Shown here one piece after another: positions 1 through 45,685 of a stretch of DNA of 45,685 nucleotides. The first letter of the stretch is position 1. Each line of letters starts with the position of its first letter. The notes under the pieces were generated by a model, which saw only the letters and a list, made by a program, of their open reading frames with translations, was not told the DNA's origin and ran no database searches. The position numbers and the translations under genes are program-made. The DNA is from an uncultured Verrucomicrobiota bacterium (lineage in GTDB: Bacteria; Verrucomicrobiota; Verrucomicrobiia; Limisphaerales; UBA9464): contig CAIXUG010000029.1 in NCBI GenBank assembly GCA_903922605.1, forward strand, positions 1 to 45,685. The letters run 5' to 3'.

Positions 1-341
1 CAAACTCCGTACTTGCCCCACCAAGAAACGCGGTCGCCTTTGATTTTCCGAATCTTCACAAATCCGGTACGCCCTTTGGCACGATATTTCACCCCTGCCA
101 CCAAGTCCATATGCTGGCATTTCCAGCCGCTTACTCTTTTTGTCAACAAACCGGATAGGCATGGTTTGCGCAAGATCTTCTCAGCTTCTGATTGGGTCGC
201 AGCCTTGAGTATAATCGGCGTCCATTTGTTCGCATTCTTTGTACGGCCACGACTTGCGAAAAGGTTGTGAGGAGGCTCTTTCTTTCCGTCTTCTTCCCGG
301 GCACAGCGTACTTCACCCGGACCCAGATAGAGCCTCGTCAC
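1..341 (-). CDS. Possible partial protein at the left edge, function unknown
   Basis: A minus-strand reading frame stays open from about position 341 to the window edge, so the C-terminus is missing. The stretch from about 240 to 1 reads like a genuine basic protein (NKWTPIILKAATQSEAEK, then GVKYRAKGRTGFVKIRK and WWGKYGV) and is visibly less GC-rich than its surroundings. The only ordinary start codon in frame is GTG at 341, inside a repeat arm, so the true start is uncertain and the gene may be a fragment interrupted by that repeat. I do not recognise the family. The plus-strand frame over the same bases (13-270) looks less protein-like. Lower base composition suggests transfer or a mobile-element remnant, but that is inference. 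Confidence 0.3.
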   Translation of the reverse strand, partial: MTRLYLGPGEVRCAREEDGKKEPPHNLFASRGRTKNANKWTPIILKAATQSEAEKILRKPCLSGLLTKRVSGWKCQHMDLVAGVKYRAKGRTGFVKIRKIKGDRVSWWGKYGV

Positions 342-354
342 CTCGGCTCCTACA
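255..354. repeat. Degenerate copy of the GTAG-AGCCGA-GTGA palindromic repeat
   Basis: The right arm at 331-354, read on the minus strand, is a clean 24-base unit (GTAGGAGCCGAGGTGACGAG then GCTC). The left arm at 255-278 is decayed and keeps only the inner half, GTGAGGAGGCTC. Related units occur at 9473-9545 and 42219-42316, so this is a dispersed intergenic family. Confidence 0.7.
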
Positions 355-496
355 ATTCCGACGCGTGGGAGACAGTCCGGTTGTCGCCTTTCATGGGTGG
401 CGGGATGCGTTCGCTGGGTCAGCGTTTCGCCGCCAGCGGTCCCGCCCAAAGCGGCAGAGGGCTGCCGGAGCATGAGAAAATGAAACCGAACCTTGA

Positions 497-551
497 CCAC
501 AGATTTCACGGAGGGCACGGATAGGAGGCTTTTCATCCGTGAAATCCGTGG
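497..551. repeat. Imperfect inverted repeat downstream of the FAD gene
   Basis: The arm CCACAGATTTCACGGA (497-512) pairs with ATCCGTGAAATCCGTGG (535-551), with one mismatch in the core and a loop of about 22 bases. It sits between the end of the FAD oxidoreductase and the possible edge gene, and it looks like a dispersed intergenic palindrome rather than a terminator, because no T-run follows on either strand. Confidence 0.6.
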
Positions 552-555
552 AAAA

Positions 556-581
556 CCAACCTTCCGCAAGCCGGAGGCTTG
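556..581 (-). terminator. Weak terminator-like hairpin after the FAD gene
   Basis: CAAGCC (567-572) and GGCTTG (576-581) form a 6-bp stem with a GGA loop, beginning 8 bases beyond the TAA stop of the minus-strand FAD oxidoreductase. On the minus strand it is followed by a G/T-rich stretch ending in TTTT, not a clean U-tract, so termination here is only possible. Confidence 0.35.
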
Positions 582-588
582 TCGGTGG

Positions 589-1623
589 TTAGCGGGTGTG
601 TTCGAAAAGACCCCGCCAAAGCATATCCGAGCGGGCGCCGAGAAACATCAGCACAGCCCGGGTGGGCGGATGGAACAGCGCCCGTTGCAACCAGGCGGCC
701 CAACGCAACCGGGAGGTGAAAGCGGCATCGCACGTCTGGGCAAGCTGCTGCCGCGCTGGCAACCAGTCCAGTTCGCCCCGGCTGAAACGCAGCAGCGGTG
801 GGATCGCCAGCTCCGCCGACTCGAAGGCCATGGACATGCCGTTGCCGGTCACCGGCGGGATCATCGAGAGGGAATCGCCCACGCACACCTCCGGCTGGCC
901 GAGGGCCTGCCGGGCTCGCAGGGAAATTCCCGCGATGGAGCAGAAGGAGGCTTCCTCGAAGCGGGCGTGGGCCAGGCGCGTGTGGAGCACCGAACCGGCG
1001 GAACCCCCGAGCCACTCACGCCAGCGCAGCGCCAGGTCGGGAATCGCAACCGCACTGCGGAAGAGGCCGCAGACGTTGGTTTCACCGCTTGGCAGCCGGC
1101 ACAGGCCGACGTAGCCGGCGGGCCCGAAGTGCATTTCCAGATCGGCGGTCAGGCGGATGTCGCGGGCATGAACTTTCAGGCCGAAGAGCCGCCAACCACC
1201 GGCTGCCGGTTCCACCCGCCGGCCACTGGCGCGCACGATCCCCTCGCCATACTCGCCCGCCCAACGTTCACCCGTTTGCAGATCCCCGCCAAGCCGCTGA
1301 AACTCCTGGGCGAGCCAATGGTCCAGCGTGAAACGCGAGACGCAGAGGGCGGCTTCGGGCAGCGGACGCGCCGCAACGGTTGCAGTCGGCGTGAAGAAGG
1401 CCGCGCTCGTCGCGGCGCAGGCTCCCAGCGTCTTCAGGCCGTCCAGCAAGCCGAGCCGGTGGAGCGAGCCCTGGCCGCGTCCGCTGATGAACTCGCCACA
1501 GACACGGTGTCGTGGATACTGTCCGGCCTCCCAGACGGTGACCGGCACGCCGCGCTGACGCAGGCCGATGCCGAGGGTCAACCCGGCCAGTCCGCCGCCC
1601 ACGATGGTGATGGGCCTAACCAT
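589..1623 (-). CDS. FAD-dependent oxidoreductase of the PKS cassette
   Basis: A 344-residue flavoprotein of the geranylgeranyl reductase/aromatic hydroxylase type. It has an N-terminal Rossmann dinucleotide fold (GGGLAG, residues 9-14), the family sequence RHRVCGEF at about residues 35-42, and the second FAD motif CVGDSLSMIPPVTGNG in the C-terminal half. The start at 1623 (MVRPITIVGGG) is chosen because the fold begins there; a longer frame to 1716 adds only low-complexity sequence inside the methyltransferase. ATG overlaps the methyltransferase stop by 8 bases, so the two are probably translationally coupled. By analogy with SrsC of the Streptomyces srs locus it may hydroxylate or oxidise a resorcinol-type PKS product, but reduction of a double bond is equally possible from sequence. 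Substrate is unknown. Confidence 0.88.
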   Translation of the reverse strand: MVRPITIVGGGLAGLTLGIGLRQRGVPVTVWEAGQYPRHRVCGEFISGRGQGSLHRLGLLDGLKTLGACAATSAAFFTPTATVAARPLPEAALCVSRFTLDHWLAQEFQRLGGDLQTGERWAGEYGEGIVRASGRRVEPAAGGWRLFGLKVHARDIRLTADLEMHFGPAGYVGLCRLPSGETNVCGLFRSAVAIPDLALRWREWLGGSAGSVLHTRLAHARFEEASFCSIAGISLRARQALGQPEVCVGDSLSMIPPVTGNGMSMAFESAELAIPPLLRFSRGELDWLPARQQLAQTCDAAFTSRLRWAAWLQRALFHPPTRAVLMFLGARSDMLWRGLFEHTR

Positions 1624-2320
1624 GTCGTTGCGCGGTGAAACACTGGCTGAAGAGGCCCGCCGGCAGGTCGCCCAGTTTCCAACCCGTGTTATCGGGCCAG
1701 AGCCGGGAAAGTTCACCGCTCACGAAGCCCGCACGCACGCTCACGACGGCGTCGTGCCGCGTGACCCGGTTGCACCCGATAAGCCCCAACAGCTGTGAGG
1801 CCGTCAGGGCAAGCGTGGCCCGGCGGGGCTCGCACGCGAGAAAAAGCGACGTGCGTGACGCAACCAGTCGGAGGAGGGCGCGGAGCCGGTCCTCGGCGAA
1901 ATGATGGAGGAACAGGTTGGTAAACATCACGTCCGCCGGTTGGGCTGGCACCTCAAACCAATCGAACACTTCCGACTCCGCGACCTGCACCGACCAATTG
2001 AGTGCGGCAAACGCGCGCGCGGTTTCGGGCGAAAGCAGGTTCTGACGGTCGATCAGCGTGAACTCGCCCGTGAAGCCGAAAGCCGACCAGCGGCGGGCCA
2101 GTTCCAGAGCCAGGCTCCCATCACCCGCACCCAGTTCGACCACGCGCAGAGGCCTGGGTGGAACCGGCTTTCCCGCAACGTGATGCTGGAACGCCTGCGA
2201 CAGGATGCCCGCGTGACCCATGATGAAATTGAGCCGGCGCAGATCGGCGCGTGAACCGGCCGCCTGCGGGTCGGCGGCCGGCAGTTCATCCAGCAGCTCC
2301 GGTTCGAGGCGTCGCTCCAT
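1616..2320 (-). CDS. Class I SAM-dependent methyltransferase
   Basis: A 234-residue methyltransferase. Motif I, VVELGAGDGSLALELA, lies at residues 60-75 and is preceded by a helical cap (NFIMGHAGILSQAF). Post-motif acidic residues follow, and motif IV-like TNLFLHHF marks the active-site strand. It starts 3 bases after the PKS stop, with a GGTGGAG ribosome site inside the last PKS codons, and its stop overlaps the FAD gene start. This spacing shows that the three genes act together. It would methylate the polyketide product or its hydroxylated form, probably on oxygen, but the sequence does not tell O- from C-methylation. In the Streptomyces srs locus the equivalent enzyme is of a different membrane family (ICMT-like), so this would be a functional replacement rather than an orthologue. 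Confidence 0.85.
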   Translation of the reverse strand: MERRLEPELLDELPAADPQAAGSRADLRRLNFIMGHAGILSQAFQHHVAGKPVPPRPLRVVELGAGDGSLALELARRWSAFGFTGEFTLIDRQNLLSPETARAFAALNWSVQVAESEVFDWFEVPAQPADVMFTNLFLHHFAEDRLRALLRLVASRTSLFLACEPRRATLALTASQLLGLIGCNRVTRHDAVVSVRAGFVSGELSRLWPDNTGWKLGDLPAGLFSQCFTAQRHG

Positions 2321-2323
2321 GGT

Positions 2324-3382
2324 TCACTCCACCTGCAAGAGTGCGCCATGGCAGCTGAATCCCGCCCCGAACGAGGAGAGCCACCACCAGCCGCCCGGCG
2401 CCTTCGCGGCGAGCGCCCGCTCCAGCACAAACAGCACGAAGGGGCTGCTGAGGTTGCCATAGTCGCGCAGCACACCGGCGCTCCAGGCCAGATCAGATTC
2501 GCCGAGTTCCAGCCGGGTTTGCAGGGCGGCGAGCACCTCGCGACCCCCCGCGTGGAGGATCCAGGCGGTGATCTCCGCCCGGCCCAGTCCGGCGCGTTCG
2601 AGCACCTCCTTGAGCAGGTCCGCCTCGTGCCGGGCCGCCAGCGCCGGCACTTCACGGGTGAGAATGTTCCGCAGCATCCCGCCGCGCTGCTCGAAACGGA
2701 GACCGTCCCGGTCCGCCGGGCTGTGGATGCTGCCGGTGGTCTTCCATTCCACACGGCGGGCATGGGCGGCCGGCTCGGCGGATAGCACGGCCGCGCCCGC
2801 ACCGTCACCAAAGAGGCACGCGCTGATCAGCACGCCGGGATCGTTGTCGAGGTAGAAGGCCGCGCTGCACACCTCGACACAGATGGACAGGACATGCTTC
2901 GCACGCTTCGCCGTCAGCAGGGCCTCGGCGGTGCGCCAGTTCGGCAGAGCCGCGCCACAACCCTGCCCCACCAGATCCAGCGCCACGACATCCGGCCGCA
3001 GTCCCAGCCGCTCGCCCACGTGGCTCGTGAGCCCCGGACAGAGGTACCCCGTGCAGGTGCTGATCAGCACCGCATCGATGTCGGCGGCGGTGAGGCGGGC
3101 GGCGGCCAGGGCGCGTTCGGCCGCCTGCGTGGCCAGGGCCGGAGCGTGCAAGGCAAACCGCGCGTGCAAGGCGTCGGGGGTCAGCACAAACGCCTCGTCC
3201 CAGTCCTTCACGGCCGCATAACGGGTGGCGATGCCGTTCTGTCCGGTGAGCACCTTGCGCAACAGTGCCCGCGCCCGGCTGTCGAGCTGGGAGAACTGCG
3301 GGGCGCCTTGAAACGCCTCCCAGCATTCCGCCTGCGTGATGCGGCGGGGCGGAACGGCGGTCCCAAGTCCGGTCAGGAACAT
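2324..3382 (-). CDS. Type III polyketide synthase (chalcone/stilbene synthase family)
   Basis: A 352-residue thiolase-fold enzyme that extends a CoA or ACP-bound starter with malonyl-CoA and cyclises the chain. The full catalytic triad is visible: Cys142 in LVGQGCGAALP, His277 in AWILHAGG and Asn310 in GNLSSPFVLFVLE. The C-terminal FGAGF loop near residues 338-342 and the total length are typical of the family and set it apart from FabH (about 320 residues). It is the first gene of the PKS-methyltransferase-FAD cassette. With no aromatic-acid CoA ligase nearby, a fatty acyl starter giving an alkylresorcinol or alkylpyrone is the most likely product (inference). No acyl carrier protein is seen next to it. 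Confidence 0.92.
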   Translation of the reverse strand: MFLTGLGTAVPPRRITQAECWEAFQGAPQFSQLDSRARALLRKVLTGQNGIATRYAAVKDWDEAFVLTPDALHARFALHAPALATQAAERALAAARLTAADIDAVLISTCTGYLCPGLTSHVGERLGLRPDVVALDLVGQGCGAALPNWRTAEALLTAKRAKHVLSICVEVCSAAFYLDNDPGVLISACLFGDGAGAAVLSAEPAAHARRVEWKTTGSIHSPADRDGLRFEQRGGMLRNILTREVPALAARHEADLLKEVLERAGLGRAEITAWILHAGGREVLAALQTRLELGESDLAWSAGVLRDYGNLSSPFVLFVLERALAAKAPGGWWWLSSFGAGFSCHGALLQVE

Positions 3383-3453
3383 GGGCTACCCTAGCACAGG
3401 GGCGGCCGAAGGTCAGCCCGGTTTGGCTCCGGTGTTTCCCGACCGGGGAATCG

Positions 3454-4314
3454 TCAAAGCAGCCGGCCAAAGTTGGTGGCCAGCCACGCGATCAGCAGCG
3501 CCACGCCCACGCCGGCCAGCAGCAGCAGCGCGAGGCTGCCCCACCAGCTCAGCGGCATCCGCAGCGGCGAGCCGCCAGGACCGGCCTCCTTGCGCACATA
3601 CGCCCGCCCGGCGATGAGCAGCGTGGCGGCGGCGACCAGCAGCAGGCAGGAGACGATGAGGCGGCCATTGAGGCGGTCCCAGAACGCCTCCTCGGCCATC
3701 GCCGCCCCGCGCAGCGTGGCCAGCGCACCGAGCGTGCCCCAGACCCAGGCGGTGAACGCCACCGTGCGACCCGTGGCCAGTGAGGCCACCGAGAAGCTCA
3801 GGGCGAACACGGCGAACGGGAAGGCGAACACCAGCCCGTAGAGCAGCTCCGGCTGCCGCAGCTCAAAGCCGGTCAGGCCGCTGTCGAGAAACACCCGCAC
3901 CAGGATGTCGGCCAGGTTGGCGTTCAGCGCGAAGACGTTGGCCACGGTCAGCAGCAGCAGCCCGCCGCCGCCCACCGCCAGGCGCGCGGCGAAACGCCGG
4001 CCTCGCGGAACAGGCAGCGCGAAGGTGAACTCCTCGCAGCCGGCCACGACATCCGCGCCGCCAAACGACGGTCCCGCGACGAGGGCGTAGGCGGCACCCA
4101 GCATGAGAATCCAGAGCGGATGCACCACCAGCGGCAGCAGCCACACGGCGGCAATCCAGGCGAGGATGAAAAACAGCAGCAGCCGGGCGTGGGCGAACCA
4201 TTCGCTCCAGAGCAGCCCGCGCCAGACCCGCCAGCCGGACCACCCGCGCTGCGCCGGCATTTCCGGTGGGGCGTCAGCCACGAGGTTCAGGACGGAATCG
4301 GTCGGACAGGGCAT
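3454..4314 (-). CDS. ABC-2-like integral membrane protein
   Basis: A 286-residue protein with about six hydrophobic segments beginning at residue 44 (LLLFFILAWIAAVWLLPLVV). The sequence EFTFALPVPRGRRFAAR after the second segment resembles the cytoplasmic loop of ABC-2-type permeases, where the phrase 'LP[VL]SR' is common. No ATPase subunit is encoded nearby, so export function is unproven. The start at 4314 is 15 bases after the pseudopilin stop, and 71 bases separate it from the PKS gene downstream. It could therefore be the last gene of the sigma-factor series or part of the PKS operon, for example exporting the product. I regard the family call as tentative. Confidence 0.7.
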   Translation of the reverse strand: MPCPTDSVLNLVADAPPEMPAQRGWSGWRVWRGLLWSEWFAHARLLLFFILAWIAAVWLLPLVVHPLWILMLGAAYALVAGPSFGGADVVAGCEEFTFALPVPRGRRFAARLAVGGGGLLLLTVANVFALNANLADILVRVFLDSGLTGFELRQPELLYGLVFAFPFAVFALSFSVASLATGRTVAFTAWVWGTLGALATLRGAAMAEEAFWDRLNGRLIVSCLLLVAAATLLIAGRAYVRKEAGPGGSPLRMPLSWWGSLALLLLAGVGVALLIAWLATNFGRLL

Positions 4315-4329
4315 GCGCGCGACACCGGT

Positions 4330-5088
4330 TTAGGGATTGGCCGGCGGGTTGTCCGTATAAAAGTCCCACGGATAACCCATTGGTTTCGGTGGCGAGGTGG
4401 TCTGCGGCTGGGGCGTGCTGCGGAAGATTTTCCGCGTCACCACGGCACCGTCGCGCTGCGCCCGGAAAGTCCGGCCCTCATAGTCGGAAAAGGGCCGGTG
4501 GTCGATGGAGTTATGGTCAGTGGCGGTCCGCACCCCGTGAAGCTGGCAGACGGCGATGCCGGACTGGTTGCCCTGCGCGATGAGCTTCTGCCAGACCGTC
4601 TTGGCCCAGCCGAGCGGATGCAGATAGGAGAACTGCACGCTCTCCTGCTTGTCGGCGATCTCCGCCTGCCAGGAGCCCGCCTCCGGATCCCCGAGATTGC
4701 CCTCGTTGTCCGGCTCCTGCGAGGCGTTGGCCAGGTTGCCCCAGGCCTGGTTGGTCTGTCCCTTGGAGTTGCGCGTCAGGTTGACGGCGGGATCGGAGGG
4801 GCAGAGCAGCGTCCTGCCCGTGCCGAGCAGCGCCGGCCGCTGGGTGAGCCGGGTCATGGACCGGGGCCGGCGGCCGGCGTCCTGGGTGTAGATCTCCACC
4901 GCGAGCGCGATCTGGTGGAGGTTGCCGAGGCAGGTGGCCTGCTGGGCGCGGATCCGGGCGTTGGCGAGCGTGGAGGCCAGCAGCGTGGCCAGCACGCCGA
5001 GGATGGCGATGACCGTCAGCAGCTCGATGAGCGTGAAGGCGCAGCACGGGTTCCAGGAGGGGCAACGATGGTGGTGGCGCAGCTTCAC
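4330..5088 (-). CDS. Pseudopilin-like protein with prepilin cleavage/methylation motif
   Basis: A 252-residue protein with a type IV prepilin N-terminus. A basic, His-rich leader ends at CCA, followed by FTLIELLTVIAILGVLATLL; the prepilin peptidase should cut before the Phe, and Glu at mature position 5 is present. The globular part has CPSD and many Asn/Gln but lacks the HXXDG C-terminal motif often seen in planctomycete and verrucomicrobial relatives. I chose GTG at 5088 because it overlaps the upstream stop as GTGA and gives a normal short leader; the longer frame to 5181 lies inside the propeller gene. It is probably exported and assembled or anchored through a type II secretion or type IV pilus system whose genes are not in this window. 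Confidence 0.85.
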   Translation of the reverse strand: MKLRHHHRCPSWNPCCAFTLIELLTVIAILGVLATLLASTLANARIRAQQATCLGNLHQIALAVEIYTQDAGRRPRSMTRLTQRPALLGTGRTLLCPSDPAVNLTRNSKGQTNQAWGNLANASQEPDNEGNLGDPEAGSWQAEIADKQESVQFSYLHPLGWAKTVWQKLIAQGNQSGIAVCQLHGVRTATDHNSIDHRPFSDYEGRTFRAQRDGAVVTRKIFRSTPQPQTTSPPKPMGYPWDFYTDNPPANP

Positions 5089-7322
5089 GGATGGATCGGG
5101 ACATGCTCCAGGCCTTGGCCGGCACGGGGCAGCCACAGCCCGGTCGTTGGCGAGGCGTCGGCGTGGCTCCAGTCGAGCCACAGCGGGGCCGGGCGATCGC
5201 CCGAACCGAGGGGGTGCAACGCGGCCGAATCAGTGGCGTCGTAGAATTGGAAGGCATCGCCGGCGGGCACGACCAGCAGGTCCCCAAACACCTGCAGATC
5301 CTCGGCGGGCGCGGCGAGCGGCAGCGTGGCGTAACGCTCAAAGGTTCCGGCCGTGCTCACCGCCCAGGTTTCCAGCGCGGGCACGTCGTTCGTGTTGGCT
5401 CCGGGCACGCCGAGCAGCACGCCGCCATCCGCTCTCACGAGCAGGGGCTGCGGCCACTGGTTGGAACGGCGCAACGAGGCGACCAGGCTGGCCTGCACGC
5501 CGTCGTAGGCGAGCGCGTGCAGATACGGCGTGGAGTCGTCTGCATTGGTCGGGTTCTGCCCGGCAGCGTAAACGAGCTGGCCGCCATGCGAGAGACCCTG
5601 GAGCAGGCCGGGGAACTCCACGGGCACCCGCACCACGGGGTTCGTGGCGTCGGCGAAATCCAGCACATCGAGGAAATGCCGCGTCTCCCAGGCGTTCGGC
5701 AGCCAGTAGTTGAGGAACAGGATGGTGCCACCACCGTTGCCGATGGGCGCCCCCTGGCCGGCCGCCGGGGTGTACGTCGTCACGTCATGGCTGACGTAGA
5801 GCTTGCCGTCCGCCGCGAACGTGTCGCTGTAGCTGCTCCAGCCACTGTCACCGAGCTGTGTGGCCGAGACCAGCCGCAGGGTCGCCGCATCCGTCACGTC
5901 GAAGGCGAGGAACAGGCGGTTTTGGGTGCCCCACCAGGTCAACGAGCTCCCGAAGAGCGGGGTCAACAGGGGCGTCACGGAGGTGGTAAAGCTGGTGGTG
6001 CTGTTAATGAAGATGGCCCCGCCGTTCAGGGTGAAACCCGGAAAACTCAGGATCGGCCCGCGATAAACGGGCCCGCTGCCGTCGGCGCGCTCGGTCCAAA
6101 CCACCACCCCATCCTGCGGCCAGCGCGCCACGAGCGGCGCACCATAATAATTGGTCGGGTTGTCCAGCGTGGTCTGGCCGGTGACGGCGAGCGTGTTGGT
6201 CCCGGCTTCGATGACGCTCAGCCGCAACAGGCCCGGCACGCGGACCGAGGTCCAGTTGGTGGCGGTCACCCAATTTGTCACCAGCAGCGGCGGCTGCGGA
6301 ATCTCGTGGATCTGCACAACCTCGTTGGTGACCAGAAGCGGCGGCTGCGGCGTGAAAATCTTCCGCTCAAAGATGTTGGTTTGCGGCGGCTGCGGAATGG
6401 GGTTCCCGGGGATCGGCGGGAACACGATGATGTTGGTGACCGTCACATAGCTGACCAGCGGGGGCTGCGGAACGGTCTCGACCACGGTGTTGGTCACAGT
6501 TTGCTCCAGCGGCGGCTGCGGCACCTTGCGGATGATCTGGTTGGTGACCGCGACCGGGTCGTTGCGCCAGGAATCCGCGCGCGACTGGATCAGGTAGAGG
6601 CGGCCCCCGTGGAGATCGGCCCCGACCACCGGAGCGGCTTCCAGCGACAGGCTGGCCAGCGAGGTTTCGGGGTCGGCGGTGCTGGTGAGCGTGAGCTGGG
6701 GCGGCTGGGCACCATCGTCACTGAGTTGTAGCAGATTGTCGCCGCTCACAAACACCCAGTCCACCGATGACGTTGCTTCTGTTGGGGCACCCTCCGACCA
6801 GGCGTTGAGAACCAGTTGGCCTGGCGCGGTCAGGTTTCCCAAGACCATCGTGGCGACGCCTGTACTGCTGCTGGCAAATGTTTGCGGCGCAATCGCCGCG
6901 CTGCCGCCGCTGTCCGCCTGCTTCGTCGGCGCAAAAGTCTTCACACCGGCGAAGAAAGATGCCGGCAAGCCCAGCTCGCTCTCGCTCTCGTCATGTACGC
7001 GGAACATTTCCGTGGCGGCATTGTCATCGCCCAACGGCAGCGTGAACGTGAGTTCACCGCTCGTGCCATCGCTCCATTGCACCGCGCGCGGCGTCCAGGT
7101 GCCACTTTGCGCCCGGGGCCGGCCTTCGAGCGTCACGCGCCGGTCGCCCGGAGGGACGTGCACGCTCACGACCAGATCCTGGCCCGCGGCCCGGATGCCC
7201 GTGACCGCCGTCGGGGCGGGTGCGACCACCGCCGCGCTGGCGATCGACACCTCCGCACCGCAGACCGGCGAGGCCGCCGTGAGCAGCGCGGCGAGCAGGG
7301 TGATGGAGGGCAACGGTTTCAT
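5085..7322 (-). CDS. Secreted beta-propeller-type protein with proline-rich repeats
   Basis: A 745-residue exported protein. The start at 7322 (MKPLPSITLLAALLTAASPV) gives a clean signal peptide cut after CGA; the longer frame to 7412 adds a poor leader. An N-terminal all-beta region is followed at about residues 260-350 by repeats built on PQPPL plus VTN. The C-terminal half (LFLAFDVTDAATLRLVSATQ, then DSGWSSYSDTFAADGKLYVS and similar blades) resembles the secreted C-terminal beta-propeller domain family. It lies 125 bases downstream of the anti-sigma gene and overlaps the pseudopilin start. It has no visible sortase, PEP-CTERM or lipobox signal. Function is unknown. The context suggests a surface component controlled by the neighbouring sigma factor. 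Confidence 0.8.
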   Translation of the reverse strand: MKPLPSITLLAALLTAASPVCGAEVSIASAAVVAPAPTAVTGIRAAGQDLVVSVHVPPGDRRVTLEGRPRAQSGTWTPRAVQWSDGTSGELTFTLPLGDDNAATEMFRVHDESESELGLPASFFAGVKTFAPTKQADSGGSAAIAPQTFASSSTGVATMVLGNLTAPGQLVLNAWSEGAPTEATSSVDWVFVSGDNLLQLSDDGAQPPQLTLTSTADPETSLASLSLEAAPVVGADLHGGRLYLIQSRADSWRNDPVAVTNQIIRKVPQPPLEQTVTNTVVETVPQPPLVSYVTVTNIIVFPPIPGNPIPQPPQTNIFERKIFTPQPPLLVTNEVVQIHEIPQPPLLVTNWVTATNWTSVRVPGLLRLSVIEAGTNTLAVTGQTTLDNPTNYYGAPLVARWPQDGVVVWTERADGSGPVYRGPILSFPGFTLNGGAIFINSTTSFTTSVTPLLTPLFGSSLTWWGTQNRLFLAFDVTDAATLRLVSATQLGDSGWSSYSDTFAADGKLYVSHDVTTYTPAAGQGAPIGNGGGTILFLNYWLPNAWETRHFLDVLDFADATNPVVRVPVEFPGLLQGLSHGGQLVYAAGQNPTNADDSTPYLHALAYDGVQASLVASLRRSNQWPQPLLVRADGGVLLGVPGANTNDVPALETWAVSTAGTFERYATLPLAAPAEDLQVFGDLLVVPAGDAFQFYDATDSAALHPLGSGDRPAPLWLDWSHADASPTTGLWLPRAGQGLEHVPIHP

Positions 7323-7446
7323 GAGCCGGACAGTGTGCCCACAAGTGTATGGCGCAGACCATACGGATGCAAGCCAACAGCGGGACGAACTGGCAGGATG
7401 GTTCATAAGCAATGTGAGAGGTGAATGCGGTGAAAGGAAATTGGGC

Positions 7447-8736
7447 TCAGTTTTTGCCCGGAGGCGGCATGGCCACGACGGGTCCGGTGGGCACAGTGAC
7501 GGACCCCGCAGTTTCCGTGGGCTCCGCGGTGATGATGAACGCGCCGGGCGCGTTGCTCCACGCGTGGATGGGAATCACGGTCGTGCCGAGGTTGGCGACG
7601 CTGTTGCCCACGTTGTAAAAGAAGGAAACACCCGTCGAATCAGTAACGTGCTGCCAGACCACGTAGTTCGAGCTGAAGATCGGCGTGCCGCTGGAAAGGA
7701 CGAACGCCCCGATGCCGGTATCCGGATTGATGAACCCGAGCGGCTGCCCGTTGTTGAGCTGCAGCGAAGCCGTCCAGGTGGCGCTGTTGGTCGCCGCGAT
7801 GGGCGTCAGGGGCAGGTTGGAGGCGGTCGACGCGGGCGCGGTCAACGTGGACGTGGAGGCCGTGGACGGGGTCTCCGTACCGGGCGGGGATGTGGTGGTT
7901 GCCGGGGCGGTGATGGAGCTGGAAGCCGGAGTGGTCGCCGCCACCGTGGGTTCGTGGGCGGCTCCCTGCCGGTTCGTCACCGGCGCGACTCCGGCATTCG
8001 CCGGCGCGGGAAGCTGGCCGGTGGCCAGCTGGGCCAGGGTTTCGGGCAGGGACTGGAGACTGGGCGGCGGCAGTTCCGGGCTGTTCGTGCCGACGAGCTG
8101 GAAGACATGCAGGCGGGTCACACCGTCCGGCAACACCAGTTGCTGAGTGAGCACCTGGTTCAGGGCGGACACCTGCGAGGCGAGCAGGTTCACCCGCTGG
8201 CGCAGCCGGACGACCTCGGCCTGCGCCATCGCGTTGGCCGGCACGGTGGCATTCGTCAGCTCACCGGTAGCGGGAAACGGAGCCACTTCCTGGATCACGA
8301 TGTGGTTGGTCACGAACAGGATGGGAAGATCCGCCGACGGGTCGGTCCCCAGCACCACGCCAGGGTCAACTTCCGGCTTCGCTGGCGCCGCCAGCCAGAG
8401 GTGCAATAGCGCACCCAGCGCAAGGCAGGCAGCCGCTGCCAGCGTACGCAGCCCCCAGGCACGCACCCCTTTCGGGAACGCCAGCAGCGGCGCCTCAGAA
8501 TCCTTCACCTCCGCAGCGATCCGTCCCCACACCCGCATTGGGGCCGGCGGGGCCGGCTCCGCCAGCACAAGGGCATCCACATTGCCCTGCAGCTCACGGA
8601 CGAGCGCGCGCAGGGCGGGGTCCGCCGCCAGATTCCGCTCGAAGTCGCGGCGCTCCGCGGGTGGGAGCAGTTCCAGCACATAGAGGCTGGCCTGTTCCCC
8701 GGCCGGGGTGTCTTGCAGGTTGCGGGCGCTATTCAT
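7447..8736 (-). CDS. Membrane anti-sigma factor (RskA-like)
   Basis: A 429-residue protein. The N-terminal 85 residues form a soluble sigma-binding domain of the anti-sigma-K type (GEQASLYVLELLPPAERRDF), then one membrane segment (TLAAAACLALGALLHLWLAA, about 100-119). A periplasmic part follows with a coiled stretch, a long Ser/Thr/Pro/Ala linker, and a C-terminal beta domain ending in EPTETAGSVTVPTGPVVA, which matches the RskA C-terminal signature. The start at 8736 is supported by an AAGGA ribosome site and by the 8-base overlap with the sigma gene; the frame extended to 8958 is antisense-like filler. It should hold the sigma factor at the membrane and release it on proteolysis. The signal is unknown. 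The linker is unusually long for the family. Confidence 0.88.
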   Translation of the reverse strand: MNSARNLQDTPAGEQASLYVLELLPPAERRDFERNLAADPALRALVRELQGNVDALVLAEPAPPAPMRVWGRIAAEVKDSEAPLLAFPKGVRAWGLRTLAAAACLALGALLHLWLAAPAKPEVDPGVVLGTDPSADLPILFVTNHIVIQEVAPFPATGELTNATVPANAMAQAEVVRLRQRVNLLASQVSALNQVLTQQLVLPDGVTRLHVFQLVGTNSPELPPPSLQSLPETLAQLATGQLPAPANAGVAPVTNRQGAAHEPTVAATTPASSSITAPATTTSPPGTETPSTASTSTLTAPASTASNLPLTPIAATNSATWTASLQLNNGQPLGFINPDTGIGAFVLSSGTPIFSSNYVVWQHVTDSTGVSFFYNVGNSVANLGTTVIPIHAWSNAPGAFIITAEPTETAGSVTVPTGPVVAMPPPGKN

Positions 8737-9358
8737 GGCGGTCCTTGAGCAGTTGCCGCAGGGCGAGCATGCCGCGGCGGATACGGGCCTTGATGGTGCC
8801 CAGCGGCTCCCCCGTCGTGCGGGCGATCTCCTCCTGGGTGCAGCCGCGCCAGAAGGCGAGCTCGATGGCCTGTCGTTGTTCGGCGGGAAGCTTTCCAAGC
8901 GCCCGCACGATGTGCCCGGTCGTCTCGGCTCCGGCCACGCTGGTAAAACCGTCGTCACTGTCCGGCGCGACCGTGCCGGTCACCTCCCGATAGCCGTTAA
9001 ACGCCACATTCTGCCGGGAACGGCGCCGCAGCCGGTCCAGCGCCAGCCCGCGGGCGATCATCACCATCCAGGTGAAGGGGCCGGATTTGGCGGCGTCGTA
9101 GCTCCGCGCCCGTCGCCAGAGCTGCACAAAGGTGTCCTGCAAGGCCTCCTCCGCCTCGTGCGGGTCGCCGAGCATCCGCCTCAGCAGCGCAAGCAACGGG
9201 CCACCACGCCGGCGATACAGTTCCGCCAGCGCGCCGGAATGCCCTGCCGCCAGTTCCCCCAGCAACCGGGCGTCCTCGGCCAGGTCCGCCACATCCGCCG
9301 GCAGGGCCGGAGACGGGGCGGCCCCGGGAAACGGGATCGGTTGTTCGGAGGGGGACAT
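8729..9358 (-). CDS. ECF-type RNA polymerase sigma factor
   Basis: A 209-residue ECF sigma factor of the SigK type. Region 2 (about residues 42-112) includes EAEEALQDTFVQLWRRA and ends in RGLALDRLRRR. Region 4 (about 152-203) holds LPAEQRQAIELAFWRGCTQ and EIA...GTIKARIRRGMLALR, a helix-turn-helix for the -35 box. Region 3 is absent, as usual. It is co-transcribed with the anti-sigma gene through ATGAATAG, where the start of one and the stop of the other overlap. The secreted propeller protein and pseudopilin downstream are its most likely targets or co-operon members. A perfect 27-bp palindrome lies 115 bases upstream. No autoregulated promoter can be read with confidence. Confidence 0.94.
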   Translation of the reverse strand: MSPSEQPIPFPGAAPSPALPADVADLAEDARLLGELAAGHSGALAELYRRRGGPLLALLRRMLGDPHEAEEALQDTFVQLWRRARSYDAAKSGPFTWMVMIARGLALDRLRRRSRQNVAFNGYREVTGTVAPDSDDGFTSVAGAETTGHIVRALGKLPAEQRQAIELAFWRGCTQEEIARTTGEPLGTIKARIRRGMLALRQLLKDRHE

Positions 9359-9472
9359 TCAGTGGCGAAACCGCAACCTGCGGCAGACGTTTGGCCGGTT
9401 ATCCGCCAACGCCCGTGGTTTGGATGCAAATTTTTCGTGCCGTGCGTTGCCCTGCAGAAACCTTTCCAAAAA

Positions 9473-9545
9473 TTCGTAGCAGCCGACGTGAGGAGGCTCT
9501 GACTCAGAACGAAGAATGGAGCCTCCTCACGTCGGCTGCTACGAA
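9473..9545. repeat. Perfect 27-bp inverted repeat between divergent genes
   Basis: Positions 9473-9499 (TTCGTAGCAGCCGACGTGAG then GAGGCTC) are an exact reverse complement of 9519-9545, with a 19-base spacer. It lies between the sigma factor (minus) and the PH-domain pair (plus). Related, more decayed copies occur at 255-354 and 42219-42316, so it is best read as a dispersed palindromic element. In RNA it would form a very stable hairpin on either strand and could block read-through between the two divergent units. Confidence 0.9.
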
Positions 9546-9631
9546 AAGAAGGGCGGTTCGCCTGCCGTTCGTCACACATCAGACGTCACCTTTCACTTGC
9601 CCGTTCCAACCGCACTTTGTTTGCTGGCCGC

Positions 9632-10186
9632 GTGAAGCCCACTTTCGACGAAGGCGCGATCCTCGCCATCGAGCGGCCCCACCCCAAGCTCTGGACCTAC
9701 TACCTGATGGTCAGCCTGGTCATCGTGCCCGCCGCACCGATCCTGGTGCCGTTGCATTGGTTTCGCTACCATACCATGCGTTACAAGTTCACGGCGGAAG
9801 GCGTCTCCATGAGCTGGGGCATCCTCTTCCGCCGGCAGGTGCTGCTGAACTACGCCCGCATCCAGGACATCCACCTCCAGTCGAACTTCGTGGAGCGCTG
9901 GCTGGGGCTGGCGCGGCTGCTGGTGCAGACCGCCAGCGGCAGTTCCTCGGCGGAGATGACGATCGAGGGCCTGCCGGAGTTCGAAGCCGTGCGGGATTTC
10001 CTCTATTCCAAGATGCGCGGGGTGAAGGACCACCACCAAGCCGCGCCCGCCGTGCCAGCGGCCTCTACCGGAGTGGCCGACGGCGAGCTTGCCAACACCC
10101 TGCGGGAAGTCGCCGCCGAACTGCGCGGCATCCGCCTGGCCCTGGGAGAGCGAACCGATCGCAAGGAGGGCGGTGGCCATGTTTGA
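9632..10186 (+). CDS. PH-domain (bPH2, YdbS-like) membrane protein
   Basis: A 184-residue protein with two closely spaced hydrophobic stretches in LWTYYLMVSLVIVPAAPILV (about residues 18-45), then one bacterial PH domain. The domain is recognised by YKFTAEGVSMSWGILFRRQV, NYARIQDIHLQ and the RWLGLARLLVQTASG turn, which match YdbS/YdbT-type proteins. A Glu/Arg-rich helix closes the protein. GTG at 9632 (MKPTFDEGAIL) is the preferred start; TTG at 9617 is an alternative adding five residues. Neither has a clear ribosome site. The 3' end overlaps the next PH gene by 8 bases, so the two probably form a complex at the cytoplasmic membrane. Function in the family is poorly defined. Confidence 0.82.
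   Translation: MKPTFDEGAILAIERPHPKLWTYYLMVSLVIVPAAPILVPLHWFRYHTMRYKFTAEGVSMSWGILFRRQVLLNYARIQDIHLQSNFVERWLGLARLLVQTASGSSSAEMTIEGLPEFEAVRDFLYSKMRGVKDHHQAAPAVPAASTGVADGELANTLREVAAELRGIRLALGERTDRKEGGGHV
10163..10170 (+). promoter_or_regulatory. Ribosome binding site fixing the second PH-gene start
   Basis: AAGGAGGG lies 8 bases before ATG 10179, inside the last codons of the upstream PH gene. It is one of the few strong Shine-Dalgarno sites in the window and shows that 10179, not an upstream ATG in the same frame, is the start. Confidence 0.8.
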
Positions 10187-11111
10187 GGGCGTCTGCCGCT
10201 GGCTGTTGCGTGTGCTGCGCGTGCCGCCACAACCGGAACCGCCCGCCGGCGCGCCGGAATCCGTCCGCATCTTCCGGGCGGGGCGAAATTATTTCCGCCT
10301 GCGGATCACGCTCTGGGGCTTGGGACAGTTTGTGGCGTTGGTCGCCATCGTGTTCTGGTTTCTGGCTCTTCACTTTGTCCAGAACGAGCGGGACCGCGCC
10401 CTCGAACAGGCCAGGGCCACGCCCGCGCCGGTTCCGGCAGCTGTGACGCCGACGCCGGAGGAACCGGCCGTCAAACCCGCCGAGCCCGCCACCACCGCGA
10501 CCCCCTCCGCCAAGCGCAAGAAGCACCGCAACGACCTGCGCACCCCCAACGATTGGCGCTTGGCGGCCGTCGGCACGCCGGACTGGGTGTTCCACCTGCT
10601 CTGGGGCATCAAACTGGTCGGCATCGCCATCTATCTCGTGCAGTTGCCGGTCACCTATGGCATCCGGAAGCTCGATTACGAGCAGCGCTGGTACATCGTC
10701 ACCGACCGGAGCCTGCGCCTGCGCAGCGGCGTCTGGAGCTTGCGAGAGATGACCATGAGTTTTGCCAATCTCCAGCAGATCACCGTCGCGCAGGGGCCGC
10801 TCCAGCGACTGCTGGGGCTGGCCGATGTGAAGGTACAGTCGGCCGGCGGCGGCACCGGACATGGCCATTACCAGCACGGCCGAGAATCCCTGCACACGGG
10901 TCATTTTCAGGACGTGGAACACGCGGAGGAAATCCGCGATCTCATCACGGAACGGTTGCGGAAGTTCCGCGAAACCGGCCTCGGTGACCCGGACGAGAAG
11001 CATCATCACGTCACCCCGCCACCGGTTCCCATCACAGGAGATTTCGCGACCCTCACCGCGGCGAAGGAACTGCTCACGGAGGCCAAGGCGCTGCGGGAGG
11101 CGCTGGGCTAA
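10179..11111 (+). CDS. PH-domain membrane protein, second of pair
   Basis: A 310-residue protein. The order is a short cytoplasmic N-terminus, a membrane segment (FVALVAIVFWFLALHFV, about 46-62), a Pro/Ala/Thr-rich linker with a basic patch KRKKHR, a second membrane segment (FHLLWGIKLVGIAIYLVQLP), and a bPH2 domain (YEQRWYIVTDRSLRLRSGVW, FANLQQITVAQGPLQRLLGL). The sequence ends with a His-rich stretch and a helical tail rich in Lys/Glu/Ala. It overlaps the preceding PH gene. The pair resembles ydbS/ydbT of Bacillus, but here the two domains are split unevenly, one per protein. The long linker between the membrane segments would lie outside the membrane. Role unknown. Confidence 0.85.
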   Translation: MFEGVCRWLLRVLRVPPQPEPPAGAPESVRIFRAGRNYFRLRITLWGLGQFVALVAIVFWFLALHFVQNERDRALEQARATPAPVPAAVTPTPEEPAVKPAEPATTATPSAKRKKHRNDLRTPNDWRLAAVGTPDWVFHLLWGIKLVGIAIYLVQLPVTYGIRKLDYEQRWYIVTDRSLRLRSGVWSLREMTMSFANLQQITVAQGPLQRLLGLADVKVQSAGGGTGHGHYQHGRESLHTGHFQDVEHAEEIRDLITERLRKFRETGLGDPDEKHHHVTPPPVPITGDFATLTAAKELLTEAKALREALG

Positions 11112-11216
11112 GGGGCCTGATGAATGCGGGGGCCACCGCGGACGGTCCGAGTGGTTGCGCCGGCGGCTTGCTTGTTGGCCGGCAGTGGTTGAGAATCCGC
11201 TCGTACTTCACCCGTA

Positions 11217-13688
11217 ATGAATCCGCCATCGCTGTCACTTCACCGGCTGGGCCTTGCCGCCGGTCTCGTTTTCACCCTCGCCGGCCCGTTGCTGGCCGCC
11301 GACGCACCGCCCGTGCGCGGGCCGTTCTGGTCCGGCACCATCATGCTGGGAAAGGACCGGCCAGCCGCCATGAAGGGCCTCGCCATCACACTCGGTGCGG
11401 CGAAGGATCACTACGTAGTGTATGACCTCGACACGCTGCGCCTGGCGGTAGGGTGGTCGGGCGACTTCCTGAACTTTGGCAATACGCTCACCAAGATCGA
11501 GTGGCCGCCGCCGCCAAGCGTGAAAGGCACCAATATCGCGGTCGAGACGGCCATGGGACCAGGCTGGGCCAGCCCGGACGGACAATTCGCCGATCCGCGC
11601 GTGCGCCAGCAGGGTCCGCTGCCGAAGGATTGGGCGCACTACGAGGGCCTGTACGTCAACGGCGACCAGGTGGTGCTGAAATATACGGTGGGAGGCACCG
11701 AAGTATTGGAGTCGCCCGGTGTCGAATCGTTCGCTGGCGGCGTGATTTTCACGCGAACGCTGAACATCGCTCCACACACCCGCGCACTGGAAATCGCCCT
11801 GACCGGCTTTGATCCGCAAAGCCGCGGCACGGCGTTCCATCCTCTCGGCAAAAATGGTCAGGACGGCGCGCTATTTACAGAAGAAACGGACGGACCAAAC
11901 CCTCATGCCTTTGGCTATGTCGGCCAACTGGCCAGCCCGGCAGAGGTTGCGGTTGTTACCGGAAATCCGCTGCCTGACTTCCATGTTTACGGGCTGAAAT
12001 TTCCGCCTTCTTCGAAACCTGCCCGCATCAAAGTCGTCGTTGCGAAGCTCACCAATGCGGACGCCTCTGCTTTGAAGGATTATCTGGCGTCTTCACCACC
12101 GCCTGCCGATTTGCGCAAACTCACCCACGGCGGCCCGGCCCACTGGCCCGAAACGCCCATCACCCAGGGCGTGCGCGGCACCAACGACGGCCCGTATCAG
12201 GTGGATACGATCACCGAGCCGTTCCCGAACGTGTACAACACCCGCACCTTCTGGGGCGGCTTCGACTTCCTGCCCGACGGTCGCGCGGTCATCTGCGCCT
12301 TCCACGGCGACGTTTGGATCGTCTCTGGCATCGACGACAAGCTCGACAAGCTCACGTGGAAGCGCTTTGCCACCGGTCTCTTCCAGCCGCTCGGCGTGAA
12401 GGTCCAGAAGGGCGAGATTTACGTCGCCGGCCGCGACCAGATCACGCACCTGAAGGATCTCAACGGCGACGGCGAGGCGGATCTCTACGAGAACTTCAAC
12501 AACGACACCGTGGTCACACCGAACTACCACGAGTTCGTCCTCGACCTGCACACCGACTCCAAGGGCAATTTCTACTACTGCAAGGGCGCGCCCTGGGAGC
12601 CGAACGTCACTTCGCCGCACCAGGGCACGATGCTGAAGGTCTCGCCCGATGGTAAGAAGCTGGAGGTCTATGCCACCGGCCTCCGCGCGCCGAACGGCAT
12701 GACCATCGGGCCCGACGACACCATCCTCGTCGGCGACAACCAGGGCCACTGGATGCCCTCCTCGAAGCTCAACCTCGTAAAGCCCGGCGCCTTCATGGGC
12801 ATGACGCCTTCCGCCCAGCGCGAGCTGACCCTGCGCTATCCGGACGGCCACGAGATCAAGGTGAACCCCAGCGATCCGGAGGCCCGCAAGGCGAACAACC
12901 TGAAGGGCTGGGAAGGCGCGATGCCCATCCCCACGAGCTACGACGAGCCGATCGCGTGGCTGCCCATGCGCTGGGACAACTCCAGCGGTGGCCAGGTCTT
13001 CGTCACCAGCGACAAGTGGGGGCCGTGGAAGGGCGCCCCGCTGTTCCTGAGCTACGGCAAGTGCCTGCTCTACGGCGTGCTCATGGACGATGTGGACGGC
13101 ACGAAGCAGGCCAGCATGGTGCCCTTCAACCTCAAGTTCGCCAGCGGCATCATGCGCGCCCGGTTCAATGACCATGACGGCCAGCTCTACGTCGCCGGCC
13201 TCAAGGGCTGGCAGAACTCCGCCACCCGCGACGGCGGCTTCTACCGCGTGCGCTACACCGGACAGCCCGTGCGGATGCCGGTGAAGGCCCACGCCGCGAA
13301 GAACGGCATCGAGCTGAAGTTCAGCGCCGACCTCGATGCCAAGACCGCCGAGGACACCGGCAATTACGCGGTGGAGCTGTGGAATTACCGCTACACCGGC
13401 AACTACGGTTCGCCCGAGGTCTCCGTGAAGGAAGCCCACCAAGTACCGGTGAAGGAACCGGGCAAGCCGGGGCAGGGTCCCCAAAAAGACATGCACGACA
13501 AGCTGGAGGTGAAGTCCGCCAAGCTCTCGGCCGACAAGCGCACCCTGTTCCTCGAAGTGGAGGGCATGCAACCCGCCGACCAGTTCAGCGTGAAGTATTC
13601 CGTGAACGCCGCGGATGGCGCGGAACTGCACTCCGAAGTCATCGGCACCATCCACAAGCTGGGTGCGGAGATGACCGCGCTGCGGTAA
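11217..13688 (+). CDS. Secreted DUF6797-like protein with six-bladed propeller
   Basis: An 823-residue exported protein with a signal peptide ending near residue 28 (GLVFTLAGPLLAADA). The N-terminal third (about 30-330) resembles the DUF6797 domain known from planctomycetes and verrucomicrobia. A glucose/sorbosone-dehydrogenase-like propeller follows (about 370-690): FLPDGRAVICAFHGDVWIVS, LKDLNGDGEADLYENF, GLRAPNGMTIGPDDTILVGD and DGGFYRVRYTG. The LNGDGEADLY loop looks like a calcium site. A C-terminal beta domain (about 700-823) has no anchor signal. Relatives often accompany c-type cytochromes, but no CXXCH haem motif is present here. It may bind or oxidise sugars or polysaccharides in the periplasm, which is inference. 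The gene stands alone and ends at a strong terminator. Confidence 0.85.
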   Translation: MNPPSLSLHRLGLAAGLVFTLAGPLLAADAPPVRGPFWSGTIMLGKDRPAAMKGLAITLGAAKDHYVVYDLDTLRLAVGWSGDFLNFGNTLTKIEWPPPPSVKGTNIAVETAMGPGWASPDGQFADPRVRQQGPLPKDWAHYEGLYVNGDQVVLKYTVGGTEVLESPGVESFAGGVIFTRTLNIAPHTRALEIALTGFDPQSRGTAFHPLGKNGQDGALFTEETDGPNPHAFGYVGQLASPAEVAVVTGNPLPDFHVYGLKFPPSSKPARIKVVVAKLTNADASALKDYLASSPPPADLRKLTHGGPAHWPETPITQGVRGTNDGPYQVDTITEPFPNVYNTRTFWGGFDFLPDGRAVICAFHGDVWIVSGIDDKLDKLTWKRFATGLFQPLGVKVQKGEIYVAGRDQITHLKDLNGDGEADLYENFNNDTVVTPNYHEFVLDLHTDSKGNFYYCKGAPWEPNVTSPHQGTMLKVSPDGKKLEVYATGLRAPNGMTIGPDDTILVGDNQGHWMPSSKLNLVKPGAFMGMTPSAQRELTLRYPDGHEIKVNPSDPEARKANNLKGWEGAMPIPTSYDEPIAWLPMRWDNSSGGQVFVTSDKWGPWKGAPLFLSYGKCLLYGVLMDDVDGTKQASMVPFNLKFASGIMRARFNDHDGQLYVAGLKGWQNSATRDGGFYRVRYTGQPVRMPVKAHAAKNGIELKFSADLDAKTAEDTGNYAVELWNYRYTGNYGSPEVSVKEAHQVPVKEPGKPGQGPQKDMHDKLEVKSAKLSADKRTLFLEVEGMQPADQFSVKYSVNAADGAELHSEVIGTIHKLGAEMTALR

Positions 13689-13716
13689 GGCACGTCGGTT
13701 AAGTTTTGATCACGAA

Positions 13717-13745
13717 AGCCGCGACCGCGAGGTCGCGGCTTTTTC
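13717..13745 (+). terminator. Intrinsic terminator
   Basis: A perfect 10-bp stem, AGCCGCGACC (13717-13726) with GGTCGCGGCT (13731-13740), is closed by a GCGA (GNRA-type) tetraloop and followed by TTTTT. It lies 29 bases after the stop of the DUF6797-like gene and should end that transcript. Confidence 0.93.
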
Positions 13746-13762
13746 GTAGAGTCATTCCATTA

Positions 13763-13906
13763 ACACCCGGCTTCAGACGGGTGTGGGAGCGAGTCTCGGC
13801 CCCAACGGTTTCAACCGTTTCCCACATCGCTGATTGCGCTAGCCTAAGTAAGCCGTTGAAACGGCTGAGCGGGGACGCTGGTCGGACGCCGGGCTAAAGC
13901 CCGGCG
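13763..13906. repeat. Cluster of short palindromes (REP-like)
   Basis: Four small palindromes follow each other: ACACCCG/CGGGTGT (13763-13782), AACGGTT/AACCGTT (13804-13819), AGCCGTT-GA-AACGGCT (13851-13866) and the 20-base CGCCGGGCTAAAGCCCGGCG (13887-13906). The second and third share the same core on opposite strands. No coding frame is convincing here. The pattern fits a composite REP element in the gap between the terminator and dnaE. Confidence 0.75.
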
Positions 13907-13979
13907 CCAATGAGAAGCCAAGTGCTGATGCACTCGGCAACTGGGGACAACGTAGCGCACTATCCCATAGGCGTTAACC

Positions 13980-14071
13980 CAACGTGCTGCCTCTTGCCGG
14001 CCAGGGGGACGAGGCCCGCGAGTGGAAAGCTCCCACCCGTTAGGACCGCACCGCCTGCCGGCAGCACGTTG
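13980..14071 (+). other. Structured element upstream of dnaE
   Basis: CAACGTGCTGCC (13980-13991) pairs perfectly with GGCAGCACGTTG (14060-14071), enclosing 68 bases that hold a smaller hairpin (GTGGAAAGCTCCCAC, 14022-14036). It ends 59 bases before the dnaE start. It could be a 5' leader structure, a small RNA, or another dispersed palindrome. The sequence alone does not decide, and no riboswitch class was recognised. Confidence 0.45.
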
Positions 14072-14130
14072 CTACACGCCGTGATTCCACCCTCGACAGC
14101 ACCGTCACCGGGTCGATTCTTTCGGCCGAC

Positions 14131-17100
14131 ATGTCCGACTTCGTCCACCTGCATCTGCACACCGAGTATTCGCTGCTCGACGCCGCGTGCCGGCTGGACC
14201 GGCTGATGGAGAAGGCCGCCAAACTGAAGCTTCCCGCGCTCGCGATGACCGACCACGGGAACATGTTTGGCGCAATCGAGTTCTACAACGCGGCGAAGAA
14301 GGCCGGAATCAAGCCCATCATCGGCTGCGAGGTGTACGTCGCCCCCGGCAGCCGGCTGGACAAGAAGCCCGGCTCCAGCACGCGTGACCTGTATCACCAC
14401 CTGGTGCTGCTCGCGAAAAACGAGACGGGCTACCACAATCTCGTGCGGCTCGTCACCGCCGCAAACCTCGAGGGCTTCTACTACAAGCCGCGTATCGACA
14501 AGGAACTGCTCGCGCAGCATGCCAGCGGCCTCATCGCCCTTTCGGGCTGCCTCGCCAGCGAGCTGTCGGAGCACATCCTCAAGGACGACGAGGCGAAGGC
14601 CCGGGGCACCATCGACTGGTTCAAGCAGGTCTTCGGGGCGGAAAACTACTATCTCGAACTGCAGAACCACGGCATCCCCGAACAGGCGAAGGTGAACCGC
14701 TCGCTCATCCCGTGGGCGAAGGAGTTCGGCCTCAAGACCGTCGCCTCGAACGACGTCCACTACGTCGAGCAGGGGCACTGGAAGGCGCACGACTGCCTCA
14801 TCTGCCTCGGCACCCAGGCGCAGCTCAGCGACACGAAGCGGATGCGCTACCAGGAGGCGCAGTTTTACCTGCGCTCGGGCGACGAGATGAAGGCGCTCTT
14901 TGCCGAGACGCCGGAGGCCGTGCTCAACACCCTGCAGGTGGCGGAGCAGGTCGATATGAAGATCCGCTTCGGCAAGGGCGCGGAGCACTACCCCGTCTTC
15001 CAGCCGCCCGAGGCGTGGACCCGCGAGGGCTACCTGCGCCGGGTGCTCTGCGACGGGCTGCTGAAGCGCTACACCATCGCCGCCCACGTCGCGGGTGAGG
15101 ACATCGTGGTGGACGGCATTGCCGATCCGAAGCGGCTGGCGTTTTTGTTTCCGCAAACGCCGGCAGGCGCGGAAAGTAATCAGTCATCAGTGATCAGAAA
15201 TCAGTCCGAACCTTCGGAACCGGCGACTGGCTCACTGAATACTGCCCCACTGATTACTGATTCACTGATCACTGACTTACCGCTCACTGATCCCAGGCAC
15301 CCGCACGTTCAGGCGGCCATCAAGACCATTCTCGACAGGCTCAGCCTTGAGCTCGGGGTGATCGAGAAGACCGGTTACATCTCCTACTTCCTGATCGTCG
15401 GCGATTTCATCCGCTGGGGGCGCGATCACGGCATCGCGTGCGTGGCGCGTGGTTCGGCGGCCGGCTCGATGGTCACCTACCTGCTGGAGATCGCGAACGT
15501 CGATCCGCTGCGTTACGGCCTGCTCTTCGAGCGCTTCCTGAACCCCGAGCGCGTGAGCCCGCCCGACATCGACATCGACTTCGCGGACGACCGCCGCGCC
15601 GAGGTGATCGAGTACGTCCGCAACAAATACGGCCGCGATGCCGTCGCGCAGATCATCACGTTTGGCACCATGGGCGCGAAGTCCGTGCTGCGCGACGTGG
15701 GCCGCGTGATGGGCCTGAGCTTCGGCGAGTGCGACCGGCTCGCGAAGATGATCACGGACGTGAAGTGGGGCCTGAAGGACGCGCTGGAGAAAAACGCCGA
15801 GTTCAAGGCCGCCTACAATTCTGAGGAGGTCACGCGGGAGCTGGTGGATTATGCGCTCGTGCTGGAAGACCAGGCCCGCAGCGCGGGCGTCCATGCGGCG
15901 GGTGTCGTCATCGGCGCGCAGCCGCTGGTGAACCTGCTCCCCCTGAAACAGGACGACGATGGCGGCATCGTCACGCAGTACGCCATGGGCCCGGTCGGCG
16001 ATCTCGGCCTGCTGAAGATGGACTTCCTCGGGCTGAAGACGCTCACCGTCCTCCGCAACACCGTCGAGATGGTGCGGCGCACACGGGGTTTCACGATTGA
16101 TCTGGAGACGCTGCCGCTCGATGACGCCAAAACGTACGAGCTGCTGAACAACGCGCAGACGCTGGGCGTGTTCCAGCTGGAATCCGGCGGCATGCGCGAC
16201 CTCTGCAAGAAGTTCCAGATCCAGTCCGTCGAGCACATCACCGCGCTCATCTCGCTCTACCGGCCGGGGCCGATGGACCTGATTCCCGACTTCATCAAGC
16301 GCCGCCATGGCGAGCAGACGGTCGAGTACCCGCACCCGCTGCTGGAGCCGATCGCCCGGGAGACCTACGGCATCCTGATCTATCAGGAGCAGGTGATGCA
16401 GGCCACGCAGATCCTCGCCGGCTACACCCTCGGTGGCGCGGACCTGCTGCGGCGCGCGATGGGCAAGAAAAAGCTCGAGGAGATGGCGCTGCAGCGCGAA
16501 AACTTCGTGAAGGGCTGCGCCGAGAAGAACCAGATTCCTGCGCCCAAGGCGAACGAGGTGTTCGACCTGCTGGAGAAGTTCGCCGGCTACGGCTTCAACA
16601 AGTCGCACGCCGCTGCCTACGCCATCGTCGCGTACCAGACCGCGTACCTGAAGGCGAACTACCCGGTGGAGTTCCTCAGCGCGATGATGACGAACGACCA
16701 GGCGGACCTGGCGAAGCTCGCGCAGTTCATCGGTGAGGCGAAGGGCTTCGGCATCCCCGTACTCGGCCCGGATGTGAATGAGTCCGACGTGAGTTTCGCA
16801 CCGGCCACGCTGAGCCGGATGGGCGGCAGCCATGGCGACAGCAACAGCACTGTGGGCGATTCCTGCGCCGACCAGTCACCGGCGGCTGGCACCGCTGACG
16901 GTTCGGCGAAGGCCCCGATCCGCTTCGGTCTGGCCGCGATCAAGGGCGTGGGCGAGATTGCCGTGCAATCCATTCTCGACGCGCGGCGCGAAGGCGGGCC
17001 GTTCACGTCGTTGCAGGATCTCTGCGAGCGCGTGGACACGCGCACGGTGAACAAGAAGGTCCTCGAGGCCCTCGTGAAGGCCGGTGCCTGTGACGCCCTC

Positions 17101-17970
17101 GGCGCGAATCGCGCCACGCTGTTCGTGCAGATCGAGCACGCCCTGGCCCGCGCCGGCTCGATGGCGGCGGACAAGGCCAAAGGCCAGTCCTCGCTCTTCG
17201 ACAGCTTCGACGCCGCACCGAAGAAGAAAGTGGAGAAGCCGGTCGTCCTGCCCGATTGGCCGATCGCGGAGCGCCTGTCCAATGAGAAGGAACTCCTCGG
17301 CATCTACGTCAGTGGTCATCCGCTGGAGCCTTACGCCAAGCTGCTCGAACGCTACGCGCTGCACACCGTGGCCGACCTGGCCGCCCAGCCGAACCGCAGC
17401 GTCGTCCGCCTCGGCGGCCTCGTAAGCGCCATCCAGCAGGGCGTGAGCAAGAAGTCGGGCAAGCCCTACGCGATGGTCACCATCGAGGATCTCACGGACA
17501 GCGTGCAGCTCCTCTGCATGAACGAGAACTACGACAAGTACCGCGCGCTGTTCGTGCCCAACGCCGCCCTGCTCGTCACCGCCGAGGTGAACACGGGCGA
17601 GGACAAGCCGAAGCTCTTCCCGCAGGAGATCCTGCGCCTGGAGGACGCGCCCAAAAAGTTTACCAAGCAGGTCCATTTCCGCCTTGGCGAGGCCGGCCTT
17701 GACCGCGCGAGACTGGAGACGGCCCGCAACCTGGCTGAAGCGCACGCGGGCTCGGTCCCCCTGTTTCTCCGGCTCAAACTGGCGGGCGGCGAAACCGCCT
17801 TCATCGAGTGCAATGACCGCTACTTCGTCACCCCTTCGCTGCCCTTGGAGCAGGCCGTGAACGAGACCTTCGGTCCCGACACCTACTTTGCCAAGGCCGA
17901 CACCGCGCTGCCCGAGCGCGCCCAGCGCAAATGGGAACGGAAGACCAACGGTGGCGGTGACGACGAGTGA
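14131..17970 (+). CDS. dnaE: DNA polymerase III alpha subunit
   Basis: The replicative polymerase catalytic subunit, 1279 residues, DnaE1 type. The PHP domain starts at once (HLHLHTEYS, residues 6-14; TDHGNMFG). The polymerase core follows with ARGSAAGSMVTYLL, PDIDIDFAD (Asp479 and Asp481) and MDFLGLKTL (Asp631), which match the three catalytic aspartates of E. coli DnaE. The fingers and beta-binding regions come next, then the helix-hairpin-helix (GVGEIAVQSI) and the OB fold (about 1090-1190). Two inserts are not usual: residues 347-388, encoded by an intergenic-type repeat, and residues 892-928, rich in Ser/Gly/Ala. Both fall in loops and the frame is intact, so the enzyme is probably active. 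The proofreading exonuclease would be a separate gene. No strong ribosome site precedes ATG 14131. Confidence 0.97.
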   Translation: MSDFVHLHLHTEYSLLDAACRLDRLMEKAAKLKLPALAMTDHGNMFGAIEFYNAAKKAGIKPIIGCEVYVAPGSRLDKKPGSSTRDLYHHLVLLAKNETGYHNLVRLVTAANLEGFYYKPRIDKELLAQHASGLIALSGCLASELSEHILKDDEAKARGTIDWFKQVFGAENYYLELQNHGIPEQAKVNRSLIPWAKEFGLKTVASNDVHYVEQGHWKAHDCLICLGTQAQLSDTKRMRYQEAQFYLRSGDEMKALFAETPEAVLNTLQVAEQVDMKIRFGKGAEHYPVFQPPEAWTREGYLRRVLCDGLLKRYTIAAHVAGEDIVVDGIADPKRLAFLFPQTPAGAESNQSSVIRNQSEPSEPATGSLNTAPLITDSLITDLPLTDPRHPHVQAAIKTILDRLSLELGVIEKTGYISYFLIVGDFIRWGRDHGIACVARGSAAGSMVTYLLEIANVDPLRYGLLFERFLNPERVSPPDIDIDFADDRRAEVIEYVRNKYGRDAVAQIITFGTMGAKSVLRDVGRVMGLSFGECDRLAKMITDVKWGLKDALEKNAEFKAAYNSEEVTRELVDYALVLEDQARSAGVHAAGVVIGAQPLVNLLPLKQDDDGGIVTQYAMGPVGDLGLLKMDFLGLKTLTVLRNTVEMVRRTRGFTIDLETLPLDDAKTYELLNNAQTLGVFQLESGGMRDLCKKFQIQSVEHITALISLYRPGPMDLIPDFIKRRHGEQTVEYPHPLLEPIARETYGILIYQEQVMQATQILAGYTLGGADLLRRAMGKKKLEEMALQRENFVKGCAEKNQIPAPKANEVFDLLEKFAGYGFNKSHAAAYAIVAYQTAYLKANYPVEFLSAMMTNDQADLAKLAQFIGEAKGFGIPVLGPDVNESDVSFAPATLSRMGGSHGDSNSTVGDSCADQSPAAGTADGSAKAPIRFGLAAIKGVGEIAVQSILDARREGGPFTSLQDLCERVDTRTVNKKVLEALVKAGACDALGANRATLFVQIEHALARAGSMAADKAKGQSSLFDSFDAAPKKKVEKPVVLPDWPIAERLSNEKELLGIYVSGHPLEPYAKLLERYALHTVADLAAQPNRSVVRLGGLVSAIQQGVSKKSGKPYAMVTIEDLTDSVQLLCMNENYDKYRALFVPNAALLVTAEVNTGEDKPKLFPQEILRLEDAPKKFTKQVHFRLGEAGLDRARLETARNLAEAHAGSVPLFLRLKLAGGETAFIECNDRYFVTPSLPLEQAVNETFGPDTYFAKADTALPERAQRKWERKTNGGGDDE
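15172..15293 (+). repeat. ATCAGTGA-type repeat inserted in frame in dnaE
   Basis: This stretch is made of ATCAGT and its complement ACTGAT: AATCAGTCATCAGTGATCAG on the left, ACTGATTACTGATTCACTGA and TCACTGAC on the right, with the halves inverted about 15220. It is lower in GC than the flanks and reads as NQSSVIRNQSEPSEP and TDSLITDLPLTDP, unlike any DnaE sequence. It lies between the PHP-core linker and RLSLELGVIEKTGY. A related ACTGG/ACTGA run occurs in an intergenic gap at 44306-44345. Confidence 0.85.
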
Positions 17971-18247
17971 CGGGCCAGGGCTGAGCCACCATGCGGGAGC
18001 AACTTCGGGCTGCAGCCAATGACCACCGTCGCCGGCCGGCGCAATCCTCCTGCACACGTGCGCACTGTTGGATATTTGTTCGCTGGACGGTCCGCTCAAA
18101 AAGGAAGCCTGACGGAGAGTTGAGGCTATGGCGGAAAGGCTTCCCGCAAGCGATCAGAACTTTGGAGGAATTGTTGGCTGTGTTCGTCAATGTTCAGCAA
18201 AAGGGCTCGGCTGAGGAGGATTGAGAGGCGTTCGGTTGTGGGTGGTG
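17971..18247. other. Gap after dnaE with no convincing gene
   Basis: Frames of 60-80 codons are open on both strands (for example 17991-18224 plus), but none has a recognisable domain or ribosome site. The composition drops here relative to dnaE. It may be the decayed flank of the transposase remnant that follows. No clear terminator for dnaE is visible. Confidence 0.5.
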
Positions 18248-18439
18248 TCAGGCGGCGATTTGGAGGGCTGGCTTGAGTTGGTCCCTGAGGGGCTGCATGT
18301 CGAGGTAGAGCGGACCGTCGAGCCATTCCTCATCCTGCTCGGCGGCGAGAGCGCGGATGAGGCGCAGGCAGCTCTGCTCGTGCGGGAAGATGCGTCCTGA
18401 CGGGAGGATGCGCGGTCCGGGGAGTTGCCAATAGGGCAC
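18248..18439 (-). pseudogene. IS256/mutator-type transposase remnant (C-terminus)
   Basis: The minus strand encodes a 63-codon C-terminal fragment containing GRIFPHEQSCLRLIRALAAE and QDEEWLDGPLYLDM. This matches the end of mutator/IS256 transposases, where a phrase like FPNEAS-LRL-ALL-EI-EEW comes just before the stop. The DDE catalytic region and both inverted repeats are gone, and 18461 upstream already belongs to the PEP-CTERM gene. It is therefore a fossil insertion that cannot move. The family call rests on this short motif only. Confidence 0.6.
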
Positions 18440-18460
18440 CAGGCCAGTCGCGCGGGCGGC

Positions 18461-19180
18461 TCAGCGGCGGCGCCGTAGCGCCCAGGCTCCGAGGAGCATT
18501 CCGGCGACGCCCGTCACCCAGCCCGGCTCCGGGACCGTCGTGATCGTCATTCCCCAGTTGTTGATCTGGTAGCGGTTGCCGCCCGACAGGTCCGCCAGAA
18601 ACAGAGTCCATGTGCCGCTCGCCTGGGCCCCGTTGAGTCCACTGAGCGTGGCGGTCCTCGGGTCCGAAGCCACCGTCGCCGAGGGATCGGTCGTCCGCCC
18701 GTCCGGCGCCCAGGAGCCGGTGAGCGGGCCGGTCAGGGGGGTGCTCTCGTTGCCGTTCAGGGTGGTCCGATAGGTGTGGATGTCACCGTTCGCCGCGTTG
18801 TCGGCGAAGGTGATCGAAACCGTCTGGCTGTCGTCATAGCCGAAAGCATTCGAGTCCGTGGCCCCGGGACGCGCCAGCAGGACCGAGATGTCCGAGCCAT
18901 GCTGCACATACGCGTACAGATCGCCGAACCAGCCCGTCTCCCCCGTGGGCACGCTCAGGTTGAGCGACACCGTCACCGAGGTGACCGTTCCCGTATCGCT
19001 CACATTCAGCGGCAGGGCAATGCCGGTGCTGGTATCGTCCGGAATGGGCGTATCGAGCGTCCCGGACGTGATCACGACGCCGGCCTGCGCCGAGGCCGCC
19101 AGCGCCAACCCGGCAGCTATCGATAGGCGGTTCATCTTGGGCATGAGGGAAAGGGGGAATGGATATGTGGGCGGCTTCAT
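18461..19180 (-). CDS. PEP-CTERM protein with proprotein convertase P-domain
   Basis: A 239-residue exported protein. A signal peptide (RLSIAAGLALAASAQA) is followed by a P/Homo-B-type beta-sandwich (about 40-210), recognised by SGTWTLFLADLSGGNRYQIN followed by NWGMTIT. The C-terminus is a standard PEP-CTERM tail: VPEP, a hydrophobic helix (GWVTGVAGMLLGAWAL) and RRRR. An exosortase, not in this window, should cut at PEP and place it on the surface. ATG 19180 overlaps the stop of the giant gene as ATGA, which favours that start. Met13 and Met16 (19144, 19135) would give a more typical signal peptide. It is co-transcribed with the giant secreted protein and may form part of the same surface layer. 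There is no protease domain, so it is not a convertase itself. Confidence 0.87.
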   Translation of the reverse strand: MKPPTYPFPLSLMPKMNRLSIAAGLALAASAQAGVVITSGTLDTPIPDDTSTGIALPLNVSDTGTVTSVTVSLNLSVPTGETGWFGDLYAYVQHGSDISVLLARPGATDSNAFGYDDSQTVSITFADNAANGDIHTYRTTLNGNESTPLTGPLTGSWAPDGRTTDPSATVASDPRTATLSGLNGAQASGTWTLFLADLSGGNRYQINNWGMTITTVPEPGWVTGVAGMLLGAWALRRRR

Positions 19181-22100
19181 GGTTCGATGACGCGGTAGAA
19201 TCGCGGCGAGCCCGGTGCCGGATCGGTGAACTGGATCTGGCCGTTGGGAGCCGCCACCAGGGGCGAGCCCAGATCGGTCCAGACGATGGGCTCATCGAGA
19301 CTGTCGGCGGTCTGGAGCTGATACGTGCGTCCAGGGATCCCGGCGGCGGTGATCTGCACCGCTCCGTCCGTGCCGACGGTGGTACTGGTGATGTTCTGGG
19401 TCGGCGTCGTGGGCGGCGGATCGAGGATCACCGTGACCGTATTGGTCGCGAAGAGAGTCCCGTCGGTGATGACGTAGTTGAACGTGTCCACGGCGGCGGC
19501 GGCGCTCGCAGCCGGATAGACAATGGCGCTGGAGAGCAATTGCAGCGCCGCGCCGTTGGTCGAGAATGCGTCCGCGCCGCTGACCGACAGCGTCAGGCCC
19601 GCCGCGCCAGTATCGTTCGACAGCAGGCTGGCCACGGGAATCTTGAGCGAACGACCGGCCTGACGGTGGACGATGTCAGGATTGGCGATGGGCCACGGAT
19701 CCGGATTCGTCAGCTTGAAAACCATGCCGTAGCCGTTCGTTCCGCCCGCCAGGGTGGTGCCATAGAGGTTGCCGAGGGCGTCGAACGCCAGGCCGCCCCA
19801 GGGCTGCGCCCCGTCGAAATTGGTTCCGGCCGGTCCATTCGTGGCGCTGAAGCCGTACAGGAGCACCGGTGTGCCGGCGGGCGTGACCATGAAAATCGTC
19901 CCGCCACCCTGATTTCCGCCGGCGCTGGCCGCGCCGTAGAAATTGCCATCGATTCCCTGGATGACACCGTCCCGGGGGTTGGCCCCGTCATATCCGCCGG
20001 AGAAGGAGTAAAGGGTGTGATAACCACCCGCTCCGATATTGGAAGTGTACACCACCCCGTTCCCGCTGCCACCGCCCTGGACCGAAGTGCCCACGGCCCC
20101 ACCACTGATGGTCCGGGTCAGCCTCCCGGACGCCATATAGGCATCCGAACCGAACAATTGCCGGTTAATCCGGAAGAAGGGGAGGGTCTCAAAGGCATAG
20201 AAAAGCGTTCCGGCCCCGCCCTGTCCCCCCGACGGCGTCGCCCCAAACAGAACTGTGGCGCTTCCCTCCAGCAACGAGCCCGCCAGATGTGAGCCTTGGG
20301 AAAACTCAGAAGTGAAGGACTTCGTGTAAACGAGCGCTCCATTCGTGGAGACGCCGAACAGCCCGCCCAGACCCGCTGTCCCGCCCAGGGAAATGGTCCC
20401 ATACAGAGTGCCATTGGCACCCTGGATCAGCGATCCGAGCGGCACCGCCCCATCCGCGTTGAAGCCGCTGCCGTCCACGGCACTGAACGAATACAGGGCG
20501 GTGAACTGCCCGGCCGTGGTCAGGCTGAAGACCGACCCGGTTCCGTTCGTTCCTCCATTGGGGCAGGTTCCGTACAAGTTACCGTCCGTGCCCTGATACA
20601 GGTCGGCACCGGGGTTTGCCCCGTCGAAGTTCAGGCCCGAACCGTTGGTGGCACTAAAGGCGTACAGGGTGGTGAAAAGACCGTTGGAGGACACCTGGTA
20701 AATGGTGCCGGATCCGTTGGCCCCGCCCGTCGTGGTCGCGCCATAGAGGTTGCCATCCCGGCCCAGAATCAGGCCGGCTTTGGGATTGGCGCCATCCGCT
20801 CCATTGGCAAACGCATACAGGGGAACGTAAGTCCAGGAGCTCAGGCTGAAGGCGGCGCTGGGGCCGGCGGCGGGGGCCAGGCCTCCCGTCTGATCCGAGG
20901 CTGTCCCCGGCCCGATCGAAAGGGACAGCGTGCCCGTCCCGTTAAATTGGGAGATGGTCACCGTATAACTCGTGCCACCGCCCGAGACGCTGACCACGCC
21001 CGCGGCGGTGCCCGTCGCGTTCAGCGTGATGTCCGAAACGCTGAGCGAACTGCCCCAAAAATAGGCATCGGCATAGGTGACCGTATAAGTCACCGGCAGC
21101 CCCACCGTGCTGGTGACCGAGGGGCCGCTGATGGTCACGGTGGGCGGAACCGAAACCGTCAGCGTGAACGGCGCGCTGGTGACCGTGGCGTTGGGATTGG
21201 AGACGACCACGCGATACGCGCCCGCATGCGCCAGTTGCAGGCCCGTGAGGTTCAGCAGCGCATTGGTCTGGGCCGGCAGATTGGTCCCGTTCCACTGCCA
21301 CTGGTAGGAAAACGGTCCCGAACCACTGACGGGCGCGGGGACCGTGTAAGCAGATCCGGCCTCGAGCAGCACATTGGTCAGATAGCCCGTGAAAATCGGC
21401 GGCGGGTTCGGATTGATCAGTTCGAACAGGGCGCCGATCCCATTGGTCCCTCCCGCCGAAGCTGTGCCGTAGAAATTGCCGTCGCTGGCTTCGAGCAACG
21501 CGCCCATCGGATTGCTGCCGACATCCGACTGCAGCGTGTAGAGGACACTGAAGGCACCATCGGTCGTCATCTGGAAGATGGCGCCCTGCCCGTAGGCGCC
21601 ACCGGAGAACGTCGTGCCGTACAGCTTGCCGTCGCTTCCCAGGATCATCGAGGCCACCGGCACGGCCCCATCGAGGTTCGCCCCCTGGGCGTTCGTCGCG
21701 CCAAACGTGTGCAGCGTCGTGAGCACCCCATCGGTGGTCAGGGAGAAGATGGTGCCGCTGGCGTTGGTGCCGCCCGAAGCCGTCGTCCCATAGAATACGC
21801 CGTCCGGGCCCTGCACCAGTCCGCCCACGGGATAGGCACCATCCAGATTGGAGCCGTCGGAATTCGTCGGACCGAAGGAATACAGCGGCGTCAGGACGCC
21901 GCCCGTCGTGATGGCAAAGACCGTGCCGCTGCCGTTGGTCCCGCCGGCGGAGGCCGCCCCGTACAGGTTGCCATCCGCACCCTGGGCGAGCGCCCCCAGC
22001 GGCGTGGCCCCATCGGCACCGCCCTGGAAGTCGTAAAGCATCGTCCGCCCGCCGCCGGTATTGACGCCAAACACCGTACCAAATCCGGCTCCGCCCGTGG

Positions 22101-25100
22101 ATGCCGTGCCGTAAAGGTTACCATCAGCACCCAGCGTGACCCCGCCCCGGGGATTGGAACCGTCACCTCCGGTAAACCGGTAAAGTGCCTGGCGTATATT
22201 GGAAAAGCTAAACACCGTTCCGCGATTCCCGGAGCCCCCGCTGGACCCGGTGCCGTAGAGCGTGCCATTGGCGGACTGGGCCAGATTTCCTTCCACGCCG
22301 CTTCCGGCGGCGGAAAAAAGGAACACGGTCTCATCATAAACCCCGTTCGTGGTCAGGGTAAACTGGGCGTTGACGTTGAACTGGCCCGCAAACGTGGCCC
22401 CGTGCATCACCCCGTCGCGGGTCTGAATCAGCCCCGAGCGGGGCGACGCTCCCAGGTCAAAGTTCGCATCCCACGCATGGAGCGGGACAAAGGTCCACGG
22501 ATTGGAAGGAATATCCAGATAGGGCGCGGTAAAATGCGCGCCCGCCCCCTGCACCACACCCACCGAATTGGAGGCCATCACTTGGTAATAATAGACCGAT
22601 CCGGGCTGGAGGCCGTCCACCACCAGGCCCACCTCCTGGCCATGGGGACCGGCCAAAAGGTTGGTGACGACCATGGAGCCATAACCGGTCGTCAACCCGT
22701 ACAGGATATAGACCGCGGTGTCGGCGCCGTTCGGGTTGACCAACGCCCCGAGCGTGGCCTGGGTCGGGCTCAGATCCGTGGCGAAGAGGTTGGTGACCGC
22801 GGGACTGCCAGCCAGGGTGGTGAAGGTCAGATCGCTGCCGGTCGTGGTCCCGACGGCATTGGAGGCCACCACGGTGTAATGATAGGTGGAATTGGCCAGC
22901 AGGCCGTCCACCGGAATGGACGCCGGGTGCAGATCAAAGCCGGCGGCGAAATTGGTGGCGGAGGAACTCAGGCCGTAGTTGGTGTCCAGGCCGTAGAGGA
23001 AACGGACGGACGTCGCGGCGTTGTCCGAAATGACATTGGCATTCAGCGCGGCGCCGAAGGCGCCAACGGGCGTGGCTGGCCGGTTGGTCGCCAGCGGCGC
23101 GGTCGCGCTGACAAAGCTAAAATCCTGGCCCAGGCTGATTCCCGCGGTATTGGACGTCACCAACTGGTAGTGATAGGTCGCCCCCGGAGTCAGCCCGGTA
23201 AGCGGGGCGCTCACGACCACGTCGGTGAAGGGCGCGCCGCCGGCCCAGGTCGGCGAGCCGGAAAGCACCCCGGTGTTGCCGCTGCCACTGGCGTCGTTCA
23301 CCACCGATCCGGCCCCCTCGCTCATCGGCCAGTAGGCCTTTAGAAACTCATAGTCCGGATGGGCCGGATTGAGCTGCTGGAACTGCCAGCTTTGCAGCGT
23401 GGCCTGGCCCACCGCAATCGACCAGACACGCACCTCCGCGATCTGACCGTTAAAGTTCTCCCCGGGAGCGGTGACCCCGAGGGCCAGGTTGGTGCTGACC
23501 ACCGAATGGTTCGCGCCCGGCTGATCCTGGCCCACCACGGAACCATCCAGATAGATCGTCCGGTTGGTCCCGTCGAAGCTCGCGGCCACATGATGCCAGG
23601 CGCCCGACAGATCCGGCGTGTTCACGACCAGATCGTTGTCCCACCAATAATTGTCCAACCCGCCCGGATGCAGGCGAAAGGCATTGACCTGAAAGCTCTG
23701 TCCGTAATTGCCCCACCCGATGATGCCTTCGCCTCCCATCGACACCGGCTTGATCCACGCCTCGATGGTGTAGGCCGAGTTGCCTGCCGGCATCGTGGAA
23801 TTGGTGACGACCACCGAGTCCGAGCCGTCAAACGCCAGCGAGCTGACGACCGACTGGATGGGCTGCGGAGCGCTGGCGCTGCCATAATTGGTGTCGCTGC
23901 CGTAGGCAAACCAGGCGTAGCCGGGCGAATTGTTCGGGTTGACCGCGCCGTTTCCCGTCCCCCCGCTGCCCGTGAGGAAGGTGGGGGGGAGCGTCTGGGC
24001 AGACGGAACGACCGCCGGTGTCGAAAAGGCCAGATCGCCGCCCAACGCGACTCCCGCCGTGTTGGATGCCACGACCTGGAAATGATAGGAGCTGGCGGGG
24101 ATCAGGCCGGTGATGGGAAACGAAACCGGCCGCAAGCCGCCCAGTCCGGGCATGGTCGTCACGGCCGTGGTCAGGCCGTAACTGGTGTCCAGGCCATACT
24201 GGAAATAGACCGCCGTGGCCCCGCCTTCCGGGTTCACCTGCGCCTGCAGCGTCGCCCCAAAGCCCCCGATGGCGGTGGCCGGCGCGGTCGTTGCCAGCGG
24301 CGCCGAAGGCATGCTGAACACCGCATCACCGCCCACCGCGACGCCCACCACGTTCGAGGCGGTCGCCTGAAAATGATAGGTCGCCCCCGGCACGAGGCCG
24401 GTCGCCCAGTTCGTCACGGTCTGCGTCCCCGGCACGGCCCCCGCATCCACCGAGATCACGCCGCCGTAATTCGTGTCGGGGCCGTATTGAAAATAAACGA
24501 GGGTGTCGGCACCGCCGCTGTTGACGAAGGCGGCGAGCAACGCGGTGGTCGGGTCCTGCGGCGTGGCAATCGTCGTCACGGCCGTGGGTGCGACCGGCTG
24601 CGTGGCAAACGTGAGATCGCCGCTCGCCACCGTGCCGACGCTGTTGGAGGCCACCGCCTGATAATGATACGTCGAACCGGGCAGCAGGCCCGTGACCACG
24701 ACAGCCCGTGGCTGGGTCCCGATGAGCTGCGGCAAGGTCGTTGCCGCCGTTTTTGTTCCATAGGCGGCCGTGAGGCCATATTGGAAATAGAACGTGGTTT
24801 GCGCCCCGTTGGGCGTGAAGTCCGCATGCAGCGTCGCGCCGGAGGAAGAAGGTTCGCTGGCACCCGTGTTCGCCACCGAGGGGGCTGTGACCGGAGCGGA
24901 AAACGAGACATCGCCGCCCAGCGAAATCCCCGTGGCATTGGAAACGACGAGCTGCACATGATACATCTGGCCACCGGTGATCCCGGGCAGGGCCGCACTG
25001 GCGAGACCATTGGTCAGGGGCGGCCCGTCGGCCCAGGCGGGCGAGCCGACAAAGGTGCCCGTGTTCCCGTTTCCGCTCGCATCGTCCAGCACCGTCCCGC

Positions 25101-28100
25101 TGCCCTCGTCCATCGGCCAGTAGGCCGACAGACTGGCATAATCCGGGTGCGCATCGGTGAGGTGCTGGTACCGCCACGCCTGCAGTGCCGGCTGAGCCAC
25201 CGCCACCGACCAGATCCGGACCTCGGAAATCAGCCCCTTGAAGTATTCGCCCGGCGCGGCCAGGCCCAGGGCCAGATTCGCGCTGGGCACGGTGTGGCCC
25301 GCTCCGGGGGTGTCGGTCCCGATGACCGCCGCATCCAGATAGAGCGTCCGATGGGTGCCGTCGAAGCTGACCGCGAGATGATGCCAGCTCCCCGAGAAAT
25401 CGGCCGTGCCCACATCCAGGTCATTGGCCCACCACGAGCTGAAGACACCGCCGGAATACAGGCACAGATCGTTGATCTTGCCGTTGTTGAAATAATTTCC
25501 CCAGCCCACGATGCCCTTGTTCGACCCGGCCCTCGTCGAGGGCTTCACCCAGGCCTCGATGGTATAGGGTGAAGTGCCCGCCGGGACGTTCGGCGACGCC
25601 ACCGAGACCGAATCCGCCCCGCCGAAGGAAAGGGCCTGGTTGGCCAGCGGGATGCACTGCGCGACCGTCACGCTGCCATAATTGGTGTCGGTCCCGTACT
25701 GGAACCACCAGCAGGAAGCCTGGTTGTTGGGCGAGTAGTTGCCGTTCACCGTGGCGGCATTGGCGGTCACGCCCGAGGCAGGCAGGGTCACGGCCGAGGG
25801 CGGGATCGCCAGGGTTGAAAAACTGAGATCGCCTCCGCGAACGGTCCCGACGACATTCGAGACCACCGCCTGGAAATGATACGAGCTGGCCGGCAACAGG
25901 CCCGAAAGGGGAAGCGAAACTGCCTGGGCTCCGCCCGCTCCGTCCACCAGCGTCGAGGTGGAGACAAAACCGTAGCCGGTTGTCGGGCCGTAGTTGAAAT
26001 AGACCGTGGTGCCGCCCCCGCCGGGATCAACCTGGGCGTTGAGATTGGCGGTGGTCCCCGTGACGGAATCGGCCGCCATGGTTTCCACCGTGGGGGCCAG
26101 CGGCATGGTGAAAACCACGTCGCCGCCCAGGGAAACGCCCACGCTGTTGGAAGCCGTCGCCTGGAAATGATAGCTGGCACCCAGGGTCAGCCCGGTGGCC
26201 AGCACCGTCGGCGTCTGCGAACCCGGTATTGACCCGATGTCCACGGCTATTGTGGACCCATAGGACGTGGTTGGCCCGTATTGAAAATAGATGATGGTAT
26301 CGGAGCCCCGCACCACGGCGTCAGCACTGAGGAGCGCCGTGCTCCCGCCATTCGGGGTGGCGCTGCCCGTGACTGCGGAAGGCGCCAGGGACGCCGTGGT
26401 AAAAGTGAGGTCACCGCTGGCCACCGATCCCACCGCATTGGAAGCGACCGCGGCAAAATGATAAACCGTGCCGGCCGCCAGCCCCGAGAGATCGAGCGAC
26501 TGGGGCTGCACCCCGTTCAACTCGGGCAACACGACCGGCGCCGAGGTGGCGCCGTAGCTGGCCGTCGGCCCGTATTGGAAATAGAAGGCCGTCGAGGCCC
26601 CGTTCGGACTCGGGCTGGCCTGCAGCGTCGCCCCATTGGTGGTGAGGGCAGCGGCCACCACGTCCGCCAGGGACGGCGCCAGGATCGGCGTCGTAAAGGA
26701 CTGGTCTCCGCCATAGGAGATCCCGGCGGCGTTGGACGCCACCAACTGGAAATGATACGTCGTCGCGGCCAGCAGGCCTGAAAGGCCCGAACTGACCGGG
26801 AAGAACGTTGCCGCCGGAATGTCCGTGACGGCGGGGCCGTTGGTCCAATAGGGACCGCCGACCAGATTGCCGTCATTGCCCCGGCCCGCGCTGTCCGTGA
26901 GCGCGGTTCCGGAGCCTTCGTTCATCGGCCAGTCGGCCTGCAAACTGCCATAATCGGGATGCCCCGGTTCCACCAGCCGGTTCATCCAGGCCTGCAGCGT
27001 TGCCTGATCCACGGCCACCGACCAGATCCGGGCCCCCGAAATCAACCCCTTGAAGTACTCGCCCGGTGCCGCGAGGCCGAGGGTCAGGTTTGCGCTGGGA
27101 ACGGTGTGGCCCGACCCGGGAGTGTCGGTCCCGATGACCACCCCATCCAGATAGAGCGTCCGGTGCGTTCCGTCGAAGCTGACCGCGACATGGTGCCAGC
27201 TCCCCGAGACATCGGCCGTGCCCACATCCAGATCATTGGCCCACCAGGAGCTGAAGATGCCGCCGGGAAACAGGTTCAGGTCGTTGATCTGGCCGTTGTG
27301 GAAGTAATTTCCCCAGGCCACGATGCCCTTGTTCGAGCCCGCCCGGGTGGAAGCTTTGATCCACGCCTCGATGGTATAGGCGGAATTGCCGCTGGGAACG
27401 GAAGGTGTCGGCACCTGGACGTAATCGGTCCCGTCAAACCCGAGCGCCCCGCGCAGGAGCTGGAACGTCTGGGGCACGGTGGCCCCGTCGTAGTTGGTGG
27501 TCAGTCCGTACTGAAAATAGTACGTCGTGGACAGCCCATAGGAGGCGAGGTTTCCGTTGAGGGTCGCCGTGGCGCTGAGCACCGAACTGGCCGCCAGCGT
27601 GCCGGCCACCGGCACGCCGGAAGTGATGAAGGTGACGTCCGCGCCATCCGTTTCGACGCCATTGGAGGCGGACACGCGGTAATGGTAGGTGGTGCCGGGC
27701 TGCAGTCCGGCCAGGGAAACACTGGCCGGTTGGAATCCAAGAACACCCGGCAGACTGGCTCCGCTGATGACCGTGCCATAGTTGGTGGTCGTCCCATATT
27801 CGAACGTGACCGTCGCCGGGAAGCCATAATTGTTGACCGTGCCATTGAGCACCACCGCATTGGTGGACACCCCCGACGCACTGCCCGTGACCACCGCCGG
27901 CGGCTGGAACAGCTGGAAATTCAAGACCAGGTCGTTGCCCGAAACACTGACCCCAAAGGCGCCGCCGTCCGTGACATTCGAGAATCCGGAAGCGTCCACG
28001 ACGATGGTGCCCGGATGGAAATTCAGGACGCCGCCGGTGGCGTGGGCCAAAACCCAGCTTCCGTTGGTCGTGTTGCCAAAGTTCAAGGCCGCGCCCGGCG

Positions 28101-31100
28101 TCCCCGTAAAATCGGCCAGGCTGGATACTTGGATGACGAAATTGGTGGCGGACGAAAGGTCCAGGGTCCCCCGGATCGTGAGCGCGGTGTAGCCGGTCCC
28201 TTGAGCCCCGGCGGCATCGTGCATGTGCCAGACGTAGGTGCCGGCCCCGTTCCAAACTGTGTTCCCCACGGTGAGCGTGCCGACGCCCGGATTCGGCGAA
28301 AGGGTTCCACCGGCGGTAACCGTGACCGGACCGGCCACACCGGCGCCACTGACGGTTCCACCGGCGTTGACCAGGAGGTTGGCGCTGATGGAATTGTCGC
28401 CCTCCACTTCGAGCGTGCCGCCATTCACTGTGGTAGTGCCCAGATAGCCGTTGGTCCCGGCCAGGACCAGCGTGCCGCCACCGGTCTTGACCAGCGAGGA
28501 CGGCACCGTTCCCCAGCCTCCAATGCTGCCGGCGATGGTGTTCGTGGCCGAGTCCACCTGGAAGGTGGTCGTTCCCTCGGGGAGGAAGAGCGAACTGCCC
28601 GCAATCGAGCCAGGCCGGCCGGGAATCGCATCATTCAAGGCACCACCGCCGGTGCCGGCGACCAGCGAACCCGCGTCCGCCGAGCTGTTCACCAAAGTCA
28701 CACTGGCACCGTGGTCACTCCGGACAAACACCGCCGCGCCCAGGGCCGCGCCGCCGCCGCCGCCGCCGGGCGATTCATTGATGTCGGTTGGGTTGGCACC
28801 GCCTGCGGCCCCCGCAAAGGGACCGGAAGGAGCACCATAACCAAAGATGCCCGTATATCCCCCCGCCCCGCCGCCAAAGCCTCCCGTTCCGCCTCGGGCA
28901 GAGGTGCCTCCCCGGGCAAAAGACGAGCCGCCGCCACCACCCGCACCGAATCCACCCGCACCGGCATTTCCCGCATACGAGTCTTCGGCCCCGCCACCAC
29001 CACCAAAGTCGCCACCGGCACCGCCCGCACCTTGAAAGGCGCCGCCGCCGCCGCCGCCATATTCGCCGCCATTGCCGCCGTTGGCACCCGGGCCGGCTAC
29101 GAGATCTCCGGCCCCGCCGCCGCCCCCGCCGTAGAGGGAGCCGCTCTGTCCGCGGCCGCTTTCAAAGTCGGCCCCATCTCCCCCGCCCCCGCCGCCCTGG
29201 CCGGGACCGCCATTCCCGGCGCTTTGTCCATCGGTCAAGCCACCCCCGCCCCCACCGCTGCTGCCGCCATTGCCCCCCCTGCCCAGAAGTCCGCCGCCGC
29301 CACCCGCCGCATAGCTTCCGTTGCCGCCGTTGCCGCCGAAGCCGCCCCCCCCGCCGCCGCCGAGCTCCCCGCCATTGCCGCCATCGCCGCCCAATCCGCC
29401 ACCGCCGCCACCACTGATGGCTCCATTCTCCACCGCTCCGGCCCCGTTGCCTCCGGCGACCCCATTATGGGCGAACACCACACCCGAAATAAGGACCTCC
29501 CCCTGGTTCACAAATACCGCGCCGCCCAAGCCGGCACCACCCCCGCCCAGGGGAGAACCGCCATCGCCACCCTTGGCGTAGCCATTCGCCAGGGTCAGGT
29601 TATTGAGGGTCACCTGGCCGCCCGCAGCATCAATGAACAGGATGCGATACAGATTCTGGCCGCTGAGGGTCAGATTCGTAGCGCCCGGGCCGTCGATCCG
29701 GATGCTGTTGGTAAGGACGGCCAACTGAGTTTGGAGCGCAATCGTTCCATTGAGCCCGGTGACATCCACCTCGGCCGGACCGATAGCCGCATTGGCATCC
29801 AGGAGCGCCTGTCGGAGGGATCCCAGGCCGCTGTCGTTGGTGTTCGTGACCGTGAAGCTCTGCTGCGGCGGTTCAGTGAAGGTCTGATCGGCACCATAGA
29901 CGACGCCGAGGCTGTTCGTGGCCACCACGCGAAAGTGGTAGGTCATTCCCGGTGTCAGGTGACTGATGAACACTGGCGAGATGCCACTTTGCACGTACAC
30001 TGGAGTGGACACCGGCACCCCTTCATTGCCGTGGCCGCTGGCGTCCGAAATGAAGCCCTCGTTCCGATCGTCCAGGGGCCATTCCGCGGACAGGCTGGCG
30101 TAGTTGGGATGGGCCGGCGTCACCGGCTGAAACCTCCAGCTTTGGAGCGTTGCCTGGTCCACGGCCACCGCCCACACCCTGACCTCGCTTAGCAGCCCGT
30201 TGAAAGACTCACCCGGCGCCGCGAGACCCAGGGTGAGGTTGGCGCTGGGCACCTTATGGTCGGGGCCCGGCTGATCCCGACCGACGAACGCACCATCCAA
30301 ATAGATCGTCCGGTTGGTGCCATCATAACTGGCGGCGACATGATGCCAGTTTCCGGCCAGGTTGGTCGCGCCCACGACCAGGTCATTGGCCCACCAGGAG
30401 TTGTAGATCCCGCCAGAGTATAGGCTCAGGTCGTTGATCTGGTTGTTGTTGAAATAGTTTCCCCAGCCCACAATGCCCTTGTTGGCTCCGGTCTCCGTGG
30501 CCGCTTCGACCCAGGCCTCGATGGTATAGGGCTGATTGTTGGTGGGAACCTTCGGCGCGAAAACCTGGACCAACTGCGAGCCGTCAAACTGCATCGCGTA
30601 GGGAAAGGACAACGGCGTCTGCGAACGGGTCGCCGTCCCGTAGGCGGTGGTCGGGCCATATTCGAAATAGACGGCGGTGGGCGCATACCCCGCATTGACG
30701 TCCGCGTGCAGAGTCGCGACGAATCCGTTGACGGCGGTGGCCGCGAGCGTGGTCGCCGACGGGGCGGAGGGCGACGGCACGGCCGCGAGCGACGGGGTGA
30801 AAACCAGCACGATGGACTGGCCAATCTGCCGAACCGAAAAGGCACCTCCATCCAGGGCATTGGCAAATCCCCCCGCGCCATTGGCCGCCGGCACCGAAAT
30901 GTGAACCACGGCCGGGTTGAAGTTGGAGATGCCACCGGCCGCCCGCAGGATCAACCAGGCGGAGATCTGGGAGGTGTTGAAATTGAGCGCGTTTCCCGAG
31001 ACGGCGCCGGGCGCCGAAATGCTCCAGAGATTGAGACTGAGGCTGGTGAGGCCACCCAGGTCGAGGACGCCTCCGACCGCCAGGGACGAATAACCCGCGC

Positions 31101-33771
31101 CGGGAACACCCAGGGCGTCGTTCACGCGCCACTGATAATTGACCGAGCCGCCGAGGGTGGCATTGCCCTTGACCGTGAGGAGCCCCGCGTTCCCGGGCGC
31201 CAGCGCGGTTTGCGGCTGCAGGACCAGGTTGTCCACGGTGCCCGAACCGCTGAGCGCCGCCCCCGAGTTGACGATCAGGTTCGGGCTGCTGGAGTTGTCG
31301 CCGTCGATTTCCAGGGTTCCGGCCGAAACCACCGTGGCACCGGCATAGCCATTGGTTCCGGCCAGCACCAGCGTGCCCGTGCCGGTCTTCAGCAGGGAGG
31401 CCGGGGTCGCCCCGCCTCCGACCAGGCTGCCGGAAATGGAGTTGGTCTGGCTGGCAACATCAAAGGTAGTCGTGCCGCTCGGCAGAAAAAAAGCGCCGCC
31501 AGCAGCCTGGCCAGCGCCGCCCGGATGGCCATCCCCGGCGGCCCCACCGCCGGCACCGGCCGTCAGTGAGCCGGCATCGGCCGAGCTGTTGGCCAGGAAA
31601 AGAGAGGCCCCGAGATCGTTGCTCACGAAGACCGCCGCCCCCAGCGCGGCCCCGCCACCACCGCCGCCGGCATATTTGTAGATGCTGGCTTCGTTTCCGG
31701 ATCCGCCATTGCCCCCATAGGAACCTCCATAGCCGGTGTTGCTTGCCTGATACCCCACACCGCCGCCGCCGCCGCCGCCAAAACCGCCATCCCCTCCGAC
31801 CGAGACATAGGCTCCCACGTCCTCATTGGGCACGCCGCCACCGCCGCCGCCACCAAATCCTCCATGGCCTCCCCCTTGGCCGTAGTACGTGTAAGCTTGC
31901 TGGCCGGCACCACCGCCGCCGCCAAAATCGCCGCCCAGCCCACCCACCGATTGATTTTGACCGCCGCCGCCGCCGCCGAATTTTCCGCCCGCGCCACCGT
32001 TCCCGTCGTACGTCCCACCACCACCGCCGCCGCCGCCATAAAGGCTGCCGGCAATGCCGTTCGGATTGTTGACCGAGTCACCGCCCGCGCCGCCACCGCC
32101 GCCGCCGGCACCTCCATACGGGTTGCCCCCGTCCTGGCCGTCAACCAGGCCGCCACCGCCGCCACCGCCATCATTGCCATTGCCGCCATTGCCCAAAACA
32201 CCGCCGCCGCCGCCAGCGGCATAGAATCCAATGCCGCCATTGCCTTGAAACCCGCCGCCACCACCACCGCCGAAGGCGGTTCCGGAGGCTCCTCCATTGC
32301 CTCCCAGCCCCCCGCCACCACCACCTCCATACCCGGGTCCTGGCCCCGAGCCATTGCCACCGGCCGCCGCATTTCCCACAAAGGAAACCCCGGAAAGCGT
32401 GACCGCGCCCTGATTCACAAACAGGGCGCCACCCAGGCCCGCACCGCCACCGCCCAGAGGAGACCCGCCATCGCCGCCCTTGGCGTAGCCGTTCGCCAGG
32501 GTGAGGTTGTCGATTTCAACGGCCTGGTTCGTGCCGTCCAGGAACAGGATCCGATACTGATTTTGCCCGCTGATGGTCAGCAAGCCTGCCCCGGGACCTT
32601 TGAGTTGAAGGGTGTTCGTGATGATCGGCAGGGAACTGTTCAGCAGAATCGCGCCGCTCAGGGCCGTGGCATCGACCAGCGCGCCGGAGCCGGCAGCATT
32701 CGCATTGAGCAGGCTCTGCCGCAGCGAGCCCGCCCCGCTGTCGTTCAGGTTGGCCACTATGAAGGTCTGCAGGGCCGGTTCCGTGAAAGTCTTATCGGCG
32801 CCCAAGGACACGCCAAAGCTGTTCGAGGCCACGATTCGAAAATGGTACGTGGCTCCCGGAGTGAGCCGCGTCACCAGGGCGGGCGTGACCGACGAGACAT
32901 ACACGGGGGTGGCGGAGGGAACGCCGACATTCCCTTTCCCGCTCAGATCGGTGATGGAAGCGACGCTCTGATCGGACAGGGGCCAATACGCGGTCAGGTT
33001 CGTGTAGTTGGGGTGGGCCGACGTGAGCGATTGAACCATCCAGGTCTGCAAGTTGGTCTGGCTCACCGCAGTGGACCACACGCGCACCTCGCCCATCAAC
33101 CCCGCGAAATATTCCCCCGGAGCGGTCAAACCCAGGGCGAGATTGGCGCTGGGAACCACATGGTTGGTGCCCGGGTTATCCGACCCGACCGGGGCGCCAT
33201 CCAGATAAACCGTCCGTGTCGTGCCATCGAAACTGGCGGCCACATGGTGCCAGGCCGTCGTGAGATCGGCGGTATTGGCCACCAGGTCGTTGCCCCACCA
33301 GTAGTTATCCAATCCCGCCTGATCGAGGCGGAAGGCATTGACCTGATTGACACCCCCATAGTTGCCCCAGCCGACCATTCCGCGGGCACCCATGGCGGTG
33401 GGTTTGATCCACGCCTCAATCGTGTAGGGCTGGTTGTTCGTCGGGACGGAAGGATGGGTGATCGCGATCGATTGGGCCCCGCTGAACGCCATCGCATAGG
33501 TGAATGGACCGGCCGTCTGGGCCGGAGTCACACTGCCGTAGTTGGTCGTGGGGCCGTACTCGAAATAGGTGGTCGAAAGCCCGTTCCCCGGGGCAAGCGT
33601 GCCATTGAGGGTGGCCGTCAAGCCATTGACCAGCGTGGCCGGCTGCGTGGTCGCCGACGGCGGCGAACCCGCCCTCGCGGGGCTGGATTGCCCGGATAGC
33701 AGGAAGATGCCGGCGACCGCCAGCAGCGGCCAAAACCGCCACGGAGAGACAGTTATCCCTAAAGGCTTCAA
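19177..33771 (-). CDS. Giant secreted multidomain surface protein (4864 residues)
   Basis: A signal peptide (about 1-35) is followed by a mosaic of all-beta modules. There are five LamG domains (starting near residues 98, 1058, 2114, 2720 and 3310; marker YTIEAWI) and fourteen fibronectin-like modules with the phrase YFQYGPTTNYG. Two right-handed-helix starts (NLNDSGAGSLRQSLLNANA, near 336 and 1304) each precede a glycine-rich block (431-717 and 1404-1684) and an autotransporter-associated strand (LVKTGTGTLVLAGTNGY). Two sets of seven Gloeo/Verruco repeats (3760-4117, 4313-4697) flank an Ig-like domain, and a cadherin-like domain and PGRTYQLQTADSL tail end the protein. No sorting signal is seen. 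The frame has an in-frame TAG just upstream, so translation starts at TTG 33771 or later; GGAGG lies very close to that TTG. It probably binds polysaccharide or forms an adhesive coat (inference). It is co-transcribed with the PEP-CTERM gene. Confidence 0.9.
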   Translation of the reverse strand: MKPLGITVSPWRFWPLLAVAGIFLLSGQSSPARAGSPPSATTQPATLVNGLTATLNGTLAPGNGLSTTYFEYGPTTNYGSVTPAQTAGPFTYAMAFSGAQSIAITHPSVPTNNQPYTIEAWIKPTAMGARGMVGWGNYGGVNQVNAFRLDQAGLDNYWWGNDLVANTADLTTAWHHVAASFDGTTRTVYLDGAPVGSDNPGTNHVVPSANLALGLTAPGEYFAGLMGEVRVWSTAVSQTNLQTWMVQSLTSAHPNYTNLTAYWPLSDQSVASITDLSGKGNVGVPSATPVYVSSVTPALVTRLTPGATYHFRIVASNSFGVSLGADKTFTEPALQTFIVANLNDSGAGSLRQSLLNANAAGSGALVDATALSGAILLNSSLPIITNTLQLKGPGAGLLTISGQNQYRILFLDGTNQAVEIDNLTLANGYAKGGDGGSPLGGGGAGLGGALFVNQGAVTLSGVSFVGNAAAGGNGSGPGPGYGGGGGGGLGGNGGASGTAFGGGGGGGFQGNGGIGFYAAGGGGGVLGNGGNGNDGGGGGGGLVDGQDGGNPYGGAGGGGGGAGGDSVNNPNGIAGSLYGGGGGGGGTYDGNGGAGGKFGGGGGGQNQSVGGLGGDFGGGGGAGQQAYTYYGQGGGHGGFGGGGGGGVPNEDVGAYVSVGGDGGFGGGGGGGVGYQASNTGYGGSYGGNGGSGNEASIYKYAGGGGGGAALGAAVFVSNDLGASLFLANSSADAGSLTAGAGGGAAGDGHPGGAGQAAGGAFFLPSGTTTFDVASQTNSISGSLVGGGATPASLLKTGTGTLVLAGTNGYAGATVVSAGTLEIDGDNSSSPNLIVNSGAALSGSGTVDNLVLQPQTALAPGNAGLLTVKGNATLGGSVNYQWRVNDALGVPGAGYSSLAVGGVLDLGGLTSLSLNLWSISAPGAVSGNALNFNTSQISAWLILRAAGGISNFNPAVVHISVPAANGAGGFANALDGGAFSVRQIGQSIVLVFTPSLAAVPSPSAPSATTLAATAVNGFVATLHADVNAGYAPTAVYFEYGPTTAYGTATRSQTPLSFPYAMQFDGSQLVQVFAPKVPTNNQPYTIEAWVEAATETGANKGIVGWGNYFNNNQINDLSLYSGGIYNSWWANDLVVGATNLAGNWHHVAASYDGTNRTIYLDGAFVGRDQPGPDHKVPSANLTLGLAAPGESFNGLLSEVRVWAVAVDQATLQSWRFQPVTPAHPNYASLSAEWPLDDRNEGFISDASGHGNEGVPVSTPVYVQSGISPVFISHLTPGMTYHFRVVATNSLGVVYGADQTFTEPPQQSFTVTNTNDSGLGSLRQALLDANAAIGPAEVDVTGLNGTIALQTQLAVLTNSIRIDGPGATNLTLSGQNLYRILFIDAAGGQVTLNNLTLANGYAKGGDGGSPLGGGGAGLGGAVFVNQGEVLISGVVFAHNGVAGGNGAGAVENGAISGGGGGGLGGDGGNGGELGGGGGGGFGGNGGNGSYAAGGGGGLLGRGGNGGSSGGGGGGLTDGQSAGNGGPGQGGGGGGDGADFESGRGQSGSLYGGGGGGAGDLVAGPGANGGNGGEYGGGGGGAFQGAGGAGGDFGGGGGAEDSYAGNAGAGGFGAGGGGGSSFARGGTSARGGTGGFGGGAGGYTGIFGYGAPSGPFAGAAGGANPTDINESPGGGGGGAALGAAVFVRSDHGASVTLVNSSADAGSLVAGTGGGALNDAIPGRPGSIAGSSLFLPEGTTTFQVDSATNTIAGSIGGWGTVPSSLVKTGGGTLVLAGTNGYLGTTTVNGGTLEVEGDNSISANLLVNAGGTVSGAGVAGPVTVTAGGTLSPNPGVGTLTVGNTVWNGAGTYVWHMHDAAGAQGTGYTALTIRGTLDLSSATNFVIQVSSLADFTGTPGAALNFGNTTNGSWVLAHATGGVLNFHPGTIVVDASGFSNVTDGGAFGVSVSGNDLVLNFQLFQPPAVVTGSASGVSTNAVVLNGTVNNYGFPATVTFEYGTTTNYGTVISGASLPGVLGFQPASVSLAGLQPGTTYHYRVSASNGVETDGADVTFITSGVPVAGTLAASSVLSATATLNGNLASYGLSTTYYFQYGLTTNYDGATVPQTFQLLRGALGFDGTDYVQVPTPSVPSGNSAYTIEAWIKASTRAGSNKGIVAWGNYFHNGQINDLNLFPGGIFSSWWANDLDVGTADVSGSWHHVAVSFDGTHRTLYLDGVVIGTDTPGSGHTVPSANLTLGLAAPGEYFKGLISGARIWSVAVDQATLQAWMNRLVEPGHPDYGSLQADWPMNEGSGTALTDSAGRGNDGNLVGGPYWTNGPAVTDIPAATFFPVSSGLSGLLAATTYHFQLVASNAAGISYGGDQSFTTPILAPSLADVVAAALTTNGATLQASPSPNGASTAFYFQYGPTASYGATSAPVVLPELNGVQPQSLDLSGLAAGTVYHFAAVASNAVGSVASGDLTFTTASLAPSAVTGSATPNGGSTALLSADAVVRGSDTIIYFQYGPTTSYGSTIAVDIGSIPGSQTPTVLATGLTLGASYHFQATASNSVGVSLGGDVVFTMPLAPTVETMAADSVTGTTANLNAQVDPGGGGTTVYFNYGPTTGYGFVSTSTLVDGAGGAQAVSLPLSGLLPASSYHFQAVVSNVVGTVRGGDLSFSTLAIPPSAVTLPASGVTANAATVNGNYSPNNQASCWWFQYGTDTNYGSVTVAQCIPLANQALSFGGADSVSVASPNVPAGTSPYTIEAWVKPSTRAGSNKGIVGWGNYFNNGKINDLCLYSGGVFSSWWANDLDVGTADFSGSWHHLAVSFDGTHRTLYLDAAVIGTDTPGAGHTVPSANLALGLAAPGEYFKGLISEVRIWSVAVAQPALQAWRYQHLTDAHPDYASLSAYWPMDEGSGTVLDDASGNGNTGTFVGSPAWADGPPLTNGLASAALPGITGGQMYHVQLVVSNATGISLGGDVSFSAPVTAPSVANTGASEPSSSGATLHADFTPNGAQTTFYFQYGLTAAYGTKTAATTLPQLIGTQPRAVVVTGLLPGSTYHYQAVASNSVGTVASGDLTFATQPVAPTAVTTIATPQDPTTALLAAFVNSGGADTLVYFQYGPDTNYGGVISVDAGAVPGTQTVTNWATGLVPGATYHFQATASNVVGVAVGGDAVFSMPSAPLATTAPATAIGGFGATLQAQVNPEGGATAVYFQYGLDTSYGLTTAVTTMPGLGGLRPVSFPITGLIPASSYHFQVVASNTAGVALGGDLAFSTPAVVPSAQTLPPTFLTGSGGTGNGAVNPNNSPGYAWFAYGSDTNYGSASAPQPIQSVVSSLAFDGSDSVVVTNSTMPAGNSAYTIEAWIKPVSMGGEGIIGWGNYGQSFQVNAFRLHPGGLDNYWWDNDLVVNTPDLSGAWHHVAASFDGTNRTIYLDGSVVGQDQPGANHSVVSTNLALGVTAPGENFNGQIAEVRVWSIAVGQATLQSWQFQQLNPAHPDYEFLKAYWPMSEGAGSVVNDASGSGNTGVLSGSPTWAGGAPFTDVVVSAPLTGLTPGATYHYQLVTSNTAGISLGQDFSFVSATAPLATNRPATPVGAFGAALNANVISDNAATSVRFLYGLDTNYGLSSSATNFAAGFDLHPASIPVDGLLANSTYHYTVVASNAVGTTTGSDLTFTTLAGSPAVTNLFATDLSPTQATLGALVNPNGADTAVYILYGLTTGYGSMVVTNLLAGPHGQEVGLVVDGLQPGSVYYYQVMASNSVGVVQGAGAHFTAPYLDIPSNPWTFVPLHAWDANFDLGASPRSGLIQTRDGVMHGATFAGQFNVNAQFTLTTNGVYDETVFLFSAAGSGVEGNLAQSANGTLYGTGSSGGSGNRGTVFSFSNIRQALYRFTGGDGSNPRGGVTLGADGNLYGTASTGGAGFGTVFGVNTGGGRTMLYDFQGGADGATPLGALAQGADGNLYGAASAGGTNGSGTVFAITTGGVLTPLYSFGPTNSDGSNLDGAYPVGGLVQGPDGVFYGTTASGGTNASGTIFSLTTDGVLTTLHTFGATNAQGANLDGAVPVASMILGSDGKLYGTTFSGGAYGQGAIFQMTTDGAFSVLYTLQSDVGSNPMGALLEASDGNFYGTASAGGTNGIGALFELINPNPPPIFTGYLTNVLLEAGSAYTVPAPVSGSGPFSYQWQWNGTNLPAQTNALLNLTGLQLAHAGAYRVVVSNPNATVTSAPFTLTVSVPPTVTISGPSVTSTVGLPVTYTVTYADAYFWGSSLSVSDITLNATGTAAGVVSVSGGGTSYTVTISQFNGTGTLSLSIGPGTASDQTGGLAPAAGPSAAFSLSSWTYVPLYAFANGADGANPKAGLILGRDGNLYGATTTGGANGSGTIYQVSSNGLFTTLYAFSATNGSGLNFDGANPGADLYQGTDGNLYGTCPNGGTNGTGSVFSLTTAGQFTALYSFSAVDGSGFNADGAVPLGSLIQGANGTLYGTISLGGTAGLGGLFGVSTNGALVYTKSFTSEFSQGSHLAGSLLEGSATVLFGATPSGGQGGAGTLFYAFETLPFFRINRQLFGSDAYMASGRLTRTISGGAVGTSVQGGGSGNGVVYTSNIGAGGYHTLYSFSGGYDGANPRDGVIQGIDGNFYGAASAGGNQGGGTIFMVTPAGTPVLLYGFSATNGPAGTNFDGAQPWGGLAFDALGNLYGTTLAGGTNGYGMVFKLTNPDPWPIANPDIVHRQAGRSLKIPVASLLSNDTGAAGLTLSVSGADAFSTNGAALQLLSSAIVYPAASAAAAVDTFNYVITDGTLFATNTVTVILDPPPTTPTQNITSTTVGTDGAVQITAAGIPGRTYQLQTADSLDEPIVWTDLGSPLVAAPNGQIQFTDPAPGSPRFYRVIEP
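28720..29560 (-). repeat. Glycine-rich repeat block 2 in the giant protein
   Basis: About 280 codons of GGGGGGLGGDGGNGG-type sequence, interrupted regularly by Asn, Ala, Ser, Phe and Tyr. On the plus strand it appears as long CCGCCGCC/CCACCACC runs. It follows the second LRQALLDANA module and parallels block 1. Its low complexity opens long frames in all six readings, which should not be taken as genes. Confidence 0.9.
31620..32480 (-). repeat. Glycine-rich repeat block 1 in the giant protein
   Basis: About 285 codons of glycine runs with GGGGGGFGG, GNGG and GAGG units and scattered Tyr/Asn. Both blocks begin after ANGYAKGGDGGSPLGGGGAG and end before ALGAAVFV, so they are copies of one module that then diverged internally. 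Confidence 0.9.
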
Positions 33772-34283
33772 TCCTCCCTAATGTGGACGCATCCCTGATT
33801 TGGGGCATCCGGGTGAACACGTAGAATGGAATCCGCGCAAATACGTATTCGTCCTTCAACCCAATGAGATGGAAGCTTCGCGGCTTTCAAGGCCCGCAGC
33901 GGAGTCCGCGAGGTCTTGGATCGCCGTGCCGGCAAACCGACCTACAAGGCTGCCGGGGTGTCCGCGAAGCCACATCCAGCCGGCAATCCAGGCAACCGAA
34001 TGGGCGGCGAATGCTCGCCAAGGCTCATCCGACCGGCGGCAAGTTTCGAACGAAACGAGGCGGACGGATGTCTTTGGGAACAAGCGCAATGCGTAAACCT
34101 CACAGTTGCATCCTTCGCCGCAAGCAGCCAAGCTCGGGCACCTTCACCGTTGAACACGCAGGATATGCCTTCAAGAACTGAGCACTGCCGACCAAGCCGG
34201 TAGCCTGTTTCGAACCGTCAACCGGTCCGCGTCCCATCCCCCGCTTTCCTCCACGTCAAACCAAAGTCCCTTCCACATACACC
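33772..34283. other. Gap between giant gene and thiol-cluster operon, no clear gene
   Basis: 512 bases separate two divergent units, so promoters for both should lie here, but no -35/-10 pair can be assigned. A minus-strand frame of 91 codons (33856-34131; FPKTSVRLVSFETCRRSDEP) and overlapping plus-strand frames are open. None has a domain I recognise, and they look like a dispersed repeat or decayed sequence. Confidence 0.5.
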
Positions 34284-34835
34284 ATGAAAACGTTCAGCTC
34301 CCTCCTCCTCCTCAGCGCCGTCCTTCTGGCCGGTGCCTCCCCGCTCCAGGCCCAGCAAAAGCGCGTCAGCCCGCATGAGACCGTCAGCGCGGTCGTGGAT
34401 GGCAGCCGCGTCACCATCAGCTATGGCCGGCCCTATTCGAAGGACCCCAAGAGCGGCGAGGTCCGCAAGATCTGGGGCGGCCTGGTGCCCTATGGCAAGG
34501 CCTGGCGCATGGGTGCCGACGAGGCCACCTCGCTCATCACCCAGCAGCCGCTGCTGATCGGCAGCACCATGATCCCGGCCGGGGCTTACACCCTGTATTT
34601 CGTGCCGAACGAGGACGGCACCGCCAAGCTCGCCTTCAGCAGCGCCCTGGGCGCCTGGGGCGTGCCGGTGAACGAGAAGAACGACGTGGCCCGCGTGGAT
34701 GCCATGAAGGGCGCGGCGGACAAGGATTTCGACCAGTTCGCTGTGGGCGTCGAGAAGAACCCCTCCGGTGGCGGCATCATCAAGCTGTCCTGGGAAAAGA
34801 CGGTTTACACCGTGGCTTTCACCGTGAAGAAGTGA
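34284..34835 (+). CDS. Secreted DUF2911 domain protein
   Basis: A 183-residue exported protein. Its signal peptide (FSSLLLLSAVLLAGASPLQA) is cut near residue 23. The DUF2911 domain fills the rest, with the typical phrases VTISYGRPYSKDPKSGEVR, WGGLVPYGKAWRMGADEAT and IPAGAYTLYFVPNED. The length is normal for the family, which is common in Bacteroidota, Acidobacteriota and Verrucomicrobiota and has no known reaction. It lies 7 bases before the exported PIG-L gene and is probably the first gene of the long operon up to BshA. No lipobox is present. The role in this operon is not known. Confidence 0.92.
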   Translation: MKTFSSLLLLSAVLLAGASPLQAQQKRVSPHETVSAVVDGSRVTISYGRPYSKDPKSGEVRKIWGGLVPYGKAWRMGADEATSLITQQPLLIGSTMIPAGAYTLYFVPNEDGTAKLAFSSALGAWGVPVNEKNDVARVDAMKGAADKDFDQFAVGVEKNPSGGGIIKLSWEKTVYTVAFTVKK

Positions 34836-34842
34836 GCCGCTG

Positions 34843-37326
34843 ATGATGCGTGCCCACGGCCTACAGTGGTGGCGGGTGTTTGCCCTGACGGCAACACTCG
34901 CCACCAGCGGGATGACCGCCGTTAGGGCCGAGCCCACGCCCGCGCCGGAGGCCATCCGGGAAGAGCTGCGGAGCTTCGGCACCTACGCGACGGTCCTGCA
35001 CATCGCGGCGCATCCCGATGATGAGAACACGCAGCTCATCACCTATCTGGCGAAGGGGCGCGCCTATCGCATGGGCTATCTCTCCCTCACCCGGGGCGAT
35101 GGCGGGCAGAACGAGATCGGTCCCGAGTTCAGCGAACGCCTCGGGGTCGCCCGCACGCAGGAACTGCTCGCGGCCCGGCGCATCGATGGTGGCCGCCAGT
35201 TCTTCAGCCGCGCGCTGGACTTCGGCTTCTCCAAAAGTGTGCCGGAGACGCTGAACTTCTGGGACCGGAAACAGGTGGTGGGTGACGCCGTCCGGGTCAT
35301 CCGCGAATTCCGTCCCGACGTGATTATCACGCGCTTTTCGCCCGAGCCCAGCGGCACCCACGCGCACCACACCGCGTCGGCGGTCATCGCGCTGGAAGCC
35401 TTCAAACTGGCGGGCGATTCCACCGCCTACCCCGAACAGCTCGCCGAGGGCCTGACTCCGTGGCAGCCGACGCGCATCCTGCAGAATGGCGGTCGGGGTG
35501 GGGACGCAACGACCCTCGTGCTGCAGGCCGGAGGCAGCGATGCCGTGACCGGCGAGAGCTTCCAGGCCGTCGCCATGCGCAGCCGCGCGCAGCACCGCAC
35601 GCAGGGCTTCGGCATGCGCCCCGCCGGCAGCGGTCAGTGGACGGAGAGCTTCCGGTTGCTGGGCGGCACGCCGGCGCCCAATGATCTCATGGACGGCATC
35701 GACACGACCTGGGCGCGCGTGCGGGGCGGGGCCGAATTTGCCCATCTCGCCAACGCGACGCTGGCCGAGTTCGACCTGAAGAATCCCGCCGCGAGCGTCC
35801 CCTCCCTGCTGGAAATGCGGAAGCGCCTCGCCGGCCTGCCGACGGATCCGGTGGTGGCGGACAAGCGGCGGCAGCTCGACCACGTGCTGCAAAGCTGCCT
35901 CGGGCTGACGGTCGAGAGCACCACCTCGGTCGCCGAAGTCGTGCCCGGCGAAACCCTGAAGGTCCAGCACCGTGTGGTTGTGAGTTCCTCCGTTCCGGTC
36001 CGCTTCGTGGACGTTCGGATGGCGGGTTTGGCGGAAAGCAAGCCCGGAGTGGAGCTGAAGTCCGGGGAAGTGGCTGAGGCTGAATCAATCCTCAAAGTTC
36101 CCACATCCACGCCACTGACCCAGCCCTATTGGCTGCGGGAGGAACCCACCATCGGGATGTTCCGCGTAGCCGATCCCAAGCTGATCGGTCGCCCGGAGAA
36201 TCCGCCGGCGTTTCCGGTCGAGTTTGAATTTGAAGTCGCTGGCCAGAAACTGGTCGTGCCCAGTGAGATCATGGGCGCGGCCGTGGCCGGCAAGCCTGCG
36301 GCCGGCTTGGCCGTGATTTCGCCGGTGGCGCTGAAATTCCAATCCGGCGTGGCGATCTTCACTCCGGGCGCCGAAAAGCCGGTCGAAGTGGAAGTCGAAG
36401 CGGCCCGCGACGGCGCAACGGGCACGCTGCATCTGGAAACGCCGGCTGGCTGGAGCGTTTCACCATCCGGGCGCGCTTTCAAAATCGGTCACGCCGGTGA
36501 ATCCGCGAAGCTCACTTTCACGGTGAAGGCCCCTGCCACAGCGGCGACCGGCGGCGTGCTGGCGGTGGCGGAAGTCGGCGGCGCGCGTTTCACCAACCAA
36601 CGCGTCGAAATCAACTACGCCCACCTCCCGCTGATGCTCCTGCAGCCGCCCGCCCGGCTCAAGGTGGCGGCGTTTGCCTTCGCGACCCGCGGCCACGCCG
36701 TCGGATACCTGCCCGGGGCCGGGGACGACACCGTGGCGGCGCTGGGGCAACTGGGCTACACGGTGACCACGCTGACCGGGGCCGATCTGACGCCGGAAAA
36801 GCTGCGCGGACTCGATGCCGTCGTGATCGGGGTCCGGGCCTTCAACGAGCGCACCGATCTCGCCGCGAATGTCGCCGGCCTGTTTGCCTATGCCGAGGCG
36901 GGCGGCACAGTGGTGTTGCAATACAACCGCCCCGACGGCCTGAAGGCGAAGACGCTCGGGCCCTATGACCTGTCCATCGAGGGCAGTCCCCCGCAGCAGC
37001 GCGTCACGGATGAGACCGCTCCGGTGACGTTGCTCCAGCCGGAGCACCTCGCCCTGACGACGCCGAACCGCATCGGGCCGGACGATTTTAACGGCTGGGT
37101 GCAGGAACGGGGTGCCTATTTCCCCAGCTCCTGGGATGCGACGCATTACACGCCCCTCCTCGCGATGAACGATCCCGGCGAGAAGCCGCTGAAGGGCAGC
37201 CTCCTCGTCGCCCCGCACGGAAAGGGATATTTCGTCTATACCGGCATCGCCTTCTTCCGCCAGTTGCCGGCGGGGGTGCCGGGCGCCTACCGCCTGTTCG
37301 CCAATCTGGTTTCGCTCGGAAAATGA
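34843..37326 (+). CDS. Exported PIG-L family deacetylase with C-terminal amidotransferase-like domain
   Basis: An 827-residue protein with a signal peptide ending near residue 29 (LTATLATSGMTAVRAE). The LmbE/PIG-L zinc deacetylase domain (about 50-260) has AHPDDE at 56-61 and the distal histidines in THAHHTAS near 172-176. A middle beta region (about 370-590) resembles NEW3-type domains. The C-terminal part (about 605-825; GYLPGAGDDTVAALGQLGY, VVIGVRAFNE) resembles a ThuA/glutamine-amidotransferase fold without an obvious catalytic Cys. It should remove acetyl groups from N-acetyl sugars outside the cytoplasm. It is distinct from the small cytoplasmic BshB1 in the same operon. Its stop overlaps the next small gene as ATGA. 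Coupling to a symporter suggests sugar or glycoside salvage, which is inference. Confidence 0.9.
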   Translation: MMRAHGLQWWRVFALTATLATSGMTAVRAEPTPAPEAIREELRSFGTYATVLHIAAHPDDENTQLITYLAKGRAYRMGYLSLTRGDGGQNEIGPEFSERLGVARTQELLAARRIDGGRQFFSRALDFGFSKSVPETLNFWDRKQVVGDAVRVIREFRPDVIITRFSPEPSGTHAHHTASAVIALEAFKLAGDSTAYPEQLAEGLTPWQPTRILQNGGRGGDATTLVLQAGGSDAVTGESFQAVAMRSRAQHRTQGFGMRPAGSGQWTESFRLLGGTPAPNDLMDGIDTTWARVRGGAEFAHLANATLAEFDLKNPAASVPSLLEMRKRLAGLPTDPVVADKRRQLDHVLQSCLGLTVESTTSVAEVVPGETLKVQHRVVVSSSVPVRFVDVRMAGLAESKPGVELKSGEVAEAESILKVPTSTPLTQPYWLREEPTIGMFRVADPKLIGRPENPPAFPVEFEFEVAGQKLVVPSEIMGAAVAGKPAAGLAVISPVALKFQSGVAIFTPGAEKPVEVEVEAARDGATGTLHLETPAGWSVSPSGRAFKIGHAGESAKLTFTVKAPATAATGGVLAVAEVGGARFTNQRVEINYAHLPLMLLQPPARLKVAAFAFATRGHAVGYLPGAGDDTVAALGQLGYTVTTLTGADLTPEKLRGLDAVVIGVRAFNERTDLAANVAGLFAYAEAGGTVVLQYNRPDGLKAKTLGPYDLSIEGSPPQQRVTDETAPVTLLQPEHLALTTPNRIGPDDFNGWVQERGAYFPSSWDATHYTPLLAMNDPGEKPLKGSLLVAPHGKGYFVYTGIAFFRQLPAGVPGAYRLFANLVSLGK

Positions 37327-37469
37327 AGCCGCCCGCCGCCCCACCCCCTCCTGATGACCCGCCGGGGGTGCCGGGCTTTCGCACCTGGCGGGGCGTTTAC
37401 CAGTTCGTCTTCGCGTTCTTCGTGCTTTGCGTCCTGCTGCTCGCGGTGTTCTCGCGGGTATTCGCATGA
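37323..37469 (+). CDS. 48-residue single-span membrane protein
   Basis: A small frame starting ATG 37323, which overlaps the PIG-L stop (ATGA), and ending TGA 37469, which overlaps the symporter ATG 37466 (ATGA). The peptide has a Pro-rich cytoplasmic head (MKPPAAPPPPDDPPGVPGF), then RTW and one membrane helix (YQFVFAFFVLCVLLLAVF) with a short tail. Double four-base overlaps on both sides are strong evidence that it is translated. It has no known family that I recognise. Small helper proteins next to sodium:solute symporters are known (for example YjcH beside ActP), so it may be a symporter subunit. That is inference from position. Confidence 0.75.
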   Translation: MKPPAAPPPPDDPPGVPGFRTWRGVYQFVFAFFVLCVLLLAVFSRVFA

Positions 37470-39196
37470 ACCTCCTGGACTGGCTGGTGCTGCTGGGCGC
37501 GATTGTGGGGATCGCGGCCTATGGAACTTGGCGCACGCGCCATACCGACAGCCTCAACACCTACCTCAAGGGCAACCACAACACCGGCTGGGTGACCATC
37601 GGGCTGTCGGTCATGGCCACCCAGGCGAGCACGATCACCTATCTGTCGCTGCCGGGGCAGGCCTACGAGAACGGCATCGCCTTCATCCAGAATTATTTCG
37701 GCCTGCCGCTCGCGCTGATCATCGTGTGCGCCGTCTTCCTGCCGATCTACCGCAAGCTCGGGGTCTATACGGCCTACGAATATCTCGGGCAGCGGTTCGA
37801 CTCGAAGACACGGCTGCTCGGGGCCTCGCTCTTCCTCCTGCATCGCGGCCTGCAGGCGGGGATCACGATCTATGCGCCGGCCATCATCCTCTCGACCGTG
37901 CTCGGCTGGCGGCTGGACCTGACCATCCTGTTCACCGGTCTGGTGGTGATCATCTATACCGTCACCGGCGGCAGCGCGGCGGTGAACCTGACCCAGCGCT
38001 GGCAGATGGCGGTGATTTTCGGGGGCATGGTCACGGCGTTCGTTGTGCTGCTGACGAAGCTCCCGGCCGGGGCGGTGCCCATTGCCGGGGCGCTGGGCAA
38101 ACTGCAGGCCGTGGATTTCACGCCCGATCTGAAGCGGCGGTACACCCTCTGGAGCGGCATTCTCGGCGGCCTCTTCCTGTCGCTCTCGTATTTCGGCACC
38201 GACCAGACCCAGGTGCAGCGCTACATCGGCGGCGCGGCGCTGCGCGAGGGGCGGCTGGGCCTGATGTTCAACGCCATGTTCAAGATCCCGATGCAGTTCT
38301 GCATCGTGATGCTCGGCGCGCTGCTCTTTGTCTTTTTCCAGTTCCAGCCCGACACGCCCGTGTTCTTCAACCAGACCGAATGGCGGCGTCATGCGGCGGG
38401 CCCGGAAGGCGGCCGCCTGCACGTCATCGAGGAAAAACACACCGCGATCCTGGCAGACAAGCAGGTGAAAATCCGTGCGTGGATGGCGGCGCGTGAAAGT
38501 GGCGTGCCCGGGGCCGAAGCCTCCGCCCGCTCGGCGATGCTGGCCGCGCAAAAGGCGTCGGACGCGGTCCGCCAGGAGGCCCGCGACACGCTGCGGGCCA
38601 TCGATCCCCACGCCAAGATCAAGGACTCGGACTACGTGTTCATCACCTTCATCCTTACGCAGCTCCCGCACGGGGTGATCGGGCTGCTGATCGCGGTGAT
38701 GATTGCCTCGGCGCTTTCTTCCAAAGCCGGCGAGCTCAACGCGCTGGCGACGACCAGCACCATCGACCTCTGGCGCCACTTTCGTCCGCTCGCCGCGCAG
38801 GACGAGGCGCGGAATGTCCGCAACGCGAAGTGGTTTACGGCGCTCTGGGGCTGCTTTGCCATCGGCTTCGCGCTGTTCGTGAGCTTCGCCGAGAACCTCA
38901 TCGAGGCGCTCAATATTGTGGCGTCCCTCTTTTACCCGGCGCTGCTGGGCGTGTTTGTGGTCGCTTTCTTCCTGAAGAAGGTCGGCGGCTCGGCGGTGTT
39001 CTGGGCCGCGCTGGCTTCGCAGGTTTTCGTCCTGCTGCTTTTCTCCGCAGGAAAATTCCATCCGGCCTACGAGATCGGCTACCTCTGGCTGAACCCGATT
39101 GGCTGCGGCGCGTGCGTAGCCTTCAGCCTGCTGTTCCAGGCGATCATTGGCCAGCGGGCCGGTCCGCCCGCCAGCCCAATGCAGCCGGCCACATGA
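37466..39196 (+). CDS. Sodium:solute symporter family protein
   Basis: A 576-residue SSS-family transporter with about 13 membrane segments. The N-terminal part carries LKGNHNTGWVTIGLSVMATQ followed by ASTITYLSLPGQAYENG, which corresponds to the sodium-site region of TM1-TM2. SGILGGLFLSLSYFGTDQTQ VQRY is the usual signature in TM7-8. A hydrophilic, Ala/Arg-rich insert of about 95 residues (roughly 292-388) interrupts the transmembrane core and is probably helical. Such inserts occur in symporters beside PIG-L genes. ATG 37466 is preferred over an upstream frame start at 37427 because it overlaps the small gene. Substrate is unknown; a sugar, amino sugar or thiol precursor would fit the operon. 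The stop overlaps the BshC-like start as ATGA. Confidence 0.9.
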   Translation: MNLLDWLVLLGAIVGIAAYGTWRTRHTDSLNTYLKGNHNTGWVTIGLSVMATQASTITYLSLPGQAYENGIAFIQNYFGLPLALIIVCAVFLPIYRKLGVYTAYEYLGQRFDSKTRLLGASLFLLHRGLQAGITIYAPAIILSTVLGWRLDLTILFTGLVVIIYTVTGGSAAVNLTQRWQMAVIFGGMVTAFVVLLTKLPAGAVPIAGALGKLQAVDFTPDLKRRYTLWSGILGGLFLSLSYFGTDQTQVQRYIGGAALREGRLGLMFNAMFKIPMQFCIVMLGALLFVFFQFQPDTPVFFNQTEWRRHAAGPEGGRLHVIEEKHTAILADKQVKIRAWMAARESGVPGAEASARSAMLAAQKASDAVRQEARDTLRAIDPHAKIKDSDYVFITFILTQLPHGVIGLLIAVMIASALSSKAGELNALATTSTIDLWRHFRPLAAQDEARNVRNAKWFTALWGCFAIGFALFVSFAENLIEALNIVASLFYPALLGVFVVAFFLKKVGGSAVFWAALASQVFVLLLFSAGKFHPAYEIGYLWLNPIGCGACVAFSLLFQAIIGQRAGPPASPMQPAT

Positions 39197-39969
39197 GCGC
39201 CTCACCCGTCATCTGTTTCGGCCAGCAGCCCTGCGGTTTCTTTCCGCGGCGCTTCCTCTTCGCCAAGTTCGTCACGGCGCGTCGGCTCCAGTCGGAGATC
39301 GGCGGCGAAATCGTCTTCTTCTACCACGATAGCGACCACGATCCGCGCGAGACCCGCACCACCCTGCGCCACCGCAAGACCGATGAGCCGATCGAGCTGA
39401 ACTTCGCCTTCGAGAACCCGACGCAGCGCAAGTTCACCCCGCTCTACCGGAAGCAGGTCCGCGCGGACTGGCACGCCAAGACCGCGTTGCAGCTTCCGGC
39501 CTATGTGGACCGGCGCTGGGTGGAGGCGTTCCGCGCGGAGACAGCGGCCAACGTGGCCGACTTCTGCCTCGGAATGTACCGCCGCATGGGACTGCTGGAG
39601 GGCATCCGCGTCGCGCGGTCGTCCGACCCGGAGTTTCGCCGCGCGGCGTGTGCGGTGACGGACTTCTTCGTGGATGTGCCTTACGAGAACGAGGTTGTCC
39701 GCGCTCGGTGCGTCGATGGCATGTTGAAGCTCCACAAGGGCGGCGACATCTTCGTCACGCTGCCGTCCCAGGACTTCGGCAAGGAACAGATCAGCCCCGC
39801 GCGCGACAGCCGCCTGCGCTGGATGCAGTCGGTCGTCCGCTGCACCCATTATGTCGCCGGCCTCGGCGAACAGGCGTATCTGTGCCACGCCGACGCACCC
39901 GAAATCACGTTCGTCAACCGCGACCCCATCGACCGCTCCGATGAAGCCTACACCGATCTCCCCGCCTGA
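39193..39969 (+). CDS. Short BshC-like protein, candidate cysteine-adding enzyme
   Basis: A 258-residue protein starting ATG 39193 (ATGA overlap with the symporter stop). It carries three features of BshC in the right order: GQQ at residues 10-12 followed by a Lys in the next helix (VICFGQQPCGFF), DHD at 48-50 in VFFYHDSDHDPRET (BshC: FW-AGEDHD--E), and VAGLGEQAYL at 221-230 (BshC: IAGPGEINYW). Usual BshC proteins are about 520-540 residues with a C-terminal coiled coil. This one lacks the coiled coil and much of the middle. It overlaps bshB1 by 29 bases and lies next to bshA, which is where BshC would be expected. I infer it adds cysteine to GlcN-malate. Remote similarity is by eye only, so a different ligase is possible. 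Confidence 0.65.
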   Translation: MSASPVICFGQQPCGFFPRRFLFAKFVTARRLQSEIGGEIVFFYHDSDHDPRETRTTLRHRKTDEPIELNFAFENPTQRKFTPLYRKQVRADWHAKTALQLPAYVDRRWVEAFRAETAANVADFCLGMYRRMGLLEGIRVARSSDPEFRRAACAVTDFFVDVPYENEVVRARCVDGMLKLHKGGDIFVTLPSQDFGKEQISPARDSRLRWMQSVVRCTHYVAGLGEQAYLCHADAPEITFVNRDPIDRSDEAYTDLPA

Positions 39970-40678
39970 ACCGGCTCCGCTGCTGGCTTTCGGCGCCCAC
40001 CCGGACGACCTCGAGTTCGGCTGCGGGGCGGTGCTGGCCCAGGAATCCCGGCTGGGTCGGCCGGTGCATTTGGTCGTCTGTTCCCGTGGCGAATCCGGCT
40101 CGCGGGGAACGCCCGAGGAACGGGTCCGCGAGGCGGAAAACGCGGCGGCCCTGATGGGGGCGACGCTGGAATTCATCGAGCTCGACGGTGATGCCCATCT
40201 GGAGATCCGGGCCGCGCACGCGATCCGTCTGGCGGGGATCATCCGCCAGCAGCGGCCGGGAATCGTGCTGGCACCCAGCACGGTGCCCAATCAGCACCCG
40301 GATCACTGGCGGCTGGGAACGCTCGTCCGGGACGCCTCGCGGCTGGCCCGTTATGGCGGCGTGGCGGAGCTGCGCGACCAGCCGGGCCACGCGATTGACC
40401 AACTGCTCTTTTACGCGATCACACCCGAGGCGGAGCCACCCGACATTTCACCGCTGTTCATTGACGTCTCGGCGCCCGAGGTCATCGCCGCGTGGACCGC
40501 GGCCATGGCGGCGCATGTCACGCAAGTGTCCGCCCGGGGCTATGTCGATCTCCAGCTCGCGCGCGCCCGTATCCTCGGACTGCGCTCCGGGGTCACGCAC
40601 GCCCAGGCGCTCTTCCCCAATGATCCGCCGGTGTTCGCCTCCCTGGGTTCACTCGGCGGCGCTGCCGGTCGCTTCTGA
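39941..40678 (+). CDS. bshB1: BshB1-type N-acetylglucosaminyl-malate deacetylase
   Basis: A 245-residue cytoplasmic PIG-L/LmbE enzyme that should deacetylate GlcNAc-malate to GlcN-malate in bacillithiol-type synthesis. The zinc motif AHPDD lies near residues 18-22, and HPDH in VPNQHPDHWRLG gives the third ligand. RGESGSRGTPEERVREAENA is the typical BshB1 loop, and the C-terminal sequence GVTHAQALFPNDPP closes the active site as in BshB1. ATG 39941 lies inside the end of the BshC-like gene. There is no signal peptide, unlike the large PIG-L protein upstream. One base separates it from bshA. Assignment to BshB1 rather than another LmbE protein rests on length, these motifs and the neighbour. 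Confidence 0.88.
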   Translation: MKPTPISPPEPAPLLAFGAHPDDLEFGCGAVLAQESRLGRPVHLVVCSRGESGSRGTPEERVREAENAAALMGATLEFIELDGDAHLEIRAAHAIRLAGIIRQQRPGIVLAPSTVPNQHPDHWRLGTLVRDASRLARYGGVAELRDQPGHAIDQLLFYAITPEAEPPDISPLFIDVSAPEVIAAWTAAMAAHVTQVSARGYVDLQLARARILGLRSGVTHAQALFPNDPPVFASLGSLGGAAGRF

Positions 40679-40679
40679 C

Positions 40680-41822
40680 ATGACGCCGGCGCGGCCATTG
40701 ACGATCGGCATCACGTGTTATCCTTCGGTGGGCGGCAGCGGGGTATTGGCTTCGGCGCTGGGCGAGGAGCTGGCGAAGCGCGGCCACGACGTCCACTTCA
40801 TCAGCTACGAACGGCCCTTCCGCCTGCCGGCCGATGCACCGCGCCTGCATTTTCATCCGGTCGTGATCAACGACTACGACCTGTTCAAATATCCCGACTA
40901 CACGCTGCCGTTGTCAGTGAAGATGGCCGAGGTCAGCCAGAAGCACGGGCTAGACCTGCTCCATGTCCATTACGCGGTGCCACACGCCACGGCCGCCATT
41001 CTCGCCCGGTCGATGCTGCCACCAGGAAACCGCCTGCGGGTGGTCACCACGCTCCACGGCACTGACACGACACTGCTCGGACGCGATGCGGGCTACGGTC
41101 CCGCCATCCTCCACGCCCTCAACTGCTCCGACGCCGTGACCGCCGTTTCGGAGTTCCTGAAGGGGGAGAGCCAGCGGCTGCTCGCGTTCAACGGACCGGT
41201 GGACGTGATCCACAATTTCTTCGCCCCGCGTCCGCCGCAGCGCACCCGGGAAGAGGTCCGTCGCGAACTCGGCGTCGGGCCGGATGAGGTGCTGCTGTTC
41301 CACTCCTCGAACCTGCGTCCGCTGAAGCGTGTGGACCTCGTGCTCGAAGCGGTGTCCCTCCTGAAGACCACCACTCCTTTCAAGCTACTGGTCTTGGCCG
41401 GCGGCAGCTTCACGCCCTTCATGGAGCAGGCGCGAAAGCTCGGCCTGGAGGACAACCTGATTGTCCGCGAGAACGTCAACGCCATCGAGGACCAGCTTCA
41501 GGCCGCCGATCTGGGCGTGTTCGCCTCGGACACCGAAAGCTTCTGCCTGAGCATCCTGGAAGCGATGTGTTTCCGCTGCCCGAGCGTCGCGACCCGCGTC
41601 GGCGGGATTCCTGAACTGGTGGAAGAGGGAACGACCGGTGTCCTGGTCCCCTCGGGGGATGCCCACGCGCTGGCCACCGCCCTCGACAGCCTCATTGTGA
41701 ACCCGTCGCGCCGCCTGACCATGGGGGGGCTCGCGCAGATCCGGGCGCACGAGCGGTTCTCATCCGAGGCTATCGTTCCCCAATATGAGGCGCTGTATCG
41801 GCGGGTCTGTTCGATCTTTTGA
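40680..41822 (+). CDS. bshA: N-acetyl-alpha-D-glucosaminyl L-malate synthase
   Basis: A 380-residue GT-B, family 4 glycosyltransferase that joins GlcNAc from UDP-GlcNAc to L-malate, the first step of bacillithiol synthesis. Signature phrases of BshA are present: ITCYPSVGGSGVLASALGEE, LAKRGHDVHFISYERPFRL, NDYDLFKYPDYTLPLSVKM, HVHYAVPHATAA and TTLHGTDTTLLGRD. The C-terminal domain has the GT4 donor site (SNLRPLKRVDL, ESFCLSILEAMCFRCP). ATG 40680 follows the bshB1 stop by one base; a much longer frame to 40188 is antisense filler. It is the last gene of the operon, and a repeat-filled gap follows. This is the surest gene of the thiol cluster. Confidence 0.96.
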   Translation: MTPARPLTIGITCYPSVGGSGVLASALGEELAKRGHDVHFISYERPFRLPADAPRLHFHPVVINDYDLFKYPDYTLPLSVKMAEVSQKHGLDLLHVHYAVPHATAAILARSMLPPGNRLRVVTTLHGTDTTLLGRDAGYGPAILHALNCSDAVTAVSEFLKGESQRLLAFNGPVDVIHNFFAPRPPQRTREEVRRELGVGPDEVLLFHSSNLRPLKRVDLVLEAVSLLKTTTPFKLLVLAGGSFTPFMEQARKLGLEDNLIVRENVNAIEDQLQAADLGVFASDTESFCLSILEAMCFRCPSVATRVGGIPELVEEGTTGVLVPSGDAHALATALDSLIVNPSRRLTMGGLAQIRAHERFSSEAIVPQYEALYRRVCSIF

Positions 41823-41907
41823 GTATGCCCGGTCCGAATTCTGCCTGCGCCTGGCGATGACCTCGCGCAGATGTGACCTCGCCAACTGAATTGTGGGGTG
41901 AAGCCTG

Positions 41908-42097
41908 ATACCAGTTCCCGAAAAGAAACGGTATATTGGTAGCGAAGGCGCGCTGCGCCGTCCCCGCCCTGTAGGGGCGGCAGAGGCGGGCGGAGACCGT
42001 AGGCATTCGTTCCGTCGCCTGACGCTGCGCTCGGCGACGGGGACGGCGCAGCGCACCGTCCCTACCCATTCGTCCGATTATCATCGGGAAATGGTAT
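41908..42097. repeat. MITE-like element, 190 bp
   Basis: Terminal inverted repeats ATACCAGTTCCCGA (41908-41921) and TCGGGAAATGGTAT (42084-42097) match at 13 of 14 positions. Inside, GGCGCGCTGCGCCGTCC near 41948-41963 is mirrored by GGACGGCGCAGCGCACC near 42040-42056, with further GC-rich hairpins between. There is no coding frame of note. Size and layout fit a non-autonomous palindromic element lying between bshA and tmk. Confidence 0.75.
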
Positions 42098-42218
42098 GAG
42101 ACCTCAACACGAGCCCCGATCCTACCATTTTCTCAAATGCCGCCACGAGACTCGGTAGCCAACTCGCTTGCGGAACCGGCAGTCGACTACCACCGCGAGC
42201 CCGCTAACGAATGCCATT
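42098..42218. other. Short gap with no feature seen
   Basis: Between the MITE-like element and the next palindrome no gene, terminator or promoter could be recognised. Confidence 0.4.
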
Positions 42219-42316
42219 GTAGAAGCCGACGTGAGGAGTCCCTATCTGTCCGTCTTCGTTCTGGTCGCATCAGGCCTCACCCAAACCAGAGTGAGCCTCG
42301 TCACCTCGTCTCCTAC
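42219..42316. repeat. Third copy of the GTAG-AGCCGA-GTGA palindromic repeat
   Basis: The left arm GTAGAAGCCGACGTGAGGAG (42219-42238) and the right arm 42293-42316 (GAGCCTCGTCACCTCG then TCTCCTAC) are inverted and imperfect, with a spacer of about 55 bases. The units match those at 9473-9545 and 255-354. It ends 80 bases before the tmk start. Confidence 0.75.
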
Positions 42317-42396
42317 CGTTGCCCGACGCCTGCCCCAAATGGGCCATTTCATAAAAACTCGTTGTCTTGGGCCGGACCGCGCCTAGTTTCGCGGCG

Positions 42397-43086
42397 ATGA
42401 CGAAGACGTTCGCCGAACTGGGGTTTCCCGGGCGCCTGATTGCGGTCGAGGGCCTCGACGGCTCCGGCAAATCCACCCAGGTACATCTGCTCCAGAAGTG
42501 GCTGGAACAGCAGGGCTGCAAGGTTTTCTTCTCCGAGTGGAACTCCTCGGCACTCGTGAAGAGCGCCACCAGCAAGGGGAAGAAGCAGAACCTGCTCACC
42601 CCCACGACCTTCAGCCTCATCCACGCCACCGACTTTGCCGACCGCTACGAGCGCCAGCTGCTGCCGCTGCTGCGCGCCGGCTACATCGTGCTGTGCGACC
42701 GCTATATCTTCACGGCCTTCGCCCGCGATGTGGTGCGCGGCTGCCCGCCCGACTGGGTGCGCGGGGTCTATTCGTTCGCGGCGCTGCCTGACCTCACCTT
42801 CTTCTTCCGGGCTGACCTCGAGGTCTCGCTGGCGCGCATCCTCGACAACCGGCCCGTGCTCAAGTTCCACGAGGCGGGCATGGACCTGAACCTTTCGCCC
42901 GATCCCTACGAGAGCTTCCGCCTCTTCCAGGGGCGCATCTTCGAGCAGTACCTGGCCATGAGCACCGAGTTCCACTTCACGATCATGGACGCCAACCAGC
43001 GCATCGAGGAGCAGCAAGGGCTCGTGCGCAAGCTGCTGACCTCCAAGGTGGCCATCCGGAAATTTACCGCCACGAAAGCCAATTAG
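42397..43086 (+). CDS. tmk: Thymidylate kinase homologue, first of pair
   Basis: A 229-residue P-loop nucleotide kinase that should convert dTMP to dTDP. The Walker A is intact (GLDGSGKST, residues 19-27). The dTMP-site motif CDRYIFTAFARDVVRG lies near 112-127, and a lid region and a helical C-terminus follow. It is slightly longer than typical bacterial Tmk (about 210). ATG 42397 is preferred over TTG 42367. It is followed within three bases by a small lipoprotein and then by a second kinase homologue with an altered Walker A. Which of the two supplies the essential activity is best judged from the intact loop, which is here. Confidence 0.88.
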   Translation: MTKTFAELGFPGRLIAVEGLDGSGKSTQVHLLQKWLEQQGCKVFFSEWNSSALVKSATSKGKKQNLLTPTTFSLIHATDFADRYERQLLPLLRAGYIVLCDRYIFTAFARDVVRGCPPDWVRGVYSFAALPDLTFFFRADLEVSLARILDNRPVLKFHEAGMDLNLSPDPYESFRLFQGRIFEQYLAMSTEFHFTIMDANQRIEEQQGLVRKLLTSKVAIRKFTATKAN

Positions 43087-43088
43087 TG

Positions 43089-43463
43089 ATGAAAGGACCT
43101 GTCATCGCATCACTGGTCTTGCTGGTCGCCGGCTGCGCTTCTCAAAAGACACTTCCGGAGAAAGTGATTCCACAGGAGGCGCTTACGGCGACACCGGCTC
43201 CGCCGAAAAACCGCATTACCTATGCGGGCGGCGACGGTTCCTCGTGCGAAGCGAGTGTGAAAATAATCGGGGCCAAAGGCGAAAATGACGGCGTAGACGC
43301 TGAATACCTCTGGATACGGCAACGTTTTCCCGGTGCCAACGTCCTCTCGCAAACGATAAGTGATTGCCGTGGCCACAAAACTGACACGCTTACCATCGGA
43401 ACCACGCCAGACGGGACTAAAAAGGTCTATTTCGACATTTCGGACTTCTACGGCAAATTCTGA
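43089..43463 (+). CDS. Small lipoprotein, function unknown
   Basis: A 124-residue protein with a lipoprotein signal peptide, VIASLVLLVAGCAS, where the Cys at about residue 16 would be lipidated. The mature part has two further Cys (SSCEAS and SDCRGH) and a motif TLTIGTTPDGTKKVYFDISD. I do not recognise the family. Its base composition is lower in GC than both flanking kinase genes, and it sits between two paralogues that otherwise would be adjacent, which suggests later insertion. ATG 43089 begins 3 bases after the tmk stop; GTG 43086 is an alternative. Confidence 0.75.
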   Translation: MKGPVIASLVLLVAGCASQKTLPEKVIPQEALTATPAPPKNRITYAGGDGSSCEASVKIIGAKGENDGVDAEYLWIRQRFPGANVLSQTISDCRGHKTDTLTIGTTPDGTKKVYFDISDFYGKF

Positions 43464-43474
43464 AAACCGAGCCC

Positions 43475-44239
43475 ATGCCCGCCACGAAATTCAAACCCAC
43501 CCGCCGCGTCCCGACCCGTCCGCCTGCCACCGTCGTCGTCCCCGAGGTCACACCCAAGCGCTTCTACGGCCATGGCCTTCCCGGTGAGGATCTTACCAAG
43601 CTGAATGGCAAGCTTATTGTCGTCGAGGGCGCGGACGGTTCGGGGCGCTCCACCCAGATTTCGCAGCTCGTCCAGTGGCTCGAAGGCACCGGTCACGCCA
43701 CCCTGCAGGTCGGGCTCAAACGCTCCACCCTCGTCAGCGAGGAGCTGGAGCAGGCGCAGAATGGCAACATCCTCTCCCGCACCACCTTGTCGCTGTTTTA
43801 CGCGACCGATTTCGCCGACCAATTGGAAAATGCGATCCTGCCCGCGCTCCGGGCCGGCTTCATGGTCCTGGCCGACCGCTATATCTATACTCTCATGGTC
43901 CGCGACCTCGTGCGCGGCGTGGACGAGGCATGGCTGCGGAATGTTTACGGCATCGCCCTCGTGCCCGACGCCGTGATCTACCTCGACGTGCGGCCGGAGC
44001 AGCTCGTCCAGCGCGTTTTCGCGAAGAACCAGTCGCTCGACTATTGGGAAAGTGGCATGGACCTCGGCCTGTCCCGCGACATGTTCGACAGCTTCCTGAA
44101 ATACCAGGCGCTGATGCGCGCCGCCTTCCGCCGCCTGCAGAAGACCTACGGTTTCGCCATCGTGGATGGCGAACGCCCGCCCTCCGAGGTCAGCGAGGAG
44201 CTGAAGCAGAAGATCTCGGCGGTATTGGCCGGCCACTGA
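43475..44239 (+). CDS. Thymidylate kinase homologue, second, with altered Walker A
   Basis: A 254-residue paralogue of the preceding kinase. It has an N-terminal basic, Pro-rich extension of about 45 residues (TKFKPTRRVPTRPP), then LIVVEGADGSGRSTQIS. The Walker A Lys is replaced by Arg58 (codon CGC), while the rest of the loop is kept. The dTMP-site motif ADRYIYTLMVRDLVRG is conserved and the lid contains DYWESGMDLGLSRDM. It lies 11 bases after the lipoprotein gene. Arg in place of Lys usually lowers or removes phosphoryl transfer, so this may be a regulatory partner or a kinase with changed mechanism. It may still be a known GRST subfamily that works. Confidence 0.85.
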   Translation: MPATKFKPTRRVPTRPPATVVVPEVTPKRFYGHGLPGEDLTKLNGKLIVVEGADGSGRSTQISQLVQWLEGTGHATLQVGLKRSTLVSEELEQAQNGNILSRTTLSLFYATDFADQLENAILPALRAGFMVLADRYIYTLMVRDLVRGVDEAWLRNVYGIALVPDAVIYLDVRPEQLVQRVFAKNQSLDYWESGMDLGLSRDMFDSFLKYQALMRAAFRRLQKTYGFAIVDGERPPSEVSEELKQKISAVLAGH

Positions 44240-44305
44240 AGCCCGTGCGGGAGCGGCCCCAAGCCCGTCAGCCATCCAACCTGCTACCTTTACGGGAGCG
44301 GATTC

Positions 44306-44345
44306 ACTGACCCACTGGCTTACAGACCTACTGGCTCACTCTCAG
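44306..44345. repeat. ACTGG/ACTGA repeat in the convergent gap
   Basis: The run CACTGACCCACTGGCTTACA continues with GACCTACTGGCTCACT and similar units between the second kinase (plus) and secA (minus). It uses the same ACTGA/ACTGG words as the insert inside dnaE at 15172-15293. No T-run terminator is seen between the converging genes. Confidence 0.6.
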
Positions 44346-44346
44346 C

Positions 44347-45685
<1,339 letters not shown>

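Follow-up and report, generated by a model that had tools for sequence, protein, structure and literature searches.

The closest described counterpart of the protein considered here is BshC (YllA; PF10079, structure 4wbd), the putative cysteine-adding enzyme of bacillithiol synthesis. MshC (8hfn, 3c8z), the cysteine ligase of mycothiol synthesis, performs comparable chemistry on a conjugate of glucosamine. In a 2015 review, BshC activity is described as never having been shown in vitro, and its coiled coil as required for dimerization (PMC4360819). A 2018 survey placed Verrucomicrobia among the lineages with "no documented or predicted" low-molecular-weight thiol, and counted bshA-C orthologues of a length similar to the query (PMC6282198). 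A search covering only part of the literature found no report of a short or missing BshC in Verrucomicrobia or Planctomycetes.

The window, a stretch of 45,685 nucleotides from an uncultured Verrucomicrobiota bacterium, carries a gene cluster (Table 1) in which the original prediction recognized bshA, bshB1 and, overlapping the latter, a protein of about half the size of BshC, here termed X. All three genes lie where they had been placed. The bshA product passes its curated NCBIfam cut-off, and the bshB1 product passes that of Pfam PIG-L and falls under that of NCBIfam TIGR04001 (121.8 versus 182.5 bits). X is flanked by a symporter gene upstream and by bshB1-bshA downstream. The symporter stop overlaps the X start (ATGA), and bshB1 starts within the end of X, an overlap of 29 bases. 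The bshB1 start, ATG 39941, is the best choice as picked by eye; the symporter frame is listed from TTG 37427, with ATG 37466 judged by eye to be the likelier start. The cluster is wider than bshA, bshB1 and X alone: a PIG-L-type protein, PIGL827, and the symporter also belong to it.

Table 1. Features of the X cluster and their positions in the window
Feature	Position	Strand	Basis
PIGL827, PIG-L-type protein, 827 aa	34843..37326	+	PF02585 55 bits, cut-off 28.2
SSF sodium:solute symporter	37427..39196	+	PF00474 129 bits; TIGR00813 206 bits, cut-off 184
X, half-size BshC homologue, 258 aa	39193..39969	+	AlphaFold, Foldseek, VIA, hhalign
GQQ motif, X residues 10-12	39220..39228	+	aligned to BshC 89-91
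DHD motif, X residues 48-50	39334..39342	+	aligned to BshC 133-135; X E53 aligned to BshC E138
VAGLGE, X residues 221-226	39853..39870	+	aligned to BshC AGPGE loop (G350, E353)
bshB1-like deacetylase, 245 aa	39941..40678	+	PF02585 70.5 bits, cut-off 28.2
bshA, UDP-GlcNAc:malate glycosyltransferase, 380 aa	40680..41822	+	TIGR03999 378 bits, cut-off 273.7

The AlphaFold model of X (pLDDT 94, pTM 0.91) has a BshC-type core fold. When the PDB was searched with Foldseek, B. subtilis BshC 4wbd was the only match at E<=0.001 (E 2.8e-10, prob 1.00, TM 0.63 by query length), and VIA aligned the two with Z 20.2 and 2.7 Å over 240 of 258 residues. X could in principle be an unrelated class I aminoacyl-tRNA-synthetase-like protein whose likeness to BshC reflects nothing more than a shared Rossmann fold, as the next VIA row is the class I LysRS 1irx (Z 14.5), and CysRS and MshC are also matched (Z 7.4 to 8.4). 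However, BshC is well ahead by Z score and by Foldseek, in which the next match has an E of 1e-2. In addition, the sequence profiles of X and BshC align in register (the profile comparison did not extend to LysRS or CysRS), and X is linked genomically to bshA and bshB. An origin unrelated to BshC is therefore very improbable. MshC has a class I synthetase-like fold in common with X, but the match reaches only Z 7.4 to 7.5, and the X pathway has a BshA-type malate acceptor.

X has no Pfam or NCBIfam family match at E<=10, and a PDB sequence search with a profile of 24 X sequences also gave none at E<=10. The failure of these searches to reach BshC speaks against X being a minimal BshC, as does the weakness of hhalign comparisons with only 2 or 5 BshC rows (Prob 0.4 and 10.6). 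With 37 BshC rows, the only number at which the match is significant, a profile of 106 X rows, each matched over more than 240 residues and without the duplicates centred on bshA, aligned over 228 columns with E 8.3e-8 and Prob 94.5. Decoys made from the BshC profile by shuffling its columns (six) or by reversal (one) remained at Prob<=0.5, and the BshA, BshB, symporter and PIG-L profiles at Prob<=0.4. The resemblance to BshC, which had first been seen by eye, is thus upheld both by the fold (Foldseek and VIA) and by a significant profile-profile match.

The GQQ, D48-H49-D50 and V221-AGLG-E226 motifs can be read in X in BshC order, as predicted. G, Q and Q of the first are each present in 106/106 X rows and in 37, 36 and 37 of 37 BshC rows. 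D48, D50 and E53 are found in 106, 105 and 106 of the 106 X rows (36, 36 and 37 of 37 for BshC D133, D135 and E138), and G223 and E226 are as invariant in X (106/106) as G350 and E353 are in BshC (37/37). Conservation of >=92% is reached at 36 BshC positions. X aligns with 24 of these and has the identical residue at 13, including GQQ, a K, both D residues of DHD, an E, an R, G-x-x-E and a Y. The other 11 aligned positions differ, and 12 of the 36, including P497, Q502-E503-R504 and H534, have no partner in X; both observations count against the minimal-BshC reading. So do residues invariant only in X, for example H45 (A130 in BshC), C125, C217 and H219. A zinc site formed by the invariant Cys and His residues was considered and set aside without coordinates to measure.

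X therefore resembles BshC in its Rossmann core, in the order of GQQ, DHD, E and G-x-x-E, and in its link to bshB and bshA, whereas it has about 258 residues versus about 540, lacks the N-terminal 80 residues and has reduced inserts. The C-terminal coiled-coil part, noted as missing in the original prediction, is indeed absent: X stops directly after the core, and BshC positions 497-534 are unaligned. The stop falls at the same point in 105/106 rows, and so X is not a damaged gene; its conserved length rules out a truncated or frameshifted bshC. X is a conserved, uniformly short family of BshC homologues.

This shortness might mean that X does not ligate on its own. It could be a leftover of BshC, decayed or with a regulatory role, or half of a complex completed by a protein from another locus. 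X does lack the conserved PQER and H534 positions as well as the coiled coil, which the 2015 review names as a requirement for the BshC dimer (PMC4360819). However, its length is conserved, codon third positions are its most variable ones, its motifs are invariant and its model is confident, and no further gene family, as might encode another half, occurs in more than 4 of loci L019-L098, whose flanks are at most 4 kb. Such an incomplete function is improbable, and the reading of X as a minimal BshC is retained below.

BshA exceeds its cut-off in 19 of 288 Verrucomicrobiota genomes, of which 17 have X and 2 have full-length BshC; none of the 288 has both X and BshC, and X and BshA co-occur (Fisher 1.5e-25). 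A weak match in G011 (E 7.4e-5, 32% over 100 residues, in a 1037-aa frame) was not accepted as a homologue, hence the count of 17 carriers rather than 18; G011 has no BshA over the cut-off. PF10079 was not found in any of the 17 Verrucomicrobiota carriers, nor in 20 carriers reached via other loci. In the class of the Obscuribacterales-type genome G288, X and BshA occur in the same 10 of 97 genomes (Fisher 8e-14), with PF10079 tested in only two of these 10 carriers (G288 and G291). In the phylum of the Phycisphaerae record G293, X was found in 1 of 199 genomes, G293 itself, where the frame contains an internal stop. Viral contigs held no relative of X, BshC or the PIG-L protein, and a plasmid collection gave no X match.

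The central claim of the original prediction, that a BshC-like protein of half the normal size sits in a cluster of the bacillithiol type without a normal bshC, is confirmed, since none of the outcomes that would have refuted it (no profile match, a different fold, a normal bshC elsewhere in the genome) was seen. No PF10079 match, and hence no second bshC, was detected in the genome of the window, although this absence is not absolute, because the assembly is 95.84% complete in 90 contigs. In the samples searched, X replaces BshC genome by genome. This replacement, together with homology, indicates that X most likely performs the step of BshC. X carriers fail the length test of the 2018 survey, and therefore producers of this kind would be missed, including the 17 of 288 Verrucomicrobiota genomes bearing X (PMC6282198).

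Gene order around X is mostly kept. Among the 80 related loci used, of 277 relatives found, and counting same-strand presence given enough flank rather than strict adjacency, the PIG-L protein is upstream of X in 64/70 loci and the symporter in 70/74, with bshB downstream in 76/77 and bshA in 70/72. The 135-locus bshA set includes repeat loci from the same genome. In 20 long neighbourhoods, the symporter is directly upstream in all and the PIG-L protein is present in 18. The absence of bshB from three of these 20 clusters, and the failure to find bshA in two of the 72 loci (L036 and L064), are points against a minimal BshC. Neither the PIG-L protein nor the symporter occurs in 20 BshC neighbourhoods, 3 of them from Verrucomicrobiota and 17 from the phylum of G293, with spans between 5.4 and 19.5 kb, which argues against plain bacillithiol as the product of X clusters. 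The pairing of these genes with X rather than with BshC holds only for the BshC neighbourhoods sampled; Bacteroidota may pair similar PIG-L and SSF genes with bshC.

PIGL827 consists of a PIG-L zinc-hydrolase domain (about residues 52-186), a beta-sandwich middle and an alpha/beta C-terminal part, preceded by an N-terminus that looks by eye like a signal peptide. Its AlphaFold model has a pLDDT of 85, with residues 1-30 below 50, and Foldseek matches it to diacetylchitobiose deacetylases, to LnmX and, lower, to BshB 6p2t. Within NCBIfam it comes closest to Mca, an amidase of mycothiol conjugates, with an E of 7.5e-12 and 45.4 bits (cut-off 277). PIGL827 has the PIG-L domain in common with the mycothiol and bacillithiol S-conjugate amidases Mca and Bca and with BshB, all of the PIG-L superfamily, whereas it is about three times longer, is probably exported and scores far under the Mca cut-off. 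The protein is probably an exported amidase or deacetylase, with both export and activity being inferred.

These data suggest a pathway in which BshA would join GlcNAc from UDP-GlcNAc to malate, BshB would remove the acetyl group to give GlcN-malate, and X would attach an amino acid, cysteine being likeliest, to the free amine to yield bacillithiol or a close relative. X would act as a minimal BshC that keeps the class-I-synthetase-like Rossmann core without the N-terminal ~80 residues or the C-terminal helical part. As a guess, the PIG-L protein and the symporter might serve to trim such amides extracellularly and to take them back up. We consider it reasonably probable that the cluster encodes such a bacillithiol-type pathway, with X as a minimal BshC homologue that adds an amino acid, most likely cysteine. 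Catalysis by X, its cysteine substrate and the roles of the PIG-L protein and symporter are inferred, and the lack of direct evidence for cysteine weighs against the minimal-BshC reading.

The redox partners of bacillithiol bear on the identity of the added group. Among the 288 Verrucomicrobiota genomes, YpdA exceeds its cut-off only in the BshC genomes (2/2, versus 0/17 X genomes), with sub-cut-off matches in two X genomes (G039 and G048; about 150 bits versus 339.9); it is also matched in 3/3 control genomes having BshC. BrxA/B (PF06491) were found in 0/27 X genomes, 2/2 BshC genomes and 0/34 others. These absences from the X genomes tested are a further point against a minimal BshC. They could mean that X, as a BshC-type ligase, adds an amino acid other than cysteine, or an acyl group, and so forms a new GlcN-malate conjugate that is not a classical thiol and is handled outside the cell by the PIG-L protein and symporter. 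The near-constant presence of those two genes beside X, and X-specific invariant residues next to active-site motifs (for example, H45-D46 before DHD), would fit such a product. However, the redox partners are not universal, since Thermus and Deinobacterium controls match PF10079 and not PF06491. Moreover, the core motifs of X are those of BshC, and missing known partners may just mean unknown ones. A non-cysteine ligase thus remains possible but doubtful.

We advance only tentatively a broader proposal, in which the cluster represents a separate bacillithiol-type branch. Its five genes, for an exported PIG-L amidase, a Na+ symporter, the half-size ligase, BshB and BshA, would together make a GlcN-malate conjugate other than plain bacillithiol. 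Part of the handling of this conjugate would be extracellular, YpdA and bacilliredoxins would play no role in it, and the unit would have been transferred as a whole from Verrucomicrobiota to Obscuribacterales-type bacteria. X-bearing Verrucomicrobia and a few distant bacteria, for which no thiol of this kind is known, probably make a bacillithiol-like thiol or a new compound built like one. A natural half-size BshC core offers a direct route to the minimal requirements of the ligase and to the group that it adds, and the conservation of the PIG-L protein and symporter alongside X points to an extracellular side of the pathway that is as yet uncharacterized.

The Alphaproteobacteria units may be ordinary arginine genes, because both lyases scanned there score above the argH cut-off of NCBIfam (312.8 and 282.4 versus 279.5) and because one of the units has genes for arginine deiminase and argF nearby.

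The window is contig 29 in an assembly of 5.3 Mb and carries five consecutive genes, which encode an 827-residue PIG-L-type protein, a sodium:solute symporter, a 258-residue protein termed X, a BshB1-like deacetylase and BshA. The symporter stop and X start codons overlap as ATGA, the end of X shares 29 bases with bshB, and a single base separates bshB from bshA. Because of this spacing, we infer that the symporter, X, bshB and bshA are probably expressed as a single transcript. The window also holds two tandem, different thymidylate-kinase-family genes, separated by a small ORF that looks lipoprotein-like by eye.

Coordinates of genes in the window
Feature	Start	End	Strand
PIG-L-type protein	34843	37326	+
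Sodium:solute symporter		39196	+
X	39193	39969	+
bshB (BshB1-like)	39941	40678	+
bshA	40680	41822	+
Thymidylate-kinase-family gene	42367	43086	
Thymidylate-kinase-family gene	43475	44239	

No Pfam or NCBIfam model matched X at E ≤ 10. The original prediction that X resembles BshC was borne out by a profile-profile search, in which 106 X rows (those with >240 matched residues) aligned with 37 BshC rows over 228 columns (E = 8.3e-8, Prob 94.5). Seven decoy BshC profiles, one reversed and six with shuffled columns, scored Prob ≤ 0.5 against the X profile, as did profiles of BshA, BshB, the symporter and the PIG-L protein; BshC profiles built from only two or five rows matched X weakly. Each of 36 positions is kept in at least 92% of BshC rows, and 24 of these align to X, with identical residues at 13 (GQQ, K25, F42, D48, D50, E53, G137, R207, G223, E226 and Y229) and different residues at 11. 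X has no counterpart for the other 12, among them PQER and H534 (BshC numbering), which lie towards the C-terminus of BshC. Beside the shared motifs lie invariant residues peculiar to X, namely H45-D46, C125, C217 and H219.

The predicted likeness also held when an AlphaFold model of X, built from an alignment of 24 relatives (mean pLDDT 94.0, pTM 0.91), was laid on known structures. The sole PDB entry retrieved at E ≤ 0.001 was 4wbd, B. subtilis BshC (E = 2.8e-10; TM 0.63 by query length). A second structural comparison (VIA) aligned X with 4wbd over 240 residues at 2.7 Å with a Z of 20.2, followed by class I LysRS (Z 14.5) and by CysRS and MshC (Z 7.4-8.4). Fold model and sequence profile together establish that X is a BshC homologue. 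X is like BshC in its fold, its motifs and its gene context. However, it does not reach the Pfam score and lacks the coiled-coil feature; therefore, we call it a half-size BshC homologue and not a BshC.

X is short by nature. Its stop codon lies 0-19 residues past the match end (median 1) in 105 of 106 rows, the remaining row being cut by a contig end. In 93 of the 100 rows with a same-strand symporter, the symporter frame ends ≤240 bases from the start of the X match; thus, the 80 residues at the BshC N-terminus would not fit. Most codon changes between X and near relatives are silent and at third positions (silent:changing codons of 38:19, 102:50 and 88:51 for loci L019, L020 and L022).

In the genomes searched, X takes the place of BshC. 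Among 288 Verrucomicrobiota genomes, X is found in 17 (setting aside one weak match in genome G011), PF10079 BshC in two and BshA over the cut-off in 19, which are exactly the 17 X genomes and the two BshC genomes. Ten of 97 genomes in the class of genome G288 have X, and these ten are also the ones with BshA. This class was reached via a locus with the record title Cyanobacteria SZAS-4, and further X loci of the type bear the title Obscuribacterales. Twenty X carriers found through other loci gave no BshC match. In the phylum of G293, whose record is titled Phycisphaerae and which is presumably Planctomycetota, BshC is common, occurring in 150 of 294 genomes; X occurs there in one of 199 genomes, G293 itself, where BshC was not found. 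When 42 X rows were placed in a midpoint-rooted tree, those of Obscuribacterales type grouped into a single starred clade (12 rows) lying among those of Verrucomicrobiota, which suggests a single transfer. Two Verrucomicrobiota loci with full-length BshC (L099 and L100) have directly upstream a gene that by eye is methyltransferase-like, and perhaps NmbA-like.

At 80 X loci, counting those with enough flank, the symporter (70/74) and PIG-L protein (64/70) lie upstream, and bshB (76/77) and bshA (70/72) downstream; no further gene family is repeated in more than four of these loci within flanks of ≤4 kb. Twenty long X neighbourhoods contain the symporter (20), PIG-L protein (18), bshB (17) and bshA (20). 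Neither the symporter nor the PIG-L protein was detected at E ≤ 1e-8 in 20 full-length BshC neighbourhoods. Three loci (L222, L227 and L232) lack bshB between X and bshA while keeping the PIG-L protein and symporter, and their deacetylase must be sited elsewhere or replaced. In G293 (L073/L144), an in-frame stop splits the X gene, and the cluster neighbours are present.

BshA and BshB enzymes make GlcN-malate, and those encoded here would do likewise. Given its homology and its replacement of BshC, we infer that X would use its synthetase-like core to activate an amino acid, cysteine being the likeliest, and join this to the GlcN-malate amine; we consider cysteine the probable substrate. The PIG-L protein and symporter might recover or trim such conjugates outside, although this is a guess. 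Other evidence points away from plain bacillithiol, namely the invariant residues peculiar to X and the absence of partner proteins. YpdA passes the cut-off in the two BshC genomes, and in all three control genomes with BshC, but in none of 17 X genomes. BrxA/B (PF06491) is present in the two BshC genomes and absent from 27 X genomes and 34 others. This latter absence is not decisive, because Thermus and Deinobacterium controls have BshC and also lack PF06491. That X adds a group other than cysteine remains possible, if rather unlikely. BshA and BshC homologues are reported in archaea (PMC7278568), and the finding was also compared with three further papers (PMC6282198, PMC4360819, PMC12719100). 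No report of a short BshC appeared among the titles and abstract openings searched, which cover only part of the literature.

Plasmid records offer a clue to the PIG-L protein. Of 32 records with a match, 21 match in both the N-terminal and the C-terminal part, covering 52-74% of the query. Taxonomy lines place six of these in Alphaproteobacteria, and the others also belong to genera of that class. In all six neighbourhoods opened among the 21 (L239-L244), the PIG-L relative adjoins a ROK regulator and a ugpC-type sugar ABC importer operon holding a gene annotated as argininosuccinate lyase (argH). Reactions of the argininosuccinate lyase superfamily release fumarate. We speculate that an amide is stripped and GlcN-malate imported and split to fumarate and glucosamine, a route that would explain the unit. 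The two lyases that were scanned exceed the argH cut-off, and arginine genes are found close to one of the units, which casts doubt on GlcN-malate catabolism; it is nevertheless possible that these units catabolize GlcN-malate amides such as bacillithiol. One of the six neighbourhoods contains nagB, and another contains cysteine dioxygenase.
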